Source: Paucibacter sp. KBW04 | GTDB taxonomy: Bacteria; Pseudomonadota; Gammaproteobacteria; Burkholderiales; Burkholderiaceae_C | Length of the DNA: 64,000 nucleotides | Direction: 5' to 3' | Assembly (NCBI RefSeq): GCF_003852425.1 | Contig: NZ_QAJN01000001.1 | Location: forward strand, 62,001-126,000 | In this document: positions 1 through 64,000 of the stretch, piece after piece | Layout of the letters: each line of letters begins with the position of its first letter | Numbering within the stretch: the stretch's first letter is position 1 | The notes under the pieces: model-generated | What the model saw: only the letters and a program-made list of their open reading frames with translations | Told to the model about the DNA's origin: nothing | The model's database searches: none | Made by a program: the position numbers and the translations under genes

Positions 1-42
1 CCCTCGTGTGCTTTCGACTTCTACTTCTGTTTTAGGCCCTGC

Positions 43-897
43 TCAGCGGTTGCGGCTTTGCATAAAGACCAGCTTCTCGAACAGGGTCAGGTCTTGCTCA
101 TTCTTCAGCAAGGCGCCCACCAGAGGCGGCACCGCGGTGGCGGCGTCCTGGGTCAAGAGCGACTCGGTAGGGATGTCTTCGGCCACCAGGAGTTTGAGCC
201 AGTCCAGTAGCTCGGAAGTCGAGGGCTTTTTCTTCAGGCCCGGCAGATTGCGCACCTCGAAGAAGGTCTTCAGCGCGGCAGCCAGCAGCTCTTTCTTCAG
301 GCCGGGGAAGTGCACGTCCACGATGCTCTGCATGGTCGCCGCATCGGGGAACTTGATGTAGTGGAAGAAGCAGCGGCGCAAAAAGGCGTCGGGCAGCTCT
401 TTCTCGTTGTTCGAGGTGATGAAGACCAGGGGGCGGTGCTTGGCCTTGATCAGCTGGCGGGTCTCGTAGACGTAGAACTCCATGCGGTCGATCTCACGCA
501 AGAGATCGTTAGGGAATTCGATATCGGCCTTGTCGATCTCGTCGATCAGCAGGGCGACGGGCTGCTCGGACTCAAAAGCCTGCCAGAGCACACCCTTGAC
601 GATGTAGTTCTCGATATTGCGAACCTTGTCCGAACCTTCGATGCCGGCCAGCTGGCTGTCCCGCAAACGGCTCACTGCGTCGTATTCGTAGAGGCCTTGC
701 TGGGCCTTGGTCGTGGATTTGATGTGCCATTGCAACAGGGGCATACCCAGGGATGCGGCCACTTCCTCGGCCAACATCGTCTTGCCGGTACCGGGCTCGC
801 CCTTGACCAATAAGGGGCGTTGCAGGGTGGCGGCGGCGTTCACCGCCAACATGAGATCGGGAGTGGCGATGTATTGGTCCGAGCCTGCAAATTTCAT
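43..897 (-). CDS. MoxR-type AAA+ ATPase
   Basis: A 284-residue cytoplasmic ATPase of the MoxR branch of AAA+ proteins, which typically works with a von Willebrand (CoxE-like) partner as a chaperone for assembling or inserting cofactors into enzymes. Walker A GEPGTGKT lies at residues 33-40, Walker B LLIDE at 116-120, a sensor-1 TSNN at 161-164 and a paired arginine at 174-175. The reading frame stays open far upstream, but that part lies antisense over the cytochrome gene, so I start at the ATG just before the conserved MKFAGSDQY segment. A VWA partner would be expected just off the left edge, which cannot be seen. It is divergent from the cytochrome gene. Confidence 0.85.
   Translation of the reverse strand: MKFAGSDQYIATPDLMLAVNAAATLQRPLLVKGEPGTGKTMLAEEVAASLGMPLLQWHIKSTTKAQQGLYEYDAVSRLRDSQLAGIEGSDKVRNIENYIVKGVLWQAFESEQPVALLIDEIDKADIEFPNDLLREIDRMEFYVYETRQLIKAKHRPLVFITSNNEKELPDAFLRRCFFHYIKFPDAATMQSIVDVHFPGLKKELLAAALKTFFEVRNLPGLKKKPSTSELLDWLKLLVAEDIPTESLLTQDAATAVPPLVGALLKNEQDLTLFEKLVFMQSRNR
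84..97 (-). repeat. Dispersed 14-mer copy 1 (inside the MoxR ATPase gene)
   Basis: An exact copy of GCAAGACCTGACCC read on the minus strand, near the 3' end of the ATPase gene, where it encodes Gln-Asp-Leu-Thr. One of six exact copies in the window. Confidence 0.8.
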
Positions 898-945
898 GCT
901 GTAGATCAAGTGATAGATTGGAAAAATCAGTATAGAGCCGCGACC

Positions 946-951
946 TATAAT
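946..951 (+). promoter_or_regulatory. Possible -10 box upstream of cytochrome c4
   Basis: A perfect TATAAT hexamer lies about 34 bases before the cytochrome start, in the 87-base spacer shared with the divergent MoxR gene. No convincing -35 box at 16-18 bases was seen; a TTGGAA lies further away at about 22 bases. The assignment is tentative. Confidence 0.35.
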
Positions 952-984
952 CGCCGCCGAACTAGACCAAGACCCCCGGAGACC

Positions 985-1644
985 ATGAAAAAACTGTTGC
1001 AGAGCTCGCTTGTCGTGGCCGCTATGTTTGGCGCCTCGTTTTCCGTTCATGCCCAGGCAACAGCCGCGGGTCAGGGCAGTGTTCAATCCAAGATTGCCAT
1101 GTGCATTGGCTGCCACGGCATTCCAGGGTATCAGGCCACCTTCCCTGAGGTGCACAAGGTGCCCATGATCGCAGGTCAGAACGCCAAGTACATTGCCACG
1201 GCGCTGACGGCCTATGCCAAGGGTGATCGCAAGCACCCCACCATGCGCGGCATCGCTCAGACCCTGAGCGAGCAAGACATCGCCGATATCTCGGCCTACT
1301 ACGAGAAACAGGCCGTTGTGCCCGCAGTGCCCGAGACGCCCGCCGCGCCCTCGGCCCAGGTGTCCGCCTTGCTGACCAAGGGCGCATGCGCCTCCTGCCA
1401 TGGCGCCAACTTCAGCAAGCCCATCGACGGCAGCTATCCCAAGATCGCCGGCCAGCATGCCGACTACCTCTTGGTGGCCCTGAAGTCCTACCAGACCGAA
1501 GGCAACCCCGTGGTCGGCCGCAGCAACGCCATCATGGCCGGCCAGGTCAAGCAGTTCAGCCATGCCGAGCTGAAAGCCATCTCCGGCTACCTGGCCAGTT
1601 TGCCGGGTGAGTTGCGCACCGTGCCGCAAAGCAAGTTCCGCTGA
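985..1644 (+). CDS. Diheme cytochrome c4 family protein
   Basis: A 219-residue periplasmic electron carrier. It has a signal peptide (about residues 1-23, ending VHAQ) and two c-type haem attachment motifs: CIGCH at 40-44 and CASCH at 135-139. The two halves are duplicated cytochrome domains, as in cytochrome c4, with candidate axial methionines in the HPTM and NAIM segments. Such proteins pass electrons to terminal oxidases such as cbb3. Length and layout match the family. The ATG is chosen because the signal peptide begins there; the longer frame upstream has no function. A stem-loop follows the stop, so the gene is probably monocistronic. Confidence 0.9.
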   Translation: MKKLLQSSLVVAAMFGASFSVHAQATAAGQGSVQSKIAMCIGCHGIPGYQATFPEVHKVPMIAGQNAKYIATALTAYAKGDRKHPTMRGIAQTLSEQDIADISAYYEKQAVVPAVPETPAAPSAQVSALLTKGACASCHGANFSKPIDGSYPKIAGQHADYLLVALKSYQTEGNPVVGRSNAIMAGQVKQFSHAELKAISGYLASLPGELRTVPQSKFR

Positions 1645-1693
1645 ATCCAGCGTTAGGCCGTAGCGGTGCCAGTGGCGCGGCTGCGGAATTGAG

Positions 1694-1761
1694 AAGCCGC
1701 CTTGGCTGTGGACTTCTTGCAGGCGAAAGCCTGCAAAAGGTCGCAGAAAGGCGGCTTTTTC
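1694..1761 (+). terminator. Nested stem-loop, probable terminator after cytochrome c4
   Basis: A perfect 10-base outer stem (AAGCCGCCTT at 1694-1703 with its complement ending at 1758) runs into a short T-run. Its loop holds a second perfect 8-base hairpin capped by GAAA (1717-1736). The outer stem plus T-run behaves like an intrinsic terminator; the inner hairpin is an unusual addition. Confidence 0.7.
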
Positions 1762-1842
1762 ATGTTTATCTAGAGGTGTGCATCCTCTCGGGCTGCGTGA
1801 TACTGGGTGTTCCTGACTTTCTCATCTCGGCTGCACCCAGCG

Positions 1843-3099
1843 ATGCTCAAGAAGATTCCCACACAGCAGGTTCAGTTGGGCATGTACCTCCAGTCCATGG
1901 AGGGCTCCTGGCTTTCTCATCCTTTTTGGAAGACCAAGTTCGTCCTGAAAGATCAGGCCGATCTCGAAGCCTTGTTGACCAGCGGCGTGCCCATGGTCTG
2001 GATCGATGTCAGCAAGGGCGACGACGTCCAGGACTGCCCCAAGCAAGAAGCCAATGCCCATGCCCAGGTGCAAGCGGCCCTGGCCGTGCCCGAGCCCAGC
2101 GTTCCGGTGGCCGAGGCCGCCAAGTTTGTCCCCCCAGCAGCCGCCCTGCCTGAGAAGGTCAGCCTGGGCGCCGAGATGGAACGCGCCGGCAAGGTGATCA
2201 ATCGCTCCAAGCAGGCGGTGATGTCCTTGTTTGGTGAAGCCCGTTTGGGCAAGGCGGTCGACACCGAGCAATGCTTGCCGGTGGTGGAGGAGGTGGCCAA
2301 TTCGGTCTCCCGCAATCCTTCGGCCCTGATCAGCCTGGCCCGGCTCAAGACCAAGGACGACTACACCTATATGCATTCGGTGGCGGTCTGTGCCCTGATG
2401 GTGTCCCTGGCCAAACAGTTGGACATGAACGAGGAGCAGGTGCGCGAAGCCGGCCTGGCCGGCCTGCTGCACGATATCGGCAAGATGATGATGCCGCTGG
2501 ACGTGCTCAACAAGCCTGGCGCCCTGACCGAGGCCGAGTTCAACGTCATCCGCTCCCACCCGGTGCGGGGCTACCAGATGCTCAAGGAGGGCGGCGCCGT
2601 GCCGGCCTCGGCCCTGGATGTCTGCCTGCACCATCACGAGAAGATGGACGGTACCGGCTATCCGCAAAAGCTCAAGGGCGAACAGATTTCGGTGCTGGCC
2701 CGCATGGGCGCGGTCTGCGATGTGTATGACGCCATCACCTCGACCCGGCCTTACAAAAGCGCCTGGGACCCGGCCGGCTCCATCCAGCGCATGGCGCAGT
2801 GGACGGGGCAGTTCGATCCGCAGATCTTCAAGGCCTTTGTGAAGTGCGTGGGCATCTACCCGGTGGGCAGCTTGGTGCGATTGGAATCGGGCCGCTTGGC
2901 CGTGGTGGTCGACCTCAACCCTTTGTCCCTGGCCGCGCCGCTGGTGCGGGTGTTTTACTCCACCCGCTCCAAGCTGCCGGTGCCGGTGCAGATGCTGGAC
3001 CTCTCCAGCCCTACGGTGCAAGACAAGGTGGTCGGCCGCGAGTCACCGCAGGACTGGGGCTTTACCCACCTGGACGATATCTGGCGCGCACCTCAGTGA
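1843..3099 (+). CDS. HD-GYP domain cyclic-di-GMP phosphodiesterase
   Basis: A 418-residue protein predicted to hydrolyse cyclic di-GMP. The N-terminal ~140 residues match the DUF3391 type that often precedes HD-GYP domains. The catalytic domain shows the HD pair (HDIGK near residue 210), the HHHEK run and GTGYP near 270, all the key metal and GYP positions. No membrane segment is seen, so it is probably cytoplasmic. I start at ATG 1843 (MLKKIP), which matches the family N-terminus, rather than an in-frame GTG 36 bases upstream. It may oppose the GGDEF protein encoded at 7 kb, which is inference. Confidence 0.85.
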   Translation: MLKKIPTQQVQLGMYLQSMEGSWLSHPFWKTKFVLKDQADLEALLTSGVPMVWIDVSKGDDVQDCPKQEANAHAQVQAALAVPEPSVPVAEAAKFVPPAAALPEKVSLGAEMERAGKVINRSKQAVMSLFGEARLGKAVDTEQCLPVVEEVANSVSRNPSALISLARLKTKDDYTYMHSVAVCALMVSLAKQLDMNEEQVREAGLAGLLHDIGKMMMPLDVLNKPGALTEAEFNVIRSHPVRGYQMLKEGGAVPASALDVCLHHHEKMDGTGYPQKLKGEQISVLARMGAVCDVYDAITSTRPYKSAWDPAGSIQRMAQWTGQFDPQIFKAFVKCVGIYPVGSLVRLESGRLAVVVDLNPLSLAAPLVRVFYSTRSKLPVPVQMLDLSSPTVQDKVVGRESPQDWGFTHLDDIWRAPQ

Positions 3100-3214
3100 G
3101 GCTGGGCCGTTCGCCCTGCGCATGAGCCGAGCGGGGCCCTAGGGTTGCCCCCAGAGATATTGCCTTGCCTGCTCCCTACACTCCCGGCAACGCCATTCCT
3201 GTGAGGGCTTGCTC

Positions 3215-4792
3215 ATGCGTCGATTGCTTGTGTCGGCTGTCGTTCTTGCGCTCTGCTGCGGCAGCCTGGTGCAGGCCCAGACCCTGCGCTGGGCCAGCCA
3301 GGGTGATCCCCAAACCATGGATCCCCACTCACAGAACGAGAGCATGACCAATATGGTCAATGGCCAGGTTTATGAGCGCCTGACCAATCGCGACCGCCAT
3401 CTGAATATCGTGCCCGGCCTAGCCACCGAGTGGAGCCAGGTTTCGCCCCTGTTGTGGCGCTTCAAGCTGCGGCCCGGCGTCAAGTTTCACGAGGGCCAGA
3501 GCTTCACGGCCGACGATGTGGTCTTCTCGGTGCAGCGCGCCAAGGAAGCCAGCTCGCAGCTGGCCGTCTACGCCAATGCGGTGGGTGTGCCGCGCAAGGT
3601 GGACGAGCTCACGGTGGAGTTTCAACTCAATACCTTCAACCCTATCTTTTTGCAGCACATCGACCTCTTGTGGATGATGAGCAAGCCCTGGGCCGAGGCG
3701 CACAAAGTCCTGCGCCCCCTGGACTTCAAGAACAAGGAAGAAAGCTACACCAGCCTGAATGCCAATGGCACCGGGCCCTTCCGCCTGGTCTCGCGCCAGC
3801 CCGGCATCAAAACCCAGTTCAAGCGTTTTCCGGGCTGGTGGGGCAAGTTCGAGGGCAATGTGCAGGAGGTGGTGTTCAGCCCCATCGCCAACGACGCCAC
3901 CCGTTTGGCGGCCCTGGTCTCGGGCGAGATCGACTTTGTGCTGGACCCGGCGCCGCGCGATGTGCCGCGCCTGCGCAATACCAGCGGTGTGAAGATTGTC
4001 GACGGGCCAGAGAATCGCCTGATCTTCATCGGCATGGACCAGGCGCGCGACAAGCTTTTGCACGGCCAGGCGCCGGGCGACAAAAACCCCTTCAAAGACA
4101 TCCGCGTGCGCCGTGCCCTCTACCAAGCGGTGGACGTGGAGGCCATGCGCGTCAAGCTGATGAATGGCCTGAGCATCCCCACCGGCGGTCTGACGCCTTC
4201 CGCCGTGGCGGCTTTCGGTGATGCCGCACTGGATGCGCGTTACCCCTTTGACGTCGCGGCGGCCCGTAAGCTGATGGCCGAGGCCGGCTATGCCAATGGT
4301 TTCGAGGTCATGCTGGACTGCCCCAACAACCGCTACGTCAACGACGAAGAAATCTGCCAGGCCCTGGCCGCCATGTGGGCCCAACTCAAGATCAAGGTGA
4401 GGGTCTCGGCCATGCCCCGCGTGACCTTTTTCCCCAAGCTTGAAAAACTGGACAGCAGCCTCTTCCTCTACGGCTGGGGCGGCGCCATCACCGATGCCGA
4501 GTCCATTCTGACCCCTGTGTATCGCAATCGCGGCGAGCGCGGTGTCGGTGCCTACAACTACGGCAATGTGCATAACGACAAGTTCGATGCATTGGCGGCC
4601 CAGTCCAGCACCGAGCCCGATCCAAAAAAGCGCGAGCAGCTGATCAAGGCCGCGCTGCAGGAGTACAAGGAGCAGTTCCATGTCCTGCCCCTGCACCGGC
4701 AGATGATTCCCTGGGCGGCACGCAGCAATATCAATGTGGTGCACCGTGCCGACAACTGGTTTGAGCTGTCCTGGGTGCAGATCGGGCGATAG
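3215..4792 (+). CDS. ABC transporter substrate-binding protein (peptide/nickel type, SBP_bac_5)
   Basis: A 525-residue periplasmic binding protein of the DppA/OppA class. It has a signal peptide (MRRLLVSAV...VQAQ), then the classic start of the mature domain (LRWASQGDPQTMDPH) and the family's GVKFHEGQSFTADDVV segment. These proteins bind peptides, or sometimes other small molecules, for import. No permease or ATPase genes are adjacent, so it either serves a transporter encoded elsewhere or binds an unknown ligand. The ATG is preferred over an in-frame TTG six bases upstream; GAGGG precedes it. Confidence 0.85.
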   Translation: MRRLLVSAVVLALCCGSLVQAQTLRWASQGDPQTMDPHSQNESMTNMVNGQVYERLTNRDRHLNIVPGLATEWSQVSPLLWRFKLRPGVKFHEGQSFTADDVVFSVQRAKEASSQLAVYANAVGVPRKVDELTVEFQLNTFNPIFLQHIDLLWMMSKPWAEAHKVLRPLDFKNKEESYTSLNANGTGPFRLVSRQPGIKTQFKRFPGWWGKFEGNVQEVVFSPIANDATRLAALVSGEIDFVLDPAPRDVPRLRNTSGVKIVDGPENRLIFIGMDQARDKLLHGQAPGDKNPFKDIRVRRALYQAVDVEAMRVKLMNGLSIPTGGLTPSAVAAFGDAALDARYPFDVAAARKLMAEAGYANGFEVMLDCPNNRYVNDEEICQALAAMWAQLKIKVRVSAMPRVTFFPKLEKLDSSLFLYGWGGAITDAESILTPVYRNRGERGVGAYNYGNVHNDKFDALAAQSSTEPDPKKREQLIKAALQEYKEQFHVLPLHRQMIPWAARSNINVVHRADNWFELSWVQIGR

Positions 4793-4920
4793 CTCTTGGC
4801 CGAGCAAACTTAGGCCCAAATCGACCAGCATCTCCGCCGAACATAACCTCACCGGCCCTGGCAAGATCAGCTGATTGCAAGACTTTTGTCTGCGCTCCTG
4901 AACTTGCCTGGAAGCCCACC

Positions 4921-6918
4921 ATGCCGCGTCGATCGGATCTTCTGTCTGCCCCCCTTCAAGCCTTTCTGCCCCGCGCCGGGCAGGCAATTTCTGCCGCAGC
5001 CCTGGCCATGGCCTTGACTGCCTGTGGCGGTGGGGGCGGCAGCAGTGCCAGCGGTGGAGGCAGCGACCCCACGCAGACGACGGTGTTCAGCGTCGATCCC
5101 ACCCTCAGCGGCGTGGCTGCCGTGGGCGCGCCGCTGACCAATGCACGCATCCAGGTGGTGGACGGCAAGGGCGTGGCGGTGGGCTCGACCACAAGCTCGA
5201 CGGCGGACGGCTCCTACAAGCTCACGCTCAGCAGCAAAAACCTCAACTCTCCCTTGCTGCTGCAGGTGCGCGGCTTGGACGCGGCCGGCGTTCCGCAGGT
5301 CTTGCATTCGGCCGTGCCGATTCTCAGCGCCTCCACTCCGGCCATGGTGGCCAATATCACCCCGCTCAGCAATGCCATCGTGGCGCTATCGCTGGGCAGC
5401 GATCCGCAAGCCGTGTTTGCCGCGCCGACTCAGAACGCCACCGCGGTCATCGCTGTGGCCAGCGCGGCCAGCGGCGCGGGTGAGTTTGTCAAGAGCTTGG
5501 TCAAGACCCAGCTGACCGACCTCAAATTCAGCAATGTCGCGGCCCTTGACCTGCTGGCCGACCCGAGCTTTAGCGCCAACAAAAGCGCCCAAGACCTGCT
5601 GCTGGAGAGCCTGCGGGTCAATGTGCTCAAGAGCAGCAAGGGCGTGATGCAGCTGCAACTCAGCAACAAGCTGCAAGCCGGCAGCAGTGCCGAGGTGGTG
5701 GTGGAACTGGCCACGGCCCAGACCGAGCTGCTCAAGACCACAGCGTCCAGCCCCGCCAATGCCATCGTCTCGACCCTCAAGGCCACGACCAGCCCGACGG
5801 CGACCCTGGCCAATCTGGCGCCGCTGGATGATCTCTCGGCCGCGCTCAACAAGCTGATCGCTCAAGGTGCCAATGCCACGACTATTGCGGCCTCACCCTT
5901 GCTGGCCAGTTATGACCAGCACAATGGCCGATTGAAGGCGGCCGTGGTGGCCAAGCTGGCGGACTATGCCAGCAAGAATCGACAGTTTGGTCGCTGGCTG
6001 TTGACGGGCTGTGCCGACGATGTGGTCACCGGCGGCCTGTGCAAGCGGGTGCTGGTATCGGCACCCATCAGCGACTCCACCGGCACCGTGGTTGAGCTGT
6101 TCAGCGATGCCCTCAGCTATAACAAGACCTCCACCTCGGGCAGTGTCTGGAACCTGATCGGCAATGGCAAAAAGCTGGAGCTCGCCAGCTACCCCTTGGC
6201 CTATCTGGCTCTGGCGGCCGACGGCACGCTCAACACCTCCAGCAGCCCCAACCCCACGGCCGGCATTCAGCTGCTGATTCAGGCGCAGGACAGCAGCGGC
6301 GCCAAGCTGATGGACACGGCGACGGTGCAAACGCCTGGCGGCTTCAGCATCCCCTTCGGCTATTGCGCCCAGCCGCAGCTGTGCATTTCCAGCACTCCGG
6401 GGGCTAGCAATCTGGTCGCCTCGGGCGGGGTGATCGACACCGTCTTGCAACAGTCCAGCGTGGGCTGGATAGGCGGTGCCGACACGGTGCGCAATGCCAA
6501 ATTCATCGCCACCTACACCCTGACCGGCGGAGCCGAGACGCGCGCCATTTACCTGCCTGTCGATGTGCCGGCCGAGCTGCCCCAGGCCCGCTTCCCCACG
6601 CTGGACGGCGTCAGCGCCACGGCGACCTTGCGCGGTGGGCAATTCCTGGTCGGCACGGCCTTGAGCTGGGCCACTTGGGCGGCGGCCAACCCGGATATGC
6701 GCTTGATCAGCATTCGCACCGTGCTCAGCATTGCCGAGGACGCAAGCCAGGCACCCTTGATCAAGGACAGCGCGCCGCCGCTGCCGCCGGCCACCGGCCT
6801 GACTCTGGCCGGCATCAGCGTGCCCGATGCCTATGTGCCCACCCGTTACGAACTTTGGCTGGGCGCGCAGGACTCGGCGGGCCGCCGCTACTTCACGCGT
6901 TACACCCTGCAGCCTTGA
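4921..6918 (+). CDS. Large lipoprotein of unknown function with a carboxypeptidase-regulatory-like repeat
   Basis: A 665-residue protein with a lipobox (LTAC, Cys near residue 35) followed by a Gly/Ser-rich tether, so it should be lipid-anchored in the envelope. Just after the tether is a segment (SGVAAVGAPLTNARIQVVDG, then STADGSYKLTL) typical of a small beta-sandwich repeat seen in surface lipoproteins. The rest is Ala/Ser-rich and I recognise no enzyme motif. It is the only gene between the ABC binding protein and the GGDEF gene, with about 100-base spacers on both sides. Function unknown. Confidence 0.7.
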   Translation: MPRRSDLLSAPLQAFLPRAGQAISAAALAMALTACGGGGGSSASGGGSDPTQTTVFSVDPTLSGVAAVGAPLTNARIQVVDGKGVAVGSTTSSTADGSYKLTLSSKNLNSPLLLQVRGLDAAGVPQVLHSAVPILSASTPAMVANITPLSNAIVALSLGSDPQAVFAAPTQNATAVIAVASAASGAGEFVKSLVKTQLTDLKFSNVAALDLLADPSFSANKSAQDLLLESLRVNVLKSSKGVMQLQLSNKLQAGSSAEVVVELATAQTELLKTTASSPANAIVSTLKATTSPTATLANLAPLDDLSAALNKLIAQGANATTIAASPLLASYDQHNGRLKAAVVAKLADYASKNRQFGRWLLTGCADDVVTGGLCKRVLVSAPISDSTGTVVELFSDALSYNKTSTSGSVWNLIGNGKKLELASYPLAYLALAADGTLNTSSSPNPTAGIQLLIQAQDSSGAKLMDTATVQTPGGFSIPFGYCAQPQLCISSTPGASNLVASGGVIDTVLQQSSVGWIGGADTVRNAKFIATYTLTGGAETRAIYLPVDVPAELPQARFPTLDGVSATATLRGGQFLVGTALSWATWAAANPDMRLISIRTVLSIAEDASQAPLIKDSAPPLPPATGLTLAGISVPDAYVPTRYELWLGAQDSAGRRYFTRYTLQP

Positions 6919-7024
6919 GTCTAGGGCGAGCGGTCTAGCCGGCTTGAGGCCGCGGAGAATCTGGCTATGCTGGCTTTCGGTCTCGCCGCTTGCTGGTGGG
7001 GGCGGCAATTCAAAGCATGCTCTG

Positions 7025-8182
7025 ATGAACGAAACCGATTTTGGGCGCCCGCCCGATCCGCTGCGCTTGGAGGTCACTCGCCGACTCGCGGAGCGTGAAC
7101 TTCAATCGGCTCTCAGCTCTTTCCTGGGCTATGGCCTGCAGGCCTATCTGGCCCTGAGCGTGCTGCCCAAGGCCCTGGTCTGGGGCTGGCTGGGCCTGAT
7201 GCTGCTGCTGGAGGGCTGCAACGCGGCCATCGCTTGGTGGGGGCGGCCGGTGCTCAAGCACCCGGCGCGCATGCGCAGCTATCTGCGCCTGCAGACCCTG
7301 GGCCTGCTGCTGTCTGGCAGCTGCTGGGGCTTGTCGGCCTTGGCCCTGGCCATGCAGGGCGACATCCTGCTCTACGCCATCAATGTCTTTGTGCTGGTGG
7401 TGGTGGGGGCGTTTTCCATCCACAACCTCTGCCTCTACCTGCCGGCCCTGGCCTGCTTCAACCTCGGCCTGATGCTGCCTGTGGCCTTGTCCGGCCTGCT
7501 GCAGACTCAGCCCTATGCCGGCTTCTCGACGGCGGCGGCCCTGTTCAGCTTTTTGATGATTCTGCTCTACGGTCATGGCGCCGGACGAGCCACCCGGCGC
7601 GAGATCCAGACCCGCTTCGCCATGCAGTCGCTGACCCAGGAGCTGATGCGCAAGAACAAGGATTTGACCGAGGCCTACCAGCTGATCGAGGAGCAGGCTG
7701 CCCACGATTCGCTGACCCATTGCCTGAACCGGCGTGCCTTGCGCCAGCGATTTCAAAAGCTGCAGGAGCGGCGGCGCAGCGAGGATGTGTTTCTGGGCGC
7801 CTTGATGATCGATGTGGATCATTTCAAGCAGATCAACGATAGGCACGGTCATGCCGCGGGTGATCTGGTCTTGCTGACCCTGGTGGCGCGCATCAAGGAG
7901 CAGCTGCGCGCCATCGACCTGCTGGCGCGCTGGGGCGGCGAAGAGTTCCTCTGCCTGGTGTTCGGCGGCGAGGGCGGCAATCTGCCCGCTGTGGCCGAGC
8001 GCATTCGGGCCGCCGTGGCCGTCCTGCCCATCCCCTTTGAGGGCGAGTATCTCTATGTCACCGTCTCGATTGGCGCGGCCCGCTTGCGCGAGGGCGAAGA
8101 CTTTGAAGCCTTGGTGCGCCGCGCCGACGAGGCCCTGTACCGGGCCAAGGCAGGCGGGCGCGACCAGGTTCAGGCGGACTGA
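7025..8182 (+). CDS. Membrane-bound diguanylate cyclase (GGDEF)
   Basis: A 385-residue protein predicted to make cyclic di-GMP. The N-terminal ~200 residues contain several hydrophobic helices (roughly six), then a short coiled linker and a GGDEF domain. The active-site motif is GGEEF, which is functional in known enzymes. RAID just upstream forms an intact RxxD inhibitory site, so product feedback is expected. The DVDHFKQINDRHGH segment holds the metal and substrate residues. The start is ATG 7025; the open frame further upstream has no family similarity. The membrane sensor domain is not one I can name. Confidence 0.88.
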   Translation: MNETDFGRPPDPLRLEVTRRLAERELQSALSSFLGYGLQAYLALSVLPKALVWGWLGLMLLLEGCNAAIAWWGRPVLKHPARMRSYLRLQTLGLLLSGSCWGLSALALAMQGDILLYAINVFVLVVVGAFSIHNLCLYLPALACFNLGLMLPVALSGLLQTQPYAGFSTAAALFSFLMILLYGHGAGRATRREIQTRFAMQSLTQELMRKNKDLTEAYQLIEEQAAHDSLTHCLNRRALRQRFQKLQERRRSEDVFLGALMIDVDHFKQINDRHGHAAGDLVLLTLVARIKEQLRAIDLLARWGGEEFLCLVFGGEGGNLPAVAERIRAAVAVLPIPFEGEYLYVTVSIGAARLREGEDFEALVRRADEALYRAKAGGRDQVQAD

Positions 8183-8210
8183 GCGACAGCCTCTTTGGCT
8201 TGAGCGGCCC

Positions 8211-10520
8211 TTATTCGCTGCAGCGCGTGCGCTTGCCCTCGGTGACGCAGCTGCGCAGCAGGCGGCGCTCGGGGTCGTACATGCGGGCCGTCCAGTTGCT
8301 CGTGCCCACGACCCGGTCAAACACCACAAAGCCAAATTCCTCGGTCCGCGCTTGTTCGGTGCCGGCCGCCACGATGGGGCTGGTGCTGAAGGCATCGGGC
8401 CGGGCCATGCGGCCATCGGGCAGATGGAAGGACCAGGGGGCAATCTCCCAGGGCCAGCGTTTGTCATCGGCCGCGATGTCGTAGGCCTGGTGCTGGGGCA
8501 CCAGGGCCTGATAGGGCTGGGCGCTGTGCTTGCTTTGGATCAGGCCTTCCAGGGCCTGGCCCGACATGCCGATCAGGTATTGCGTTGGCAGGCCGGTGTT
8601 TTCGGGATGGCTGATCATCTGCCAGCCGTGGATATGACCCGAATGCACCATCTGCAGATTGGCCGGCAGCATGCCATTGCCGGCGGCAAAGCTCTCGACC
8701 CCGGGCTGGATGGCTTTCTGGAATTGCCAGGTGCTGCTGCTCGCCTGTTTGCCGCCGGAGTAGAAGGCGAACAGGGGCTTGTGTGTGACCAGCCAGGAGA
8801 TCTTGGCCGACCGCGTTTCGGGCAGGCGGCTGAGCTGAGTCAGCTGCCGCGCCGTGCGCACATGGTCGCCGTTCGTCCAGCCTTGATTGCGCCCACGGCC
8901 CGGGTTGTCGGCCAGGCCGCCCACATCCATCAGGATCAGCTGCAGATCGCCTAGGCGAACCGTCAGTGGGTCGGTGTAATTGCTGCAGGTCTCGGCCTGG
9001 TAGCTGGGGCTGTAGGCCGGTTCGCTGGCGGGGAATTGGCGATAGTCCAGAAAGCGGTACCAGCCCGCTGCGGCGCGGTCGCATAACTCGTGATTGCCAC
9101 GGGTGATGGCCCAGGGCGCGGCGGCCAGCAAGGGGCCGGCCGGGTGGAAGAAATCGGCGTCCCAGGCTTTCCAGCCATAGGTGATGGTTTCCAGATACTT
9201 GGCGTAGCGCGCCTCATTTGGCAGGTTTTGGCCGGGCTCGGTGCCCTTGGGCGTGCCCTCGCGGTAGTGGATATCGCCGTTGTGGATGATGAGGTCGGGG
9301 TTGAAGCTGGCCGCCGCCCGGGCGATCTTGCGCCAGGGCCAGTCGGACTCATCGCTGCAGTCCTGCAGGGGCGCGCCCGGCTTGCCTTGGCCGATGGCAT
9401 TGGGCCCCTGCACCCGGCAGCCGGTGTCGCCCACCACCACCACCCGCTTGATCAGGGCGGCGGGTTGCAGCAGCTTGAGGCGCAGGCCGTTGATGGCGAC
9501 CACCTGGGCCTCCGTAGGCAAGATCGCCTCGCAGGTCAGCACCTCAAAGTCGGCCGGGATGGGCTTGCTGCGGTCGCCCGTCTGCGAGGCCGCATTGCTG
9601 GCCACGCCGCGCACCGCGGGCGCGCGCACCTGCATGGCCTGTGCTTTGCCGTCCACCAGCAGGGCCGGGCAGCTTGCCCCATAGCTGATGCTGCGGGCCA
9701 CCTGGCGGCCTTGGCCTAGCGTGGGCTCGCTGAGCTGGTAGCGCGCGGCCAGATCGGCCGGCGTGGCCGCCGCCACTTTGCTGCCGGCGGGCGAAATGGG
9801 CAGCTCATTGACCAGGCTGCCGGCCTGGGATCCTGAGCTGACGCCGCTGAAATGCGCGGTGGAGAAGGGTGTTTGGGTGGTGTCGCTGAACTGGGTCCAG
9901 GCGTAGAGGCGGCCGGGCGCTTCCAGCTTTGGCGCGGCGAGGCGCAGAGCGGTTTGTGGGTTCTGCGGCTGGGCCGCCAGGGCCGATTCAAGCAGGGCTT
10001 CTTGGTCCAGCGCAAAGCGCCGAATCAAGTCCTGACTCAGCGCATCGGCACTGCTTGGCTGGCGCAGGTCTTGCACCGTCACGCCTGCCCTGGCAGCCAG
10101 GCTGGCCAGGGCTTGCTCTGGGCTGAGTCCGGCCTCGGCCTGGGCCGCCAGCACGGTGCTGAGCCAGGACAGCTGCAGCGGCTCGCTGCCCGGGCTTGGC
10201 AGGGCGCGCAGCCGCAGGCGGGGCAGGGCCGGGTCGGCCTTGGCCTCGCCGATTTCTGCCAGCCATGCATGGCGGCCATCGCTGGCCAGCGTGAATTGGC
10301 CCTCGGGCCCGGCTTGGGTGAGGGGCTCGCCCGCGTCGCAGCGGGCGTTGTCGTTCAGGTCCAGGCAGACGCGGGCGTTTGGGCCCTCCGCATGATCCAG
10401 CAGGCCGGTGCGGGGCTGTTGGCTAGGCCCAAAGTTGGAGCAAGCACCCAGGGCCAGCAAAACGGCGGCGGAGCAGAGCGGGGCGGCGCCGCGGCGGATC
10501 GAAGAGAAGGTGGCGGGCAT
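8211..10520 (-). CDS. Lipoprotein with calcineurin-like metallophosphoesterase domain
   Basis: A 769-residue envelope lipoprotein. The lipobox LGAC lies near residue 26. A short segment LDLNDNARCD, resembling a calcium-binding or regulatory beta repeat, lies in the first 60 residues. The phosphoesterase core follows: VVVGDTGCR, HNGDIHY, RGNHELC and SGHIHGW carry the expected metal-binding Asp, Asn and His residues. It should hydrolyse phosphate esters outside the cytoplasm; the substrate is unknown. The ATG at MPATFSS is chosen because it places a normal signal peptide. It is convergent with the GGDEF gene and divergent from the TIR gene. Confidence 0.8.
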   Translation of the reverse strand: MPATFSSIRRGAAPLCSAAVLLALGACSNFGPSQQPRTGLLDHAEGPNARVCLDLNDNARCDAGEPLTQAGPEGQFTLASDGRHAWLAEIGEAKADPALPRLRLRALPSPGSEPLQLSWLSTVLAAQAEAGLSPEQALASLAARAGVTVQDLRQPSSADALSQDLIRRFALDQEALLESALAAQPQNPQTALRLAAPKLEAPGRLYAWTQFSDTTQTPFSTAHFSGVSSGSQAGSLVNELPISPAGSKVAAATPADLAARYQLSEPTLGQGRQVARSISYGASCPALLVDGKAQAMQVRAPAVRGVASNAASQTGDRSKPIPADFEVLTCEAILPTEAQVVAINGLRLKLLQPAALIKRVVVVGDTGCRVQGPNAIGQGKPGAPLQDCSDESDWPWRKIARAAASFNPDLIIHNGDIHYREGTPKGTEPGQNLPNEARYAKYLETITYGWKAWDADFFHPAGPLLAAAPWAITRGNHELCDRAAAGWYRFLDYRQFPASEPAYSPSYQAETCSNYTDPLTVRLGDLQLILMDVGGLADNPGRGRNQGWTNGDHVRTARQLTQLSRLPETRSAKISWLVTHKPLFAFYSGGKQASSSTWQFQKAIQPGVESFAAGNGMLPANLQMVHSGHIHGWQMISHPENTGLPTQYLIGMSGQALEGLIQSKHSAQPYQALVPQHQAYDIAADDKRWPWEIAPWSFHLPDGRMARPDAFSTSPIVAAGTEQARTEEFGFVVFDRVVGTSNWTARMYDPERRLLRSCVTEGKRTRCSE

Positions 10521-10660
10521 GGTTTGCGTGTCTTGTTGAGGCGGCAATATCGGGCTATTTTGCGCCTTTGATGTGACGAGGCTTCCTAGGGATAGAGCCT
10601 GCCGCCCATCCGTGTTGTTATGCCTGCCGAGTTCAACACAGCGAACGTACGAACGAGCAA

Positions 10661-11398
10661 GTGAGTGATTCGATGAAAGACTTCTTCATCAGCTACAACC
10701 GTGCCGACAAACGCTGGGCCGAGTGGATCGCTTGGCAGCTGGAGTCGGGCGGGTACTCGGTGTTGATCCAGGCCTGGGACTTCCGCCAGGGCGGCAACTA
10801 TGTGCTGGACATGCAGCGCGCGCTGGAAGACTCGCGCCGCACCCTGCTGGTGCTCTCCCCCGACTTTCTTCGTTCCCAGTTCACCGCGCCTGAATGGGCC
10901 GCCACCTTTGCCAAAGACCCGAGCGGCAGCCAGGGCCTCTTGCTGCCGGTGCGGGTGCGTGAATGCCAGCCCAGCGGTTTGCTGGCCCAGCTGGTCTATG
11001 TCGATCTGGTCGGCCTGAAAAACCAGGCACAGGCGCGCGAGCTCTTGCTGCAGGGTGCGGCTCAGGGTCGGGTCAAGCCGGCCATTGAGCCGGGAATGCC
11101 AGCCCTGGAGCGCGGCTCTAACCTCCGGTCCGAGCCGCCTTGGCCACCCGGCATCAGCTTGTTTGCGCGCCTGGCGGGCACGGTGTTCTGGCGCCTGCTG
11201 CGGGACCTGGCCCTGATGCTGCTGCTGGCCTTGGGCGTGCTGTTTTTGCTGCGTGCTGCCTTGCCGGCCATGGCGGAGGAGCAGGCAGGCAAGCTTTATG
11301 CGATCGCCATGGTTTGCGGGCTGGTCTTGGTGCTGGCGCTGGAAGGCGCTTTGCACGCCCTGGGTGCGTGGCGTCTGCGCCGTGGGGTGCGGGCATGA
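10661..11398 (+). CDS. TIR-domain protein with two C-terminal membrane helices
   Basis: A 245-residue protein. Residues 5-120 form a TIR domain: it opens with DFFISYNRAD, has the LLVLSPDFL strand-loop, and retains Glu78 in the APEW motif, the position of the catalytic glutamate in NAD-cleaving TIRs. Two hydrophobic helices (about 167-205 and 212-237) place the TIR domain in the cytoplasm on the inner membrane. The start is GTG 10661 or ATG 10673; neither has a strong ribosome site. The stop overlaps the next start (ATGA), so the two proteins are probably made together. TIR plus membrane anchor suggests a signalling or abortive-infection role, which is inference. Confidence 0.8.
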   Translation: MSDSMKDFFISYNRADKRWAEWIAWQLESGGYSVLIQAWDFRQGGNYVLDMQRALEDSRRTLLVLSPDFLRSQFTAPEWAATFAKDPSGSQGLLLPVRVRECQPSGLLAQLVYVDLVGLKNQAQARELLLQGAAQGRVKPAIEPGMPALERGSNLRSEPPWPPGISLFARLAGTVFWRLLRDLALMLLLALGVLFLLRAALPAMAEEQAGKLYAIAMVCGLVLVLALEGALHALGAWRLRRGVRA

Positions 11399-13371
11399 AG
11401 GCCCGGTTTGCTTGGCGCCTGTGTCTGCATTTGGGTTTGGTGCTGGGCCTGCTGCTGGGCCTGTTCCCGCCCGGCCAAGCCGCCCCGGTCAAGCCCGGTG
11501 CGAGCCCCTTGGATTTGCAGCTGGATCGCCAGTATCAAAACCTGCAAGCCTTGCAGACCTTGGACAGGCGCGCCGCTGGCGTGCAGGCCCAGGCCCGAGC
11601 GCTGCAAGCCGACAGCCCTGGTCTGAGCGAACAAAGCAGGGCCTTGCTGCAGCGCGCCCAGGACTTGGGTGTTCGATTGGAGGACCTGCAATCATCCTCG
11701 GCCTGTGTACAGGCTCTGCACCAGGCGCAGCAAGCTTTGAACGCCCGACTCAAGGCCTGGCAAGCGGCCTTGCAAAGCAGCCAGCAGGCGGTGCAGGCCG
11801 TGGCCGCCGTAGCACCCGAGGGCTTGGCCGAGGCCGGCCGTCGTTCCGACCAGGCCTTTGACCAAAGGCAGGCGGCCGAGCAGGGCTTGGCTCTGGCCCG
11901 CGAGACTTGGGGCAAGGCATTGGGCCAGTGCCGCAGCCAATTGGCGCAAAGCGACGCTGCCGTGCAGGACCTGCTGGGCAGCAGCCTTAGCCTGCGTGTG
12001 CGGGCCTTGGCCATGGCCGAATCGGCGCAAGCCCTGCAGACCCAGACGCAGGCGCTGCTGCGCGAGGCACGCCAGCCCGGAACACCCACCTTGGCCGGCT
12101 ACAAGCCCGCGCCGCAGCAATGGCCCTCGGGCGATGGCCTGAGTAACTTGCTCCAGGCCTTGAGTGCTCAGCCTCTGCCGGATCGCCTCGGCTTGCTGGA
12201 GGCCGATGGTTTGGGCCTGGCCGAGCTGAATCGGCAGCTGCAGATCCTGGCGCAATTGCAGTCCCTCCTGCCGAGGCTGCAAGATGCCGCGAGCTATGCC
12301 CGCATGGCGGACGCGGGCGAAGGCGCTGAGGCCGAGGCCGCCAGGGCCGAGATGCAGGCCTTGAGCGAGCGCAGTCAGCGGGCCCAGCAAGATCTGGATC
12401 GTGCTTTGCAAGCCATGCAGACGCAGATGCAAAGCCTGCCGAGCCTGCTGCAGCGCTTGTCGCAAACGCAGCAGACCTTGGCCGCGCAGCTGCAGCTGCT
12501 GAACGACAAGCTGCCCGCGGCCCAGCAACAGGCCTTGCAAACGGCCGCCCAGGTGGGCTTGCTTGTGCCTCCTTTGCAGACTGCGCTGCAGCTGGCCAAG
12601 GCCCAGGCGCAGCGGGCCTGGGAGCGCAGCTATCTGGCGCGTTTTGGCCATCCACCCGATGAGGGCGTGGCCGCGGGCGCCGCACCGCCGCCTGCGCCAG
12701 CCCCAGCCCCATCTCCAAAGGGCCCGACGGCCGCCGTACAGCCACCGAGCCTGGCCGGCCATGCCTACCAGTTCTTCAAGGAGCTGGGCAGCGAACGAGG
12801 CGGCTTTGGCGCGTATAGCTATGTGCTTTTGCACAGCGGCTCTGACCTTTTGAAGCCCGATGTGGCCAAACGCTATGCCCATGTGCTGGCGGTCTTGCAG
12901 CGCGAGCGCGAGGCCAGCACGGTGGCGGCCAGCGAGGCCGCCATGGTGAATTTGTTCTGCCTGCCCGGCTCGGTATCGAGCTATGCGGATGATCTCGGCA
13001 AGCAGATTTTGTTCCGCGCCCAATCGGGCTTGCTGACCCGGCCGGAGATGAAAAAGCGCCTGGGGCCCAAGGGCGGCAGTGGGCCGTTTCTGATCACCTT
13101 GCCTGTGCGCTTGTCCGAGGCGCGCTCCAGCACGCCCTTGCTGTTTGTCGATCTAAGCCTTTACCCCGAGGACACGGTGGCCGATCTGTTGAGCAGCTAT
13201 ATGAGCGATCTGCTGCGCGACTTCCCGCGCGAGCAGCTGCGTTGGAAGCCGCCTGTCTTGCAGCAAGTGGCCTTGACCTTGATAGGCCTGAGCAGCGATT
13301 TCAGCGGCTTGGTCATGAGCGTACTGCCCACGGCCAGTGCCGCTGAATCGATCCCCAAGCCTAAGCCCTGA
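11395..13371 (+). CDS. Secreted coiled-coil protein coupled to the TIR gene
   Basis: A 658-residue protein I do not recognise. It has a signal peptide (about 1-29, ending QAA). Residues ~35-425 are Gln/Ala/Leu-rich and look like long coiled coils. A proline-rich linker follows near 425-450, then a compact ~190-residue C-terminal domain beginning GHAYQFFKELGSERGGFGAYSYV that looks globular. The ATG overlaps the stop of the TIR gene by four bases. Its periplasmic location opposite a membrane TIR protein suggests it could sense or transmit an envelope signal; this is inference. Confidence 0.75.
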   Translation: MKARFAWRLCLHLGLVLGLLLGLFPPGQAAPVKPGASPLDLQLDRQYQNLQALQTLDRRAAGVQAQARALQADSPGLSEQSRALLQRAQDLGVRLEDLQSSSACVQALHQAQQALNARLKAWQAALQSSQQAVQAVAAVAPEGLAEAGRRSDQAFDQRQAAEQGLALARETWGKALGQCRSQLAQSDAAVQDLLGSSLSLRVRALAMAESAQALQTQTQALLREARQPGTPTLAGYKPAPQQWPSGDGLSNLLQALSAQPLPDRLGLLEADGLGLAELNRQLQILAQLQSLLPRLQDAASYARMADAGEGAEAEAARAEMQALSERSQRAQQDLDRALQAMQTQMQSLPSLLQRLSQTQQTLAAQLQLLNDKLPAAQQQALQTAAQVGLLVPPLQTALQLAKAQAQRAWERSYLARFGHPPDEGVAAGAAPPPAPAPAPSPKGPTAAVQPPSLAGHAYQFFKELGSERGGFGAYSYVLLHSGSDLLKPDVAKRYAHVLAVLQREREASTVAASEAAMVNLFCLPGSVSSYADDLGKQILFRAQSGLLTRPEMKKRLGPKGGSGPFLITLPVRLSEARSSTPLLFVDLSLYPEDTVADLLSSYMSDLLRDFPREQLRWKPPVLQQVALTLIGLSSDFSGLVMSVLPTASAAESIPKPKP

Positions 13372-13406
13372 CCCAAGCATTGAGCCTGGCTCAGGCGCTC
13401 TGGCGT

Positions 13407-16400
13407 TCAGGCCGCAAAGGGCTTGCTGCCCAGCGCGGCCAAGCCGTCCAGGATGCGCTGGGCGGCGCCGTGCTCGGCCCTTTGCTGGGCGGCCGTGCCC
13501 AGCTTGCAGCTGAGGTAGGGCTGCAGGGTGAAGCGGGCCTGCTTGGCCACAGAGTCCCACATGGTGGCGGCCGGCACTCTTTGCTTGAGTTGGGCAAAGC
13601 TGGCCAGGCAGGCGTCGGCCACGCCGGCCAAGCGGCCTTGCGACAAGGCCTCCAGCAAATTCAGCTCGGTCTGGCCGACCACGCTCCAGAAGTCCGGTTC
13701 GCGCTGATTGGCCTGGCTCAAGGCCTCGCGAGCGTCTTGGATGCGCTGCGGCGCGATCAAGCCTTGCAGGCTTTGCAGCTTGGGGTCTTGGAAGGCCAGA
13801 TGCAGGCTCAGGGCGATCGCATTCATAGCCGGGTAGTAGCGCTTGGGATCGCCTTGGGCCACGCAGATGCGCTCGGCCTCCAGGTAATGTTGCAGCGATC
13901 GTTGCAAGTCCTCTCGTCCTTGTCCGGCCGCCTTCGTCATGGCTTGCAGCTTCCAGGCCGAGCCCAGCAGATTGTGGCGTTCCGCCGTGGGCTGCATGGC
14001 GAGTATGCGTTCCAGCAAGGCCGTGCCTTCCTCGAGCGCGGCCTGGTCCTGGGTCTTCTCGCCCTGGCGTACCAGCAGATTGCCCAGTTGCTCGGCCGCC
14101 TTCAGCGAGGCGCTGGCGTCCTCGGCATTGACGGCGATGCGATACCAGGTGATGGCCGTGGCCCGTTCGCCCAAGGCCGTGTAGGCCACGGCAAAGGCCT
14201 CGGCCACCGCACCCATGCCGCCCCACAGGGCTTTGAACTGGGCGTCCAGATAGCGCAGCTTGTCCAACTGGGTGCTGCTCGCCTTGCTCTTGCTGTACTG
14301 GGCTTCGACGGCGATCTTCTCCAGCGCCAAGGTGAGTGACACGGGAGAGGCGATGCCGGCGAATTCTTCGCCCAGATTGACGGTCGGCCTTTGCGCGTCG
14401 CCGCCCTCGCGTTGCCAGCGCCATTCGGGGTCGCCATAGCATTGGTAGGCGGCCCAGGTATTGCCCTGAGGGTTGGCATGCCAGGCAGCTTCGCGGGCCT
14501 GCCCCACGGCCTCGATGAAGCGGGCCCCGCTCAGCAAGGCGGCGTAGAAACGGGTGGCGAACTGCTCGGCGGCCTCGTCCTCTACCGCCCAGCCGGCAGC
14601 CACCACGCAGCGCACGCCCACGCGGATCAGCTCCTCGGCGATATTGGCGGCGAAGCTGGCGCGATCGTAGGTGGGGGTGCTGCCGCCCTGGCTGCTCAGC
14701 ACGGAGGCGGCCTCGCGCCCGGCCAGATGGCAGCAGTTGAGGAAGACCAGCTCGGGCACGACACGCATGGCGCGCACCTCGTCGGCGCCGAGGTAGGTGT
14801 CGGTGCCCGAGAGCACGACCCCGCCCTTGGCGCTCGGCGCCCCATGGCCGGCGATATGGACAGCACGGTAATTGCGCTCGAACAAGGCGTTGATGATGGA
14901 CTGTGCATCGTTTTGCTCGACCAGCTGGCGCACCTTGTCCTCGCCATTGCCATCCCTGTCGCCCAAGGCCATGCCGAGCTGAGAGGCGACGGCCAGGGCC
15001 TCGCGGCGGGCGCCGTCCAGGCGGGGGTACTTTGTGGGGTCGCACAGCGGCTCACCGATCACCAGCACATGGTCGTCGGGGCTGGCGTCGCGCACCTGGC
15101 TGCGGAAGTCCTTGAGTTGCAGCTTGCGGATCAGCTTGCTGCGTATGGCCCAGGGGCGTTGGTCGTCCACGCCGGGGTCGGGGTTGGTGTTGAGCAGCTC
15201 CCAGGGGATGCCGGCCGTGGCGGCTTCCAGCTCAATCACCATCTCGCTGGTGCCACCCAAAAAGGGCTCCATCTCCACCGGCACCAACAGATTGAACAGG
15301 GTGCGGCCAATCATGGGGTCGGTGTTGGCGACGTTAGAGGCCTTTTCGACCAGCTCGCGCAGCAAGCTGCCTTGGGCATGCTGGGCGCGGATCTCGGTGC
15401 GAGCGCGCTTGGTGTCCAGGGTGTAGTTGATGACGGGGTGAGCCGGGTCCTGGCCGGGCACGGACAGGGCGCTGATGAAGTCATAGCTGGCGCCGCGATA
15501 GCTGGACTCCAGCATGCGCCGCATGGCGCCGGGCCCGCTCTCCACCTTGCCTTGCAGGCGCAGGCGCTCGGGCGCGGCCAGTTCCTGCAACTGCAGGGCG
15601 CGCCAGGCATCACCGGCGCGGTCCAGGAACAACTCGACCAAGGTGAGCTGGCGCAGCTGGTGCCAGCCACAGGCCTGCAGCTTTTGCTTGGCTTCCAAAG
15701 CGCCCTGGGCGATGGCGCGGGCCGCGCTGCCCGCGGTGATGCCGCTGCCGCCGCTGCCGATCAGGGTGGCGGCCATCTCAAAGTCCTGCGGCTTGCCTTC
15801 GCCACCCTGGCCGCGCTGCTCCGACAGGCGCTGGGCATAGGCCAGCACGGCCTGTCGGACGGTGAAGGACAAATCGCTGGCGCGCAGCTTGCCTTCCTCG
15901 CCCAGGCCCACCACGATGACGGCTTGCGGACGGGCCATCTCGAAGGGGTTGTCGGGGTTGCTTCGCTCATTGCCGAAGATCTGGTGCGAGCCCGGTGCAT
16001 CCGGGTAGAGGCCGGCGGCCAGGGCCCGGCTCATGCCTTGTTGAACCAGGCCATCGATGACGCCCTCGGCACCGGTCAGGCTCAAAGCACGGTAATGCCC
16101 CACCAGCAAAGGCTGTTGCACAAAGCGCAGATCGGCGTTCAGCACCCGCACTTGCAGAGCCTGAGCGGTGTTGGCGCGCAGCTTGCCTTGGCCCCGCTTG
16201 GCGGCACCGGCGCTGGCCAGCACATCGGAGGCCCGGCTCGGTGGCAGCGAGGACAGCAGGCCGCGCGAGGGCCGGCTGCGCTGCAATGCACGGCTGGCGG
16301 ACGGGCCGGCTTTGCCCAGGGAGGCGGCGCCTCGGCTGTTCAGCTCCAGGCGGTCCAGCAAGCGGGTGTCGCCGCTGCTGAGCAGCTCGATATAGGCGGC

Positions 16401-19154
16401 AAAGGCCTCGGCCACATCGGGCAGCTTGCCGTGTTCAGCGTCCAGCTTCCAGGTGCGCAGGCCCAGTTGGGTGCTGCTGGCCTGGGTGACGCGGCCATCG
16501 CCATCGTCGGGCGTGTTGAGGTACTCCAGGCCGCTGAGCGGGTCCATCTGGATGCCGGCCGGGGTGAAGTCGGCATGTCCCACCACCAGCAGCATCTTTT
16601 GCTTGTCGGTGCCCAGCGTTGCCAACTGTGCATCGAGACGGCGCCGCAGCCGCACCGCCTGGTCGAGCACGGCTTGCGGCGGTGCGCCCCATTCGTAGAT
16701 GGTGATTTGCGAGTCCAGCGTGTGCCAGTAGCTGTTTTGCCGCAAGGTGTTGATGTCTTGATCGGCCAGCTTCTGCCAGGTCTCGGCCTTGTCCAGGCCC
16801 TGGGCCGGGTCCAGCAGATCGGCCTGCAGCTGGATGAAGCCGGGCATGCCCGCCATCATCTTGCGTGCACCGCCGTTATTGAATAGCGAGCCAAAAGCCA
16901 CCAGGGCATTGCCAAAAGTGTCGTCGCCTGAGAGGGTTTGCATCGGCGCCCAGGAGCCGCCATTGGGCGTGCCCAGCATCAGCACGCGGGCCTCCGCATG
17001 GGCCATCAGGCGGCGCCAGGTCTCGGGGGCTTCCAGCTGCACCGTGCGGGCCACCAGACCGCCCATGGAGTGGGCAATGATGCGCACCGGCTGGCCGCTG
17101 GCGCGGCGGGCGGCGATGGCCTTGTCCAATTCCACAGCCAGGCGACGAGCCTCGTCCTCGATGGGCCGGCGCCAATCGTAGGCAAAGGGGATGACCTCGT
17201 GGCTGTCGGCCAGGCGTTCGATCAAATCGTCGTAGCTGCTGCCAATGGGGCCGTCGGGTTGAACGCGGTCGGCGGTGGCCGGGTCCCAGGCCAGCTTCAT
17301 CAAACCGTTGACGAAACCAAAGCCCAGCCAAATTCGTTTGCCATCCAGCTTGAGGTTGGAACCCAGGATGCCTGGCAGCACAAACACGGCGGGTCGCTTG
17401 GCCGCCTGTTGCGCCGCTTGCGCCAGCTCTTCGGCGCTGTGGGCGGCTGGCTTGTCGTCATTGCCCCAGAACAGGCCGCGCGAGCGCGCCACGGCGCGAG
17501 CGCTGCGGGTGCCGCTGGCGCTTTCGCCGGCCCAGGACAGGGGGCCGATGGCGGCAAAGCCCGCCGGTTCGCTGCTCAGCAGGGCGCCGGTAATGGCATC
17601 CACCGTGCTGGCGTTGCTGAAGTAGTTGAAGTGGGTGACCTTGCCGCCACGGTCCAGCATGAACTGGGCGCTGGGTGAGGCGCTCGCCCTCAGCTCGCCC
17701 TGGCGCGGCGCGCCGCCGTACATGGAGCGGGTCTGCACGACCAAATCGTTATCGCCCCAGTAGAAAGCGTCGGCCAGCAAGGTCTTGACCCAGGAGCCAA
17801 TCGAGTCGCCTTCCAGATCCCCCGCCACCACCCGCAGCTCGCCGGGCAGGGCGATCTCGGCTCGGTTGAGCCAGGCCACCACGGCGCTCTCGGGCATCAT
17901 GGCCTCGATGCCGGGCAGCTCGGCCGGGTCGGCGCGGCGTCTTGCCACCTCGTGCAGAAAATCCACCAGGGCCGGTGCCACCGGCACTTGGGCCAGCTGC
18001 AAGCCCCATTGCAGCACCGACAGATAAGCGTCCAGCCGGCCCGAGGCCAGGGTGGTGCCGCGTGCCGGGCAGGCCACTCTCACCACCCGCTCCAGCTTGA
18101 TGCCCTTGGCCTGGGCTTGCTGCACCAGGGCCGTCAGGTCTTTGCGATGCTGCGCATATTTCTCGTCGGCAAACAGTGCCAGCTCGGCCAAGGTGAGCTT
18201 GCCGCCCCCGCAGGCGCGGGCCAGGATTTCGGCCACCAGGCCCCCGCGCGAATGCGTCACCAGATGCAGGCGGGCGCCGGCCGGCAGGGCCTCAACCAGC
18301 GTCAGTGCATTGGCGATGGGGCTCAAGCCCATGGTCGGGTGGTCCAGGGCGTAGACCTTGTCGCCATAGCTGCTGAACAGATCGCGCACCTTGTCTGGGT
18401 GCTGCAGCCAGAGCTTGCCAAAAGTGCTGACGGTGTCGACGAAAGTGCCATGCACCAGCACCAGCAGGGGCTGGCCATCGGCCGCCGGCGGCACCTGGGC
18501 CAGCTTGGCACCGCTGCCTTTGAGTGTGGCGGGCAGGGCTTGGGCGAAAGGTTTGAGGTCGTAGACGCCTGCATCCACCTGGCCGTCGACCTTCTTCGTT
18601 ATGGCTGCGGTGACCAGGGTGACGGCCTCGTCCTTGAAGAGATCGGTGACCACATCAAAGGCCTGCAAAACCACATCGCCCAGCCAGCCTCGCGTGGCGC
18701 CGCGGGTGGCGGTGGCTTCCAGACCGGCCCAGGCCAGATTGCCGCTAACGGCGACTTCATCCGCACCCAGTGCCACGGTGGCGCCGCGCGTTCCGGTGCT
18801 GCCCTGGCCAGCTGTTTGAGCCCGCATCAGGTCACGGGCGTCCTCGGGGTGCAAGACCAGGGTGGGGCCGCCCGCAATCGTCAGCACGACGACGTCCTCG
18901 CCTGGCTTGGCGCTGACGCGCACCAGGCTGCCCGCATCGGCAGCATCCCGCGCCGTGCCGGTGCTTAGGCGGACCGAGGCCTTGATGCGGCCCGTCGAGG
19001 GCGCCACGTCCGGACCCGCAAGCCCTCCGCGGGTGGCCGCACTCGCGCCAGTCTGCAATTGGCCAGGGATGAGGAAGGTGATTTCCTGGCCCGCACCATT
19101 GCCAGAGCCACGGTTTGGTTTGCTGCTGTTGGTCTTGCTAACGCGGCTGGCCAT
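13407..19154 (-). CDS. Giant CHAT-protease protein with two serine-hydrolase domains
   Basis: A 1,915-residue cytoplasmic protein with no signal peptide. In order: an alpha/beta hydrolase with VHGT and nucleophile HSRGG (near residue 301); a second hydrolase resembling lecithin:cholesterol acyltransferases ([14 protein letters not shown] near 695, candidate His in AEHGK); a segment near 1000-1320 with [10 protein letters not shown], faintly like the N-terminal domain of M17 peptidases; a CHAT caspase-like domain with AGHG (about 1435) and NCC (about 1474) as the His-Cys pair; and a helical, probably TPR-like C-terminus from about 1608. The start is ATG 19154, with AGGAG eight bases upstream. 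It faces the TIR/coiled-coil pair with a 35-base gap. Confidence 0.85.
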
Positions 19155-19323
19155 GGGAGGCACTCCTGTCGGATGGATGGGTGAGTATTCGGGCGAGGCC
19201 GGCGGGCCTGATCCTGAGCGCCGCGCCGACTTGGGTACATCATCAGCGCTGCTGCAGGCGAAGTGGGGATGCTAGCGCCTGCAAACAACAAAGGGCAATC
19301 GCCAAGGCCCAAGCATCATGCGA

Positions 19324-19337
19324 GCAAGACCTGACCC
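19324..19337 (+). repeat. Dispersed 14-mer copy 2 (intergenic)
   Basis: Exact GCAAGACCTGACCC followed by CA, in the spacer between the divergent CHAT and ynfA genes. It shares 16 bases with the copy at 36348. Confidence 0.8.
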
Positions 19338-19390
19338 CAGAAATCCCTAATTGGAAGGATAGGGGGGAAGGCTGCCCGCACAATGCAGGC

Positions 19391-19711
19391 ATGAAGACCT
19401 TGCTGCTATTCGTTGCCACTGCCCTGGCCGAAATCGTGGGCTGCTATCTGCCCTGGCTTTGGCTCAAGCAGGGGCGCTCGATCTGGCTCTTGCTGCCCGC
19501 TGCCGCCAGCTTGGCCTTGTTTGCATGGCTGCTGACCCTGCACGAGACTGCCGCTGGGCGGGTGTATGCGGCCTACGGCGGCGTCTACATCTGCGTGGCC
19601 CTGGCCTGGCTCTGGCTGGTCGACCAAATCCGCCCCACGGTATGGGATGTGGCCGGTGTCGCCATCGCCTTGCTAGGCATGGCGGTGATCATGTTTCAGC
19701 CGCTGCGTTGA
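19391..19711 (+). CDS. ynfA: YnfA family (UPF0060) inner-membrane protein
   Basis: A 106-residue protein with four hydrophobic helices and the family's characteristic segments: the start resembling [19 protein letters not shown], the AAYGGVYI loop and [14 protein letters not shown]. The length matches the family. YnfA proteins have small-multidrug-resistance-like topology and have been proposed as efflux pumps; the substrate here is unknown. It is transcribed divergently from the CHAT gene and lies 155 bases before HU. Confidence 0.9.
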
Positions 19712-19866
19712 GGGCAAAAAGGGGGGCAGCATTGCCGCGCGGTGATGTCCACCGAAAAGCGCTGTTACAGGGCTTTGAGCACTGTTTTTCGGCGGTTTGC
19801 GCGGAGCAGCGCATAATCGCCGCCCCCGCAATGGGATTTTCTTTGTACCCACTGGAACAGCAAATA

Positions 19867-20145
19867 ATGAACAAGAGTGAACTGATCGAAAGCATCGCCA
19901 ACAAGACCGGCGTGACCCGTGCTGCCGCAGCTGCGTCGCTGGACGCAACCCTGAGCGCGATCACCGAGGCCTTGGTGGCCGGTGATTCGGTCGCCATCCT
20001 GGGCTTCGGCAACTTCAAGGTCAGCGAGCGCGCTGCCCGCACCGGCAAGAACCCCGCTACCGGCGCTGTGCTGGAAATCGCCGCTTCGACCGTGCCCAAG
20101 TTCACCCCGGGCAAGGCTCTGAAGGACGCTGTCAACACGAAGTAA
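19867..20145 (+). CDS. HU family nucleoid DNA-binding protein
   Basis: A 92-residue histone-like protein that bends and compacts DNA as a dimer. It has the whole family layout: MNKSELIE start, GFGNFKV in the beta core, the RxGKNPATG tip of the DNA-binding arm and VPKFTPGKALKDAVN at the C-terminus. Start ATG 19867 is preceded by GGAA. It resembles HupB rather than IHF because the arm reads GKNPATG without IHF-specific features. A GC-rich hairpin lies just after the stop. Confidence 0.93.
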   Translation: MNKSELIESIANKTGVTRAAAAASLDATLSAITEALVAGDSVAILGFGNFKVSERAARTGKNPATGAVLEIAASTVPKFTPGKALKDAVNTK

Positions 20146-20157
20146 AAAGGCCTGGTC

Positions 20158-20188
20158 CGCTGGCCCGGCTGCTCAAGCAGGGCCAGCG
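20158..20188 (+). terminator. Hairpin after HU, possible terminator
   Basis: A perfect 9-base stem (CGCTGGCCC at 20158-20166 with GGGCCAGCG at 20180-20188) lies 12 bases after the HU stop. No T-run follows, so intrinsic termination is uncertain; it may stabilise the HU message instead. Confidence 0.45.
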
Positions 20189-20360
20189 ATCAGGTGCAGG
20201 CGCTCATGCCTGGCATGAGTGGCCTGGCTGCCGCGCCCCTCGGCGCCTGTTCAATCCCCTTGCGCAGGCGCTTGGGGCCGGTATCCAAACCCAGAATTCA
20301 GGGCCCGCTCCCGCGTGCCCATCAGCATTCAGCTTCTCCGCGCCCCGTCAGTCCTGAGGC

Positions 20361-21032
20361 TTAGAGCAAGGCCTTGGCCGCCTCGATGCGCAGGGCCATG
20401 TCCTGTGACTCGTCGTTCATCACGCGCAGCAGGAATTGCCGCGGATCGGAGCTGGCTCCGGCTTGGCTTGTGCTCGCCTCGGCCCTGCTTGCAGAAGCCA
20501 AAGGCTTAGCGCCCAGTTGGTTCAAAGCCTGTTCAAGCGCCTCCGGCTTGATGCTGAGCAGGCCTTGCAGCAGATCGGCCTGGCCCTCTTCATTCGGCGC
20601 GGTGTCCAGCCAGGGCTCATCGGCGAACACCGGCGCCAGATCGGGGGCGAGAAAAGCCGCCCACTGCCCACTCAGCGCCAGGCGCGGCGGCGGCTGCAAA
20701 GTGCTGGTGCTGGTGTCGGCATGGGCCGCCGGCCATGTCTTGATCCTTTTCAGCGGCAGCCCAGGCAAGTAGCGTTGGCGCAGGCCTTCCAAGAGGGCGG
20801 CGGCTTGTGCGGCCGGCAGGGCGGCGCTTAGCGAGAACCAGAGTTGGTAGCCGTCTCGCCCCGAGACCGCGATGGCTGGCGCCGGCAGGCCCAGATCGCT
20901 TTGCACGCCGCGCCAGACCTGGCCCAAGACCGTCCAATCCGCGGGTGCCGCCAGCTCCAGCACGGCGGCTCGCACCCGCGCGGGCTCATCCGTCAGATAA
21001 AGGCGTTGGATCTCGGTCTGCAGTCGGTTCAT
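20361..21032 (-). CDS. Hypothetical protein downstream of the metal ATPase
   Basis: A 223-residue protein I do not recognise. It begins MNRLQTEIQRLYL, has a compact-looking first 105 residues (including a GRDGYQLWFSL strand pattern), a low-complexity Ala/Ser segment near 175-195, and ends in a helix. There is no signal peptide or membrane segment. It starts 36 bases after the P-type ATPase stop on the same strand, so the two are probably co-transcribed, although nothing in the sequence suggests metal binding (no Cys or His clusters). Confidence 0.6.
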   Translation of the reverse strand: MNRLQTEIQRLYLTDEPARVRAAVLELAAPADWTVLGQVWRGVQSDLGLPAPAIAVSGRDGYQLWFSLSAALPAAQAAALLEGLRQRYLPGLPLKRIKTWPAAHADTSTSTLQPPPRLALSGQWAAFLAPDLAPVFADEPWLDTAPNEEGQADLLQGLLSIKPEALEQALNQLGAKPLASASRAEASTSQAGASSDPRQFLLRVMNDESQDMALRIEAAKALL

Positions 21033-21068
21033 GGCGGCGGTCTTGGACGGTAAAACGCAATTGGACCA

Positions 21069-23444
21069 TCAAGACTTGCCGCGCAAGAGCCGCAGACCGT
21101 TGAAGACCACCAGCAGGCTGGCGCCCATATCGGCGAACACCGCCATCCACATGCTGGCATTGCCCAGCACCGCTGCCACCAGGAACACGGCCTTGATGCC
21201 CAGCGCCAGGCTGATGTTCTGCCACAGCACCGCGTGGGTGCGGCGCGAGAGCCGGATCAGCTCGGGCAGGCGCTGCAGATCGTCGTTCATCACGATCACA
21301 TCGGCCGCTTCCATGGCGGTGTGGGTGCCGGCACCGCCCATGGCGAAGCCGATATCGGCGCGGGCCAGGGCAGGTGCGTCGTTGATGCCGTCGCCCGTCA
21401 TGGCCGTGGGGCCATGGCTGGCTTGCAGCTCGGTGATGGCTGCCAGCTTGTCTTGCGGCAGCAGCTGACCGCGCACTTCGCTGATGCCGGCTTGGGTGCC
21501 AATGGCCTCGGCCGTGGCTTGGTTGTCGCCGGTCAGCATCATGGTGGCCACGCCCAGGGCTTGCAGCTCGGCCACCGCCGCCTGGCTGGAAGGCTTGATG
21601 GTGTCTGCCACCGCGAACAAGGCCAGCACGCCTTGTGCATCGGCCAGCAGCGTCACCGTGCGGCCGGCTTGTTCATGCTGCTTCAGTCGCGCTTCGATGG
21701 CGGCGGAGCATTGGCCGCGCTCCTCGATCCAGCGGTGATTGCCCAGCACATAGGCGCCTCCGGCCAAGCTGGCCTGCACGCCGCGGCCGACGACGGCCTC
21801 GAAGTCTTGCACCTCGGCGGCCGCTGCCTGCTCGGCCAAGCCCGCCGCAATGGCCTTGGATACGGGGTGATCGGAGCGGCTGGCAATGCTCAGCGCAGCC
21901 AGCCGGGCTTGCGCTTCATCACGCAAGAACTCCTGTGCCACCAGCTTGGGTCGGCCCTCGGTGATGGTGCCCGTCTTGTCCAGGGCCACGGCCTTGAGTG
22001 CTCGGGCCTGTTCCAGATACACACCGCCCTTGACCAGGATGCCGCGCCGGGCGGCGGCCGCCAGCCCGCTGACCACCGTCACCGGGGTGGAGATCACCAG
22101 AGCGCAGGGGCAGGCGATCACCAGCAAGACCAAGGCCTTGTAGATGGACTGCGTCCAGGTCCAGCCCAGCAGCCAGGGGGCCAGCAGGGCCAGCGCCAGG
22201 GCCAACACAAAAACGGCCGGGGTGTAGAGGGCGGCGAAGCGGTCGACAAAGCGCTGGGTGGGGGCACGGGTGGCTTGGGCTTCCTCTACCGCGTGGATGA
22301 TGCGGGCCAAGGTGCTGTCGCTGGCCAGGGCCGTGACGCGAAATTCAAGCGCAGCATTCTGGTTGATGGTGCCTGCGTAAAGCTCGTCGCCCACGGTCTT
22401 GTCCACCGGCACGCTCTCGCCCGTCACCGGGGCCTGGTCCACCGCGCTGCTGCCAAGACTCACGGTTCCGTCCAGCGGCACCCGCTCGCCGGGGCGCAGA
22501 CGCACGATGGCGCCCACCGCAACCGCGCTGGTGGCTTGGCGCAGCCAGCTGCCGTCGGCTTGGCTGACCTCGGCATCGGGCGGGGCCAGATCCAGCAAAC
22601 TCTTGATGGCATTGCGGGCCCGGTCCACCGCACGGGCCTCGATCAGCTCGGCCAGGGCGTACAGCGCCATCACCATGGCCGCCTCCGGCCACTGGCCGAT
22701 CACAAAGGCGCCGCTGACCGCCACCGTCATCAAGGCATTGATGTTCAGCCGGCCCACGCGCAAGGCGCTCAAGCCTTTTTGGTAAGTGCCAAAACCGGCC
22801 AGCCAGATGGCGGCCGCGGCCAGCGCCATCTGCGCGCTCTTGAACACCATTGTTTCGGGCGCGAAAAAGGCCAGCACTTCGGCGCCCACGGCCAGGGCCA
22901 GGGCCGCGATCAGGCGCGGCAGGCCGGAGCCGAAGTCGGCCGGGGCCGCTGGCTGGGGTTTGGCCGGGGCTTGGGTCTGATTGTGTGAATGGGCATGTGA
23001 ATGTGCGTGGTCATGACCGTGAGCGCCTGTGCAGGCCTCGCCAAGCGGCTCGTCCTGGGTCTCGCTGCCCAGTTCTTCCGGCTTGTAGCCGATGCGGCGA
23101 ATGGCGGCCAAGGCGGCTTGCAGATCGACCGGCTCGGCCGCCAGCGAGACGGTGCGGCGGCTCAGATCAAAGCGCAGCTGCTTGATGCCCTGCAGCGGCT
23201 CCAGCGCATGGCGGATCTCCGACTCTTCGGACATGCAGTCCATATTCGCGATCCGAAAGCGCTTAGCCCCGGCGACGTTGACGTCGGAAGACGCGGGTGA
23301 TGGCTGGGGCTCAGCCGCAAAGCTGATCGGCCGAGCCGCTGCTGCCGCAGCCGGGCTGCAGCATTGCGTTTCGTCCGAGCAGCTTTCAGGGGCCGACGAT
23401 GAGGGAGCGGCGGGGTGGGTGTGGAGATGCTGGGTCTTGTCCAT
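21069..23444 (-). CDS. cadA: Heavy-metal (Cd/Zn/Pb) exporting P1B-type ATPase
   Basis: A 791-residue inner-membrane pump that exports soft divalent metals using ATP. It has an N-terminal Cys/His-bearing tail, a heavy-metal-associated domain with NMDCMSE, a His-rich stretch (about 140-155), membrane helices with the CPC motif (about 443-445), the DKTGT phosphorylation site (near 488) and the TGDN and GDGINDAPAL motifs. CPC and the NMDC domain indicate Zn/Cd/Pb rather than copper. It is divergent from a CadR-type regulator across a spacer with a matching operator, so it should be metal-induced. I cannot separate the zntA and cadA naming from sequence alone. Confidence 0.92.
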   Translation of the reverse strand: MDKTQHLHTHPAAPSSSAPESCSDETQCCSPAAAAAARPISFAAEPQPSPASSDVNVAGAKRFRIANMDCMSEESEIRHALEPLQGIKQLRFDLSRRTVSLAAEPVDLQAALAAIRRIGYKPEELGSETQDEPLGEACTGAHGHDHAHSHAHSHNQTQAPAKPQPAAPADFGSGLPRLIAALALAVGAEVLAFFAPETMVFKSAQMALAAAAIWLAGFGTYQKGLSALRVGRLNINALMTVAVSGAFVIGQWPEAAMVMALYALAELIEARAVDRARNAIKSLLDLAPPDAEVSQADGSWLRQATSAVAVGAIVRLRPGERVPLDGTVSLGSSAVDQAPVTGESVPVDKTVGDELYAGTINQNAALEFRVTALASDSTLARIIHAVEEAQATRAPTQRFVDRFAALYTPAVFVLALALALLAPWLLGWTWTQSIYKALVLLVIACPCALVISTPVTVVSGLAAAARRGILVKGGVYLEQARALKAVALDKTGTITEGRPKLVAQEFLRDEAQARLAALSIASRSDHPVSKAIAAGLAEQAAAAEVQDFEAVVGRGVQASLAGGAYVLGNHRWIEERGQCSAAIEARLKQHEQAGRTVTLLADAQGVLALFAVADTIKPSSQAAVAELQALGVATMMLTGDNQATAEAIGTQAGISEVRGQLLPQDKLAAITELQASHGPTAMTGDGINDAPALARADIGFAMGGAGTHTAMEAADVIVMNDDLQRLPELIRLSRRTHAVLWQNISLALGIKAVFLVAAVLGNASMWMAVFADMGASLLVVFNGLRLLRGKS

Positions 23445-23450
23445 GCCTGT

Positions 23451-23481
23451 ATTGGAAACTCTGTAGCAGGTGTAGAGTCAA
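23451..23481 (-). promoter_or_regulatory. MerR-type promoter of the metal ATPase with CadR operator
   Basis: On the minus strand, TTGACT (23481-23476) and TCCAAT (23456-23451) form -35 and -10 boxes with an over-long 19-base spacer, the hallmark of MerR-family targets. The spacer holds an imperfect dyad (ACTCTGTAGC / AGGTGTAGAGT, 23458-23478). MerR activators untwist such spacers when metal is bound. The expected transcription start falls at or near base 23444, the A of the ATPase start codon. Confidence 0.7.
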
Positions 23482-23511
23482 GCGTCTCTTGTTCAACGGA
23501 TCTAGCGCAGC

Positions 23512-23997
23512 ATGAAAATCGGCGAACTGGCGCAAGCCTCGGGCACGGCCATCGAGACCATACGTTTTTATGAGCGTGAAGGCCTAATGCCCGCGCCCGA
23601 GCGCACCGAGAGCAATTACCGCATCTACGGCGAGGCCCATGTGCAGCGCCTGGTCTTCATCCGCCGCTGCCGCGGCCTGGACATGGCCCTGGACGAGGTG
23701 CGCGCCCTGCTGGCTTTTATTGATGCGCCCAGCGAGGACTGCAGCGAGGTCAACCGCCTGCTGGACGAGCACATCGAGCATGTGCGCGCCCGCATGGCGG
23801 AATTGCAGATTCTGGAGCGCGAGCTGCGTGAGCTGCGCGCCCGCTGCCAACCCGATGATCTAGCGCCCAGCTGCGGCATCTTGACGGCGCTGGCGCAGCC
23901 GGTGGGCGAGGCAGAGCTGCCGGCCAAGCCAGGTGCCCGCTCAGGGCATAGCCATGTGGGTGAGGTGCATGGGCGGCGGGCGGTGCGGAGGGCTTGA
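23512..23997 (+). CDS. cadR: CadR-type MerR family metal-sensing regulator
   Basis: A 161-residue transcription factor. The N-terminal winged helix is intact (MKIGELAQASG...ETIRFYEREGLM), followed by a coiled dimerisation helix. Cys77, Cys112 and Cys121 match the three-cysteine metal site of CadR/PbrR proteins, and the tail contains a HSHVGEVHG stretch like the His-rich C-terminus of CadR. Cadmium, lead or zinc binding should activate the divergent ATPase gene. It also probably represses or regulates its own promoter through the shared operator. Cadmium versus lead preference cannot be decided from the sequence. Confidence 0.85.
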   Translation: MKIGELAQASGTAIETIRFYEREGLMPAPERTESNYRIYGEAHVQRLVFIRRCRGLDMALDEVRALLAFIDAPSEDCSEVNRLLDEHIEHVRARMAELQILERELRELRARCQPDDLAPSCGILTALAQPVGEAELPAKPGARSGHSHVGEVHGRRAVRRA

Positions 23998-24313
23998 GTG
24001 CTTCGATCTTTCGCGCCGACATCATGAAGCGTTGAATGTCACCCACTTGGCGACTTTTGGCGAAGGCCCACGGGGCTCCCGGCAAGCACCGACTTTGGAA
24101 CTCTCCTGAAATCCGGATTTCAATGGGTGGGTGGCCCAGAGCTTGTCGCTCCCGACAGGCTGAGTTCCCTTGGGATTGGTGGGCATGACTCTGAATCCAA
24201 CCCGCGGCGTATGTGTGCGGTTAAGCTCAAAGGCTAGACACGGGTGGCTGCCTTGGGTGAGGTTTGGGCGCGAGTGGGCTGAAGGGCTCGCTTTGAATTG
24301 TTGTGTTGAGCAG
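23998..24313. other. Gene-free spacer with lower GC
   Basis: About 316 bases between the regulator and the next gene. A 69-codon open frame at 24170-24379 has no ribosome site or recognisable content and overlaps the next gene, so I treat it as chance. Base composition drops here toward the low-GC patch that follows. No promoter or terminator was identified. Confidence 0.5.
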
Positions 24314-25027
24314 TCAAACCCGCGTTGCCTTTGGTGGCCATACCCTCCGGGCTCGCATCTCCTGTTTGACCCACTCTAGCAGTTGGTCCTCATGCTGCTT
24401 TAACTGAAAAAGCTGTTGCTCGATAAGTTGCTGTGTCTTCTGCAGATTGCTTTGAATCGTCTGTTGCTCAAGGATGTGGGATTCGCTCGGAAGCGCCTTG
24501 GGTAGGGAGTTCAACTGCCGTATGAATGCAATGCGAGTTGCACCAAGCCGAATCATCTGTCGATGGGCATTTCTGATGGAAGTGAACGCATCTCGTGGAC
24601 CGTCAAGAATAAAAGTTAGGATAAATTCAAGTTCACGATCCGCATTTCGAGCAGAGTCAGCGGCTGCCTGAATGTTTGCATCAGTTTCATTTTGGGCGGT
24701 GTCGCAAAAGCGAATGGTGGCATTCACCAGTTCTGTAGTCATGATCGCCGCTCGAGAAAAAACGTCGCGTTCGGCTTCGATCGCTTCAGTCCTTTTTCGA
24801 TTTGTTTCAGCCCTTGTTGTAGTCCAAAACGCGATGCCGAAGGCTATGAGGCCGCCAATTGTTGATCCGACAATTGGTGCTACATCCTTGATGTAACTTT
24901 CTGCGGTCGGACATAGGGTTTGGGCCTTTGTTGCGGTCTCCGTGGATGCATTCGCACTTGACGAGTTGAGTTGATTCTTTGGGCCGCTGCCTGGCGTGCT
25001 TGGTGTTGGTCCTGCAAGTGTTGTCAT
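24314..25027 (-). CDS. Orphan single-helix membrane protein in a low-GC patch
   Basis: A 237-residue protein I do not recognise. A Ser/Thr/Asn-rich N-terminus precedes one hydrophobic helix (about residues 50-72, VGSTIGGLIAFGIAF), then a long, mostly helical, charged region and a Gln-rich C-terminus (QQLIEQQLFQLKQ) likely to form a coiled coil. Start ATG 25027 has GGGAG at good spacing, better than the upstream in-frame start at 25075. Its codon use and base composition are clearly poorer in G+C than the neighbours', which together with the adjacent tRNA-Ser suggests horizontal acquisition. Function unknown. Confidence 0.6.
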   Translation of the reverse strand: MTTLAGPTPSTPGSGPKNQLNSSSANASTETATKAQTLCPTAESYIKDVAPIVGSTIGGLIAFGIAFWTTTRAETNRKRTEAIEAERDVFSRAAIMTTELVNATIRFCDTAQNETDANIQAAADSARNADRELEFILTFILDGPRDAFTSIRNAHRQMIRLGATRIAFIRQLNSLPKALPSESHILEQQTIQSNLQKTQQLIEQQLFQLKQHEDQLLEWVKQEMRARRVWPPKATRV

Positions 25028-25422
25028 GCCTGTTACTCCCTGGTGTTGTTTGACGCTAGATGCGCACCACTCCAAAGTACTTGAGCGCCATTGCTGGGCA
25101 AGCTAGCTGTTCATGGTCGCCATTGTCCAGAAGTCGGCGTGAGTTCTTCGGTCCGGCGCGCCTCAGTTTTTTGGGCTTCCTGCTAGCTTGGAAAAGAAGT
25201 TGGCCAAATCGGCTGTGCGTTGCGCTGAGGTTGCCAGCTTCTATAGGGAATCGGCTCCAGGGGATGAGGGACATGGCGCCCTTGTGCTTCGGCACTTTCC
25301 TTCTCCGCTCGACAGCCTGAATTTTGTCCGATCGCTGGGGCAGCTAACTCATGCCTCTCATCGGCCTTGAGGGACCCGCCCAGCCACTTTTTTGATGGTG
25401 GTTTTTTTGGTGGGTGTAAATG
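25028..25422. other. Gene-free spacer beside tRNA-Ser
   Basis: About 395 bases between the orphan protein and the tRNA-Ser terminator. Two overlapping open frames (25056-25295 minus, 25060-25320 plus, 79-86 codons) lack ribosome sites and recognisable sequence; I do not call them. No integrase fragment or clear attachment repeat was seen. Confidence 0.45.
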
Positions 25423-25444
25423 AAAAACGGGCCGCTAGGGCCCG
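25423..25444 (-). terminator. Intrinsic terminator of tRNA-Ser
   Basis: A perfect CGGGCC/GGCCCG stem with a five-base loop lies just beyond the 3' end of the tRNA and, read on the minus strand, is followed by five T residues. Confidence 0.8.
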
Positions 25445-25455
25445 CTTTTACTTTC

Positions 25456-25545
25456 TGGCGGAAGCTGTGAGATTCGAACTCACGGAGGGGATAAACCCTC
25501 GCCGGTTTTCAAGACCGGTGCCTTAAACCGCTCGGCCAAGCTTCC
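25456..25545 (-). tRNA. tRNA-Ser (anticodon UGA)
   Basis: A 90-base class II tRNA. The acceptor arm GGAAGC pairs with GCTTCC and the CCA end is encoded. The D-arm GCCGAGCGGTTTAAGGC, anticodon arm CCGGTCTTGAAAACCGG (UGA), a long variable arm GAGGGTTTATCCCCTC typical of serine tRNAs, and T-loop GTTCGAATC are all complete. Confidence 0.95.
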
Positions 25546-25591
25546 TAAACTCTTTTTAACAGTGCCCGGCATCGCTGCCGGTTTTGCCTGC

Positions 25592-25616
25592 GCTCACATC
25601 GCTGCGCGATATGAGC
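25592..25616. other. Hairpin between tRNA-Ser and the half-tRNA remnant
   Basis: An 11-base stem with one G-T pair (GCTCACATCGC / GCGATATGAGC) and a three-base loop. Another short hairpin (CCGGCATCGCTGCCGG, 25566-25581) lies beside it, so the spacer is highly structured. Confidence 0.5.
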
Positions 25617-25649
25617 TTCGGCGCAATCTTCGCTTTCGCTCCGATTGAG

Positions 25650-25686
25650 CAAGACCGGTGTCTTAAACCGCTCGGCCTTGCTTCCT
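25650..25686 (-). pseudogene. 5'-half tRNA-Ser remnant
   Basis: On the minus strand this stretch repeats the 5' half of the neighbouring tRNA-Ser: GGAAGC, then GGCCGAGCGGTTTAAG, then CACCGGTCTTG, with three or four substitutions. Similarity ends inside the anticodon loop. No variable arm, T-arm or 3' acceptor strand follows, so it cannot be a working tRNA. It may be a partial duplication or the scar of an integration at the anticodon loop. Confidence 0.7.
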
Positions 25687-25727
25687 GAAATCTTTGAGCG
25701 CCGTCGCGGTCGCTCAAGAAGGGTGGC

Positions 25728-25733
25728 ATTGTA
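25728..25733 (-). promoter_or_regulatory. Possible -10 box of the tRNA-Ser transcript
   Basis: TACAAT on the minus strand, about 185 bases before the mature tRNA and upstream of the half-tRNA remnant. No clear -35 was found. If real, the remnant would be transcribed as a leader of tRNA-Ser. Confidence 0.3.
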
Positions 25734-25762
25734 GCCGTGATTCCACTGCCTCCCGCCGAGTC

Positions 25763-26590
25763 CTAACGCCCCGGCTTTTGCGCCTGTTCGCAAGGCAGTT
25801 GAATGATTTCCAGCATGCGGCCGGCTTCGACTCGGGCGGCGCTGAGCTGGCCGCCCCAGATGCAGCCAGTGTCCAGGGCCAGCAGGTCGGGGCGGGTGAT
25901 CAGGCCCAGGGTGGACCAATGGCCGAAGGCGATGGGCAGGCCGGCGGTGCGGCGGGTGGGGATGTCGAACCAGGGGCTGAAGCCGGCCGGGGCGGCGTCG
26001 GCGCCGTCCTTGGTTTTGAAGTCCATGCGGCCCTCGGCGGTGCAAAAGCGCAGGCGGGTCAGGGCGTTGATGACGAAGCGCAGGCGCTCGGGGCCGCGCA
26101 GATCGTCGGACCAGGTGTCGGGCTCGTTGCCATACATCTGGGTCAAGAAGTCGTGCAGATCGGGGCCACGCAGCAGGGCTTCGACCTCGGCGGCCAGGGC
26201 CAGGGTCTGGGGCAGATCCCATTGCGGCACGACGCCGGCATGCACCATCAGCCAGCCTTGCTCAAAGCAGGCCAGGCGCTGCTGGCGCAGCCATAGCAGC
26301 AGGTCTTCGCGCTCGGGCGCGTCGAGGATGGCTTGCAAGGTGTCGCTGCGGTGCGCGGGGCGCACTCCTGCGGCCACGGCCAGCAGATGCAGATCATGGT
26401 TGCCCAGCAGGCAGGTGGCCGAATCGCCCAGCTGGATCAGGCGGCGCAGGGTGGCCAGGGAGCTGGGGCCGCGGTTGACCAGATCGCCCAGCAGGTACAG
26501 CCGATCGCGCGAGGGGGAGAAGTCGAGAGTGGCCAGCATGCGTTCGAGCGCATCGCAACAGCCTTGGAGGTCGCCAACAAGATAGTTCAT
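25763..26590 (-). CDS. apaH: Symmetrical bis(5'-nucleosyl)-tetraphosphatase ApaH
   Basis: A 275-residue cytoplasmic metallophosphatase that splits Ap4A into two ADP and can remove Np4 caps from RNA. The phosphoesterase motifs GDLQGC, GDLVNRGP and GNHDLHL and the later HAG and GHW motifs are all present, and the length matches the family (about 280). It runs toward tRNA-Ser and is divergent from the CNNM-type gene with about 107 bases between them. Nothing unusual. Confidence 0.93.
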   Translation of the reverse strand: MNYLVGDLQGCCDALERMLATLDFSPSRDRLYLLGDLVNRGPSSLATLRRLIQLGDSATCLLGNHDLHLLAVAAGVRPAHRSDTLQAILDAPEREDLLLWLRQQRLACFEQGWLMVHAGVVPQWDLPQTLALAAEVEALLRGPDLHDFLTQMYGNEPDTWSDDLRGPERLRFVINALTRLRFCTAEGRMDFKTKDGADAAPAGFSPWFDIPTRRTAGLPIAFGHWSTLGLITRPDLLALDTGCIWGGQLSAARVEAGRMLEIIQLPCEQAQKPGR

Positions 26591-26697
26591 TGCGGGATTG
26601 TGCGGTCGGAAGTTTCAAAGGGTTCTGCTACGCTACGCGGCTCTTGCACATCAGGCGCGCGCTGGCAGCTTCAAACCGCTCCTCAGCGGCGCACTCA

Positions 26698-28002
26698 ATG
26701 GATACCGCGTTACTTATTTTCCTGTTGTTTCTCAATGCGTTTTTTGCGGCCTCGGAGATGGCCCTCTCGGCCAGCCGCAAGGCACGCCTGCAGGTGCTGG
26801 TCGAGGCCGGCGAGTCCGGGGCTCAAAAAGCCATGGATCTGCATGAGGACCCGACCAAATTCCTGTCTACCGTCCAGATCGGCATCACCTCCATCGGTGT
26901 GCTGAACGGCATTGTGGGTGATGCCGCCTTTTCGGGCCCTCTGGCCCATTGGCTGACTCAAACCTTTGGCTGGCATGAAGGCTTCGTGGACATCACGGCC
27001 ACGGCCCTGGTTGTCATCACCATCACGGTGGTGACGATTATTTTTGGCGAGCTGGTGCCCAAGCGCCTGGGTCAGATCTACCCCGAGACCGTGGCCCGCC
27101 GGGTGGCGCCGGCCATGGACTTTTTGTCGATGGCGGCGCGCCCCTTGGTCAAACTCTTGAGCTTCGCCACCGAGGCGACGCTGGGCCTGATGGGTCTGGG
27201 CGGCCGCGTGCAGCGCAGCGTGACGGAAGAAGAAATCGCCGCCAGCCTGGACGAAGGCCGCGAGGCCGGTGTGATCGAGGAGCACGAGCACCAGATGGTG
27301 CGCAATGTGTTCCGCCTGGACGAGCGCGAGATCGGCTCCATGATGATCCCCCGCGCCGAAATCGCCTGGCTGGATGTGGACGATACGCCAGCGCAGGTGC
27401 TGGAAGTGCTCAAAGCCCATGGCTATAGCCGCTACCCGGTCTGCCGCGGCAGCCTGGCCGAGGTGCAGGGCGTGGTCTCGGCCCAGGTGCTGTTGCAGCG
27501 CGCGCTGAGCGGCCAGGCTCTGTCCTTGTCTGAGGATCTGGAGGCCGCCGTGTTTGTGCCCGAGACCTTGTCGGGCATGGAGTTGCTGGAGCAGTTCCGC
27601 GTCTCGGACGCGCCGCTGGTCTTTGTGGTGGATGAATACGGCGAGGTGCAGGGCGTGATCTCTGTGCGCGACGTGCTGGAAGCGATCGCGGGCGAGTTCA
27701 ATGCGCCCAGCGACGGAGATGCCTGGGCGGTGCAACGCGAGGATGGGAGCTGGCTGCTGGACGGCCTGATCCCGGTGCCCGAGCTGAAAGACCGCCTGGA
27801 GCTGAAGGAACTGCCCGAGGAGGACCGTGGGCGCTACAACACCCTGGCCGGCATGATCATGCTGCTGCTGGGGCGCTTGCCGCGCACGGCCGATGTGGTG
27901 GAGTGGAATGCTTGGAGATTTGAGGTCGTGGACCTCGATGGCAAGCGTGTGGACAAAGTGCTGGTCAGTCGACTGGCTGTTGATGGAGATGAAGAGTTAT
28001 GA
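26698..28002 (+). CDS. CNNM/CorC-type membrane protein (hemolysin family)
   Basis: A 434-residue inner-membrane protein. It has an N-terminal four-helix CNNM (DUF21) domain with MDTALLIFLLFLNAFFAASEMA and GELVPKRLG, then two CBS domains (about residues 200-330) and a C-terminal CorC_HlyC domain. Members are linked to magnesium or cobalt efflux and bind adenine nucleotides at the CBS pair. ATG 26698 opens directly on the first membrane helix; the frame extending upstream has no family similarity. Its last four bases overlap the sapC-like start (ATGA), so the two are translationally coupled. Confidence 0.88.
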   Translation: MDTALLIFLLFLNAFFAASEMALSASRKARLQVLVEAGESGAQKAMDLHEDPTKFLSTVQIGITSIGVLNGIVGDAAFSGPLAHWLTQTFGWHEGFVDITATALVVITITVVTIIFGELVPKRLGQIYPETVARRVAPAMDFLSMAARPLVKLLSFATEATLGLMGLGGRVQRSVTEEEIAASLDEGREAGVIEEHEHQMVRNVFRLDEREIGSMMIPRAEIAWLDVDDTPAQVLEVLKAHGYSRYPVCRGSLAEVQGVVSAQVLLQRALSGQALSLSEDLEAAVFVPETLSGMELLEQFRVSDAPLVFVVDEYGEVQGVISVRDVLEAIAGEFNAPSDGDAWAVQREDGSWLLDGLIPVPELKDRLELKELPEEDRGRYNTLAGMIMLLLGRLPRTADVVEWNAWRFEVVDLDGKRVDKVLVSRLAVDGDEEL

Positions 28003-28745
28003 GTACGCCCCCTCTGTATGGCAACTTGGTGCCCCTGGACCGTGAGGCCCACAAGCATCTGCGCCTGAAGACCGAGCTGTCCACGGTGGAACGCGTGGCT
28101 GGTTTGAATTCCTTGTTCCTGGCCGTGGTGGAGTTCGCCGAAGCCTGCAAGGAATACCCCATCGTCTTCGTGCGCGTGGGCGAAGCCCCGGCCGAAGGTG
28201 CCAAGCAGGCCGTGGCCCCCCTGGCCGTGCTGGGCCTGCGCGCCGGCAGCAATCTGTTCATCAAGGACGGCAAGTGGACCGGCAACTACGTGCCCGCCTA
28301 TCTGCGCCGCTACCCCTTCGCCATGGCTCGCATCGATCAGGACAGCGACACCATCGCCGTCTGCTACGACAGCGAGTGGGCCGGCTTCTCGGTGACCGAG
28401 GGCACCCAGCTCTTCGCCGCTGACGGCCAGCCGACCGAGTTCCTGGTCAATGCCAAGAACTTCCTGGAAAGCTTCGAGCAAGAGTCCGAGCGCACCCGCA
28501 ACGCCTGCCAGGTGCTGGTCGAGCTGGACCTGCTGCAAGACATGCGCTTCGAAGCCACTCTGGGCAATGGCGAGAAGATCGATGTGGACGGCTTCCTGGC
28601 CGTGGACGAGAAGAAGCTGGCCGAGCTGCCGGACGCCAAGATCGTCGAGCTGCATCGCAACGGTCTGCTGGCGCTGATCGAGATGCACCGCGTTTCCATG
28701 GGCAATATGAACCGTCTGGCCGTTCAACAAGCCAACGCTGCCTGA
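27999..28745 (+). CDS. SapC family protein
   Basis: A 248-residue soluble protein with the SapC family pattern (MSTPPLYGNLVPLDREAH start, YPIVF, GNYVPAYLRRYPF, ESFEQE segments). The family is named for a gene of the Campylobacter surface-layer locus, but its biochemical role is not established, and the name should not be confused with the peptide transporter SapC. There is no signal peptide. It is coupled by a four-base overlap to the CNNM gene and followed by a strong terminator, so the two form an operon. Confidence 0.85.
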   Translation: MSTPPLYGNLVPLDREAHKHLRLKTELSTVERVAGLNSLFLAVVEFAEACKEYPIVFVRVGEAPAEGAKQAVAPLAVLGLRAGSNLFIKDGKWTGNYVPAYLRRYPFAMARIDQDSDTIAVCYDSEWAGFSVTEGTQLFAADGQPTEFLVNAKNFLESFEQESERTRNACQVLVELDLLQDMRFEATLGNGEKIDVDGFLAVDEKKLAELPDAKIVELHRNGLLALIEMHRVSMGNMNRLAVQQANAA

Positions 28746-28790
28746 TTGAGCGCAAGCTCGGCCGCGCAGACTGAGCGCGGCCCAACGACG

Positions 28791-28826
28791 AGGAGCCGCC
28801 GGGCCATGGGCCTGCCGGCTCCTTTG
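28791..28826 (+). terminator. Intrinsic terminator after sapC-like gene
   Basis: AGGAGCCG (28791-28798) pairs with CGGCTCCT (28816-28823), with an inner GGCC/GGCC pair and a short TTT tail. Confidence 0.65.
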
Positions 28827-28953
28827 TCATTGCATTTTGAAAGTTAGTGTTTGGGCGATTTCAGGCCCAGGCAAACCCTGATCGGGTTTAACGACACAAA
28901 AAATCTTTGCCAATCTCGCTAGGATGTTTCCCAGAAATCCTCTGAGGTGATTC

Positions 28954-30378
28954 ATGTCGGTGTTGGTGTTTGAGGGTTTTTTGTCCACGCCTGAGATGTT
29001 GAAGGTGTTGGATCAGTCGTCCATCGTGCAGTCCATGATGGACTTTGAAGCGGCCCTGGCGAAAGCCCAAGGGCGCGTCGGGGTGATCCCGGCCTCGGCC
29101 GCGCAGGCGATTGCCAGCCTGTGCCGGGCCGAGCTCTACGATATCAATGCCCTGGTCGCAGCCAGTGCGCGCGACGGCAGCCTGGCGATCCCGGTGGTGC
29201 GCCGCCTGGCCGAGACGGTGGCCTTGTTCGATCCGGTCGCGGCCGGCTTTGTGCACTGGGGCGCGACCAGCCAGGACGTGATCGATAGCTCGCAGATTTT
29301 GCTGACGCGCCGCGCCCTGCAGCTGATCGAGGACGATTTGCTGCAGCTGATCAGCCTGCTGCTCGATCTGGCCGATGCCCATCCGGTCACGCCGGTGCTG
29401 GCGCGCACGCTTTTGCAGGCGGCCCAGGTCAGCAGCCTGCGCTTCCGCCTGGCCGCCTGGGTGCTGCCCTTGCTGCGTGCCGCGCAGGCCTTGCGCCATG
29501 CGGCCGACGCGGCCTTGCAACTGCAGTTTGGTGGGGCGGTGGGTACCTTGTCGGCTCTGGGCGAGCAGGCCGATGCGGTCAGCGCCGCCTTGGCCTCGGA
29601 ACTGCGCCTGCCCGTGCCCGAGATGCCCTGGCATTCGCAGCGCGACCGTATGGTGCGCCTGTGTGCCGAGTTAGGAGTGCTGTGTGGTTCCCTGGGCAAG
29701 CTGGCGCGGGATATCTCCCTGCTCTCGCAGACCGAGATCGCCGAGATGGTGGAGCCCGACGGCGCCAGCCCGACGCGGCCGCGCAGCCCCTCAAGAGCAA
29801 TGCCCCACAAGCGCAACCCGGTTTATTCCATGCTGGCCCTGGCCGCCGGCCAGCGCGCGCCGCAGCGGGTGGCGGCCTTGCTGGGCAGCATGGTGCAAGA
29901 GTTCGAGCGTGGCCTGGGCGGCTGGCAGGCGGAGCTGGCCGAGACCGTCAGCCTCTTGATGCACACCCATGGCTCGGTGCGTGCCATGGTCACGGCCCTG
30001 AGTGGTCTCAAGGTCTACCCGGAGCGCATGCGGCTCAATGTGGAGGCGCAGCACGGCCTGGTCTTCGCCGAAGGCCTGACGATGTTGCTGGCCGGCCCGC
30101 TGGGGCGGCTGGAGGCGCAGAGCCTGGTGGAAGGCTTGTGCGCCCAGGTGCAGGAGGCCGAGGAGGGCGAGGGGCCGGAGGAAGGCCATAACCTGGCCGC
30201 TGCCGCCCGCGCGCTGGTCCAGCGAGACGAGCGCTTGCGAGACGAGATCCGGGCTGCCGAGCTGGACGCCGTATTCGATGTGGAGCGCGTCGCCGCCCAG
30301 GCCGATCAAAGAGTGGCCAAGGCCTTGGCCCAGGCCCGCGAGGGTTTGACCGCGCTGCAGGATGAGCCGCATTGGTGA
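28954..30378 (+). CDS. PcaB-like lyase (fumarase/aspartase superfamily)
   Basis: A 474-residue cytoplasmic enzyme most like 3-carboxy-cis,cis-muconate cycloisomerase, which closes the lactone ring in protocatechuate degradation; adenylosuccinate lyase is the other possibility. The HWGATSQDVIDS segment carries the conserved Thr-Ser-Gln-Asp. In the superfamily signature loop, usually GSSxMPHKRNP, this protein reads PSRAMPHKRNP: the first, catalytic, serine is kept but the preceding Gly and the second Ser are replaced by Pro and Arg. Start ATG 28954 has GAGGTG ahead of it. No other pca genes are nearby, so the substrate is uncertain. Confidence 0.75.
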   Translation: MSVLVFEGFLSTPEMLKVLDQSSIVQSMMDFEAALAKAQGRVGVIPASAAQAIASLCRAELYDINALVAASARDGSLAIPVVRRLAETVALFDPVAAGFVHWGATSQDVIDSSQILLTRRALQLIEDDLLQLISLLLDLADAHPVTPVLARTLLQAAQVSSLRFRLAAWVLPLLRAAQALRHAADAALQLQFGGAVGTLSALGEQADAVSAALASELRLPVPEMPWHSQRDRMVRLCAELGVLCGSLGKLARDISLLSQTEIAEMVEPDGASPTRPRSPSRAMPHKRNPVYSMLALAAGQRAPQRVAALLGSMVQEFERGLGGWQAELAETVSLLMHTHGSVRAMVTALSGLKVYPERMRLNVEAQHGLVFAEGLTMLLAGPLGRLEAQSLVEGLCAQVQEAEEGEGPEEGHNLAAAARALVQRDERLRDEIRAAELDAVFDVERVAAQADQRVAKALAQAREGLTALQDEPHW

Positions 30379-30589
30379 GCCGAATGGCAGAGCCCGGCCG
30401 CCTGGTTCAGCGCCTGGCGATCTGATCCAACGCAAGGTCGAGCGCGCGTCGGGGCGAGCTGAGAACAGGGCAGGTCTGGGGCGCGGGGTGGCGGCCGGAG
30501 TCGGGTGTAAGGTCTGACTCAGGATTGCAGGTACACACTCACGTCCAAATCCTGCTGTTTTGTTCGAATTCCCAGCGAGCCCCGCCCCC

Positions 30590-31885
30590 ATGTCAGTCCA
30601 AGATCTGTACCAACAAAAGCGTCGCAGCGCCGACGATGCGATCGCCCTGCTCAAGAACGATGACTTCATCATCGTGCCCACCGGTGTGGGTGAGCCGCCG
30701 ACCCTGCTGAGCGCCTTGTCCGACCAGCGTCGGCGCTTCCGCAATATCCGCATCGCCCAGATCCTGCCGGTGCGCAAGTTTGGCTATTTCGACCCCGAGA
30801 CCACCGAGCATGTGCGACATATCGCCTTCTTCTACGGTGGCGCCTCGCGCCAGGGGGGCAAGGAGGGCTGGATTGATTTCATTCCCAGCTACTTCTCCGA
30901 GATGCCGGCCTTGATCGAGCGGGGTCTGATCCCCGCCGATGTGGTCTTCGCCATGGCCTCGCCCATGGACCAGCACGGTTACTTCTCCCTCAGCCTGGGG
31001 GCGGACTACACCATGGCCGCCGTCGCGCGCGCCCGCATCATCGTGCTTGAGGTGAATCCGAATGTGCCCTATGCGAATGGCAACTGCCATGTGCACATCT
31101 CGCAGATCTCGGCCCTGGTGGAAAGCAGCGAGCCGGTGATGGAGGTGGGCCTGCCCAAGATCGGCCCGGTGCAGCAAGCCATCGGAAAGTATGTGGCCGA
31201 CATGATCGAGGACGGCTCTACCCTGCAGATCGGCTACGGCGGCATTCCCGACGCGGTGGTAATGCAGCTGACTTCCAAGCGCGATCTGGGCATCCATACC
31301 GAGATGATTGGCGACGGCATCCTGACCCTGATCGAGTCCGGCGCCGTCACCAACCGGCGCAAGAACTATCTGCCCGGCAAGATGGTGGCCACCTTCGCCC
31401 TGGGTTCCAACAAGCTCTACCGCTTCATGGATCGCAATCCGGGCCTGGAGATGCACCCGGTGGACTTCACCAACGATCCCTACCTTGCTGGCAAAAACGA
31501 CAATCTCGTGGCCATCAACGCCACCTTGCAGATCGATCTGCTGGGCCAGTGCGGCTCGGAGAGCTTGGGTCCCACGCCTTACTCAGGCACCGGCGGCCAG
31601 AGCGACTTTGTGCGGGCGGCGAATCGTTCCAAAGGCGGCAAGGCCTTCATCGTCGTGCCCTCTACGGCCAAGGACGACAGCATCAGCCGCATCGTGCCCA
31701 CGCTCACGCCAGGCACGCATATGAGCACGAGCAAGAACGACATCAACTATGTCGTGACCGAGTTCGGCGTGGCCCAGCTGCGCGGCAAGTCCGCCAAGCA
31801 ACGCGCGCAGGAGCTGATCGCTATCGCCCACCCCAGCTTCCGCGCCGAACTGACGGCCGAGGCCAAGAAGCTCAATCTGCTCTGA
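30590..31885 (+). CDS. Acetyl-CoA hydrolase/transferase family CoA-transferase
   Basis: A 431-residue cytoplasmic enzyme of the Cat1/4-hydroxybutyrate CoA-transferase class. The IGYGGIPDAV loop and the GQCGSES segment, where the catalytic glutamate that forms the glutamyl-CoA intermediate is expected, are present. These enzymes move CoA between acetyl-CoA and small carboxylic acids. ATG 30590 is chosen over an in-frame TTG 30 bases upstream because family N-termini begin near VQDLYQQK. It lies 211 bases after the PcaB-like gene on the same strand, but the gap leaves co-transcription open. Confidence 0.85.
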   Translation: MSVQDLYQQKRRSADDAIALLKNDDFIIVPTGVGEPPTLLSALSDQRRRFRNIRIAQILPVRKFGYFDPETTEHVRHIAFFYGGASRQGGKEGWIDFIPSYFSEMPALIERGLIPADVVFAMASPMDQHGYFSLSLGADYTMAAVARARIIVLEVNPNVPYANGNCHVHISQISALVESSEPVMEVGLPKIGPVQQAIGKYVADMIEDGSTLQIGYGGIPDAVVMQLTSKRDLGIHTEMIGDGILTLIESGAVTNRRKNYLPGKMVATFALGSNKLYRFMDRNPGLEMHPVDFTNDPYLAGKNDNLVAINATLQIDLLGQCGSESLGPTPYSGTGGQSDFVRAANRSKGGKAFIVVPSTAKDDSISRIVPTLTPGTHMSTSKNDINYVVTEFGVAQLRGKSAKQRAQELIAIAHPSFRAELTAEAKKLNLL

Positions 31886-31979
31886 GCGGCGGTTTCTAGA
31901 CGCGCGCCTCAGCCGGGCGCGGCTTGCTCGCGTGGCATGATGGTTCGAAAGACGACCGTGCTTGCGCTGAGGAGGCGTG

Positions 31980-33341
31980 ATGAAAGCTCCAACCGCCTGG
32001 GTGATTCTGCTTTTGTTGCTTGCGGGCCTGCTGGGTTTACCGGCCTGGCCGGCGGGCGGCTCGCCCGACTTGCAGCGCTGGACGCTGTATCTCGATGCGC
32101 TGTATCTGAGTGGCTATCTGGCCATAGGCCTGATGGCCGTGGCCATGCTGCTGGCCCTGCGTTTGCCGCGCTTGGAAGGCTGGCTGGGCGGGCTGGATCA
32201 GGCCTATCGCCTGCACCGCCACCTGGCCCAGTGGGGCATCGTTTTAGCCCTGTTTCACTACCTGCTACGCCTCGGCGTTAAGCAGCTGCGTGCGGCGGGC
32301 TGGATGATCAAGCCCGAAGGCCTGCCCAGCAATGCACTTGAGTTCTTGCGGCCTCTGCACGGCACGGCCAAGGACTTGGCCGAATGGACGCTGTATCTGG
32401 CCGCTGCCCTGGTATTGGTGGCCTTGTGGCGGCGCGTGCCTTACCGCTGGTTTGCGCGCCTGCACCGCCTGCTGCCGGTGGCCTTTCTGCTGATGGTTTA
32501 TCACAGCCTGGTGTTTCTGCCCCTGGGCTACTGGCAGGGCCTGGGTCTGCCAGCGGCCGGCCTGATCCTGGGCTTGATGGCGCTGGGCACGGTGGCGGCG
32601 CTGCTGTCCTTGTTCGGCCGGGTTGGCCAACGCCGCCGGGTGGCGGGCGAACTGCTGGAAGTCAATCGTCTGCCCCTGGACGTGCTTGAGTTGCGGATCA
32701 AGCTGGCCGAGGGCTGGCCCGGTCACGACAGCGGCCAGTTCGGTCTGGCGACTTTTGATAGCCGTGAAGGCGCCCATCCCTTCACCATCGCTTCCAGCTG
32801 GAAGGGCGATGGTGAGTTGCGCTTCGCCATCAAGGCCCTGGGCGACTACACCCGCGTCTTGCCCACACGTTTGGCGCCGGGCGACCCAGTCTGGGTGGAG
32901 GGGCCTTACGGGCGTTTTGTCTTTGCCGACAGCAAGCCTCACCAGATCTGGGTGGGTGCAGGCATAGGCATGACGCCTTTTCTGGCCCGCCTGCAGGAGT
33001 TGGCCCAGCGTCGCCAAGACCTGGGTAGCCAGGGCTGCGAGGCGGCTGCCTTGCTGGAGCAGGGCGTTGACCTTTTCTACTGCACTCGCAAGGGCGACCC
33101 CGACATCACCCAGCGCATCCGTGACTTGGCGGGCGCGGCAGGGGTGAGGCTACATGTGCTGGAGTCTTCGACCCAGGGGCAGCTGAGCGCCCAGCGCCTG
33201 ATGCAAGAAGTGCCGCAGTGGCGCGAGGCCAGTCTGTGGTTCTGTGGCCCGGCTCGATTCGGCCAGGCTCTGCGCGAGGGGCTGAGTGCGGCCGGCCTGG
33301 CCGCGGGTGATTTTCACCAAGAGGCCTTCGAGTTCCGTTGA
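31980..33341 (+). CDS. Ferric-reductase-like transmembrane flavoprotein
   Basis: A 453-residue inner-membrane oxidoreductase. The first ~215 residues hold about six helices of the ferric-reductase type with paired histidines (LHRHLAQWG, LFHYLL, LHRLLPV, YHSLV) that would bind two b haems. The C-terminal half is a ferredoxin-reductase module with HPFTIAS (FAD) and GAGIGMTPFLARL (NAD(P)H). It should move electrons from NAD(P)H across the membrane to iron chelates or oxygen. Start ATG 31980 is set by AGGAGG five bases upstream. No iron-uptake gene is adjacent. Confidence 0.85.
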   Translation: MKAPTAWVILLLLLAGLLGLPAWPAGGSPDLQRWTLYLDALYLSGYLAIGLMAVAMLLALRLPRLEGWLGGLDQAYRLHRHLAQWGIVLALFHYLLRLGVKQLRAAGWMIKPEGLPSNALEFLRPLHGTAKDLAEWTLYLAAALVLVALWRRVPYRWFARLHRLLPVAFLLMVYHSLVFLPLGYWQGLGLPAAGLILGLMALGTVAALLSLFGRVGQRRRVAGELLEVNRLPLDVLELRIKLAEGWPGHDSGQFGLATFDSREGAHPFTIASSWKGDGELRFAIKALGDYTRVLPTRLAPGDPVWVEGPYGRFVFADSKPHQIWVGAGIGMTPFLARLQELAQRRQDLGSQGCEAAALLEQGVDLFYCTRKGDPDITQRIRDLAGAAGVRLHVLESSTQGQLSAQRLMQEVPQWREASLWFCGPARFGQALREGLSAAGLAAGDFHQEAFEFR

Positions 33342-33693
33342 GTTGTGGGCGCTATTCGCGCGCATCAGCGAGGCGGCTTTGAGCGGGCGGGCCAGGGTAG
33401 GGGGCGGGCCTACAAGTGCCTGTTGATCGGGGATGGCGTCATGCCGCTAGGGCGTCGCGCCCGTTGCTGCTTGCCGGATTGAAGGGCGCTTGACCCAGAC
33501 TTAGGTCAAACACAGCTCAAAAACACCGGATCCCAGCGTTACTACTTAAGGGATTTTCCAAGCTTCAAGCTGCAAGTTAGGGGTGTCAAATGTAACTTTG
33601 AGTTGTATCAGCCAATATTTCACAGAACGCTCGCTAGACTTGCGCCTGTTGGATTCGATCCCCTGATTTCAGTGGTTGACAAGTGAGCGATGA
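33342..33693. other. Regulatory-looking intergenic region
   Basis: A 352-base gap without a gene. The first 130 bases are GC-rich and featureless. The rest is AT-richer, holds a perfect inverted repeat at 33490-33509, and leads into the FeeM-type gene, so it probably carries that gene's promoter. I could not assign -35/-10 boxes with confidence. Confidence 0.5.
33490..33509. promoter_or_regulatory. Inverted repeat, candidate operator
   Basis: TTGACC - 8 bases - GGTCAA, a perfect six-base dyad about 185 bases before the FeeM-type start. The spacing suits a dimeric helix-turn-helix regulator, but none is encoded beside it. Confidence 0.45.
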
Positions 33694-34365
33694 ATGATTG
33701 ATGTGTCAAATGTTGCCGAGTTTCGGCGCGCGCCTTCCGCTCTGAACATCCAGACGGCCGCTCACGAGAATTTGGGTCAAGCCCGCGGTTTGGTTGCCCG
33801 TCGCTATGCCGACCGCGGCTATTTGTGCAAGGACCTGAGCACGCAAGCCGATGGCGCCGAAATCATCTGCTCCGCGTTTGATGGCATGACCACGGTGGGC
33901 ACCATCGCCGTGCGCTTTGATTCCCCCCAAGGTCTGCGTGCCGACGCCATTTTTGGCGAGGAGTTGCAGGCCTTGCGCGCCAAGGGCGCCAGCTTGTGCG
34001 AGTTCGGCCGCCTGGCGCTGGACCACCATGTCTGCGATAACAAGGAACTGCTGGCCCGACTCTTCCATGTGGCTTATCTGCATGCCCACCGTCTGGCTGG
34101 CTGCAAAACCCTGGTGATCGAGGTCAACCCCCGCCACGTGCCTTTTTATCGCCGCATGTTGGGCTTTCAGGTCCATAGCGAGGCGCGGCTGAATCCCCGC
34201 GTCAATGCGCCGGCCGTGTTGATGACGCTGGACCTGGTCTGGGGTAGCGAGCAGGTGGGCCTGTATGGCGGCCGCCCCGCCAGCGCGAGCAGCACCCGTA
34301 CTCTCTACCCCTACTTCTACGGCGTCGAGGAAGAGATCGCCTTGCTGGCCAAGATGCGCCAGTAA
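33694..34365 (+). CDS. FeeM-type N-acyltransferase (GNAT fold)
   Basis: A 223-residue cytoplasmic protein resembling the N-acyl amino acid synthase FeeM domain, a GNAT-fold enzyme that joins a fatty acyl chain from acyl carrier protein to an amino acid such as tyrosine. The EFGRLALD strand and the IEVNPRHVPFYRRMLGF helix-loop at the acyl-binding face are typical. Such enzymes can make long-chain acyl-amino-acid signals. ATG 33694 is the first in-frame start; an out-of-frame ATG lies four bases before it. It is convergent with the IclR gene. Product unknown. Confidence 0.65.
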   Translation: MIDVSNVAEFRRAPSALNIQTAAHENLGQARGLVARRYADRGYLCKDLSTQADGAEIICSAFDGMTTVGTIAVRFDSPQGLRADAIFGEELQALRAKGASLCEFGRLALDHHVCDNKELLARLFHVAYLHAHRLAGCKTLVIEVNPRHVPFYRRMLGFQVHSEARLNPRVNAPAVLMTLDLVWGSEQVGLYGGRPASASSTRTLYPYFYGVEEEIALLAKMRQ

Positions 34366-34386
34366 ACGGATCAGGCCCTTAGGCGT

Positions 34387-35202
34387 TCATGCCTGCCGCC
34401 AGCCCAGCTGGCGAGACAATTCTCGCCCTGTCTTTTGCAGGGCCAGAGCCAAGGGCCCGTCCAGGGCCAGATCGAAATGACCGCTGGGGCCAATCGCCGT
34501 GAGGCTGAGCACCATGCGCCCCTGATCGTCCAGCACCGGCGCCGCCAGCGCGCTGACGCCGTGCACCACCCCGTCGCGTGAGCTGGCCAGGCCGGCTTGG
34601 CGCGCCTGGCCCAGCTCGGCCTCAAAAGCCTTGTCCATTGCCGCGCGCTGCTTGGCGTCCAGGGGATTGAGGGCGTCTTCCGCCGCCAGGGCTTGCTGCA
34701 CCTGGGTCGGGGCTAAGAAGGCCGCAAACAAGCGCCCCGAGGCCGTGCCTCGCAAGCTCATCACCGTGCCATGGCGCATGCTGATGTGCACGGGGCTGGG
34801 CGCCTCCGCCACCCGCACGATGGTGGGGCCGCGATTGCCCCAGACCGCGATCGCCACCGTATGCCCCAGGCTTTGCGCCAACTCCTCGATACGTGGCGTG
34901 GCCAGGCGCACCGGTTCGTACTGCTGCAAGCTGATCAAACCCAGCTGTAAGGCCAAAGGCCCCAGGCCGTAGCGGCCGCTGCTGGCTTCTTGTTCCACCA
35001 GGCCCAGCTTGATGAAGCTGACCAGATAGGGGTGGGCCTTGGCCGGCGCCATCTGGCCCTCGCGCGCCAGGTCTTTCAAAGCCATGGGCCGACCTTGGTG
35101 AGCCAGGGCAATCAGCAACTGGCCGCCGACCTCGATGCTCTGGATGCCGCGTGGCCCACGCTCGGTGTTTTCTTCTGTGGAGGGGAGGGCGCTGGAACTC
35201 AT
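34387..35202 (-). CDS. IclR family transcriptional regulator of the homogentisate cluster
   Basis: A 271-residue regulator. The N-terminal winged helix spans about 18-80 (GIQSIEVGGQLL, then MALKDLAREGQM), and the C-terminal effector domain about 95-265 (with ISMRHGTVMSLRGTASGRLF and the SSRDGVVHGVSALAAPV segment), as in HmgR and other aromatic-acid sensors. It is divergent from the MBL-fold gene that opens the catabolic run, with an exact palindrome in the shared spacer, so it probably controls that operon in response to a pathway compound such as homogentisate. The effector is inferred from position. Confidence 0.85.
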   Translation of the reverse strand: MSSSALPSTEENTERGPRGIQSIEVGGQLLIALAHQGRPMALKDLAREGQMAPAKAHPYLVSFIKLGLVEQEASSGRYGLGPLALQLGLISLQQYEPVRLATPRIEELAQSLGHTVAIAVWGNRGPTIVRVAEAPSPVHISMRHGTVMSLRGTASGRLFAAFLAPTQVQQALAAEDALNPLDAKQRAAMDKAFEAELGQARQAGLASSRDGVVHGVSALAAPVLDDQGRMVLSLTAIGPSGHFDLALDGPLALALQKTGRELSRQLGWRQA

Positions 35203-35263
35203 GGGCGCTGATTAGACCCGAAATCAAGGGCTTGGTACTCAAGAAAATTAGCCATAGACAAAT

Positions 35264-35285
35264 GAATTTAACTTTGATTAAATTC
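35264..35285. promoter_or_regulatory. Candidate IclR operator
   Basis: A perfect inverted repeat with eight-base arms, GAATTTAA - 6 bases - TTAAATTC, in the AT-rich spacer between the iclR-type gene and the catabolic genes. It is the only strong dyad there. Confidence 0.6.
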
Positions 35286-35359
35286 GAGCCCTGCTGAACA
35301 CCGCGCCCGCTCCGCCGTTTTTGACCGGGTCCTCATCGCCATCAACCCAGCCCAAAGCC

Positions 35360-36331
35360 ATGACTCAAGCGCCCAAGACCTTTGCCTCCCAAGCCGACCT
35401 CGAAGTCAAGAAGGTCAGCTTCGACAAGCTCTCCGAGCATGCTTACGCCTACACGGCCGAGGGCGATCCGAATACCGGCATCGTGATCGGCGACGACGCG
35501 GTGATGGTGATAGACACGCAAGCCACGCCGGCCATGGCGCAGGACGTGATCCGCCGCATTCGCGAGGTCAGCGACAAGCCGATCAAATACGTGCTCTTGA
35601 GCCACTACCACGCGGTGCGGGTGCTGGGTGCCTCGGCTTACGCGGCGGAAGGCTGCGAGCAAATCATTGCCAGCCAAGACACTTACGAGTTGATCCTTGA
35701 ACGCGGCGAGCAAGACAAGGCCAGCGAGATCGGCCGCTTTCCCCGCCTGTTCGCCAATGTGGAAACCGTGCCGCCCGGCCTGACCTGGCCCACGCTCACA
35801 TTCACCGGCAAGATGACGCTGTGGCTGGGCAAGCTGGAGGTGCAGATCCTGCAACTGGGCCGTGGCCACACCAAGGGCGACACGGTGGTCTGGCTGCCGC
35901 AGGACCGGGTGCTGTTCTCGGGTGATTTGGTGGAGTTCGACGCCACGCCCTATGCCGGCGACGCCTACTTCCAGGACTGGCCGCAGACCCTGGATAACTT
36001 GGCGGCGCTCAAGCCCGCCAAGCTGGTGCCTGGCCGTGGCCCGGCTTTGCAGACCGAAGCCCAAGTGGCCGCAGGCCTGGCCGGCACGCGCGCCTTTGTG
36101 TCGGAGCTGTATGCCAGCGTCAAGGCCGGTGCCCAGGCCAAGCAAGACCTCAAGAGCGTCTACCGCGAAACCTATGAACGCCTGGCGCAGAAGTATGGCC
36201 ACTGGGTCATCTTTGCCCACTGCATGCCTTTTGATGTGACCCGTGCCTATGACGAGGCCAGCGGCCATGTGGACCCGCGCATCTGGACGGCCGAGCGTGA
36301 TCTGGCCATGTGGCAAGCGCTGGAAGCTTGA
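35360..36331 (+). CDS. MBL-fold protein with an altered metal motif
   Basis: A 323-residue cytoplasmic protein with the metallo-beta-lactamase fold: strands near GIVIGDDAVMVIDTQ, the SHYH motif, GRGHTKGDTVVWLP, LFSGDLVEF and a C-terminal His. The usual HxHxDH signature is HYHAVR here, so the Asp and His of the second metal site are replaced by Val and Arg. It may bind one metal or have a different role. It opens the homogentisate gene run just downstream of the regulator's operator, so it should be induced with it. ATG 35360 fits the fold; a start 39 bases upstream is possible. Confidence 0.75.
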   Translation: MTQAPKTFASQADLEVKKVSFDKLSEHAYAYTAEGDPNTGIVIGDDAVMVIDTQATPAMAQDVIRRIREVSDKPIKYVLLSHYHAVRVLGASAYAAEGCEQIIASQDTYELILERGEQDKASEIGRFPRLFANVETVPPGLTWPTLTFTGKMTLWLGKLEVQILQLGRGHTKGDTVVWLPQDRVLFSGDLVEFDATPYAGDAYFQDWPQTLDNLAALKPAKLVPGRGPALQTEAQVAAGLAGTRAFVSELYASVKAGAQAKQDLKSVYRETYERLAQKYGHWVIFAHCMPFDVTRAYDEASGHVDPRIWTAERDLAMWQALEA

Positions 36332-36347
36332 TTAAAAAATCGGCCAG

Positions 36348-36361
36348 GCAAGACCTGACCC
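36348..36361 (+). repeat. Dispersed 14-mer copy 3 (intergenic)
   Basis: Exact GCAAGACCTGACCC followed by CA, in the 51-base gap between the MBL and VOC genes. It lies just after a short A-run. Confidence 0.8.
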
Positions 36362-36382
36362 CATCCACGGAGACAAGAAGCC

Positions 36383-36919
36383 ATGAAGATCGAACGCATC
36401 CACCACGTTGCCTACCGCTGCAAAGACGCCAAGACCACCGTGGAGTGGTATGAGAAGCATTTGGGCATGAAGTTTGTGCTGGCAATTGCCGAGGACAAAG
36501 TGCCCTCCACCCATGCGCCCGACCCCTATATGCATCTGTTCTTGGATGCCGGCGGCGGCAATATCCTGGCGTTTTTCGAGTTGCCCAATTCGCCGGAAAT
36601 GGGGCGCGACACCAACACCCCGGAATGGGTGCAGCACATCGCCCTCAAGGTGGGCAGCGTGGCCGAATTGGAGGCGGCCAAGGCCAGTCTGCAGGCTGCC
36701 GGCATCGAAGTGATCGGCGTGACCGACCACACCATCTTCAAGAGCATCTACTTCTTCGACCCCAATGGCCACCGCCTGGAACTGGCCGCCGATGTGGGCA
36801 CGCCCGAGATGTACGCCAAGCTCGATGCCTGCAAGCGCGAAATGCTGGAGGAATGGACGCTGACGAAACGGGCGCCCAAGCATGCCGCCTGGATGCACGA
36901 CAAGGAATTTCAAGCTTAA
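36383..36919 (+). CDS. VOC (glyoxalase/dioxygenase superfamily) protein
   Basis: A 178-residue cytoplasmic protein of the vicinal-oxygen-chelate fold. The metal-ligand pattern is visible: RIHHVAYR (His), VQHIALKV (His) and FFDPNGHRLELAA (Glu). The last ~45 residues form an extra helical tail. It is too short for 4-hydroxyphenylpyruvate dioxygenase, so a role as a small isomerase, dioxygenase or detoxifying enzyme within the aromatic pathway is more likely. It lies between the MBL-fold gene and the hydroxylase on the same strand, with GGAGA before the ATG. Confidence 0.8.
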   Translation: MKIERIHHVAYRCKDAKTTVEWYEKHLGMKFVLAIAEDKVPSTHAPDPYMHLFLDAGGGNILAFFELPNSPEMGRDTNTPEWVQHIALKVGSVAELEAAKASLQAAGIEVIGVTDHTIFKSIYFFDPNGHRLELAADVGTPEMYAKLDACKREMLEEWTLTKRAPKHAAWMHDKEFQA

Positions 36920-37003
36920 GCAGAGCTGAGCCTTGCGGCGGCCTTGTTGATCTCGACGAGGCCTGTTTCTTGTGGTTCCCATCACATTGGGCCAGGAGTC
37001 CTC

Positions 37004-38629
37004 ATGCAGAAGACTTACCGCTACCCCGAGTTCCCCTATGTGCAAAGCGCCGAGCAGCGCGATGCAGAGTTCCTCCAGCACCCGCTGGTGATCATCGGCG
37101 CCGGGCCAGTGGGCTTGTCGATGGCGCTGGACTGCGCCTCGCGTGGCATCAAGACCGTGGTGCTGGACGATAACAACAGCGTCAGCATAGGCTCGCGAGC
37201 CGTCTGCTATGCCAAGCGCAGCCTGGAGGTTTGGGATCGCCTGGGCGTGGCCGCGCCCCTGGTGGCTCAGGGTGTGAGCTGGCAGGTGGGCAAGGTCTTC
37301 TTCAAGGACGAGCTGGCCTATCAATTCGACCTGCTGCCGCAAGCCGCCCAGCAGATGCCGGCCATGATCAATCTGCAGCAGTACTACCTGGAAGAGGAGC
37401 TGGTGCGTGCCTGCCAGTCCCATCCCTTGGTGGACCTGCGCTGGAAGCACAAGCTGCTGAGCCTCAAGCAGGGCGAGGGCGTGCAAGGCGCGCGCCTGAC
37501 GGTGGAAACACCCGACGGCGTCTTCGAGCTGGGGGGCGACTGGGTGATTGCCTGCGACGGTGCTAACAGCGATACCCGACGCATGCTGGGTGCAGAGTTC
37601 AGCGGCCAGTTCTTCCAGGACCGCTTCCTGATCGCCGACGTGGTGATGAAGGCCGACTTTCCCACCGAGCGCTGGTTCTGGTTCGACCCGCCTTTCCATC
37701 CAGGCCAATCCGTCTTGCTGCACAAGCAAGCCGACAATGTCTGGCGCATCGACTTCCAGCTGGGCTGGGATGCCGACCCGGTGGAGGAGAAGAAGCCCGA
37801 ACGGGTGATTCCGCGCATCCAGGCCATGTTGGGCGCCGAGGTGGAGTTTGAGCTGGAATGGGTTTCGGTCTATCAGTTCGCCTGCCGCCGCATCGACCAG
37901 TTCCGCCATGGCCGGGTGCTGTTTGCCGGTGATGCCGCCCACCAGGTCTCGCCCTTCGGCGCACGCGGCGCCAACACCGGTGTGCAAGATGCCGACAACC
38001 TGGCTTGGAAGCTCAAGGCCGTGATGGACGGCGTCGCGCCCGAGCGCCTGCTGGACAGTTATCACGAGGAACGTGCCTTTGCCAGCGATGACAATCTGCG
38101 CCAAAGCACCCGCTCCACCGACTTCATCACCCCCAAGAGCCGCGCTTCCCTGCGCCTGCGCAATGCGGTGCTGGAGCTGGCCCGCAGCGAGCCATTCGCT
38201 CGGCCCCTGGTCAATAGCGGCCGGCTGTCGACACCCACACCGTATCTGCAGTCCTCTCTGAATACGCCCGATTTTGAGGGCGCCTTCACGGCCGGCCTGC
38301 CGCCCGGCAGCCCCTGCATGGATGCGCCCATCGAGGTAGCTGGCCAGCCGGACTGGCTGTTGCGCCAGCTGGGCCGCGGTTTTGTGCTCTTGACTTGGGG
38401 TCCGGCAGCGGCCGTGACGGTGGCCGGTGTCACAGCCCAGGCCCTGCGCGTGGGCCAAGACATCATCGACAGCGAGGGCTTGCTGGCTCAGCGCTTCGAT
38501 GCTGAGCCTGGCACGGTCTATCTGATACGCCCCGATCAATATGTGGCCGCCCGCTGGCGCACCTATGCCCCGGCCCAGATCAGCGCCGCTTTGCGCCGCG
38601 CTCTCGCACTGGAGGAGACCTTGGCATGA
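37004..38629 (+). CDS. mhaA: FAD-dependent aromatic hydroxylase, MhaA-like
   Basis: A 541-residue flavoprotein monooxygenase of the MhpA/PHBH class. FAD motifs are VIIGAGPVGLSMAL near residues 28-42 and GRVLFAGDAAHQVSPFGARG near 305-325; a thioredoxin-like C-terminal domain follows. It is coupled by a four-base overlap to a DUF2783 gene, then hmgA and a fumarylacetoacetase gene. In Pseudomonas putida MhaA works with a small partner, MhaB, to turn 3-hydroxyphenylacetate into homogentisate, and this order fits. ATG 37004 follows AGGAG. The exact substrate is inferred from context. Confidence 0.78.
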   Translation: MQKTYRYPEFPYVQSAEQRDAEFLQHPLVIIGAGPVGLSMALDCASRGIKTVVLDDNNSVSIGSRAVCYAKRSLEVWDRLGVAAPLVAQGVSWQVGKVFFKDELAYQFDLLPQAAQQMPAMINLQQYYLEEELVRACQSHPLVDLRWKHKLLSLKQGEGVQGARLTVETPDGVFELGGDWVIACDGANSDTRRMLGAEFSGQFFQDRFLIADVVMKADFPTERWFWFDPPFHPGQSVLLHKQADNVWRIDFQLGWDADPVEEKKPERVIPRIQAMLGAEVEFELEWVSVYQFACRRIDQFRHGRVLFAGDAAHQVSPFGARGANTGVQDADNLAWKLKAVMDGVAPERLLDSYHEERAFASDDNLRQSTRSTDFITPKSRASLRLRNAVLELARSEPFARPLVNSGRLSTPTPYLQSSLNTPDFEGAFTAGLPPGSPCMDAPIEVAGQPDWLLRQLGRGFVLLTWGPAAAVTVAGVTAQALRVGQDIIDSEGLLAQRFDAEPGTVYLIRPDQYVAARWRTYAPAQISAALRRALALEETLA

Positions 38630-38841
38630 ATAACAAGAGCTTGAACCGCGCGCCCAATATCCCCGACCCCGATGGTTTTTACGAGGAACTGATCAATGCC
38701 CAGCGTGACCTCAGCGACGAGCAGGCCGACATCTTTGTGTCCAAATTGGCGCTGATACTGGCCAACCATGTGGGCGAGCGCGCGGTCTTGCGCGAAGCCC
38801 TGGGCCTGGCCCGCAACAACACTTTGTCGATGAATGAATGA
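38626..38841 (+). CDS. mhaB: DUF2783 small protein, probable MhaB-like hydroxylase partner
   Basis: A 71-residue protein with the DUF2783 pattern ([27 protein letters not shown]...LILANHVG). It overlaps the hydroxylase stop and the hmgA start by four bases each (ATGA at both ends), so all three are made in step. Its place between an MhaA-like hydroxylase and hmgA suggests it is the small coupling component of a two-part 3-hydroxyphenylacetate 6-hydroxylase. I assign MhaB from position and size; I could not compare sequences directly. Confidence 0.7.
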
Positions 38842-40124
38842 ATAAACTGAACTATCAAAGCGGCTTCGGCAACCAGCACAGCAGCGAGGCCGCTCCCGGC
38901 GCCTTGCCCCTGGGCCGCAACAGCCCTCAGCGTGCGCCTCTGGGCCTGTATGCCGAGCTGCTTTCCGGCGCGGCCTTCACCGCGCCGCGGGTGGAAAACC
39001 TGCGGACCTGGCTCTACCGTCGCCAACCCTCGGTGGTGGTGGGCGGCTATCAGCCCCTGGCCCATGCTTATCTGAAAACCGGCGCGGCACAGGCACAGCT
39101 CTCGCCGCCGGACCCGCTGCGATGGGCGCCCACGGCCATTCCTGCGGAGCCGACTGACTTCGTTCAAGGCCTGCGCACCCTGGTCGTCAACGGCGATCCC
39201 GATGCCCATACCGGCATGGCCGCTCACCTCTACCTGGCCAATCGCTCCATGGAGCGCAGCGCCTTCATCAATGCCGACGGCGAGATGTTGATCGTGCCCC
39301 AGCAGGGCAGCTTGCGCTTGACGACGGAGTTAGGCCTGCTGGATGTGCGGCCGGGTGAAATCTGCGTCGTGCCGCGCGGCATGGCTTTCAAGGTCGCCGT
39401 GGAGGGGCCATCGCGCGGCTATGTTTGCGAGAACTATGGGGCGGCCCTGCGCCTGCCCGAGCTGGGTCCCATCGGCTCCAACGGCCTGGCCAATGCGCGC
39501 GACTTTCTGGCGCCGGTGGCGCATTTCGAGCCCGAGCCTGGGGCTTACGAGATCATCAAGAAGTTCGGCGGCCAGCTTTGGCGCGCGTCGCAGGCCCACA
39601 CGCCTTTCAATGTGGTGGCCTGGCATGGCAATCTGACGCCTTACAAATACGACACGGCGAACTTCATGACCATCGGGTCGATCAGCTTTGATCACCCCGA
39701 CCCCAGCATCTTCACCGTGCTGACTTCGCCCTCCGACACCCCAGGCTGGGCCAATGTGGACTTCGTCATCTTCCCGCCGCGCTGGATGGTGGCCGAAGAC
39801 AGCTTCCGCCCGCCCTGGTACCACCGCAATGTGATGAGCGAATTCATGGGCCTGGTGCTGGGTCAGTACGACGCCAAGCCCGAGGGCTTCAAGCCCGGCG
39901 GCGCCAGCCTGCACAATGCTTTTGTGCCGCACGGCCCGGACACCGAGGCCTTTGCCAAAGCCAGCAGCGCGGAGCTCAAACCGCACAAGCTCGACAACAC
40001 CCTGGCCTTTATGTTTGAGACCCGCTGGCGCTTGCAGCCCACCGAATTCGCCCTGCAAGGCGGCAGCCTGGAGGCCAATTACGCGGCCTGCTGGCAAGGC
40101 CTGAACGATTCATTTGAACAATAA
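38838..40124 (+). CDS. hmgA: Homogentisate 1,2-dioxygenase
   Basis: A 428-residue iron(II) ring-cleaving enzyme that converts homogentisate to maleylacetoacetate. The N-terminus [13 protein letters not shown] is diagnostic. The metal ligands are visible in [13 protein letters not shown] (His and Glu) and [11 protein letters not shown] (His), and the length is normal. It overlaps the DUF2783 gene by four bases and is followed 19 bases later by the fumarylacetoacetase gene, the next hydrolytic step. Confidence 0.95.
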
Positions 40125-40143
40125 GTCAACAGAAGACGCAGCC

Positions 40144-41460
40144 ATGATCGACCACACCCACAACCCCGCCGCCCAGAGCTGGGTCGCCAGCGCCAATGAA
40201 GAGGGCAGCGAGTTCCCGATTCAGAATCTGCCCTATGGCCTGTTCCGCCGCGCCGGCTCGAATGAGAGCGCCCGCGTCGGCATCGCCATCGGCGACCAAG
40301 TCCTGGACCTCAAATTGGCCGCCTCTGCAGGCAAATGGAGCAGCGCCGTGCAGGTGCTGCTGCAGCCCCTGGCCGATGGCGATCTGAACCGCTTCATGGC
40401 CCAGCCCGCCGCCCAGCGCCGTCTGCTGCGCCATGCGCTGTTCGAGGCCTTGAGCGCTGGCAGCCCGCAAGAGACCGCGCTGCGCGCCGCCTTGCTGCCG
40501 CAGGCGATTGCTCAGATGGCCGTGCCCTGCCGCATCGGCGACTACACCGACTTCTACACCGGCATCCACCACGCCACCACGGTGGGTAAGCTGTTCCGTC
40601 CGGACAACCCGCTGCTGCCCAATTACAAATGGGTGCCCATCGGCTACCACGGCCGTAGCTCTTCCATCGGCGTAAGCGGCGGCACGGTGCGCCGGCCCCT
40701 GGGCCAGCTGAAGGCGCCGGACGCCGAAGTGCCGGTGCTGGGCGCGTGTAAGCGCCTGGACTATGAGCTGGAGCTGGGCGTCTTCGTCGCGGGCGGAAAT
40801 GATCTGGGTGAGCCCATTCCCATGGCCCAGGCGGACGAGCATCTGTTTGGCCTGACCTTGTTGAACGATTGGTCGGCCCGCGATATCCAGGCCTGGGAGT
40901 ACCAGCCCCTAGGCCCCTTCCTGGCCAAGAATTTCGGCAGCACCATCTCGCCCTGGATCGTCACGATGGAAGCGCTGGAGCCTTTCCGCATCGCCTTTGA
41001 ACACCCGGCCGAGGACCCCCAGCCCTTGCCCTATCTGGACTCGGCCAAGAACCGCGCCGAGGGTGGTTACGACATCGAGCTGGAAGTCTGGCTGCAGACC
41101 GAAAAGATGCGTGCCCTGGGCGAGCCCGCCACCCGCCTGATGCGCTCCAACTTCAAGCATGCCTACTGGACCGTCGCCCAGATGCTGACCCATCACGCCA
41201 GCAATGGCTGCAATCTGCAGCCAGGCGATTTGCTGGGCACCGGCACCTTGTCGGGGCCCGATGCTGCCGAGGGCGGCTCTTTGCTGGAGCTGTCCATGGG
41301 CGGCAAGCAAGACCTGACCCTACCGAACGGCGAGACCCGCAAGTTCTTGCAAGACGGCGACACCGTCATCCTGCGCGGCTATGCCCAGCGCGAGGGCGCG
41401 CGCCGCATCGGCTTTGGGGACTGCAGCGCCACCATCGTGGCCGCACCCGCCCTGGCTTGA
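40144..41460 (+). CDS. fahA: Fumarylacetoacetase
   Basis: A 438-residue enzyme (often called hmgB in Pseudomonas) that hydrolyses fumarylacetoacetate to fumarate and acetoacetate. GDYTDFYTGIHHAT, the YHGRSSSI motif, DYELELGVF and LLNDWSARDIQAWEY hold the expected metal and active-site residues. ATG 40144 is preferred to a TTG start overlapping hmgA. No maleylacetoacetate isomerase gene is in this run, so isomerisation must be encoded elsewhere, be done by the VOC protein, or occur with glutathione. It is convergent with arsA, with 15 bases between. Confidence 0.94.
   Translation: MIDHTHNPAAQSWVASANEEGSEFPIQNLPYGLFRRAGSNESARVGIAIGDQVLDLKLAASAGKWSSAVQVLLQPLADGDLNRFMAQPAAQRRLLRHALFEALSAGSPQETALRAALLPQAIAQMAVPCRIGDYTDFYTGIHHATTVGKLFRPDNPLLPNYKWVPIGYHGRSSSIGVSGGTVRRPLGQLKAPDAEVPVLGACKRLDYELELGVFVAGGNDLGEPIPMAQADEHLFGLTLLNDWSARDIQAWEYQPLGPFLAKNFGSTISPWIVTMEALEPFRIAFEHPAEDPQPLPYLDSAKNRAEGGYDIELEVWLQTEKMRALGEPATRLMRSNFKHAYWTVAQMLTHHASNGCNLQPGDLLGTGTLSGPDAAEGGSLLELSMGGKQDLTLPNGETRKFLQDGDTVILRGYAQREGARRIGFGDCSATIVAAPALA
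41307..41320 (+). repeat. Dispersed 14-mer copy 4 (inside fumarylacetoacetase)
   Basis: Exact GCAAGACCTGACCC encoding Gln-Asp-Leu-Thr near the 3' end of the gene, the same frame and peptide as the MoxR copy. Confidence 0.8.
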
Positions 41461-41475
41461 GGTTTAGGCGGCTTC

Positions 41476-43242
41476 CTAGCAGCCTGATTCAGCTTGAGTC
41501 AGGCGGTGCAGGGCCGCCAAGCCCACCGGCTCCTCGGCCAGCAAGGGCAGCAGGGCGTAGCGCTTGGCGTGCTGCTGGCGCACCTGCTCGATCTGCACCC
41601 GCTCCTTGAGCCCGCGCTGCAGCAGCAAGGGCGCTTGCGTGTGCGCCGCCGCCACGCTGTTGTTGATGACCCAGGCCCAGGGCTCAATGCCGGCGCGACG
41701 CAGGTCTGCCTGTAACTGCGCAGCCTCCAGCACCGGGGTCTGCTCGGCCAGGGTGACGATCAATACCTTGGTCTTCTGTGGGTCCTGCAACTGCATCATG
41801 GGCGTGGTGTAGTGCAGGCCCGTGCCCTGCATCTGGCGGGCTATCTCGCGGTGGTAGGCGCCGGTGGCGTCCAGGAGCAAGAGCGTGTGGCCGGTGGGCG
41901 CCGTGTCCATCACCACAAACTTGCGGCCGGCCTCGCGGATGATGCGGGAGAAGGCCTGGAACACGGCAATCTCCTCGGTGCAGGGCGAACGCAGGTCTTC
42001 TTCCAGCAAGGCCAGGCCGGCGGCGTCTAGCTTTTTGCCCTTGCTGGCGATGACCTGGGCGCGGTAGCGCTCGGTCTCGGCGTGGGGTTCGATGCGGCTG
42101 ATCGTTAGCTGATCCAGCGTGCCGTCCAGGGTCTCCAGCAAGTGCGCCGCCGGGTCCGAGGTGCTCAGGTGCACCGGCAGGCCACGCTCGGCCAGGGCCA
42201 CGGCCAGGGCGGCCGCCAGCGTGGTCTTGCCCACGCCGCCCTTGCCCATGACCAGAATCAGACCGTGGCCGGGCAGGGCGATCTCGTCCAGCAAGTCGGC
42301 CAGGTGGGGGGCTTGCAAGGGGCTGCTGGCTTGTGGGCTTGAGGCTGTACTGGTTTTGTTTTCGTCGAAGAAGCGGCGCAGTGAGTCCACACCCACCAGA
42401 TCGAAGGCTTGCAGCGGCAGCTCATCGCGGATCAGGCTTTGCAAAGGAGCGGGCATGGCTTGGATGGCGGCCTGCTCACGTCGCCGCACCGCAGCGGCCA
42501 GCGCGTCGTGTGCCGCTTCACTCGCTGGCAAGAGGCCGTTGATCACCAAGCGCTGCTCGCTCAAGCCCACCCGCGCTAATTCCTCATGCGTGCGGGCCAC
42601 CTCGCGCAGGCTGCTGGCCTGGGCGCGGGCCACCAGCAGCAATCGGGTGCGGGCGGGGTCTGACAAAGCCGCCACGGCGGCCTGGTATTGCTCGCGTTGC
42701 TTGTCCAGGCCGACCAAGGGCCCGAGGCAGGAGGCGTCGCCCTTGCCGCTGCGCAGGAACTCGTTCCAGGCGCCGGGCAGTTGCAGCAGGCGCAGGGTGT
42801 GGCCGGTGGGCGCGGTGTCGAATAGCACATGGTCAAAGCGCGTCATCAGGCTTGCGTCGGTGAGCAGGCCGGTGAACTCGTCAAAGGCGGCGATCTCGGT
42901 GGTGCAGGCGCCCGACAACTGCTCTTCCATGGCGCGCAACTCGTCGGCCGGCAAGTGGCCGCGCGCGGGCTCGACGATGCGGTCCCGGTAGCCTTGGGCG
43001 GCGGCATGCGGGTCTATCTCCATCGCCCACAAATTGCTCAGGCCTTGCAGGGCGGTGATCTGATTGCCAATCGCCTGGCCAAACACCTGGCCCACATTGG
43101 AGGCCGGGTCGGTGCTGACCAAGAGCACCCGCTTGCCCGCATCGGCCAGGCGCAGGGCGCTGGCGCAGGCCAGCGAGGTTTTGCCCACGCCACCCTTGCC
43201 GGTGAAGAAGGCGAAACGAGGCAGGTTTTGCAGGAATCTCAT
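41476..43242 (-). CDS. arsA: ArsA-type arsenite ATPase, duplicated halves
   Basis: A 588-residue cytoplasmic ATPase with two homologous halves, each with the deviant Walker A GKGGVGKT (near residues 14-21 and the middle of the protein) and the DTAPTGHTL switch that defines the ArsA/GET3 group. ArsA normally powers the ArsB arsenite pump. No ArsB, Acr3 or ArsD is in the window. ATG 43242 opens on MRFLQNLPRFAFF, the natural start. It is divergent from arsR across a spacer with a palindromic operator, so it is probably arsenite-induced. Confidence 0.88.
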   Translation of the reverse strand: MRFLQNLPRFAFFTGKGGVGKTSLACASALRLADAGKRVLLVSTDPASNVGQVFGQAIGNQITALQGLSNLWAMEIDPHAAAQGYRDRIVEPARGHLPADELRAMEEQLSGACTTEIAAFDEFTGLLTDASLMTRFDHVLFDTAPTGHTLRLLQLPGAWNEFLRSGKGDASCLGPLVGLDKQREQYQAAVAALSDPARTRLLLVARAQASSLREVARTHEELARVGLSEQRLVINGLLPASEAAHDALAAAVRRREQAAIQAMPAPLQSLIRDELPLQAFDLVGVDSLRRFFDENKTSTASSPQASSPLQAPHLADLLDEIALPGHGLILVMGKGGVGKTTLAAALAVALAERGLPVHLSTSDPAAHLLETLDGTLDQLTISRIEPHAETERYRAQVIASKGKKLDAAGLALLEEDLRSPCTEEIAVFQAFSRIIREAGRKFVVMDTAPTGHTLLLLDATGAYHREIARQMQGTGLHYTTPMMQLQDPQKTKVLIVTLAEQTPVLEAAQLQADLRRAGIEPWAWVINNSVAAAHTQAPLLLQRGLKERVQIEQVRQQHAKRYALLPLLAEEPVGLAALHRLTQAESGC

Positions 43243-43325
43243 GGCGGGCTTCGTGATGTGATGACTTGGCGGATCGCCAAATCCATGGCGCTGAGTCTGC
43301 CCCTTTTTTCTTGCGAGTGGCTGTC

Positions 43326-43354
43326 TTGAATCAATATTTCCATACTTATGGAAT
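43326..43354 (+). promoter_or_regulatory. arsR promoter with ArsR operator
   Basis: TTGAAT (43326-43331) and TGGAAT (43349-43354) make a -35/-10 pair with a 17-base spacer. A perfect dyad TTCCATA-CT-TATGGAA (43338-43353) covers the spacer and -10, where ArsR would block RNA polymerase until arsenite binds. Confidence 0.65.
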
Positions 43355-43363
43355 AATCGTTTC

Positions 43364-43684
43364 ATGGAAGAACTCGAGGTCATACGCGCGTTGGCGTCCT
43401 TGGCTCAAAGCCACCGCCTGCGCATCTTTCGCCTGCTGGTGGTGGCCGGGCAGCAAGGCCTGACGCCGGGCGCCCTGGCCGAAGCGTTGGAGTTGCCGGC
43501 GGCCACCCTGTCCTTTCACCTGAAGGAGTTGAGCCAGGCGGGGCTGTTGAGCCAGCAGCGCTTGGGGCGCAATCTGGTCTACCGCGCGGATTTCGAGCGC
43601 ATGAACGGCTTGTTGGCCTATCTGGGCGAGAACTGCTGTCAGGGCGAGGCCTGCCTGGATGTGCGACCCAAGTCCTGCTGCTGA
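43364..43684 (+). CDS. arsR: ArsR family metalloid-responsive repressor
   Basis: A 106-residue winged-helix repressor. The DNA-binding region (LPAATLSFHLKELSQAGLL) matches the ArsR/SmtB recognition helix. Cys residues cluster at the C-terminus (ENCCQGEAC, KSCC), as in ArsR proteins whose arsenite site lies at the tail, rather than the E. coli type. It is the first gene of the arsR-aqpS-arsH run and divergent from arsA; the palindrome at its promoter is its likely site. Confidence 0.9.
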   Translation: MEELEVIRALASLAQSHRLRIFRLLVVAGQQGLTPGALAEALELPAATLSFHLKELSQAGLLSQQRLGRNLVYRADFERMNGLLAYLGENCCQGEACLDVRPKSCC

Positions 43685-43702
43685 GCCTGAGATCACCGAG
43701 AC

Positions 43703-44395
43703 ATGACTGCACCGCTCAATTCGCCGCTGCCGCGCGCCTGCGCCTACTTTGCCGAGGCCTTAGGCACGGCCTTGCTGCTGGCCATCGTCATCGGCTCCGG
43801 CATCATGGCCGAGCATCTCAGCGGCGGCAATATCGCCCTTGCTTTGCTGGCCAATACGGCGGCGACGGTGGGCGGGCTTTACGTGCTGATCGAGGTGTTG
43901 GGCCCCGTCAGCGGCGCGCATTTCAATCCCGCGGTGAGCGCGGTGATGGCCTGGCGCGGTGAGCTGGTGCGCGGCGATCTGCTGCCCTATGTGCTGGCGC
44001 AAATGCTGGGCGCGGTGCTGGGGGCTTGGCTGGCCCATGCCATGTTTGATCTCAGCCTCATCCAAATTTCTACCAAGCCGCGTTTGGGTTTGGGGCAGTG
44101 GATTGCCGAGGCCGTGGCCACGGCGGGGCTGCTGCTGGTGATTCTGCGCGCTCCGGCAGGGCGTGCGTCTAGCCTGGTGGCGGCCTATATCGGTGCGGCC
44201 TATTGGTTCACCGCCTCCACCTCGTTCGCCAATCCGGCGGCCGCCTTTGGCCGCATGTTCAGCGATAGCTTTGCCGGTATCTCGCCGGCCAGCGTGCCCG
44301 GCTTTGTGCTCGCGCAATTGCTGGGTGCGGCCTTGGGCCTGGGCTTGCACGGCTTGTTGGGTGGCCGATTGAAAATCAGGAGTGAATTGAAATGA
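43703..44395 (+). CDS. aqpS: Aquaglyceroporin-type channel, AqpS-like
   Basis: A 230-residue membrane channel of the MIP family with six helices. Both pore loops are present: HFNPAVS and ANPAAAFGR. The second loop has no late change to the NPA triplet. In ars operons such channels (AqpS) let trivalent arsenite leave the cell down its gradient after arsenate reduction. It starts 18 bases after arsR and overlaps arsH by four bases, so it belongs to the same operon. Confidence 0.88.
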
Positions 44396-45111
44396 CGCTG
44401 GATGAGAGCCTTCCCAATCTCGATGCGACGCTCTTCCACCCGCCCGACCCGCAGCGCCTGCGCCCGGCCGTGTTCAGCCAGCATGCGCCGCGCATTCTCC
44501 TGCTCTACGGCAGCCTGCGCGAGCGCTCCTATAGCAAGCTCTTGACGCTGGAGGCCGCCCGGCTGCTGCAGGCCATGGGTGCCGAGACCCGCATCTTCGA
44601 CCCCACGGGCCTGCCCCTGCCCGATGCCGCACCCGAGAGCGATGCCAAGGTGCAGGAGCTGCGCGATTTGGTGGCCTGGAGTGAGGGCATGGTCTGGACC
44701 TCGCCCGAGCGCCATGGCGCCATGACCGGCATCATGAAGGCGCAGATCGACTGGATCCCGCTCAATAGCGGGGCGCTGCGCCCGACCCAGGGCAAGACCC
44801 TGGCGGTGATGGAGGTGTCGGGTGGTTCGCAGTCCTTCAACGCCGTCAACCAGATGCGCATCCTGGGCCGCTGGATGCGCATGATCACCATCCCCAACCA
44901 AAGCTCGGTCGCCAAGGCCTTTTTGGAATTCGATGAGGCGGGCCGTATGAAGCCTTCCAGCTATTACGAGCGGCTGGTGGATGTGATGGAGGAGTTGCTT
45001 AAGTTCACCTGGCTGACCCGCGATGTGTCGCCCTATCTGGTGGATCGCTACAGCGAGCGGCGCGAGTCGGCCGAGGCCTTGTCCAAGCGGGTCAATCAGC
45101 CCGCCCTCTGA
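44392..45111 (+). CDS. arsH: ArsH NADPH-dependent FMN reductase
   Basis: A 239-residue flavodoxin-fold oxidoreductase that oxidises trivalent organoarsenicals to less toxic pentavalent forms. The FMN phosphate loop [10 protein letters not shown] and the [10 protein letters not shown] motif are characteristic of ArsH, as are its length and C-terminus. It overlaps aqpS by four bases and is followed by a strong terminator. No arsM methyltransferase is nearby, so organoarsenicals would come from outside the cell or from other loci. Confidence 0.93.
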
Positions 45112-45139
45112 GGCGACGGCTCAACATCTTTTCAGGCGC

Positions 45140-45178
45140 AGCCGGCCGGGTGAAAACCCCGAGCCGGCTTTTCTTTTT
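45140..45178 (+). terminator. Intrinsic terminator after arsH
   Basis: AGCCGGC (45140-45146) pairs with GCCGGCT further on, with an inner CGGG/CCCG pair, and is followed by TTTTCTTTTT. Confidence 0.8.
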
Positions 45179-45448
45179 GTAGGGTCTGCCTTGCAAGCCA
45201 GGCGGGCTTTGTAAGCTGCTTGCAATGAAGTCCATCAAAGCGCAACGCGCTGCGCCAGCCGGGCCTGTAGCCGCTAAATTCCAGCCACCGAAACAACGAT
45301 GCGCCTTGGCGCTTGTTGTTTCGCTGCCGGCGACTCACTCCAGGGTGACGTTTGGCCGGTGGACGAGCTGCACGATTGACTGAAAGATTGACCCAATTTG
45401 TTCGCCTGATCTTTAGCGATTGCCCAAATCCATTCGAGGAGCATCCCC
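45179..45448. other. Upstream region of the TonB receptor operon
   Basis: 270 bases between the arsH terminator and the TonB receptor. It holds the nested hairpin at 45289-45323 and a pair of GATTGAC direct repeats (45374-45380 and 45386-45392, 12 bases apart), which could be a response-regulator binding site. No gene was seen. Confidence 0.5.
45289..45323. promoter_or_regulatory. Nested hairpin upstream of the TonB receptor
   Basis: A perfect nine-base outer stem (CGAAACAAC / GTTGTTTCG) encloses an inner GCGCC-TT-GGCGC pair. No T-run follows, so it is more likely a regulatory or message-stabilising structure than a terminator. Confidence 0.45.
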
Positions 45449-48082
45449 GTGGCCCAAACCCCTGCCTTCAAGAAGAAGCATCTGCCCCATCTCATCGCCC
45501 TGATCCTGGGCTCCCTGGCCTTGCAGCCCGTGTTGGCGGCCGAGGACGCGCCTGCGGCGGACCCGGCCGACAAGCAGGCCGAGAAGCAAGCGGCGAAGCT
45601 GGATCTGGTGGAGATCACCGGCGTGCGCGCCACCTTGAAGCGCAATCTGGCGGAGAAGCGCGAGTCCCTCAATATCGTGGACTCCATCCGCGCCGAGGAC
45701 GTGGGCAAGTTCCCGGACAAGAATGTGGCCGACTCCCTGCAGCGCGTGCCCGGCATCTCGGTGGACCGAGGCTGGGGCGAGGGCAAGGCGATTTTTGTGC
45801 GCGGCACCGACAAGAATCTGAACATGACGCAGATGAACGGCCAGGCCGTTTCGTCCTCGGAATGGTGGCTCAATGAGCCGCAGACCCGCAGCTTCAACTA
45901 CGACATGCTGCCCTCCGAAATCGTCGGCAGCCTGGACGTGTTCAAGAGCCCTTCGGCCGATCTGGACGAAGGCAGCATCGGCGGCCTGGTCAACGTCAAG
46001 ACCCGCAAGCCGCTGGACTTCAAGGAACGCCTGACGGTGCAGGGCGCCGTCGAGGCGGTCTATAGCAAGCTGCCCGGCAAGACCGACCCCCAGCTCTCGG
46101 GCTTGCTGAACTGGCAGACCGAGGACAAGAGCTTTGGCGTGATGCTGGCCGTCAACCAGCAAAAGCGCACCATGCGCCGCGATGGCCTGGAGATGTTTTC
46201 CGACGGCAAGTACAACATCGTGGACCAGAACGGCGTCAACACCCCGGCCTATGCCGCCTGGGGTGGCGGCTCGGCCATCTTCCGCCAGGACCGCGAGCGC
46301 ACCACGGCCAATCTGGCCCTGCAGTTCCGCCCCAACGGCAATACCGATCTCGTGCTGAATTACATGAATTCAGACATGAAGATGAACAACAGCAACCAGA
46401 ACTATCTCTGGCAGGCGGGCGGCCTGGCGGTGAACGGCAATATCGCCGTGACCGACCCCAAGTTCATCACCACCTCCGACGGAACCAAGGCCCTGGTCGG
46501 CGGCATCCTAGGCCCCAAGACCGGTGTGTCTTTTGAGCCCATCTACCGTACCTCCTACATCAAGTCCGATGTGCTGGATCTGGACGGCACGTACCAGGGT
46601 TCTAACTGGCGGCTGCATGGCCAGGCCGGCACCACCTCCAGCTCCGGCGGTAGCTCGCACGACTACCACTTCTGGATGGAAGGCGACACCCGCACCCAGA
46701 TCAATATGGGCCCGGACCAGTACGGCGTGAAGTATCTGGACATCAGCCCTTTGGACCCCAAGGCCCTGACGCTGATCAATGGCAATGACCGCATCCGCAA
46801 GATGCAGGGCAAGGAAAACTATGTGCAAGGCGATGTCACCTTTGACTTCGACAACTCCCTGATCAATGCCGTCAAGATCGGCGCCAAGTTCCGTGACAAC
46901 ACCTTGCAGAACACCCGCATCCAAGGCACGGCCGGCCCGGGCTCGACGGGCTGGCAAGCCTTCTCACTGGCCGATCTCTCCACCGGCCCCTCGCCGCTGC
47001 TGAGCCAGCAGGCTGGCTCGCCCGGCGCGCTGACCCAGTACGCCTGGTTCGATGACGGCCTGGTCGCCAGCAAGGCCATCCCCATGTACGAAAAAGCCAT
47101 GGTCTACAAGGATGTGCTGAGCGAGAACTACAAGATCAAGGAAAAGATCTCGGCCGCCTACGTCAAGGCCGAGTACGGCTCGGGCAAGCTGCGCGGTGAC
47201 TTCGGCCTGCGCCTGGTCAAGACCCAGCAGACCTCGGAGGGCTATGCCCTGGCCGGCTCGGCTGGCTATGCGCCGATCAGCGTGAACAACAATTACACCG
47301 ATGCCTTGCCCAACTTCAATCTGGTCTATGACCTGAGCAAGGAGGTGGTTGTTCGCGGAGCCATCTCGCGGGCCATGTCACGCCAGTCCTTTGATCTGCT
47401 CAACCCCGGCATGGTGCGGGACGGCACGGTGCTGAGCAAGGCCACGGCCGGCAATCCGCTGCTCAAGCCCATCCACTCCAACCAGGCGGAGCTGGGCGCG
47501 GAATGGTATTTCGCCGATGCCTCGCTGCTCTCGGGCACGGTCTTCATCAAGAAGCTCGACACCTTCACCTACCAAAGCGCCAAGTCCGAGGTGATCAATG
47601 GCGAGACCCTGACGGTGACCCGCCCCTACAACGCCGACAACGGCGCCGACATCAAGGGCTTTGAGCTGCAGTGGCAGCAGTCCTTTGGCAATAGCGGTTT
47701 TGGCTCGGTCTTGAACTACACCTATACCGATGCCAAGGCCGGCACGGTGGCAGGTCAACCGCGCTTGCAAGTGCTGGGCAACTCGCGTGACCAGTTCAAT
47801 CTGAGCGGTTATTACGAGAAGAATGGCATCGCCCTGCGACTCTCCTACAACTACCGCTCCAAGTCCTACGGCAATCTGGACATGGGTGGCCAGGACGTGA
47901 ACAGTGCTTACGGCCAGTGGGACGCCACCGCCAACTGGGACATCACGCCGAAGATCAGCCTCTACGCCTCGGCCGTCAACATCACCAACGAGCTGGTGCG
48001 CACCAACACCACGGACGGTCTGCCCATCGGCGTCTACGAGAACGGTGCCCGCTACGGCCTGGGCCTGCGCGCGAAGTTCTGA
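45449..48082 (+). CDS. TonB-dependent outer-membrane receptor (carbohydrate type)
   Basis: An 877-residue outer-membrane transporter. It has a signal peptide (about 1-31), a TonB-box-like VEITG, a plug domain (ESLNIVDSIRAEDVGKFPD, VADSLQRVPGI) and a long beta-barrel ending in RYGLGLRAKF with the terminal aromatic Phe. The plug sequence is of the kind found in Xanthomonas/Caulobacter carbohydrate receptors rather than siderophore receptors. The GTG start has AGGAG eight bases upstream; no better in-frame ATG precedes the signal peptide. It probably imports an oligosaccharide for the MFS transporter downstream. Confidence 0.88.
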   Translation: MAQTPAFKKKHLPHLIALILGSLALQPVLAAEDAPAADPADKQAEKQAAKLDLVEITGVRATLKRNLAEKRESLNIVDSIRAEDVGKFPDKNVADSLQRVPGISVDRGWGEGKAIFVRGTDKNLNMTQMNGQAVSSSEWWLNEPQTRSFNYDMLPSEIVGSLDVFKSPSADLDEGSIGGLVNVKTRKPLDFKERLTVQGAVEAVYSKLPGKTDPQLSGLLNWQTEDKSFGVMLAVNQQKRTMRRDGLEMFSDGKYNIVDQNGVNTPAYAAWGGGSAIFRQDRERTTANLALQFRPNGNTDLVLNYMNSDMKMNNSNQNYLWQAGGLAVNGNIAVTDPKFITTSDGTKALVGGILGPKTGVSFEPIYRTSYIKSDVLDLDGTYQGSNWRLHGQAGTTSSSGGSSHDYHFWMEGDTRTQINMGPDQYGVKYLDISPLDPKALTLINGNDRIRKMQGKENYVQGDVTFDFDNSLINAVKIGAKFRDNTLQNTRIQGTAGPGSTGWQAFSLADLSTGPSPLLSQQAGSPGALTQYAWFDDGLVASKAIPMYEKAMVYKDVLSENYKIKEKISAAYVKAEYGSGKLRGDFGLRLVKTQQTSEGYALAGSAGYAPISVNNNYTDALPNFNLVYDLSKEVVVRGAISRAMSRQSFDLLNPGMVRDGTVLSKATAGNPLLKPIHSNQAELGAEWYFADASLLSGTVFIKKLDTFTYQSAKSEVINGETLTVTRPYNADNGADIKGFELQWQQSFGNSGFGSVLNYTYTDAKAGTVAGQPRLQVLGNSRDQFNLSGYYEKNGIALRLSYNYRSKSYGNLDMGGQDVNSAYGQWDATANWDITPKISLYASAVNITNELVRTNTTDGLPIGVYENGARYGLGLRAKF

Positions 48083-48172
48083 ACCTAATGGGCCTGTTCA
48101 TGGGCCGGCCTGCCTAGGGCAGCCGGCTCTTGACGGCTCAGTGCAAAGCCAGAGAAACGAGAGTCCAGCGAG

Positions 48173-49543
48173 ATGAACGCCGTCATGCAAGCGAAGAAAA
48201 ACGAAGTCGACCCCAGGTCCAGCGCGCCCAGCAGTTCCACCCGGGAGGTGGTGACGGCCATGTTGTTCATCGGCCTGCTGTTTTTCATCCTGGGTTTTGT
48301 GACCTGGTTGAATGGCTCGCTGATTCCATTCCTCAAGATTGTTTGCGATCTCAATAACTTCCAGGCTCTGTGGGTCACCTTTGCCTTCTACATCGCCTAC
48401 ACGGTGATGGCCTTGCCCTCGGCCGCCGTGCTGAGCCGGGTCGGCTACAAAAAAGGCATGAGCCTGGGCCTGGGCATCATGGCCCTGGGCGCGTTGATCT
48501 TCATCCCGGCCGCGCAGTCCAGCCAGTACGGCTACTTTTTGCTGGCCTTGTTCACCCTGGCCACCGGCATGACGCTGATGCAGACCGCCATCAACCCCTA
48601 CATCGTCTGCATTGGTTCGCGCGAGAGTGCGGCCATGCGCATCAGCATCATGGGGCTGTTCAACAAGGGCGCGGGCATCGTCGTGCCCCTGGTGTTCTCG
48701 GCCCTGATGCTCTCGGGCATGGACAAATACTCTGACAGCGCCTTGGCCGCGCTGGACCCAGCCGGCCGCGAGCTGCTGCGGGCCGAGCTGGCGGCGCGCC
48801 TGATCTACCCTTATGCGGTGATGGCGCTGGCCTTGCTGGTCTTCATGGTCATCATCCATTTCTCCCCCTTGCCTGAGCTGAGCGAAGAAAAGGATGCTGA
48901 GGCCCAGCAGGACAAGCCGGTTCGCGCCCTGGGTGTCTTGCAGTTCCCGCAGCTGGTCTTGGGCGCCATCGCCTTGTTCGCCTACGTGGGCGTGGAGGTG
49001 ATTGCCGGTGACACCATCGGCCTCTACGGCCACCAGCTGGGTGTGCAGAACTTCGGCATCCTGACCTCCTACACCATGGGCTTTATGGTCCTGGGCTATT
49101 GCATAGGCGTGGTCGCCATCCCACGCTATATCTCGCAGGGCACGGCCTTGCTAGGCTGCGGCCTCGCCGGTTTGCTGTTCAGCTTGGGGGTGCTGTCCAG
49201 CTCACCGACCGACACCGGTTTCTCGCAAGTCCTGCTGGGCTGGGCCGGTGTGCCGGCCGTGCCCAATACCGTGCTTTGCCTGGCCTTGCTGGGCCTGGCC
49301 AATGCTCTGGTCTGGCCCTCGCTATGGCCCCTGGCCTTGCAAGGTCTGGGTCGCTACACGGCCGCCGGCTCGGCGCTCTTGATCATGGGCATTGCCGGAG
49401 GCGCCTTGTTGCCCATGCTGTACGGCCGGCTCTCGGACGCCAACGGCTCGCAGCAGGCCTACTGGATCATGCTGCCTTGCTATGTCTTGATCCTGGGTTA
49501 TGCGGTCTGGGGTCACAAGCTGCGCAGCTGGTCGCGGGGCTGA
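48173..49543 (+). CDS. FucP/GluP-type MFS sugar transporter
   Basis: A 456-residue inner-membrane protein with 12 predicted helices of the fucose/glucose-galactose:H+ symporter branch (the LGFVTWLNGSLIPFLKI start and the QTAINPYI segment with the family's conserved Asn-Pro). It imports a monosaccharide or small derivative; glucose, galactose, fucose or N-acetylglucosamine cannot be told apart. It lies 90 bases after the TonB receptor and seven bases before the halogenase-like gene, so all three probably form an operon. Confidence 0.88.
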   Translation: MNAVMQAKKNEVDPRSSAPSSSTREVVTAMLFIGLLFFILGFVTWLNGSLIPFLKIVCDLNNFQALWVTFAFYIAYTVMALPSAAVLSRVGYKKGMSLGLGIMALGALIFIPAAQSSQYGYFLLALFTLATGMTLMQTAINPYIVCIGSRESAAMRISIMGLFNKGAGIVVPLVFSALMLSGMDKYSDSALAALDPAGRELLRAELAARLIYPYAVMALALLVFMVIIHFSPLPELSEEKDAEAQQDKPVRALGVLQFPQLVLGAIALFAYVGVEVIAGDTIGLYGHQLGVQNFGILTSYTMGFMVLGYCIGVVAIPRYISQGTALLGCGLAGLLFSLGVLSSSPTDTGFSQVLLGWAGVPAVPNTVLCLALLGLANALVWPSLWPLALQGLGRYTAAGSALLIMGIAGGALLPMLYGRLSDANGSQQAYWIMLPCYVLILGYAVWGHKLRSWSRG

Positions 49544-49550
49544 GTTGACC

Positions 49551-51083
49551 ATGAGCGGCCAGCCTCCGGCTCATATCGTCATCGTCGGCGGTGGCACGGC
49601 GGGCTGGATGGCCGCCAATCTGCTGGCCAGGCGCTGGGGCGGGCCGCAGAGGCCGCGCTGCAAGATCAGCGTGCTGGAGTCGGCCGAGATCGGCATCATC
49701 GGCGTGGGCGAGGGCTCCACGCCTTTTCTGCGCCAGTTCTTCCAGCTGCTGGGAGTTGCCGAGCATGAATGGATGCCTGCCTGCAATGCCACCTACAAGA
49801 GCGGCATCCGCTTCCCCGACTGGTCTACGGTGCCGGGCTATGAGAGCTATGTTCACCCTTTCTTCAACGAGCAGGATCGGGTCACCGGAACTGAGTTCTT
49901 CCTCAACGCCTGCCTGCGCCGACGCGGCGCCGCGGCCGATGCCAACCCGCAGGACTTCTTCATCGCCGCCGCGCTGGCCCGCGCTTGCAAGGCACCGGTC
50001 TTGCCGCCCGACCCCCAGGGCCGACCGCAGCTGCAGACCGACTACGCCTATCACTTCGACGCCGCTCTGCTGGGCCAGTTCCTGCGTCGCCATGCCCTGA
50101 GCCTTGGGGTCGTGCACAAGGTGGATACGGTGTTAGGCGTGCAGCTGGCCGAGAACGGTGACATCGCCAGCCTGCAGCTGCAAGGCGGTGCGCAACTGGC
50201 GGGCGACTTCTTCATCGACTGCAGCGGCTTCAAAGGCCTCTTGATCAACGAGGCCCTGGGCGAGCCCTTCATTTCCTACAAAGACAATCTCTTCAACGAC
50301 CGCGCGATTGCTTTGCCCACGGCCCTGAACCCGGCCGCCGATATCCCGTCCGAAACCGTCTCGCGCGCGCTGCGCCATGGTTGGGCCTGGCAGATCCCCT
50401 TGAGCAGCCGCTATGGCAATGGCTATGTCTACGCCTCCGACTTCGTCAGCGATGAAGAAGCCGAGCTGGAGCTGCGCCGCCTGCTGGGCCCGGCCGCCGA
50501 ACACAGCGAAGCGAGACGCCTGAAGATGCGTGTCGGCCGGGTGGAGCGGCACTGGCGCAATAACTGCTTGGCCCTGGGGCTCTCGCAAGGCTTTATCGAG
50601 CCCCTGGAGGCCACGGCCTTGATGCTGATCCAGCTGAGCTTGTTCAACTTTATGGAGCTGTTTGAGCGCGCTGGTTTTGGGCGTCAGCAGCAGGGCTTGT
50701 TCAATCAGCGCATCAACAAAATGTTCGAAGGCGTGCGCGACTATGTGGTGGCGCATTACCACCTCAATACCCGACGCGATAGCGATTACTGGCGCGCCAA
50801 TCGTGCCCATCACCATATCTCCAATCGTCTGGCCAGCATTCTGGAGGTCTGGGACGGCGGCGGCGATTTCGAGGCCGAGCTGAGCCGTCACGGCGACGCC
50901 CTGATGTATCTACGCCCCTCCTGGTATTGCTTGCTGGCCGGCATGGGCCGCTTCCCGGCCGAGCTGCGTCCGCTTGATAGACCTCGCTTGAGTGGCGCCC
51001 AAGCGCGGGCGGCGACCGAGGCCTTGGTGCGTGAGCAATTCCCCAGCCACCGCCAGCAGCTGGTGGCCTTGGCCGAGGCTTAA
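49551..51083 (+). CDS. Tryptophan-halogenase-like flavoprotein
   Basis: A 510-residue FAD enzyme of the flavin-dependent tryptophan halogenase family. It has the nucleotide-binding GGGTAGWMAA, the halogenase marker WxWxIP as WAWQIP, a lysine in ATYKSGI at the position of the catalytic lysine of PrnA, and the GFIEPLEATALML segment. Many such genes sit in TonB-receptor sugar loci of Proteobacteria, where the true substrate is unknown. Here it directly follows the MFS transporter. ATG 49551 starts just before the FAD motif. The stop overlaps the end of the opposing histidine kinase gene by four bases. Confidence 0.85.
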   Translation: MSGQPPAHIVIVGGGTAGWMAANLLARRWGGPQRPRCKISVLESAEIGIIGVGEGSTPFLRQFFQLLGVAEHEWMPACNATYKSGIRFPDWSTVPGYESYVHPFFNEQDRVTGTEFFLNACLRRRGAAADANPQDFFIAAALARACKAPVLPPDPQGRPQLQTDYAYHFDAALLGQFLRRHALSLGVVHKVDTVLGVQLAENGDIASLQLQGGAQLAGDFFIDCSGFKGLLINEALGEPFISYKDNLFNDRAIALPTALNPAADIPSETVSRALRHGWAWQIPLSSRYGNGYVYASDFVSDEEAELELRRLLGPAAEHSEARRLKMRVGRVERHWRNNCLALGLSQGFIEPLEATALMLIQLSLFNFMELFERAGFGRQQQGLFNQRINKMFEGVRDYVVAHYHLNTRRDSDYWRANRAHHHISNRLASILEVWDGGGDFEAELSRHGDALMYLRPSWYCLLAGMGRFPAELRPLDRPRLSGAQARAATEALVREQFPSHRQQLVALAEA

Positions 51084-52606
51084 ACCGCCCGACTCGGCAA
51101 TGCCAGCCTGACCTCGAAGCCGCCCAGCGGGTGGTTGCGAAAACGAATACTGCCCTGGTGATCGGCGACGATATCGCGCACGATGGACAGGCCCAGGCCC
51201 AGGCCGTCTTTGCGCAGCCGGGTGCCATGGTCCAGCCGGGTGTAGGGCTGGCCCAGCTGATTCAAGGCGCTCTCGGGCACGCCGGGCCCGTGGTCGCGTA
51301 CGGTGAGCAAGACCTGACCCTCTTCCTCGCTGCCGGGCTCGCCCTCGCACATGCTCAGCTCGGCCTTGTTTTGCCCCACCCCATTGCCGTAGAACATGGC
51401 GTTGTCCAGCAGATTGCCCAAGGCCCGCTTGAGCGCCAAGGGCTTGCCGAAGACGGTCAAGGGCTTGTCGTTGAGCTCGATGTGCTGGCCGGCCATGCGG
51501 GCGTCGCGCACCATTTTCTGCAGCACCAGATCGATGCGTACCGGCACGCGGTTCTCGTGGATGTCGGTGTCCTTGACGATTTGCAAGGCGGTCTTGACCA
51601 TCATGTCCAGCTCGTCCAGGTCCTCGTGGAACTCGTCTTGCACGGCGGTGTCGTCCAGCAGCTCGCTGCGCAGGCGCAGGCGGGTGATGGGGGTGCGCAA
51701 ATCATGCGAGATGGAGGCGAACAGGCGTTCTCGGTCGCTCAGGTAACGGCGGATGCGCTCCTGCATCTCGTTGAAGGCCTGGATGGCCCGCCTCACCTCC
51801 GAGGTGCCGCTGACCAGCAAGGGCTTGGGCGCGGTGCGCCGGCCCACCAAGGCCGCGGCGCGGCTCAGGCCGCGCAGCGGGCGGGTGAGGGTGCGGGCCG
51901 CGATCACGGTCAGCACCAGGGCCAGGCCCAGGGTCATCAGCTGAGGGGCCAGGCGTTGCCAGGTGAAGAACTCCAGCTGTTCCAGAAAATAGGGGTCGGG
52001 CATGGCGCTGGTGAGGTAGATCCACTGGCCCGGTTCGGTCTCGGCCTGCACGACCAGAAAAGGCGCGGGGCGTTCACTGCTCAGCAAAGAGGGGTCCACC
52101 CAGCTGTCGGGCAGCTCGGCCAGCAGGGCGCCGCTGGGGCCGACCTTCAGCCCTTGGGGCGAGGCCAGATTGACGCTTAGCTTGGTGCCGGGGGCCAGTT
52201 GGGCGCTCAGCTCGCGCTGCACAATGCCTTCGACCGAGCGCGCCAGCGGCAGGCCGACCAGGCCCTGGGTGGGCACTTGCGCGTTATTGAGAAAAACCAG
52301 AAAGCGGGTGCCGCCCATGGTGCGCAGCTGCTCGATCACCAGCGGCCGGTAGGCCACCGGCAGCTCGCGCAAGGCCCGCAATGCGCCCAGTACGCCGGTC
52401 GCCACATGGTGGGCCGCCAGCTCGGCCTGGTGGCGGGTGCGTTGCTCGATCTGCCGGTACCAGAGCAGATTGACCAGCAGCTGCACCACCAGCAAGCCAC
52501 CCAGCATGGCCAGGGTGAAGCGGCCTTGCAGGCTGTCAAACCAGAAGGCCAGGGAGGGGCGGCGCCAGGTCTTGGTCGCGCTGCCCTGCGCTGCCTCAAA
52601 GGGCAT
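51080..52606 (-). CDS. Sensor histidine kinase (GtrS-like)
   Basis: A 508-residue inner-membrane kinase. It has two membrane helices (about 30-50 and 215-240) around a periplasmic sensor region, a HAMP-type linker, the phospho-acceptor His in SISHDLRTPITRL, and an ATPase domain with NLLDNAMFY and DHGPGVPE plus GLGLGLSIV. With the response regulator and a glucose-type binding protein ahead of it, the arrangement resembles the GltR/GtrS system that controls glucose uptake in Pseudomonas. It overlaps the regulator gene by 11 bases, so the pair is co-translated. Confidence 0.87.
   Translation of the reverse strand: MPFEAAQGSATKTWRRPSLAFWFDSLQGRFTLAMLGGLLVVQLLVNLLWYRQIEQRTRHQAELAAHHVATGVLGALRALRELPVAYRPLVIEQLRTMGGTRFLVFLNNAQVPTQGLVGLPLARSVEGIVQRELSAQLAPGTKLSVNLASPQGLKVGPSGALLAELPDSWVDPSLLSSERPAPFLVVQAETEPGQWIYLTSAMPDPYFLEQLEFFTWQRLAPQLMTLGLALVLTVIAARTLTRPLRGLSRAAALVGRRTAPKPLLVSGTSEVRRAIQAFNEMQERIRRYLSDRERLFASISHDLRTPITRLRLRSELLDDTAVQDEFHEDLDELDMMVKTALQIVKDTDIHENRVPVRIDLVLQKMVRDARMAGQHIELNDKPLTVFGKPLALKRALGNLLDNAMFYGNGVGQNKAELSMCEGEPGSEEEGQVLLTVRDHGPGVPESALNQLGQPYTRLDHGTRLRKDGLGLGLSIVRDIVADHQGSIRFRNHPLGGFEVRLALPSRAV
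51307..51320 (+). repeat. Dispersed 14-mer copy 5 (inside the histidine kinase)
   Basis: Exact GCAAGACCTGACCC followed by TCTT, on the strand opposite the gene, which reads it as Gly-Gln-Val-Leu. It shares 18 bases with the copy in pepN. Confidence 0.8.
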
Positions 52607-53312
52607 GACTGGCGCTCACCGTGGTGGCGAATACATAGCCCGAACCCCGCACGGTCTTGATCAGGGCGGGCTGCTTGCCATCGTCTTGCAGGCGCTGGCG
52701 CAGGCGGCTGACCTGCACGTCCAGCGAGCGGTCCAGCGGGCCCAGATCGCGGCCGCGCGTGACCTCGGCCAAGCGGCTGCGGTCCAGCACCTCGCCGGGG
52801 TGTTCCACCAGCAGCTTGAGCAGCTGGAAGTCCATGCCGGACAGGGCCGAGGCCTCACCGTCGGGGGCGATCAGGCTGCGCTCCAGAACGTCCAGGCAAA
52901 AGCCGTTGAAGCGGAAGTAGCGCGGGCTTTGCGTGCGCTCCTGGCCCGAGCGGCGGTGGATGGCCTTGATGCGGGCCAGCAGCTCGCGCGGGTTGAAGGG
53001 CTTGCCGATGTAGTCGTCGGCGCCCAGCTCCAGGCCCACGATGCGGTCGGTTTCCTCGGCGCTGGCGGTCAGCATGATGACGGGCACGTCGGAGCGGCGA
53101 CGCACCGACTGGCACAGGGCGAAGCCCTCGGTGTCGGGCAGCATGACGTCCAGAATGCACAGACTGATGATGTCTTTGTGGCGCTCGAACTCGGCCAGGA
53201 AGCTGGCGCCGTCGTGGGCCAGCAGCACCTCGTACTGGTTCTTCTCGAGGTAAGTCTTGAGCAGGCTGCGGATCTTCTGGTCATCGTCGACGATGAGGAT
53301 GGTCCGGTTCAT
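52596..53312 (-). CDS. OmpR-family response regulator (GltR-like)
   Basis: A 238-residue DNA-binding regulator. The receiver domain has the acidic pocket (VDDD), phospho-acceptor Asp in ILDVMLPD, conserved Thr in LTAS and Lys in GKPFNPREL; the C-terminal winged helix carries SLDVQVSRLRQRL and IKTVRGSGYVF. It sits between the sugar-binding protein gene, which it overlaps by four bases, and its kinase, which it overlaps by 11. It may control the TonB/MFS genes; the GATTGAC repeats upstream of that operon are a candidate site. Confidence 0.9.
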   Translation of the reverse strand: MNRTILIVDDDQKIRSLLKTYLEKNQYEVLLAHDGASFLAEFERHKDIISLCILDVMLPDTEGFALCQSVRRRSDVPVIMLTASAEETDRIVGLELGADDYIGKPFNPRELLARIKAIHRRSGQERTQSPRYFRFNGFCLDVLERSLIAPDGEASALSGMDFQLLKLLVEHPGEVLDRSRLAEVTRGRDLGPLDRSLDVQVSRLRQRLQDDGKQPALIKTVRGSGYVFATTVSASHAL

Positions 53313-54739
53313 GATGAGGCGGCTTTCGTGGAATGGGTGGCTTTGTTGGGGCTCAGCGCCCGCAGCAAGCCTTGCAGCTTGCGTTGTGCCGCGGCGGGCG
53401 TTTGATTGGGGTCGAGGGCGAAGCGGTGCACCGTCTCGATGATGGCGTTCTTGCCCACCTCACCAAAAGCCATACGGTGGACCAGGCTGGGCACGCGCGG
53501 CGTGCCGGGGTTGGCGAAGAGGCGGAAGGACTGCTGGGCGCAGGCGTCCAGCTCATCGACAGGCACATCGCGCCGCACCGGCACCGAGCCCTTGATGCGG
53601 TTGTAGCCCAGTTGCAAGGCGGCGCCGCCCAGCAGCTCGGCCATTTTTTCTTGATCGGCCTGGGCGGCGGCATTGCCGGCCAGCATGGCCAGGGTGTCGA
53701 TGCTGTAGAGATGGGCCTGGGCCGAGCCTGGCACGGCCTTGCAGTCAAAGTCGCGCCCGCCCTCCAGGCCCAAGGTGCCCAGCTCACCGCGTGCCCAGTC
53801 GCCCATGATGAGCATGGCCGAACGCTCGCCGGCGAAGTCGGCCACCAGCTCGGTCCAGGGTCGCTCGCCCACCGTCTGGCCGCTGGCATTGTTCGGTAGC
53901 GAAAGATTTCGCCAGGCCCGCAGGCGTTTGAAGGCGCGCTCCAGCGCGGGGTCGTCAAAGGCCTGCACATCCTGCTGCACCATCATGCGGCGGTAGAGCG
54001 CGGGCCCGGCCTCGCCCAGCAACAAGGCCTCGAACACCGTCGCCACCTGCCAGGGCTCGTCGCTGAAGGCCACCGGCGTCACACCGGCCGCGCGCAGGGC
54101 TACGGCGGCCTTCTCCAGCCCGGCCCAGTCGCTAGGCAACTCGATCTTCAGGCGGCGAAACAGCGCCTTGTTGAGGTAGAGGTTGTTGATGCGATGGATG
54201 CCCATGGGCGCGGCGACCACATGCTCGCGCACCGTGACTTGCTCGATCACCTGCGGGAACATGGTGCGCGCCCAGCCGCGGCGTTGCGCCACACCGTCGA
54301 GTTCAAGCAGCAGGCCCATGCCGGCCCATTCACTCATCGACTGCCCATTGAGTTGGGCCACCTTGGGCCCCATGCGGCGCAGGGTGCGCTCGTTCAGCAC
54401 CTTGATGGCCGCACCGCCACCGCCGCCCGCCACCGCGCCGTCCACCCAGCGCAAGCCCACCTCGGCCATGCGCGCGGCCACATGGTCGGCGGCTGCGCGT
54501 TCGCTGGCCGAGGTCCACCAGTGCAGGACATTGAGTTCGCCATTGCCTTCGCCGCTCGCGTTCGCCGAGGCGGTCGATGCGGCTGCCCCGCCTGCGCCCG
54601 TGGGCGCGGCCTGGGCCGTGGAGGTGCCCAGCACACCCAGGGTGAGAACGGCGAGAGCAGACATGGATTGAATCTTGCCCTGTGCCCATCCTCCGCCGCC
54701 TTTGGATTTGTTGGACTTTGGTGAGGTTGTGTAAGTCAC
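53309..54739 (-). CDS. Sugar ABC-type substrate-binding protein, probable sensory role
   Basis: A 476-residue periplasmic binding protein with the glucose-type opening LNVLHWWTSASERAA and AVAGGGGGAAIKVL, as in Pseudomonas GtsA/GltB. The predicted signal peptide ends STAQA. The start is uncertain: GTG 54739 gives a positively charged, 44-residue leader; ATG 54664 would be shorter and lacks a ribosome site. No permease or ATPase genes are nearby. It overlaps the regulator gene, so it probably presents sugar to the kinase rather than to a transporter, which is inference. Confidence 0.78.
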   Translation of the reverse strand: MTYTTSPKSNKSKGGGGWAQGKIQSMSALAVLTLGVLGTSTAQAAPTGAGGAAASTASANASGEGNGELNVLHWWTSASERAAADHVAARMAEVGLRWVDGAVAGGGGGAAIKVLNERTLRRMGPKVAQLNGQSMSEWAGMGLLLELDGVAQRRGWARTMFPQVIEQVTVREHVVAAPMGIHRINNLYLNKALFRRLKIELPSDWAGLEKAAVALRAAGVTPVAFSDEPWQVATVFEALLLGEAGPALYRRMMVQQDVQAFDDPALERAFKRLRAWRNLSLPNNASGQTVGERPWTELVADFAGERSAMLIMGDWARGELGTLGLEGGRDFDCKAVPGSAQAHLYSIDTLAMLAGNAAAQADQEKMAELLGGAALQLGYNRIKGSVPVRRDVPVDELDACAQQSFRLFANPGTPRVPSLVHRMAFGEVGKNAIIETVHRFALDPNQTPAAAQRKLQGLLRALSPNKATHSTKAASS

Positions 54740-55157
54740 GGGAGCGCCTGAAGAAGCTTTGCGCGGATTCTCGGGGTCAGCGGTGGCTGCTGGCGATTGG
54801 GGGTTTCGCTCGACCCTGGCGAGGCTTGCGGCCAAGTCATGGGAGAGACTGGCCTGCGGGCCCCTGAGGCCAAGGTTAAGAAAGGTAACACGATGCCTGC
54901 ACGCCACAGCTTCGCCGCGCTTCTGCGCCGGGCGAGGGGGCTGGCGTCGGGCGGGAACTGGGCTAATCTGCGCGCACAGATGCGTTGCAAAACGCGTCAG
55001 GGCGTTGGCCAGGATGGGGTGCAGGGCATGCAAGGCCTTGGCACGGCGTCGAGCCTTCGCTTGGGAATCTCAAGCTCCTCGTTCCAGCGCGGGCGGTCTC
55101 AACACCAATGCGGGACCGCTCGCGACTCTTTCAGCTTCGGAGCAGGCGTTTGCGAAC
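54740..55157. other. Gene-free region upstream of the sensory operon
   Basis: About 418 bases. It should hold the promoter of the minus-strand operon, but no clear -35/-10 was found. One short inverted repeat, GGCCT...AGGCC at 54851-54871, is present. The open frame of the binding protein continues through here to 55033 without sensible content. Confidence 0.45.
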
Positions 55158-55559
55158 TCAGACGGCCTTGCTGAGAGGCCGCAGCAGGCGACTCAATGCA
55201 ACGGCGATCAGCAGGCCCAAGGCCATCCCCAAGCTGTCGGCCCCCAGATCGGCCCATTCGCAAGAGCGACCCGGCACAAAGAACTGAATCAACTCGATGG
55301 CGCCGCCGTAGGCAAGCAGGCTCAGCGGCAGCCCCAGCAGTCTTTGCTTGAGCGTGCGCAAAGACCAGAAGCCACAAAAGGCCAGCGAGGCAAAAGCCAG
55401 CAGGTGATTGGCCTTGTCCCAGCCGGTGTCCAAGCCCTTGGGTGGGGCGGGGCTGAGCGCCAGATAGCTGATGATGAAGAACAGCAGCAGGCCGATCCAG
55501 CGCCAGGCGCGGCGCGCTGCATCGCTGCTCAGCAGAGGGCGTAGAAGGCATGTCGGCAT
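55158..55559 (-). CDS. VanZ-like family membrane protein
   Basis: A 133-residue inner-membrane protein with four hydrophobic helices and the VanZ-like pattern: DTGWDKANHLLAFASLAF and the GRSCEWADLGADSLG segment. VanZ is named for low-level teicoplanin resistance, but most members have no known role. ATG 55559 gives the family's natural N-terminus; the frame continuing upstream overlaps the tRNA-Thr terminator and lacks content. It lies just after tRNA-Thr on the same strand. Confidence 0.8.
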   Translation of the reverse strand: MPTCLLRPLLSSDAARRAWRWIGLLLFFIISYLALSPAPPKGLDTGWDKANHLLAFASLAFCGFWSLRTLKQRLLGLPLSLLAYGGAIELIQFFVPGRSCEWADLGADSLGMALGLLIAVALSRLLRPLSKAV

Positions 55560-55606
55560 GGGCGGCACGATGTGTTGGCGCAGGCTGAGAGGGACACAGA
55601 AGCGAC

Positions 55607-55634
55607 AAAGCCCAGACCTTGCGGACTGGGCTTT
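55607..55634 (-). terminator. Hairpin after tRNA-Thr
   Basis: A perfect nine-base stem AAAGCCCAG / CTGGGCTTT 14 bases beyond the tRNA 3' end. On the minus strand the stem itself ends in TTT followed by GTC, so termination is plausible but not certain. Confidence 0.55.
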
Positions 55635-55647
55635 GCGTTTTTTGTTT

Positions 55648-55723
55648 TGGTGCCGGAGAGATGAATCGAACACCCGACCTTCTCATTACGAATGAGCTGC
55701 TCTACCGACTGAGCTACACCGGC
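55648..55723 (-). tRNA. tRNA-Thr (anticodon CGU)
   Basis: A complete 76-base tRNA. Acceptor GCCGGTG pairs with the 3' strand of the arm apart from a weak pair, CCA is encoded, D-arm GCTCAGTCGGTAGAGC, anticodon arm CTCATTCGTAATGAG with CGU, and T-loop GTTCGATTC are all present. Confidence 0.93.
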
Positions 55724-55819
55724 ATCAAGCCCGCTACTATAGCAGGAATTTTCTGGGCTAAGAAAATCAGGTGACGGGCGCCTGGTGGATTCAGTGCAGA
55801 TCGCCGATCTTCTAGCGCA

Positions 55820-55858
55820 ACAGGCCTTGCCCTGGCGCGAGTCCAGAACAAGGCCTGT
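55820..55858. terminator. Inverted repeat downstream of fbp
   Basis: Perfect ten-base arms ACAGGCCTTG and CAAGGCCTGT separated by 19 bases, about 35 bases past the fbp stop. A second dyad (GGGCTGATCTCAGCCC, 55884-55899) overlaps the stop codon. There is no T-run. Confidence 0.4.
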
Positions 55859-55892
55859 CGGCGTTGTCGCTTGAAAGCGGGGCGGGCTGATC

Positions 55893-56897
55893 TCAGCCCA
55901 GGTGATAGGCGGTGACGCGCTCGACCTCGTTCTTGGAGCCCAGCACCACGGCCACGCGCTCATGCAGCTGCGTGGGTTGCATCTCCATGATGCGTTGACG
56001 CGCGTTGGTGGCGGCGCCACCGGCCTGCTCGACCAGGAAGGCCATGGGGTTGGCCTCATACATCAGGCGCAGCTTGCCGGCTTTGTTCGGCTCGCGCTTG
56101 TCCCAGGGGTACATAAAGACGCCGCCACGGGTCAGGATGCGATGCACATCGGCCACCATGGAGGCGATCCAGCGCATATTGAAATCCTTGCCGCGCACGC
56201 CCGTGCTGCCTTCCAGGCATTCGTCGATATAGCGCTTCATCGGGGCATCCCAGTGGCGCATATTCGACATATTGATGGCGAACTCCTTGGTGTCCTCGGG
56301 GATCTTGACCTCGTCCTCGGTCAAGACAAAAGAGCCTTGCTCGCGGTCCAGGGTGAACATCACCACGCCGTCGCCCACGGTCAGCACCAGCGTTGTTTGC
56401 GGGCCGTAGACGCAGTAGCCGGCGGCGGCTTGTTGGGTGCCGGGCTGCAGGAAGTCGGCCTCGCTGACGCCGGCCGAGCCCTCGGGCTTTTTCAAGACCG
56501 AGAAGATGGTGCCGATCGACACATTGACGTCGATATTGGAGGAGCCGTCCAGGGGGTCGAACATCAAGAGGTATTCGCCCTGGGGGAAGCGGTTGGGCAC
56601 GACGTAAATGCCTTCCATTTCCTCCGAGGCCATGGCCGCCAGATGGCCGCCCCACTCATTGGCTTCGATCAGAACCTCGTTGGCGATGATGTCCAGTTTC
56701 TTCTGGACCTCGCCTTGCACGTTCTCGCTGCCGGCCGTGCCCAGCACCTCGCCGAGCGCACCCTTGTTGACGCTGATGGCGATGCGCTTGCAGGCGCGCG
56801 CCACCACCTCGATCAACAAGCGCAGTTCCTGCGGGATATGGCCGTGCTGGCGCTGTTGTTCGATCAGATACTGAGTCAGGCTGATGCGTCGGGTCAT
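55893..56897 (-). CDS. fbp: Fructose-1,6-bisphosphatase, class I
   Basis: A 334-residue gluconeogenic enzyme that removes the 1-phosphate from fructose 1,6-bisphosphate. The metal site is in MASEEMEGI and the class signature is [13 protein letters not shown]; later [15 protein letters not shown] and [12 protein letters not shown] match the substrate-binding lobe. The length is normal. ATG 56897 ([11 protein letters not shown]) is the family N-terminus; the longer frame overlaps pepN. It lies 31 bases after pepN on the same strand, so the two may share a transcript. Confidence 0.95.
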
Positions 56898-56928
56898 GAT
56901 GCTTGGGATTTCAAAGTTGCGAATTTTT

Positions 56929-59616
56929 TTACGCGTCCACGGCCGGTGCCGAGGCCAGGGCTCGCGTGATGATCTCGCGCACATCGCCCGACAGCTCGGC
57001 CTTGGCGGCCACGCGGCGGATGGCCAGCAGGGCGGCGCTGCGATAGGGCTCGGCCAGGGTGTTCCAGCGGTCCATCACGCGGGCTAGGCGGCCGGCCACC
57101 TGTGGGTTGATGGCGTCCAGGGCCAAGACCTGTTCGGCCCAGAACACATAGCCGGCGGCATCGGCGCGGTGGAAGGCGGCCGGGTTGAACATGCACAGCG
57201 AGAAGATCAGGCTGCGCGCACGGTTGGGGTTCTTGAGCGTGAAGTCGGGGTGCTGCAGGAGCTGGCGCACACGGGCAAAGGTGCGGCCGTCCTTCTCCGG
57301 CGTGCGACCTTGCAGGGCGAACCATTTGTCGATCACCAAGGCGTCGTCCTTGAACAGCTCATGGAAGCGGGCCAGCGCCGGCTCGGCCAGCTCGGCATGG
57401 GCACCGACCAGGGCCGACAAGGCGCCCAGGCGCTCGGTCATATTGCCGGCGTCCTTGAAGCGCTGGTAGGCGCGGCCAGGCCAGACGGTGTCGCCCGTGC
57501 TTTGCGCGTCCAGCACCAGCATACTCAGGGCCAGATTGGCCAGGGCGCGCTTGCCCGAGGAGACCGGGTCGGGCGTGTAGCCGCCCTGGATCTGATTGGC
57601 TTCAAATGCGGTGATCCAGTCCTCGCGCAGGGCGGCGGCCAGCTGCACCTGGGCGGCTTCCACCGCGGCGTGGATGGCTTGCGGGTCCACCACCTCCAGC
57701 TGCTCGGCGATATAGGCCTCGCCCGGCAGGGTCAGGGCGATTTCCTTGAAGGCAGAATCCAGCAGCGGGTGGCGCAAGACGGCGCGCACCGCGTCCAGAT
57801 AGGCGGCGTCCAGTTGCAGGGCTTGACCGCTGCGCACTGCGGCCAGGATGCGGTTCAGGGCCAGGCGTTGGCCGGCTTCCCAGCGGTTGAAGGCGTCCAC
57901 ATCGTGTTGCAGCAGCACCAGCAATTGCGCGTCGCTCAGTCCGTCGTCCAGTACCACTGGGGCGGAGAAGCCGCGCAGCAGGGAGGGCACGGGCTCGCTC
58001 GTCAAATTGACGAAGGCGAAGCTCTGCTGCGCTTCCTCCAACACCAGCACCTGCTCGTTCGACACCTCGGCCGAGCCTTGCAGCTGCAAAGGCAAGACCT
58101 GACCCTCTTGGCTCAAGAGGCCCAGGGCGACCGGGATCACCTGGGGCAGCTTGTGCTCTTGGCCCGGGGTGGCGGGGTTGTGTTGGGTTAGCGTCAGGGA
58201 GTAGGTCTGAGCCGCAGCGTCGTAGACACCACGGGCTTGCAAGCGCGGCGTGCCGGCCTGCGAGTACCAGCGCTTGAAGGCGTCCAGGCGCACGCTCAGG
58301 GCGGAGCCGGGGTTGGCGTCGGCGATCGCCTGGGCGAAATCGTCGCAGGTCACGGCCTGGCCGTCATGGCGCTCGAAGTACAAGCTCATGCCCTTCTCGA
58401 AGCCGGCGCGGCCGACCAGGGTCTGGTACATACGCACCACTTCCGAGCCCTTGTCATAGACGGTGGCGGTGTAGAAGTTGTTGATTTCGGAGTAACTGTC
58501 GGGGCGCACCGGGTGGGCCATGGCGCCCGAGTCCTCAGGGAACTGGGCGGCGCGCAGCTGGCGCACATCGGCGATGCGGCAGACGGCGCGGGCGCTGGGC
58601 GAGCCGGCCATGTCCATGCTGAATTCTTGGTCGCGGAAGACGGTCAGGCCTTCTTTGAGCGAGAGCTGGAACCAGTCGCGGCAGGTGACGCGGTTGCCGG
58701 TCCAGTTGTGGAAATACTCATGCGCGACGATGGACTCGATGCGGTTGAAGTCCGCGTCGGTCGCTGTGGCCGGCGAAGCCAGTAGGGCCGAGGTGTTGAA
58801 GATATTGAGGCCCTTGTTCTCCATCGCGCCCATATTGAAGTCGGACACGCCGACCACCATGAATCGTTCCAGATCCAGCGGCAGCTTGAAGCGCGCCTCG
58901 TCCCAGACCATGGAGGCGATCAGGGAGTTCATCGCGTGTTCGGTCTTTTCCAGATCGCCACGGCGCACATAGACCTGCAAGAGATGGTCCTTGCCCGCGC
59001 GGGTGCGCACGCGCTGCTCGCGCGCTACCAGATCGCCCGCCACCAGGGCGAACAAATAGCTGGGCTTGGGGAAGGGGTCATGCCATTTGGCGAAGTGACG
59101 GTTGGCGTCCAAGTCGCCAGCCTCCAGCAGATTGCCATTGCTCAGCAGAACCGGGTACTTGGCCTTGTCGGCGCGCAGGGTGACGGTGTAGACGGCCATC
59201 ACATCCGGGCGGTCCAGGAAGTAGGTGATGCGGCGGAAGCCCTCGGCCTCGCACTGGGTGAAGAAGCTGCCGCCCGAGGTGTAGAGGCCGCTCAGCGTGG
59301 TGTTCTTCTCCGGCGCGCAGGTGTTGCGCAATTCGAGCGCAAAGTCGGCATCGGGCGCGTTGTCGATGATCAGCTCAGCGCCTTCCTGGCGGAAGGACAC
59401 GCTCTCACCATTGATCAAGCAGCGCAGCAGGTTCAGGTCCTCGCCATGCAAGCGCAAGGCGCCATGGGCGACGGCGCTGTTGCGCTCGATCTGCATCTTG
59501 GCCGTGACCAGGGTCTTGGCCGGGTCCAGATCAAAGGTCAAATCAACGGTGCGAATCCAAAACGCGGGCGCTTGGTAGTCTTCGCGGCGAATCAGAGTGA
59601 CAGAGCCTTCACGCAT
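56929..59616 (-). CDS. pepN: Aminopeptidase N (M1 family)
   Basis: An 895-residue cytoplasmic zinc peptidase that removes N-terminal residues from peptides. The substrate-anchoring [12 protein letters not shown] and the zinc motif HEYFHNW with the later Glu in [14 protein letters not shown] are intact, and the length matches the E. coli type. I prefer ATG 59616 (MREGSV), which has AAGG nine bases upstream, over ATG 59625, which abuts the same AAGG. It follows the prfB terminator and precedes fbp. Confidence 0.93.
58092..58105 (+). repeat. Dispersed 14-mer copy 6 (inside pepN)
   Basis: Exact GCAAGACCTGACCC followed by TCTT, on the strand opposite the gene, read by it as Gly-Gln-Val-Leu. It is identical over 18 bases to the copy in the histidine kinase. 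Confidence 0.8.
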
Positions 59617-59638
59617 GGCGGGCATCCTTGGGATGTTG

Positions 59639-59670
59639 AAAAATGACGGCGCCGAAAATTTCGGCGCCGT
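59639..59670 (-). terminator. Intrinsic terminator after prfB
   Basis: A perfect 12-base stem (ACGGCGCCGAAA with its complement, 59646-59670) followed on the minus strand by CATTTTT. It separates prfB from pepN. Confidence 0.85.
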
Positions 59671-59704
59671 GGTTGAGTGGGTCGCGCCCGGGCCTTTGGT
59701 GGCC

Positions 59705-60809
59705 TCAGACGCCCTGTTTCAAGCTGGCCGAGATAAAGGCATCTAGATCACCATCCAAGACCTTCTGCGTGGCGGAGGTCTCGTAATTGGTGCGCAGATC
59801 CTTGATGCGGCTTTGGTCCAGCACATAGCTGCGAATCTGGTGACCCCAGCCCACATCGGTCTTGGTGTCTTCCAGCTTTTGCTGCTCTTCGGCGCGCTTG
59901 CGCATCTCGTGGTCGTACAGACGCGAGCGCAGGCGCTTCCAAGCCACATCGCGGTTGCTGTGCTGGCTGCGGCCATCCTGGCATTGCACCACGATACCGG
60001 TCGGAATATGCGTTAGACGCACGGCCGAATCGGTCTTGTTGATGTGCTGGCCACCAGCGCCGGAGGCGCGGAAGGTGTCGGTACGCACATCGGCCGGGTT
60101 GATGTCGATCTCGATCGAGTCATCGATTTCCGGGTAGACAAACAGCGAGGCAAAGCTGGTGTGGCGGCCGCCGGACGAATCGAAAGGGCTCTTGCGCACC
60201 AGGCGGTGCACGCCGGTTTCGGTGCGCAGCAGGCCGAAGGCGTACTCGCCTTCCACCTTGATGGTGGCGCTCTTGATGCCGGCCACGTCACCCGCGGTCT
60301 CGTCTTCCAGCGTGGCGGTGAAGCCCTTGCGCTCGCAATACTTCAGGTACTGGCGCAGCAGCATGCTGGCCCAGTCGCAGGCCTCGGTGCCACCGGCGCC
60401 GGCCTGGATGTCGATAAAGCAGTTGCTGGGGTCGGCCGGGTTGTTGAACATGCGGCGGAATTCCAGCTGTTCAACGATTTCCAAGAGCTTGGCGGCATCG
60501 CCCTCGATGGCTTCGAGTCCATCGAAGTCCTGCTCTTCCTTGACCATCTCGTACAGCTCGGTGCTGTCGGCCAGATTGCTGGTGAGGTGGTCGATGGTGC
60601 TGACCACGTTTTCCAGCGTGCGCTTTTCTTTACCCAGTTCCTGGGCGCGCTTGGGTTCGTTCCAGACGCTGGGGTTCTCCAGCGCGGCATTGACTTCGTT
60701 CAGTCGCAGTGCTTTGCGATCGTAGTCAAAGATACCCCCTTAGCGCGTCAGTACGCGCTGTCAGGTCGGCCAAGGTGGTGCCGATGGTGTTGATGCGTTC
60801 GATGTCCAT
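59705..60809 (-). CDS. prfB: Peptide chain release factor 2, with programmed +1 frameshift
   Basis: A 367-residue translation release factor for UGA and UAA. It is encoded in two frames: codons 1-27 ([10 protein letters not shown]...LRGYL) end at an in-frame TGA, and the rest continues in the +1 frame through DYDRKALRL. The SPF anticodon-mimic ([10 protein letters not shown]) and the GGQ hydrolysis motif ([10 protein letters not shown]) are intact, with Ala at the position two before SG, the common efficient variant. Any annotation starting at 60607 is a truncation; the true start is ATG 60809. Confidence 0.95.
60725..60740 (-). promoter_or_regulatory. RF2 autoregulatory frameshift site
   Basis: The minus strand reads AGGGGGTATCTTTGAC: an internal ribosome-binding-like AGGGGG, slippery CTT, then the TGA stop and C. 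When RF2 is scarce the ribosome pauses at TGA and slips +1, making more RF2. The sequence matches the conserved bacterial site. Confidence 0.93.
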
Positions 60810-61010
60810 GAGGATCCTGCTGCTTTTTGCTTCGTGTTCCGGTGCGCGGGGCGGCTTCGCTTGCGCGCGCGGGCAATTCGGCATTTTTACATGAGCTGGG
60901 CCTGGGCCGGCATTCGGTGCGCGGGCCGCAGGCCTGGGCGCGGCTGGCTGCGTGGAATCCCGCACTGATTGGCGCGGGCTTGCTGCGCCGGGATGGTGCA
61001 CACTGCGGCC

Positions 61011-61310
61011 ATGGACATGCCCGATTACGACGCCCTGAACCAGCGCAGCCAGCAAGCGGCGACGGCGCGTTCGGCCTATTGGCGCCGCACCCGGCGCCTG
61101 ACCGCGGCCTTGTTGCTGGCTTGGTTCCTGATCAGCTTTGTGCTGATCTATTTCGCACGCCAGCTCTCGTTTGACTTTTTTGGCTGGCCCTTTGGCTTCT
61201 GGGTCGCCTCGCAAGGGGCTTTGGCCGTGTTCTGCCTGATCGTGGCTTATTACGCCTGGGCCATGCGGCGCCTGGACGAGCAGGCGCGGGCGGATAGCAA
61301 GAACGGCTAG
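61011..61310 (+). CDS. DUF4212 protein (small subunit type of sodium:solute symporter), orphan
   Basis: A 99-residue inner-membrane protein with two helices and the DUF4212 pattern (YWRRTRRLTAALLLAWFLISF, FGWPFGFWVASQG, YAWAMRRLDEQ). The family normally precedes a large sodium:solute symporter gene as its small partner. Here the next gene is on the opposite strand and overlaps its end by four bases, so the partner is missing locally. ATG 61011 gives the family N-terminus. Confidence 0.82.
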   Translation: MDMPDYDALNQRSQQAATARSAYWRRTRRLTAALLLAWFLISFVLIYFARQLSFDFFGWPFGFWVASQGALAVFCLIVAYYAWAMRRLDEQARADSKNG

Positions 61311-62260
61311 TCAGCCAGAAAGTCTTCCAGGATGCGTGCCAGCGCCTCCGGCTGGTCGTGGTGCAGCATATGGCCGGCTTCTTCCAGCACCTCGCGGCGC
61401 AGCTGGGGCACGAGGGCGATGCGTTCCTCAAAATCGGCGCGCGGGTAGCGATCGCCAAACCAGCGCAGCACGGCCGTGCTCTTGCCCTCGACCCAGAGCG
61501 TAGGCGCGGCGATGCGCGACCAGCAAGCCATCACCTCGGCACGCCGGTAGAGCACCGGATTGGTCCGTTTGTGGGCAGGGTCGCCGAGGATTTGCCATTC
61601 CAGGCCCCCGTCTGGCCGCACCACCTTGCGTGACCAGTGCGGGGCCAGCCAGGCCGCCTTGTCGTGGGTGAGCCGCGGATTGGTCTTGATCAGGCGCTGG
61701 GCCACGGCTTGCAGGCTGGTGTAGGGCTTGAGCTGGGGGGGCTCTTTCAGCTCGTCCAGCCAAGTGGTTAGGCGTTCGGGTGCCAGATCGGGCGCGGCAT
61801 CGGGCAGGCCAAAGCCCTCCAGATTGATCAGGCGGCGGATGCGCTGGGGGCGCAGGCCGGCGTAATTCATCACCACATTGCCGCCCATGCTGTGGCCCAA
61901 GAGGTCTACCGGCGCGTCGGGGCTGATCTGATCCAACAAGGCGTCCAGATCGCCCAGATAGTCGGGGAACCAGTAGCTGTCGGCCCCGCTGCTATCGCTC
62001 AAGCCGAAGCCGCGCCAGTCCATGGCGATGATGCGGCGTTGGCTTGTCAGGGCATCCACCACGAACTGGAAGGAGGCGCCGACGTCCATCCAACCGTGCA
62101 GCAGCACCAGTGGGGGCTGGCTGGCGCTGCCAGGGCTGTCTTCGCCCCAGCGCAGCAGATGGTGGCGCAGACCCCGCAGGCTGATGAACTGGCTGCAGTG
62201 GCTGCGGCGCGCCAGATAGGGCTTGTTGGGGCTGGGCTCGATGGGCGTGGGGCTGTTCAT
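61307..62260 (-). CDS. Alpha/beta hydrolase
   Basis: A 317-residue cytoplasmic hydrolase. It has the oxyanion LLHGWMDVGAS, nucleophile elbow GHSMGG, an acid in the WVEGKST region and the terminal catalytic His in EAGHMLHHDQP. The cap between the nucleophile and acid is of the epoxide-hydrolase/lipase type, but the substrate cannot be told. ATG 62260 (MNSPTPIEPS) is preferred; the frame continues without meaning upstream. Convergent with the DUF4212 gene and divergent from the GNAT gene. Confidence 0.83.
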   Translation of the reverse strand: MNSPTPIEPSPNKPYLARRSHCSQFISLRGLRHHLLRWGEDSPGSASQPPLVLLHGWMDVGASFQFVVDALTSQRRIIAMDWRGFGLSDSSGADSYWFPDYLGDLDALLDQISPDAPVDLLGHSMGGNVVMNYAGLRPQRIRRLINLEGFGLPDAAPDLAPERLTTWLDELKEPPQLKPYTSLQAVAQRLIKTNPRLTHDKAAWLAPHWSRKVVRPDGGLEWQILGDPAHKRTNPVLYRRAEVMACWSRIAAPTLWVEGKSTAVLRWFGDRYPRADFEERIALVPQLRREVLEEAGHMLHHDQPEALARILEDFLAD

Positions 62261-62334
62261 GTCGCGCAATATAGGGGCTTGCGGCCGCTGCGGCTGTCGG
62301 CCAAGCGACAAGCTTCAGCGTGCAGAATGGCTTG

Positions 62335-62817
62335 ATGAAGACAAACTACTCCCTGCGCCCTGCCCAAGCCCGTGATGTACCGGCCCTGGTTGGACTGATT
62401 GAAGAACTGGCCGAGTTCGAGGGCTTGAGCCATATGCTCTCGCTGACGGCTGAAAAGCTGCATCGCCATCTCTTCGGTGACAAACCCGTCGTCGAGGCCT
62501 TGATCGGTGAGATCGACGGCGAGGTGGTGGGCTTCGCCCTGTTCTTCACCAACTTCAGCACCTTTCTGGGCAAGCCCGGCCTCTATCTGGAGGATTTGTA
62601 TGTGCGCTCCGCGCACCGGGGTTCGGGCCTGGGCAAGGGCTTGCTGACCCGCCTGGCCCAGATCGCCCTGGAGCGCGATTACGGCCGCTTTGAATGGTCG
62701 GTGCTGGACTGGAATGAAGACGCCATCGGCTTTTACGAGCGCATGGGCGCCACCGTGCTGCCCGATTGGCGCATCTGCCGTATCAGCGGCGCGGCGCTGG
62801 AAAAGTTTCGCGGCTGA
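62335..62817 (+). CDS. GNAT family N-acetyltransferase
   Basis: A 160-residue acetyltransferase resembling the spermidine/diamine N-acetyltransferase type. YLEDLYVRSAHRGSGLGKGLL is the acetyl-CoA binding strand-loop-helix (the RGxGxG pattern), and the DWNEDAIGFYERMGA segment holds the family's Tyr. ATG 62335 is chosen over a GTG 15 bases upstream. The substrate could be a polyamine or other amine, which the sequence does not settle. Confidence 0.83.
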   Translation: MKTNYSLRPAQARDVPALVGLIEELAEFEGLSHMLSLTAEKLHRHLFGDKPVVEALIGEIDGEVVGFALFFTNFSTFLGKPGLYLEDLYVRSAHRGSGLGKGLLTRLAQIALERDYGRFEWSVLDWNEDAIGFYERMGATVLPDWRICRISGAALEKFRG

Positions 62818-62846
62818 GTCTGGCTTAGCTCTGTTTTGGCCTTTTC

Positions 62847-63521
62847 CTAGCCCACTTCCTTGACGCAAATATTGACCGTTGCGATGCCTTTGAACTCGCT
62901 GAAGGGGTCGGTGCTTGCGCTGGCGGCCTTGACGGTCTGCCAGCGTCCCGGCCGCCTTTGCACGCTGCCATCCGGCAGCCGCTCGTCCAGAAAACAGCCG
63001 CCGCCGATGGCGGCCGCCAGCTTTTCGTCCAGGCTCAGCCGCGGACTGTTGGCGCGCGGGTCGCGCAGGGCTTGGTCACGTACCGCGGCGGCGCTGCCTT
63101 CGTCCGACCTAGGCTTTAGGTTCAGCGGTATTTGCAAATTCAGGCCTGGCCGTGCGGAGTCCCCAGCCACTTCAGTACTCCTTGGGGCGGCCGGCGTGGG
63201 CGCCTCATTGGACGCCGCCAGAGGGCTGGGCTCAATCGGCTGGGCTGCCGCTCTGGTGGGTCTTGCAGGCGCGGGGGCTTGTGCCCGAACAGGGGGCTGA
63301 GGTTTCTCTTTCAGCAGGCTGAGCACGATATGGCTCCAGGCCTGAGCCGGCAGCGGCCGACGTGCCTCGGCCGGTGAGTGCTGGGCCAGCAAAGCCCAGG
63401 CCAGCAAGAGCAGGTGCAGCAGCAAGACCAGGCCCAAAGCGGGCCAGGATCTGCTTTGAGCAAGGCGGGGTTTCAAGACTGGCTGCTCAGGGGGCCAGGG
63501 CGGAGTCGCTATTTGTCGCAA
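62847..63521 (-). CDS. Single-helix anchored protein with a paralogous C-terminal domain
   Basis: About 224 residues, not recognised. One membrane helix (WPALGLVLLLHLLLLAWALL) near the N-terminus is followed by a Pro/Ala-rich spacer and a ~100-residue domain with DPRANSPRLSLDEKLAAAIGGGC and a NICVKEVG end. This resembles an anchored envelope protein with a TonB-like layout, but not the TonB domain itself. The start is uncertain: TTG 63521, overlapping the upstream paralogue's stop, or TTG 63476. It shares LNLQ, DPRxNSxR and a Cys with the protein at the right edge. Confidence 0.6.
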   Translation of the reverse strand: MRQIATPPWPPEQPVLKPRLAQSRSWPALGLVLLLHLLLLAWALLAQHSPAEARRPLPAQAWSHIVLSLLKEKPQPPVRAQAPAPARPTRAAAQPIEPSPLAASNEAPTPAAPRSTEVAGDSARPGLNLQIPLNLKPRSDEGSAAAVRDQALRDPRANSPRLSLDEKLAAAIGGGCFLDERLPDGSVQRRPGRWQTVKAASASTDPFSEFKGIATVNICVKEVG

Positions 63522-64000
63522 AGCTTGTTCAGCGCCGGGGTGGGCATGATGCCTTGATTGAAGGGGTCCAGCCTGGCAATGCGCGCCTCCGCCATGTCCA
63601 CGCAAGTCGAGCCTTGGCGGACCCTGCGCTTGCCGTCGCCCGTGATGGTCTCGACCCGGCTGGGGTCGCTGCCCAAGGCCTGGGCCATGCGTTCACCCAT
63701 GTCTTGGCGCTGGCTATTGCTGCGCGGGTCTTGGGTGGCGGCCCAGGCGGGGTGATTGGCGTTCTGGGCCGCTAGTGCGCGCTCGGCCGCCGTACCCGGC
63801 AGCTGCAAATTGAGCGGGGCTGGGGCCGATGCGCTGGCTTGCGCAGGCATGGCCGAGGCTGCCGCTGCGGCAGGGCCTGGCGCGGGCAAGCTGATGGCCC
63901 CGAGCCGTTCGTCTGGCGAGCCTGGTTTGAGCGGCCGTGCTTCGGATCGCGTCGTCTGGCTGGCCGGCGCGCTGCTGGCCTGGCGTTCGCGACGCTTGGC
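63509..64000 (-). CDS. Paralogue of the preceding protein, cut by the window edge
   Basis: The C-terminal 163 residues of a protein whose frame stays open to base 64000, so its start is off the right side. It has a Pro/Ala-rich spacer, then LNLQLPGTAAERALAAQ, TQDPRSNSQRQDMGERMAQALG and a Cys-bearing TCVDMAE. The order of motifs follows the neighbour, so the two look like a tandem duplication. They overlap by a few bases and are probably one operon. No function can be given. Confidence 0.6.
   Translation of the reverse strand, partial: AKRRERQASSAPASQTTRSEARPLKPGSPDERLGAISLPAPGPAAAAASAMPAQASASAPAPLNLQLPGTAAERALAAQNANHPAWAATQDPRSNSQRQDMGERMAQALGSDPSRVETITGDGKRRVRQGSTCVDMAEARIARLDPFNQGIMPTPALNKLCDK

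Follow-up and report, generated by a model that had tools for sequence, protein, structure and literature searches.

A giant CHAT and double-hydrolase protein with an orthocaspase as its best-supported partner, and TIR genes found repeatedly beside it

Three large genes lie end to end in the window (the whole stretch of 64,000 nucleotides that was analysed), and the question they raise is whether they work as one system. The bacterium is a relative of Roseateles. The genes encode a TIR protein (start at 10661 with GTG or at 10673 with ATG, end at 11398, plus strand), an exported coiled-coil protein, here called the coil protein (11395-13371, plus strand), and a giant of 1,915 residues (13407-19154, minus strand, alternative GTG start at 19163) that is convergent to the other two. 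The first-pass annotation had placed the genes correctly and had taken them as candidate parts of a single envelope-linked system.

The TIR protein keeps its glutamate (residue 78, numbered from the GTG start) and appears to be anchored in the membrane, as previously proposed: it has a TIR_2 match of 1.3e-33 in Pfam, the domain spanning residues 8-128, and hydropathy places two hydrophobic segments (175-206 and 208-237) C-terminal to it. The coil gene overlaps the TIR gene by ATGA and its product bears a signal-peptide-like hydrophobic segment (5-27), in agreement with the export and coupling claimed for it; a borderline second segment lies at 625-643. No Pfam family matched the coil protein above its cut-off, and a PADLOC match to JetC2 (2.5e-6) falls within the coil part and probably reflects coil likeness. 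The C-terminal domain of the coil protein (12745-13368, plus strand) is 88% identical in the sister species and 33% identical to a lipoprotein-like protein of G800, another genome in the class. The latter is found without a TIR and is ATGA-coupled to a small ORF whose product has two hydrophobic stretches, a case that shows the pairing of a coil-domain protein with a putative membrane-type ORF in one further genome and says nothing on function. This small ORF shows no likeness to the membrane portion of the TIR in the window: the score is 27, and shuffled sequences average 27.8. The domain itself matched no Pfam family above cut-off, its profile reached a best E of 0.96 against the PDB, and an AF2 model built on three sequences was unusable (pLDDT 37.5). 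On plasmids, no match was found to the coil protein at 1e-5 or to its G800 relative at 0.01. A foreign origin of the TIR and coil genes received no signal from composition, G+C being 0.661 in both versus 0.675 in the giant.

The giant does contain the CHAT and two hydrolase domains attributed to it (Pfam: CHAT 1.3e-29, DUF7379 7.4e-31, LCAT 6.1e-7), and the absence of an NTPase is likewise borne out for the three proteins (no such family in Pfam at E 0.1). The statement that the locus holds no known sensor fails, since the giant also has a TPR-S domain (9.5e-11; 42.6 bits, over the Pfam cut-off of 27.6) and a macro domain predicted by AF2. All its domains lie on the minus strand. The first hydrolase domain, set by eye at about residues 226-512 in the DUF7379 region (17619-18479), has S302, D446 or D470, and H508. 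Hydrolase domain 2 (about residues 588-935, limits by eye; 16350-17393) is LCAT/phospholipase-like (29.4 bits, cut-off 21), with a DWR motif (660-662) and the triad S696, D886 and H908, and is a candidate lipid hydrolase. The region 15564-16169 (about residues 996-1197) is predicted to form a macro or M17 N-terminal fold and carries an invariant G1083-x-G1085. It is followed by the CHAT caspase-like domain (14400-15491; about residues 1222-1585, of which Pfam covers 1283-1575; 104 bits) with its dyad H1437 and C1475. A TPR superhelix including TPR-S (about residues 1603-1915, Pfam TPR-S 1667-1782; 13410-14348; Pfam and AF2) closes the protein, in which hydropathy found no membrane-type segment.

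The lipase triads, the CHAT dyad and the macro GxG are near-invariant across the 70 aligned full-length giants (those of more than 1,500 residues): H1437, C1475, D886, H908 and D660-W661-R662 are present in 70/70 and S696 in 68/70. Alignment A1 has 61 rows, and in the 50 relatives among them that were scanned with Pfam (E 0.01), TPR-S was recognised in 36 and M17_N in 8. The AF2 model of residues 985-1915 (pLDDT 89.4) resembles a macro or M17 N-terminal fold (Z 16-17.5), caspase-like folds (separase, Z 20-21.5; SAVED-CHAT, 19.1; Craspase TPR-CHAT, 16.6-19.0) and a TPR superhelix (Z 21.4). Because leucine aminopeptidases have the same N-terminal fold, the macro and TPR folds are no proof that the ligand is of ADP-ribose type; the case for a putative ligand of this type rests on the conservation of GxG.

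The distribution of the three genes in the genus answers the question of the trio. Across 18 genomes the giant is present in 14, the coil protein in two and the window TIR in one, so that the genes are routinely separated; G160 gives a second TIR match, a weak one that covers only residues 108-197 (E 5e-4). The giants themselves are window-like in four genomes and a relative at 33-35% identity in ten, those of G158 and G163 being seen in pieces. In the sister species, the nearest relative that has both giant (89%) and coil (69%), the TIR is absent and 273 bases separate the coil gene from a lipoprotein-like metallophosphoesterase gene (context only; 8211-10520 in the window, minus strand), which by synteny is the old neighbour of the giant. 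The coil and TIR genes thus appear, from synteny, to be later arrivals between the two. We looked for remains of a TIR gene in the sister species and set the idea aside: the intergenic match ends near window position 10624, with short scattered matches beyond it, and gain of the TIR in the window species or loss in the sister species fits this comparison equally. In the wider family, the coil protein was found in 3/150 genomes, one of them weakly (up to 8 candidates scored per genome), and the giant, patchily, in 24/150 (E <1e-60, up to 3 candidates per genome; two in a further search). Ten window neighbours belong to ordinary Pfam families or to none, and one of the ten matched PADLOC (a MerR regulator, to mad1); they give no sign of a defence island, a setting that the first-pass annotation had proposed to look for. 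Genes near giants were called with a simple codon-usage script, not a standard gene finder, and the names xdhC-like and PuuD-like are ones that we assigned by eye. The three genes do not form a conserved unit; the core is more likely the giant together with an orthocaspase.

The orthocaspase of the window's own genome lies on another contig, unlinked to the giant (G000:C16:72805-73704). It has a Peptidase_C14 match of 77.6 bits and the motifs GHG and DSCHSG of the His-Cys dyad, and stays below the cut-off of NF047832, the caspase model of the EACC1 two-gene system (30.1 of 140 bits). Among 36 copies checked, a few of them near-identical, GHG is present in all and the Cys pattern in 30, the other six having DCCHSG. 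An orthocaspase stands co-directionally within about 1.1 kb of 34/78 giants, often just upstream. Moreover, its close orthologue occurs in the same 14 of the 18 genus genomes as the giant (Fisher p 3e-4); of the four that lack the giant, three show a caspase match of lower strength (E 6e-10 to 7e-12). The two genes are unlinked in four genus genomes, the window's own included; in four genomes where the giant lies elsewhere the orthocaspase is at its old site, and the two trees differ. The node uniting the window orthocaspase with those of the genus has moderate support (95/73). In the family, 14/24 giant-bearing genomes have the orthocaspase versus 2/126 others (p 1e-11), giant-bearing meaning E <1e-60, with 17 of the 41 matching genomes (weaker or partial matches) counted as without giant; it is therefore absent from ten genomes with the giant and present in two without. 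On this sequence evidence the orthocaspase is the best-supported candidate partner of the giant.

TIR genes have a different relation to the giant. Of several kinds, they lie at most 3 kb from 12 other giants of the 78 (81 minus near-identical copies), all co-directional and five with a 4-base overlap, for which operons fit better than loose clustering. Including the window, this makes 13/76 genomes versus 0.36 expected, a figure that takes TIR genes as randomly scattered and ignores shared descent (253 matches in 76 distinct genomes, being 77 less one duplicate); neighbours were found with our own profile at E 1e-4, and the background with PF13676 at E 0.001. Since the 13 cases include four of Hydrogenophaga type and a pair of similar TIR-TPR genes, we estimate about nine separate events. 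No TIR was seen within 3 kb of 65/78 giants (the flanks reach 3 kb or more on each side in 60 and are shorter in 18), and 15/77 giant-bearing genomes have zero TIR_2 matches; a TIR is therefore not required. The TIR-CHAT link drawn in the first-pass annotation is thus partly supported, by relatives and not by the window itself, where the TIR lies on the strand opposite to the giant, unlike the 12 other cases, and occurs in 1/18 genomes.

Most likely the giant belongs to a conflict or cell-death system as an effector acting in the cytosol. Beyond the domains, catalytic residues, co-occurrence, synteny and partner retention read from the sequences, we infer a ligand, an order of events, a lipid target and a defence role. 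The macro and TPR-S domains would read a NAD/ADP-ribose-type signal, and this reading would free the CHAT protease; proteolysis by CHAT, by the orthocaspase, or by both in relay, would then activate the two tethered lipase-like hydrolases, which would attack membrane lipids. TIR enzymes (or SIR2) would have been attached repeatedly to giants as local signal makers or co-effectors, and the window's membrane TIR, together with its exported partner, would be one such local attachment, by which an event at the envelope could be coupled to the giant. Taken whole, a core of giant and orthocaspase acting as a caspase/lipase effector gated by a NAD-derived signal, with TIRs attached, is our best explanation, held tentatively. 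We are doubtful of a stricter version, a modular death system in which a swappable TIR or SIR2 signal would pass to the macro and TPR-S sensor, then to CHAT and orthocaspase, and finally to two tethered phospholipases, the window's signal maker being wired to the envelope through the membrane TIR and an exported sensor protein. To our knowledge, such a system has been described as a unit nowhere.

The alternative that survives best, though we consider it somewhat unlikely, is that giant and orthocaspase form a two-protease system without a NAD-derived signal and that TIRs are separate conflict genes settling nearby, as in gene-rich islands. The orthocaspase is indeed beside giants more often than the TIR (34 versus 13 of 78) and co-occurs with the giant even unlinked, and the genomes without TIR_2 fit as well; the recurrent co-directional TIRs with their overlaps, however, and the TPR-S and macro domains of the giant argue for a signal. 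It is improbable that the giant serves in house-keeping or stress response as a lipid hydrolase processed by its CHAT part, with no conflict role: the ordinary surroundings in the window and the single chromosomal site that the orthocaspase maintains in the genus would suit it, but not the patchy presence of the giant, the two divergent giants within one genus, the copies on plasmids (one beside restriction-modification genes), or the neighbouring TIR, SIR2 and NACHT genes (NACHT and SIR2-CHAT at one giant locus). Improbable to much the same degree is the trio as one envelope-linked system, with the coil protein as sensor, the TIR as signal maker and the giant as executor, since the ATGA-coupled adjacency of TIR and coil, the TIRs beside other giants and the G800 pairing are set against the genus counts, the sister species with coil beside giant and no TIR, the opposite strands and the rarity of the coil in the family.

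If the preferred reading of a signal-gated effector is true, one polypeptide joins ADP-ribose signalling, caspase-like proteases and membrane lipases of cell-death research. The co-presence of orthocaspase and giant, even unlinked, points to a specific candidate partner for a class of bacterial caspases that is poorly understood, and gene adjacency in a single genome may indicate the wrong one.

Among the matches listed from titles and abstract beginnings of open-licence literature, none describes the giant and none carries DUF7379. PADLOC names it by no model: the weak match to SAVED_CHAT of CBASS (23.3 bits) covers its CHAT part only, no SAVED family was found in it (Pfam, E 0.1), and one plasmid relative has a weak BovA match. 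With SAVED-CHAT and the Craspase TPR-CHAT protein Csx29 it shares the CHAT caspase-like fold (Z 16.6-19.1), a likeness of fold only; in Csx29 the TPR precedes CHAT, whereas in the giant it follows. The giant is also like the TPR-S systems in having this domain, which Burroughs and Aravind reportedly predicted in 2020 to recognise NAD-derived signals. In the VMAP ternary systems, caspase domains are always accompanied by a neighbouring alpha/beta-hydrolase gene, the two being taken to act together (PMC7159879); in the giant the hydrolases are fused into the CHAT protein, and MoxR/vWA are absent among the ten scanned window neighbours. The window TIR scores weakly against Thoeris models (ThcB4, 21.5 of 220 bits; ThsB, 15.9 and 10.6 bits); the matches listed include no type IV model, which the libraries may lack. 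In the TM-macro ThsA of type II Thoeris, a macro fold reads an ADP-ribose derivative (PMC12847820); the giant has a predicted macro fold too, but its effector is CHAT plus lipases instead of a membrane protein. Finally, in type IV Thoeris a TIR and a caspase-like protease share an operon and a NAD-derived messenger activates the protease (PMC12847820, citing Rousset et al. 2025). The window is alike in placing a TIR beside a caspase-like protease gene; it differs in that the two are convergent on opposite strands, i.e., not one operon, and in that its CHAT domain sits in a giant that also holds two hydrolases and macro and TPR-S domains and has an orthocaspase as partner.

The first-pass annotation had joined three genes of the window into one envelope-linked system, and the genes themselves are where it placed them: a TIR gene (10661 or 10673 to 11398, + strand; sequence and Pfam TIR_2), the gene of an exported coiled-coil protein (11395-13371, + strand) sharing an ATGA overlap with it, and the gene of a 1,915-residue giant protein (13407-19154, - strand; sequence and Pfam domains). 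The TIR_2, DUF7379, LCAT and CHAT families were all recovered by Pfam, and Glu78 (GTG numbering) is kept in the TIR domain, as had been read. The TIR protein has two hydrophobic segments and the coil protein a signal-peptide-like N-terminus; the giant has neither hydrophobic segments nor such a start. The surroundings are ordinary: on ten neighbours, Pfam identified a solute-binding protein, a GGDEF protein, YnfA, HU, a metal ATPase, a MerR regulator and a phosphoesterase, with no family for three of the ten, and PADLOC gave one match, of the MerR regulator to mad1.

As a conserved unit the trio did not hold up. Among 18 genomes of the genus, 14 carry a giant (71-100% identity in four; 33-35% in ten, of which two are seen in pieces), two carry the coil protein and one carries this TIR protein; G160 has a weak, partial TIR-protein match. 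The coil protein occurs in at least three of 150 family genomes, once weakly, with the best eight or fewer candidates per genome scored. The nearest relative with both giant and coil (89 and 69% identity) is Roseateles oligotrophus (locus L043), where there is no TIR gene, the coil-phosphoesterase gap being 273 bases. The phosphoesterase directly follows the giant in two further genus genomes (L089 and L090). The simplest order of events would be giant and phosphoesterase first, then insertion of the coil gene, and lastly the TIR gene, gained here or lost in the sister species; the intergenic comparison fits either. At the TIR place, L043:17589-17680 holds a short inverted repeat that pairs a CACAGAGACACAGAG motif with its approximate complement, a motif seen among the fetched loci in L043 and L070 only, apparently the same species and locus.

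The TIR-coil pair is the least understood part of the locus. Between the window and the sister species, identity over the coil C-terminal domain reaches 88%, compared with 69% over the full protein. In 369 class genomes, apart from the window's genome, this domain has a single relative, a lipoprotein-like protein in genome G800. Its gene is ATGA-coupled to a small TIR-less ORF that has two hydrophobic stretches and does not resemble the window TIR's membrane part in sequence. Because of this one TIR-less coupled pair, a membrane protein and an exported domain protein may have been paired before the TIR came in.

Judged from its distribution, the steady partner of the giant is an orthocaspase. 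Of the 78 non-redundant giants, 34 have a co-directional Peptidase_C14 gene of about 300 residues no more than about 1.1 kb away (upstream in 33), and the His and Cys motifs are retained in all 36 copies checked. Within the genus, close orthologues (E <1e-140) are present in exactly the 14 giant genomes and in none of the four giant-less ones (Fisher p 3e-4), three of which have a weaker caspase match only. The orthocaspase adjoins the giant in ten of the 14; in the other four, the window's included, it occupies the joint orthocaspase-giant site of the others, near what we take to be xdhC-like and PuuD-like genes, and the giant lies elsewhere. The window genome's copy (G000:C16:72805-73704; locus L174:9237-10208) ends about 10 bases before the contig end, so that the upstream side alone is visible. 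In the trees, the window giant groups with Rhodoferax-type giants, apart from other genus giants, with full support (by a quick method), while its orthocaspase groups with genus copies with moderate support (95/73). Since the two trees differ and the orthocaspase sits at the old genus site, the simplest account would be that the giant was exchanged while the orthocaspase stayed. In the family, the orthocaspase is present in 14 of 24 giant-bearing genomes (match E <1e-60, up to three candidates scored per genome) vs two of 126 others (p 1e-11); it is missing from ten giant-bearing genomes, so that the giant is the less dependent of the two. One orthologue (G039:C33:117225-118112; L205) lies between ordinary-looking genes in a genome with no giant detected, and may be what is left of a lost pair. 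In G133, pieces of a further giant (C1:5450271-5451803), in scrambled order and with an internal stop codon, look like a decayed copy.

The proposed TIR-CHAT link stood in part: the window's trio is itself unconserved, but varied TIR genes recur beside other giants. A TIR gene lies within 3 kb of 13 of the 78 giants, the window counted, and the other 12 are all co-directional with the giant, five with a 4-base overlap (L038, L047, L051, L053 and L100). They include plain TIR, TIR-TPR, TIR with a weak receiver-like match, TIR with SLOG and TIR with a long TPR array. By chance, 0.36 genomes with such a neighbour would be expected (253 TIR matches, 76 giant-bearing genomes) against 13 seen, which by our estimate shared descent reduces to about nine separate events. 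The Glu is kept in the aligned column in 14 of 17 giant-near TIR domains, one of them 3.9 kb off, and one column on in two more. The total lack of TIR_2 matches in 15 of 77 giant-bearing genomes counts against a TIR being needed. Of the five TIR_2 matches in the window genome (C1, C2, C4, C7 and C31), the window's alone is near the giant.

At L108:3540-16850 a giant is flanked by an NNH1-NACHT and a SIR2-CHAT protein, and on Rhizobium leguminosarum plasmid pRL31b3 (L200) a 936-residue CHAT relative, shorter than the giant, lies between two TIR-annotated genes, one of them a TIR-STAND-WD40 (nSTAND1 and WD40 repeats). In L046, L047, L053 and L100, three of them named Hydrogenophaga, the order is orthocaspase, N-acetylmuramoyl-alanine amidase, giant and TIR, with an astacin-like protease next in three, which looks like an operon-like, autolysis-like set; two more Hydrogenophaga loci differ, the TIR being absent from L062 and all of the set from beside the giant of L048. 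Metacaspase-amidase fusions are reported with a possible link to lysis (PMC3501461), and in one class of conflict systems alpha/beta-hydrolase genes are reported always to accompany caspase domains (PMC7159879); both hint independently at joint action of caspases and envelope hydrolases. In Azotobacter chroococcum (L197) a giant is on a mobilizable plasmid, adjoining restriction-modification and Fic genes.

Catalytic residues were scored on an alignment of 70 full-length giants. In the first alpha/beta hydrolase S302 is kept in 68 and H508 in all 70; in the second, S696 in 68 and D886 and H908 in all. The LCAT-type DWR (660-662), the CHAT dyad H1437 and C1475, and G1083-x-G1085 are likewise present in 70/70. 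An AlphaFold2 model of residues 985-1915 (61-sequence alignment, pLDDT 89.4), with folds assigned by Foldseek and VIA-align, predicts three parts. Residues from about 996 to 1197 form a macro-type domain, with Z 17.5 to the N-terminal part of leucine aminopeptidase and Z 16.9 to macroH2A; those from about 1222 to 1585 have a caspase-like fold, with Z 21.5 to separase, 19.1 to SAVED-CHAT and 16.6-19.0 to Craspase TPR-CHAT; C-terminal to this lies a TPR superhelix (ASK1 Z 21.4). The macro reading is supported by sequence, as the giant profile matches an aminopeptidase N-terminus (E 5.5e-4) and Peptidase_M17_N is found in eight of 50 relatives; a GxG motif is described as part of the macro-domain ADP-ribose cleft (PMC9503650). 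Near the C-terminus, Pfam places a TPR-S domain (42.6 bits, cut-off 27.6) absent from the first-pass annotation. With the predicted macro domain it gives the giant candidate sensors, and the earlier statement that no known sensor is present is thus superseded.

From ligand through lipid target, we infer a chain in which the giant would be the effector: its macro and TPR-S domains would read an NAD-derived signal, its CHAT protease would act jointly with the orthocaspase, and its lipases would do the damage, on a putative lipid target, the TIR genes being attachable signal makers or co-effectors. The window is not a member of type IV Thoeris, because its TIR and CHAT genes lie outside one operon and both messenger and binding are only putative. 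Type IV Thoeris, described as a system whose caspase-like protease is switched on by the product of a TIR (PMC12847820), is the nearest worked-out precedent, the likeness being at most one of working.
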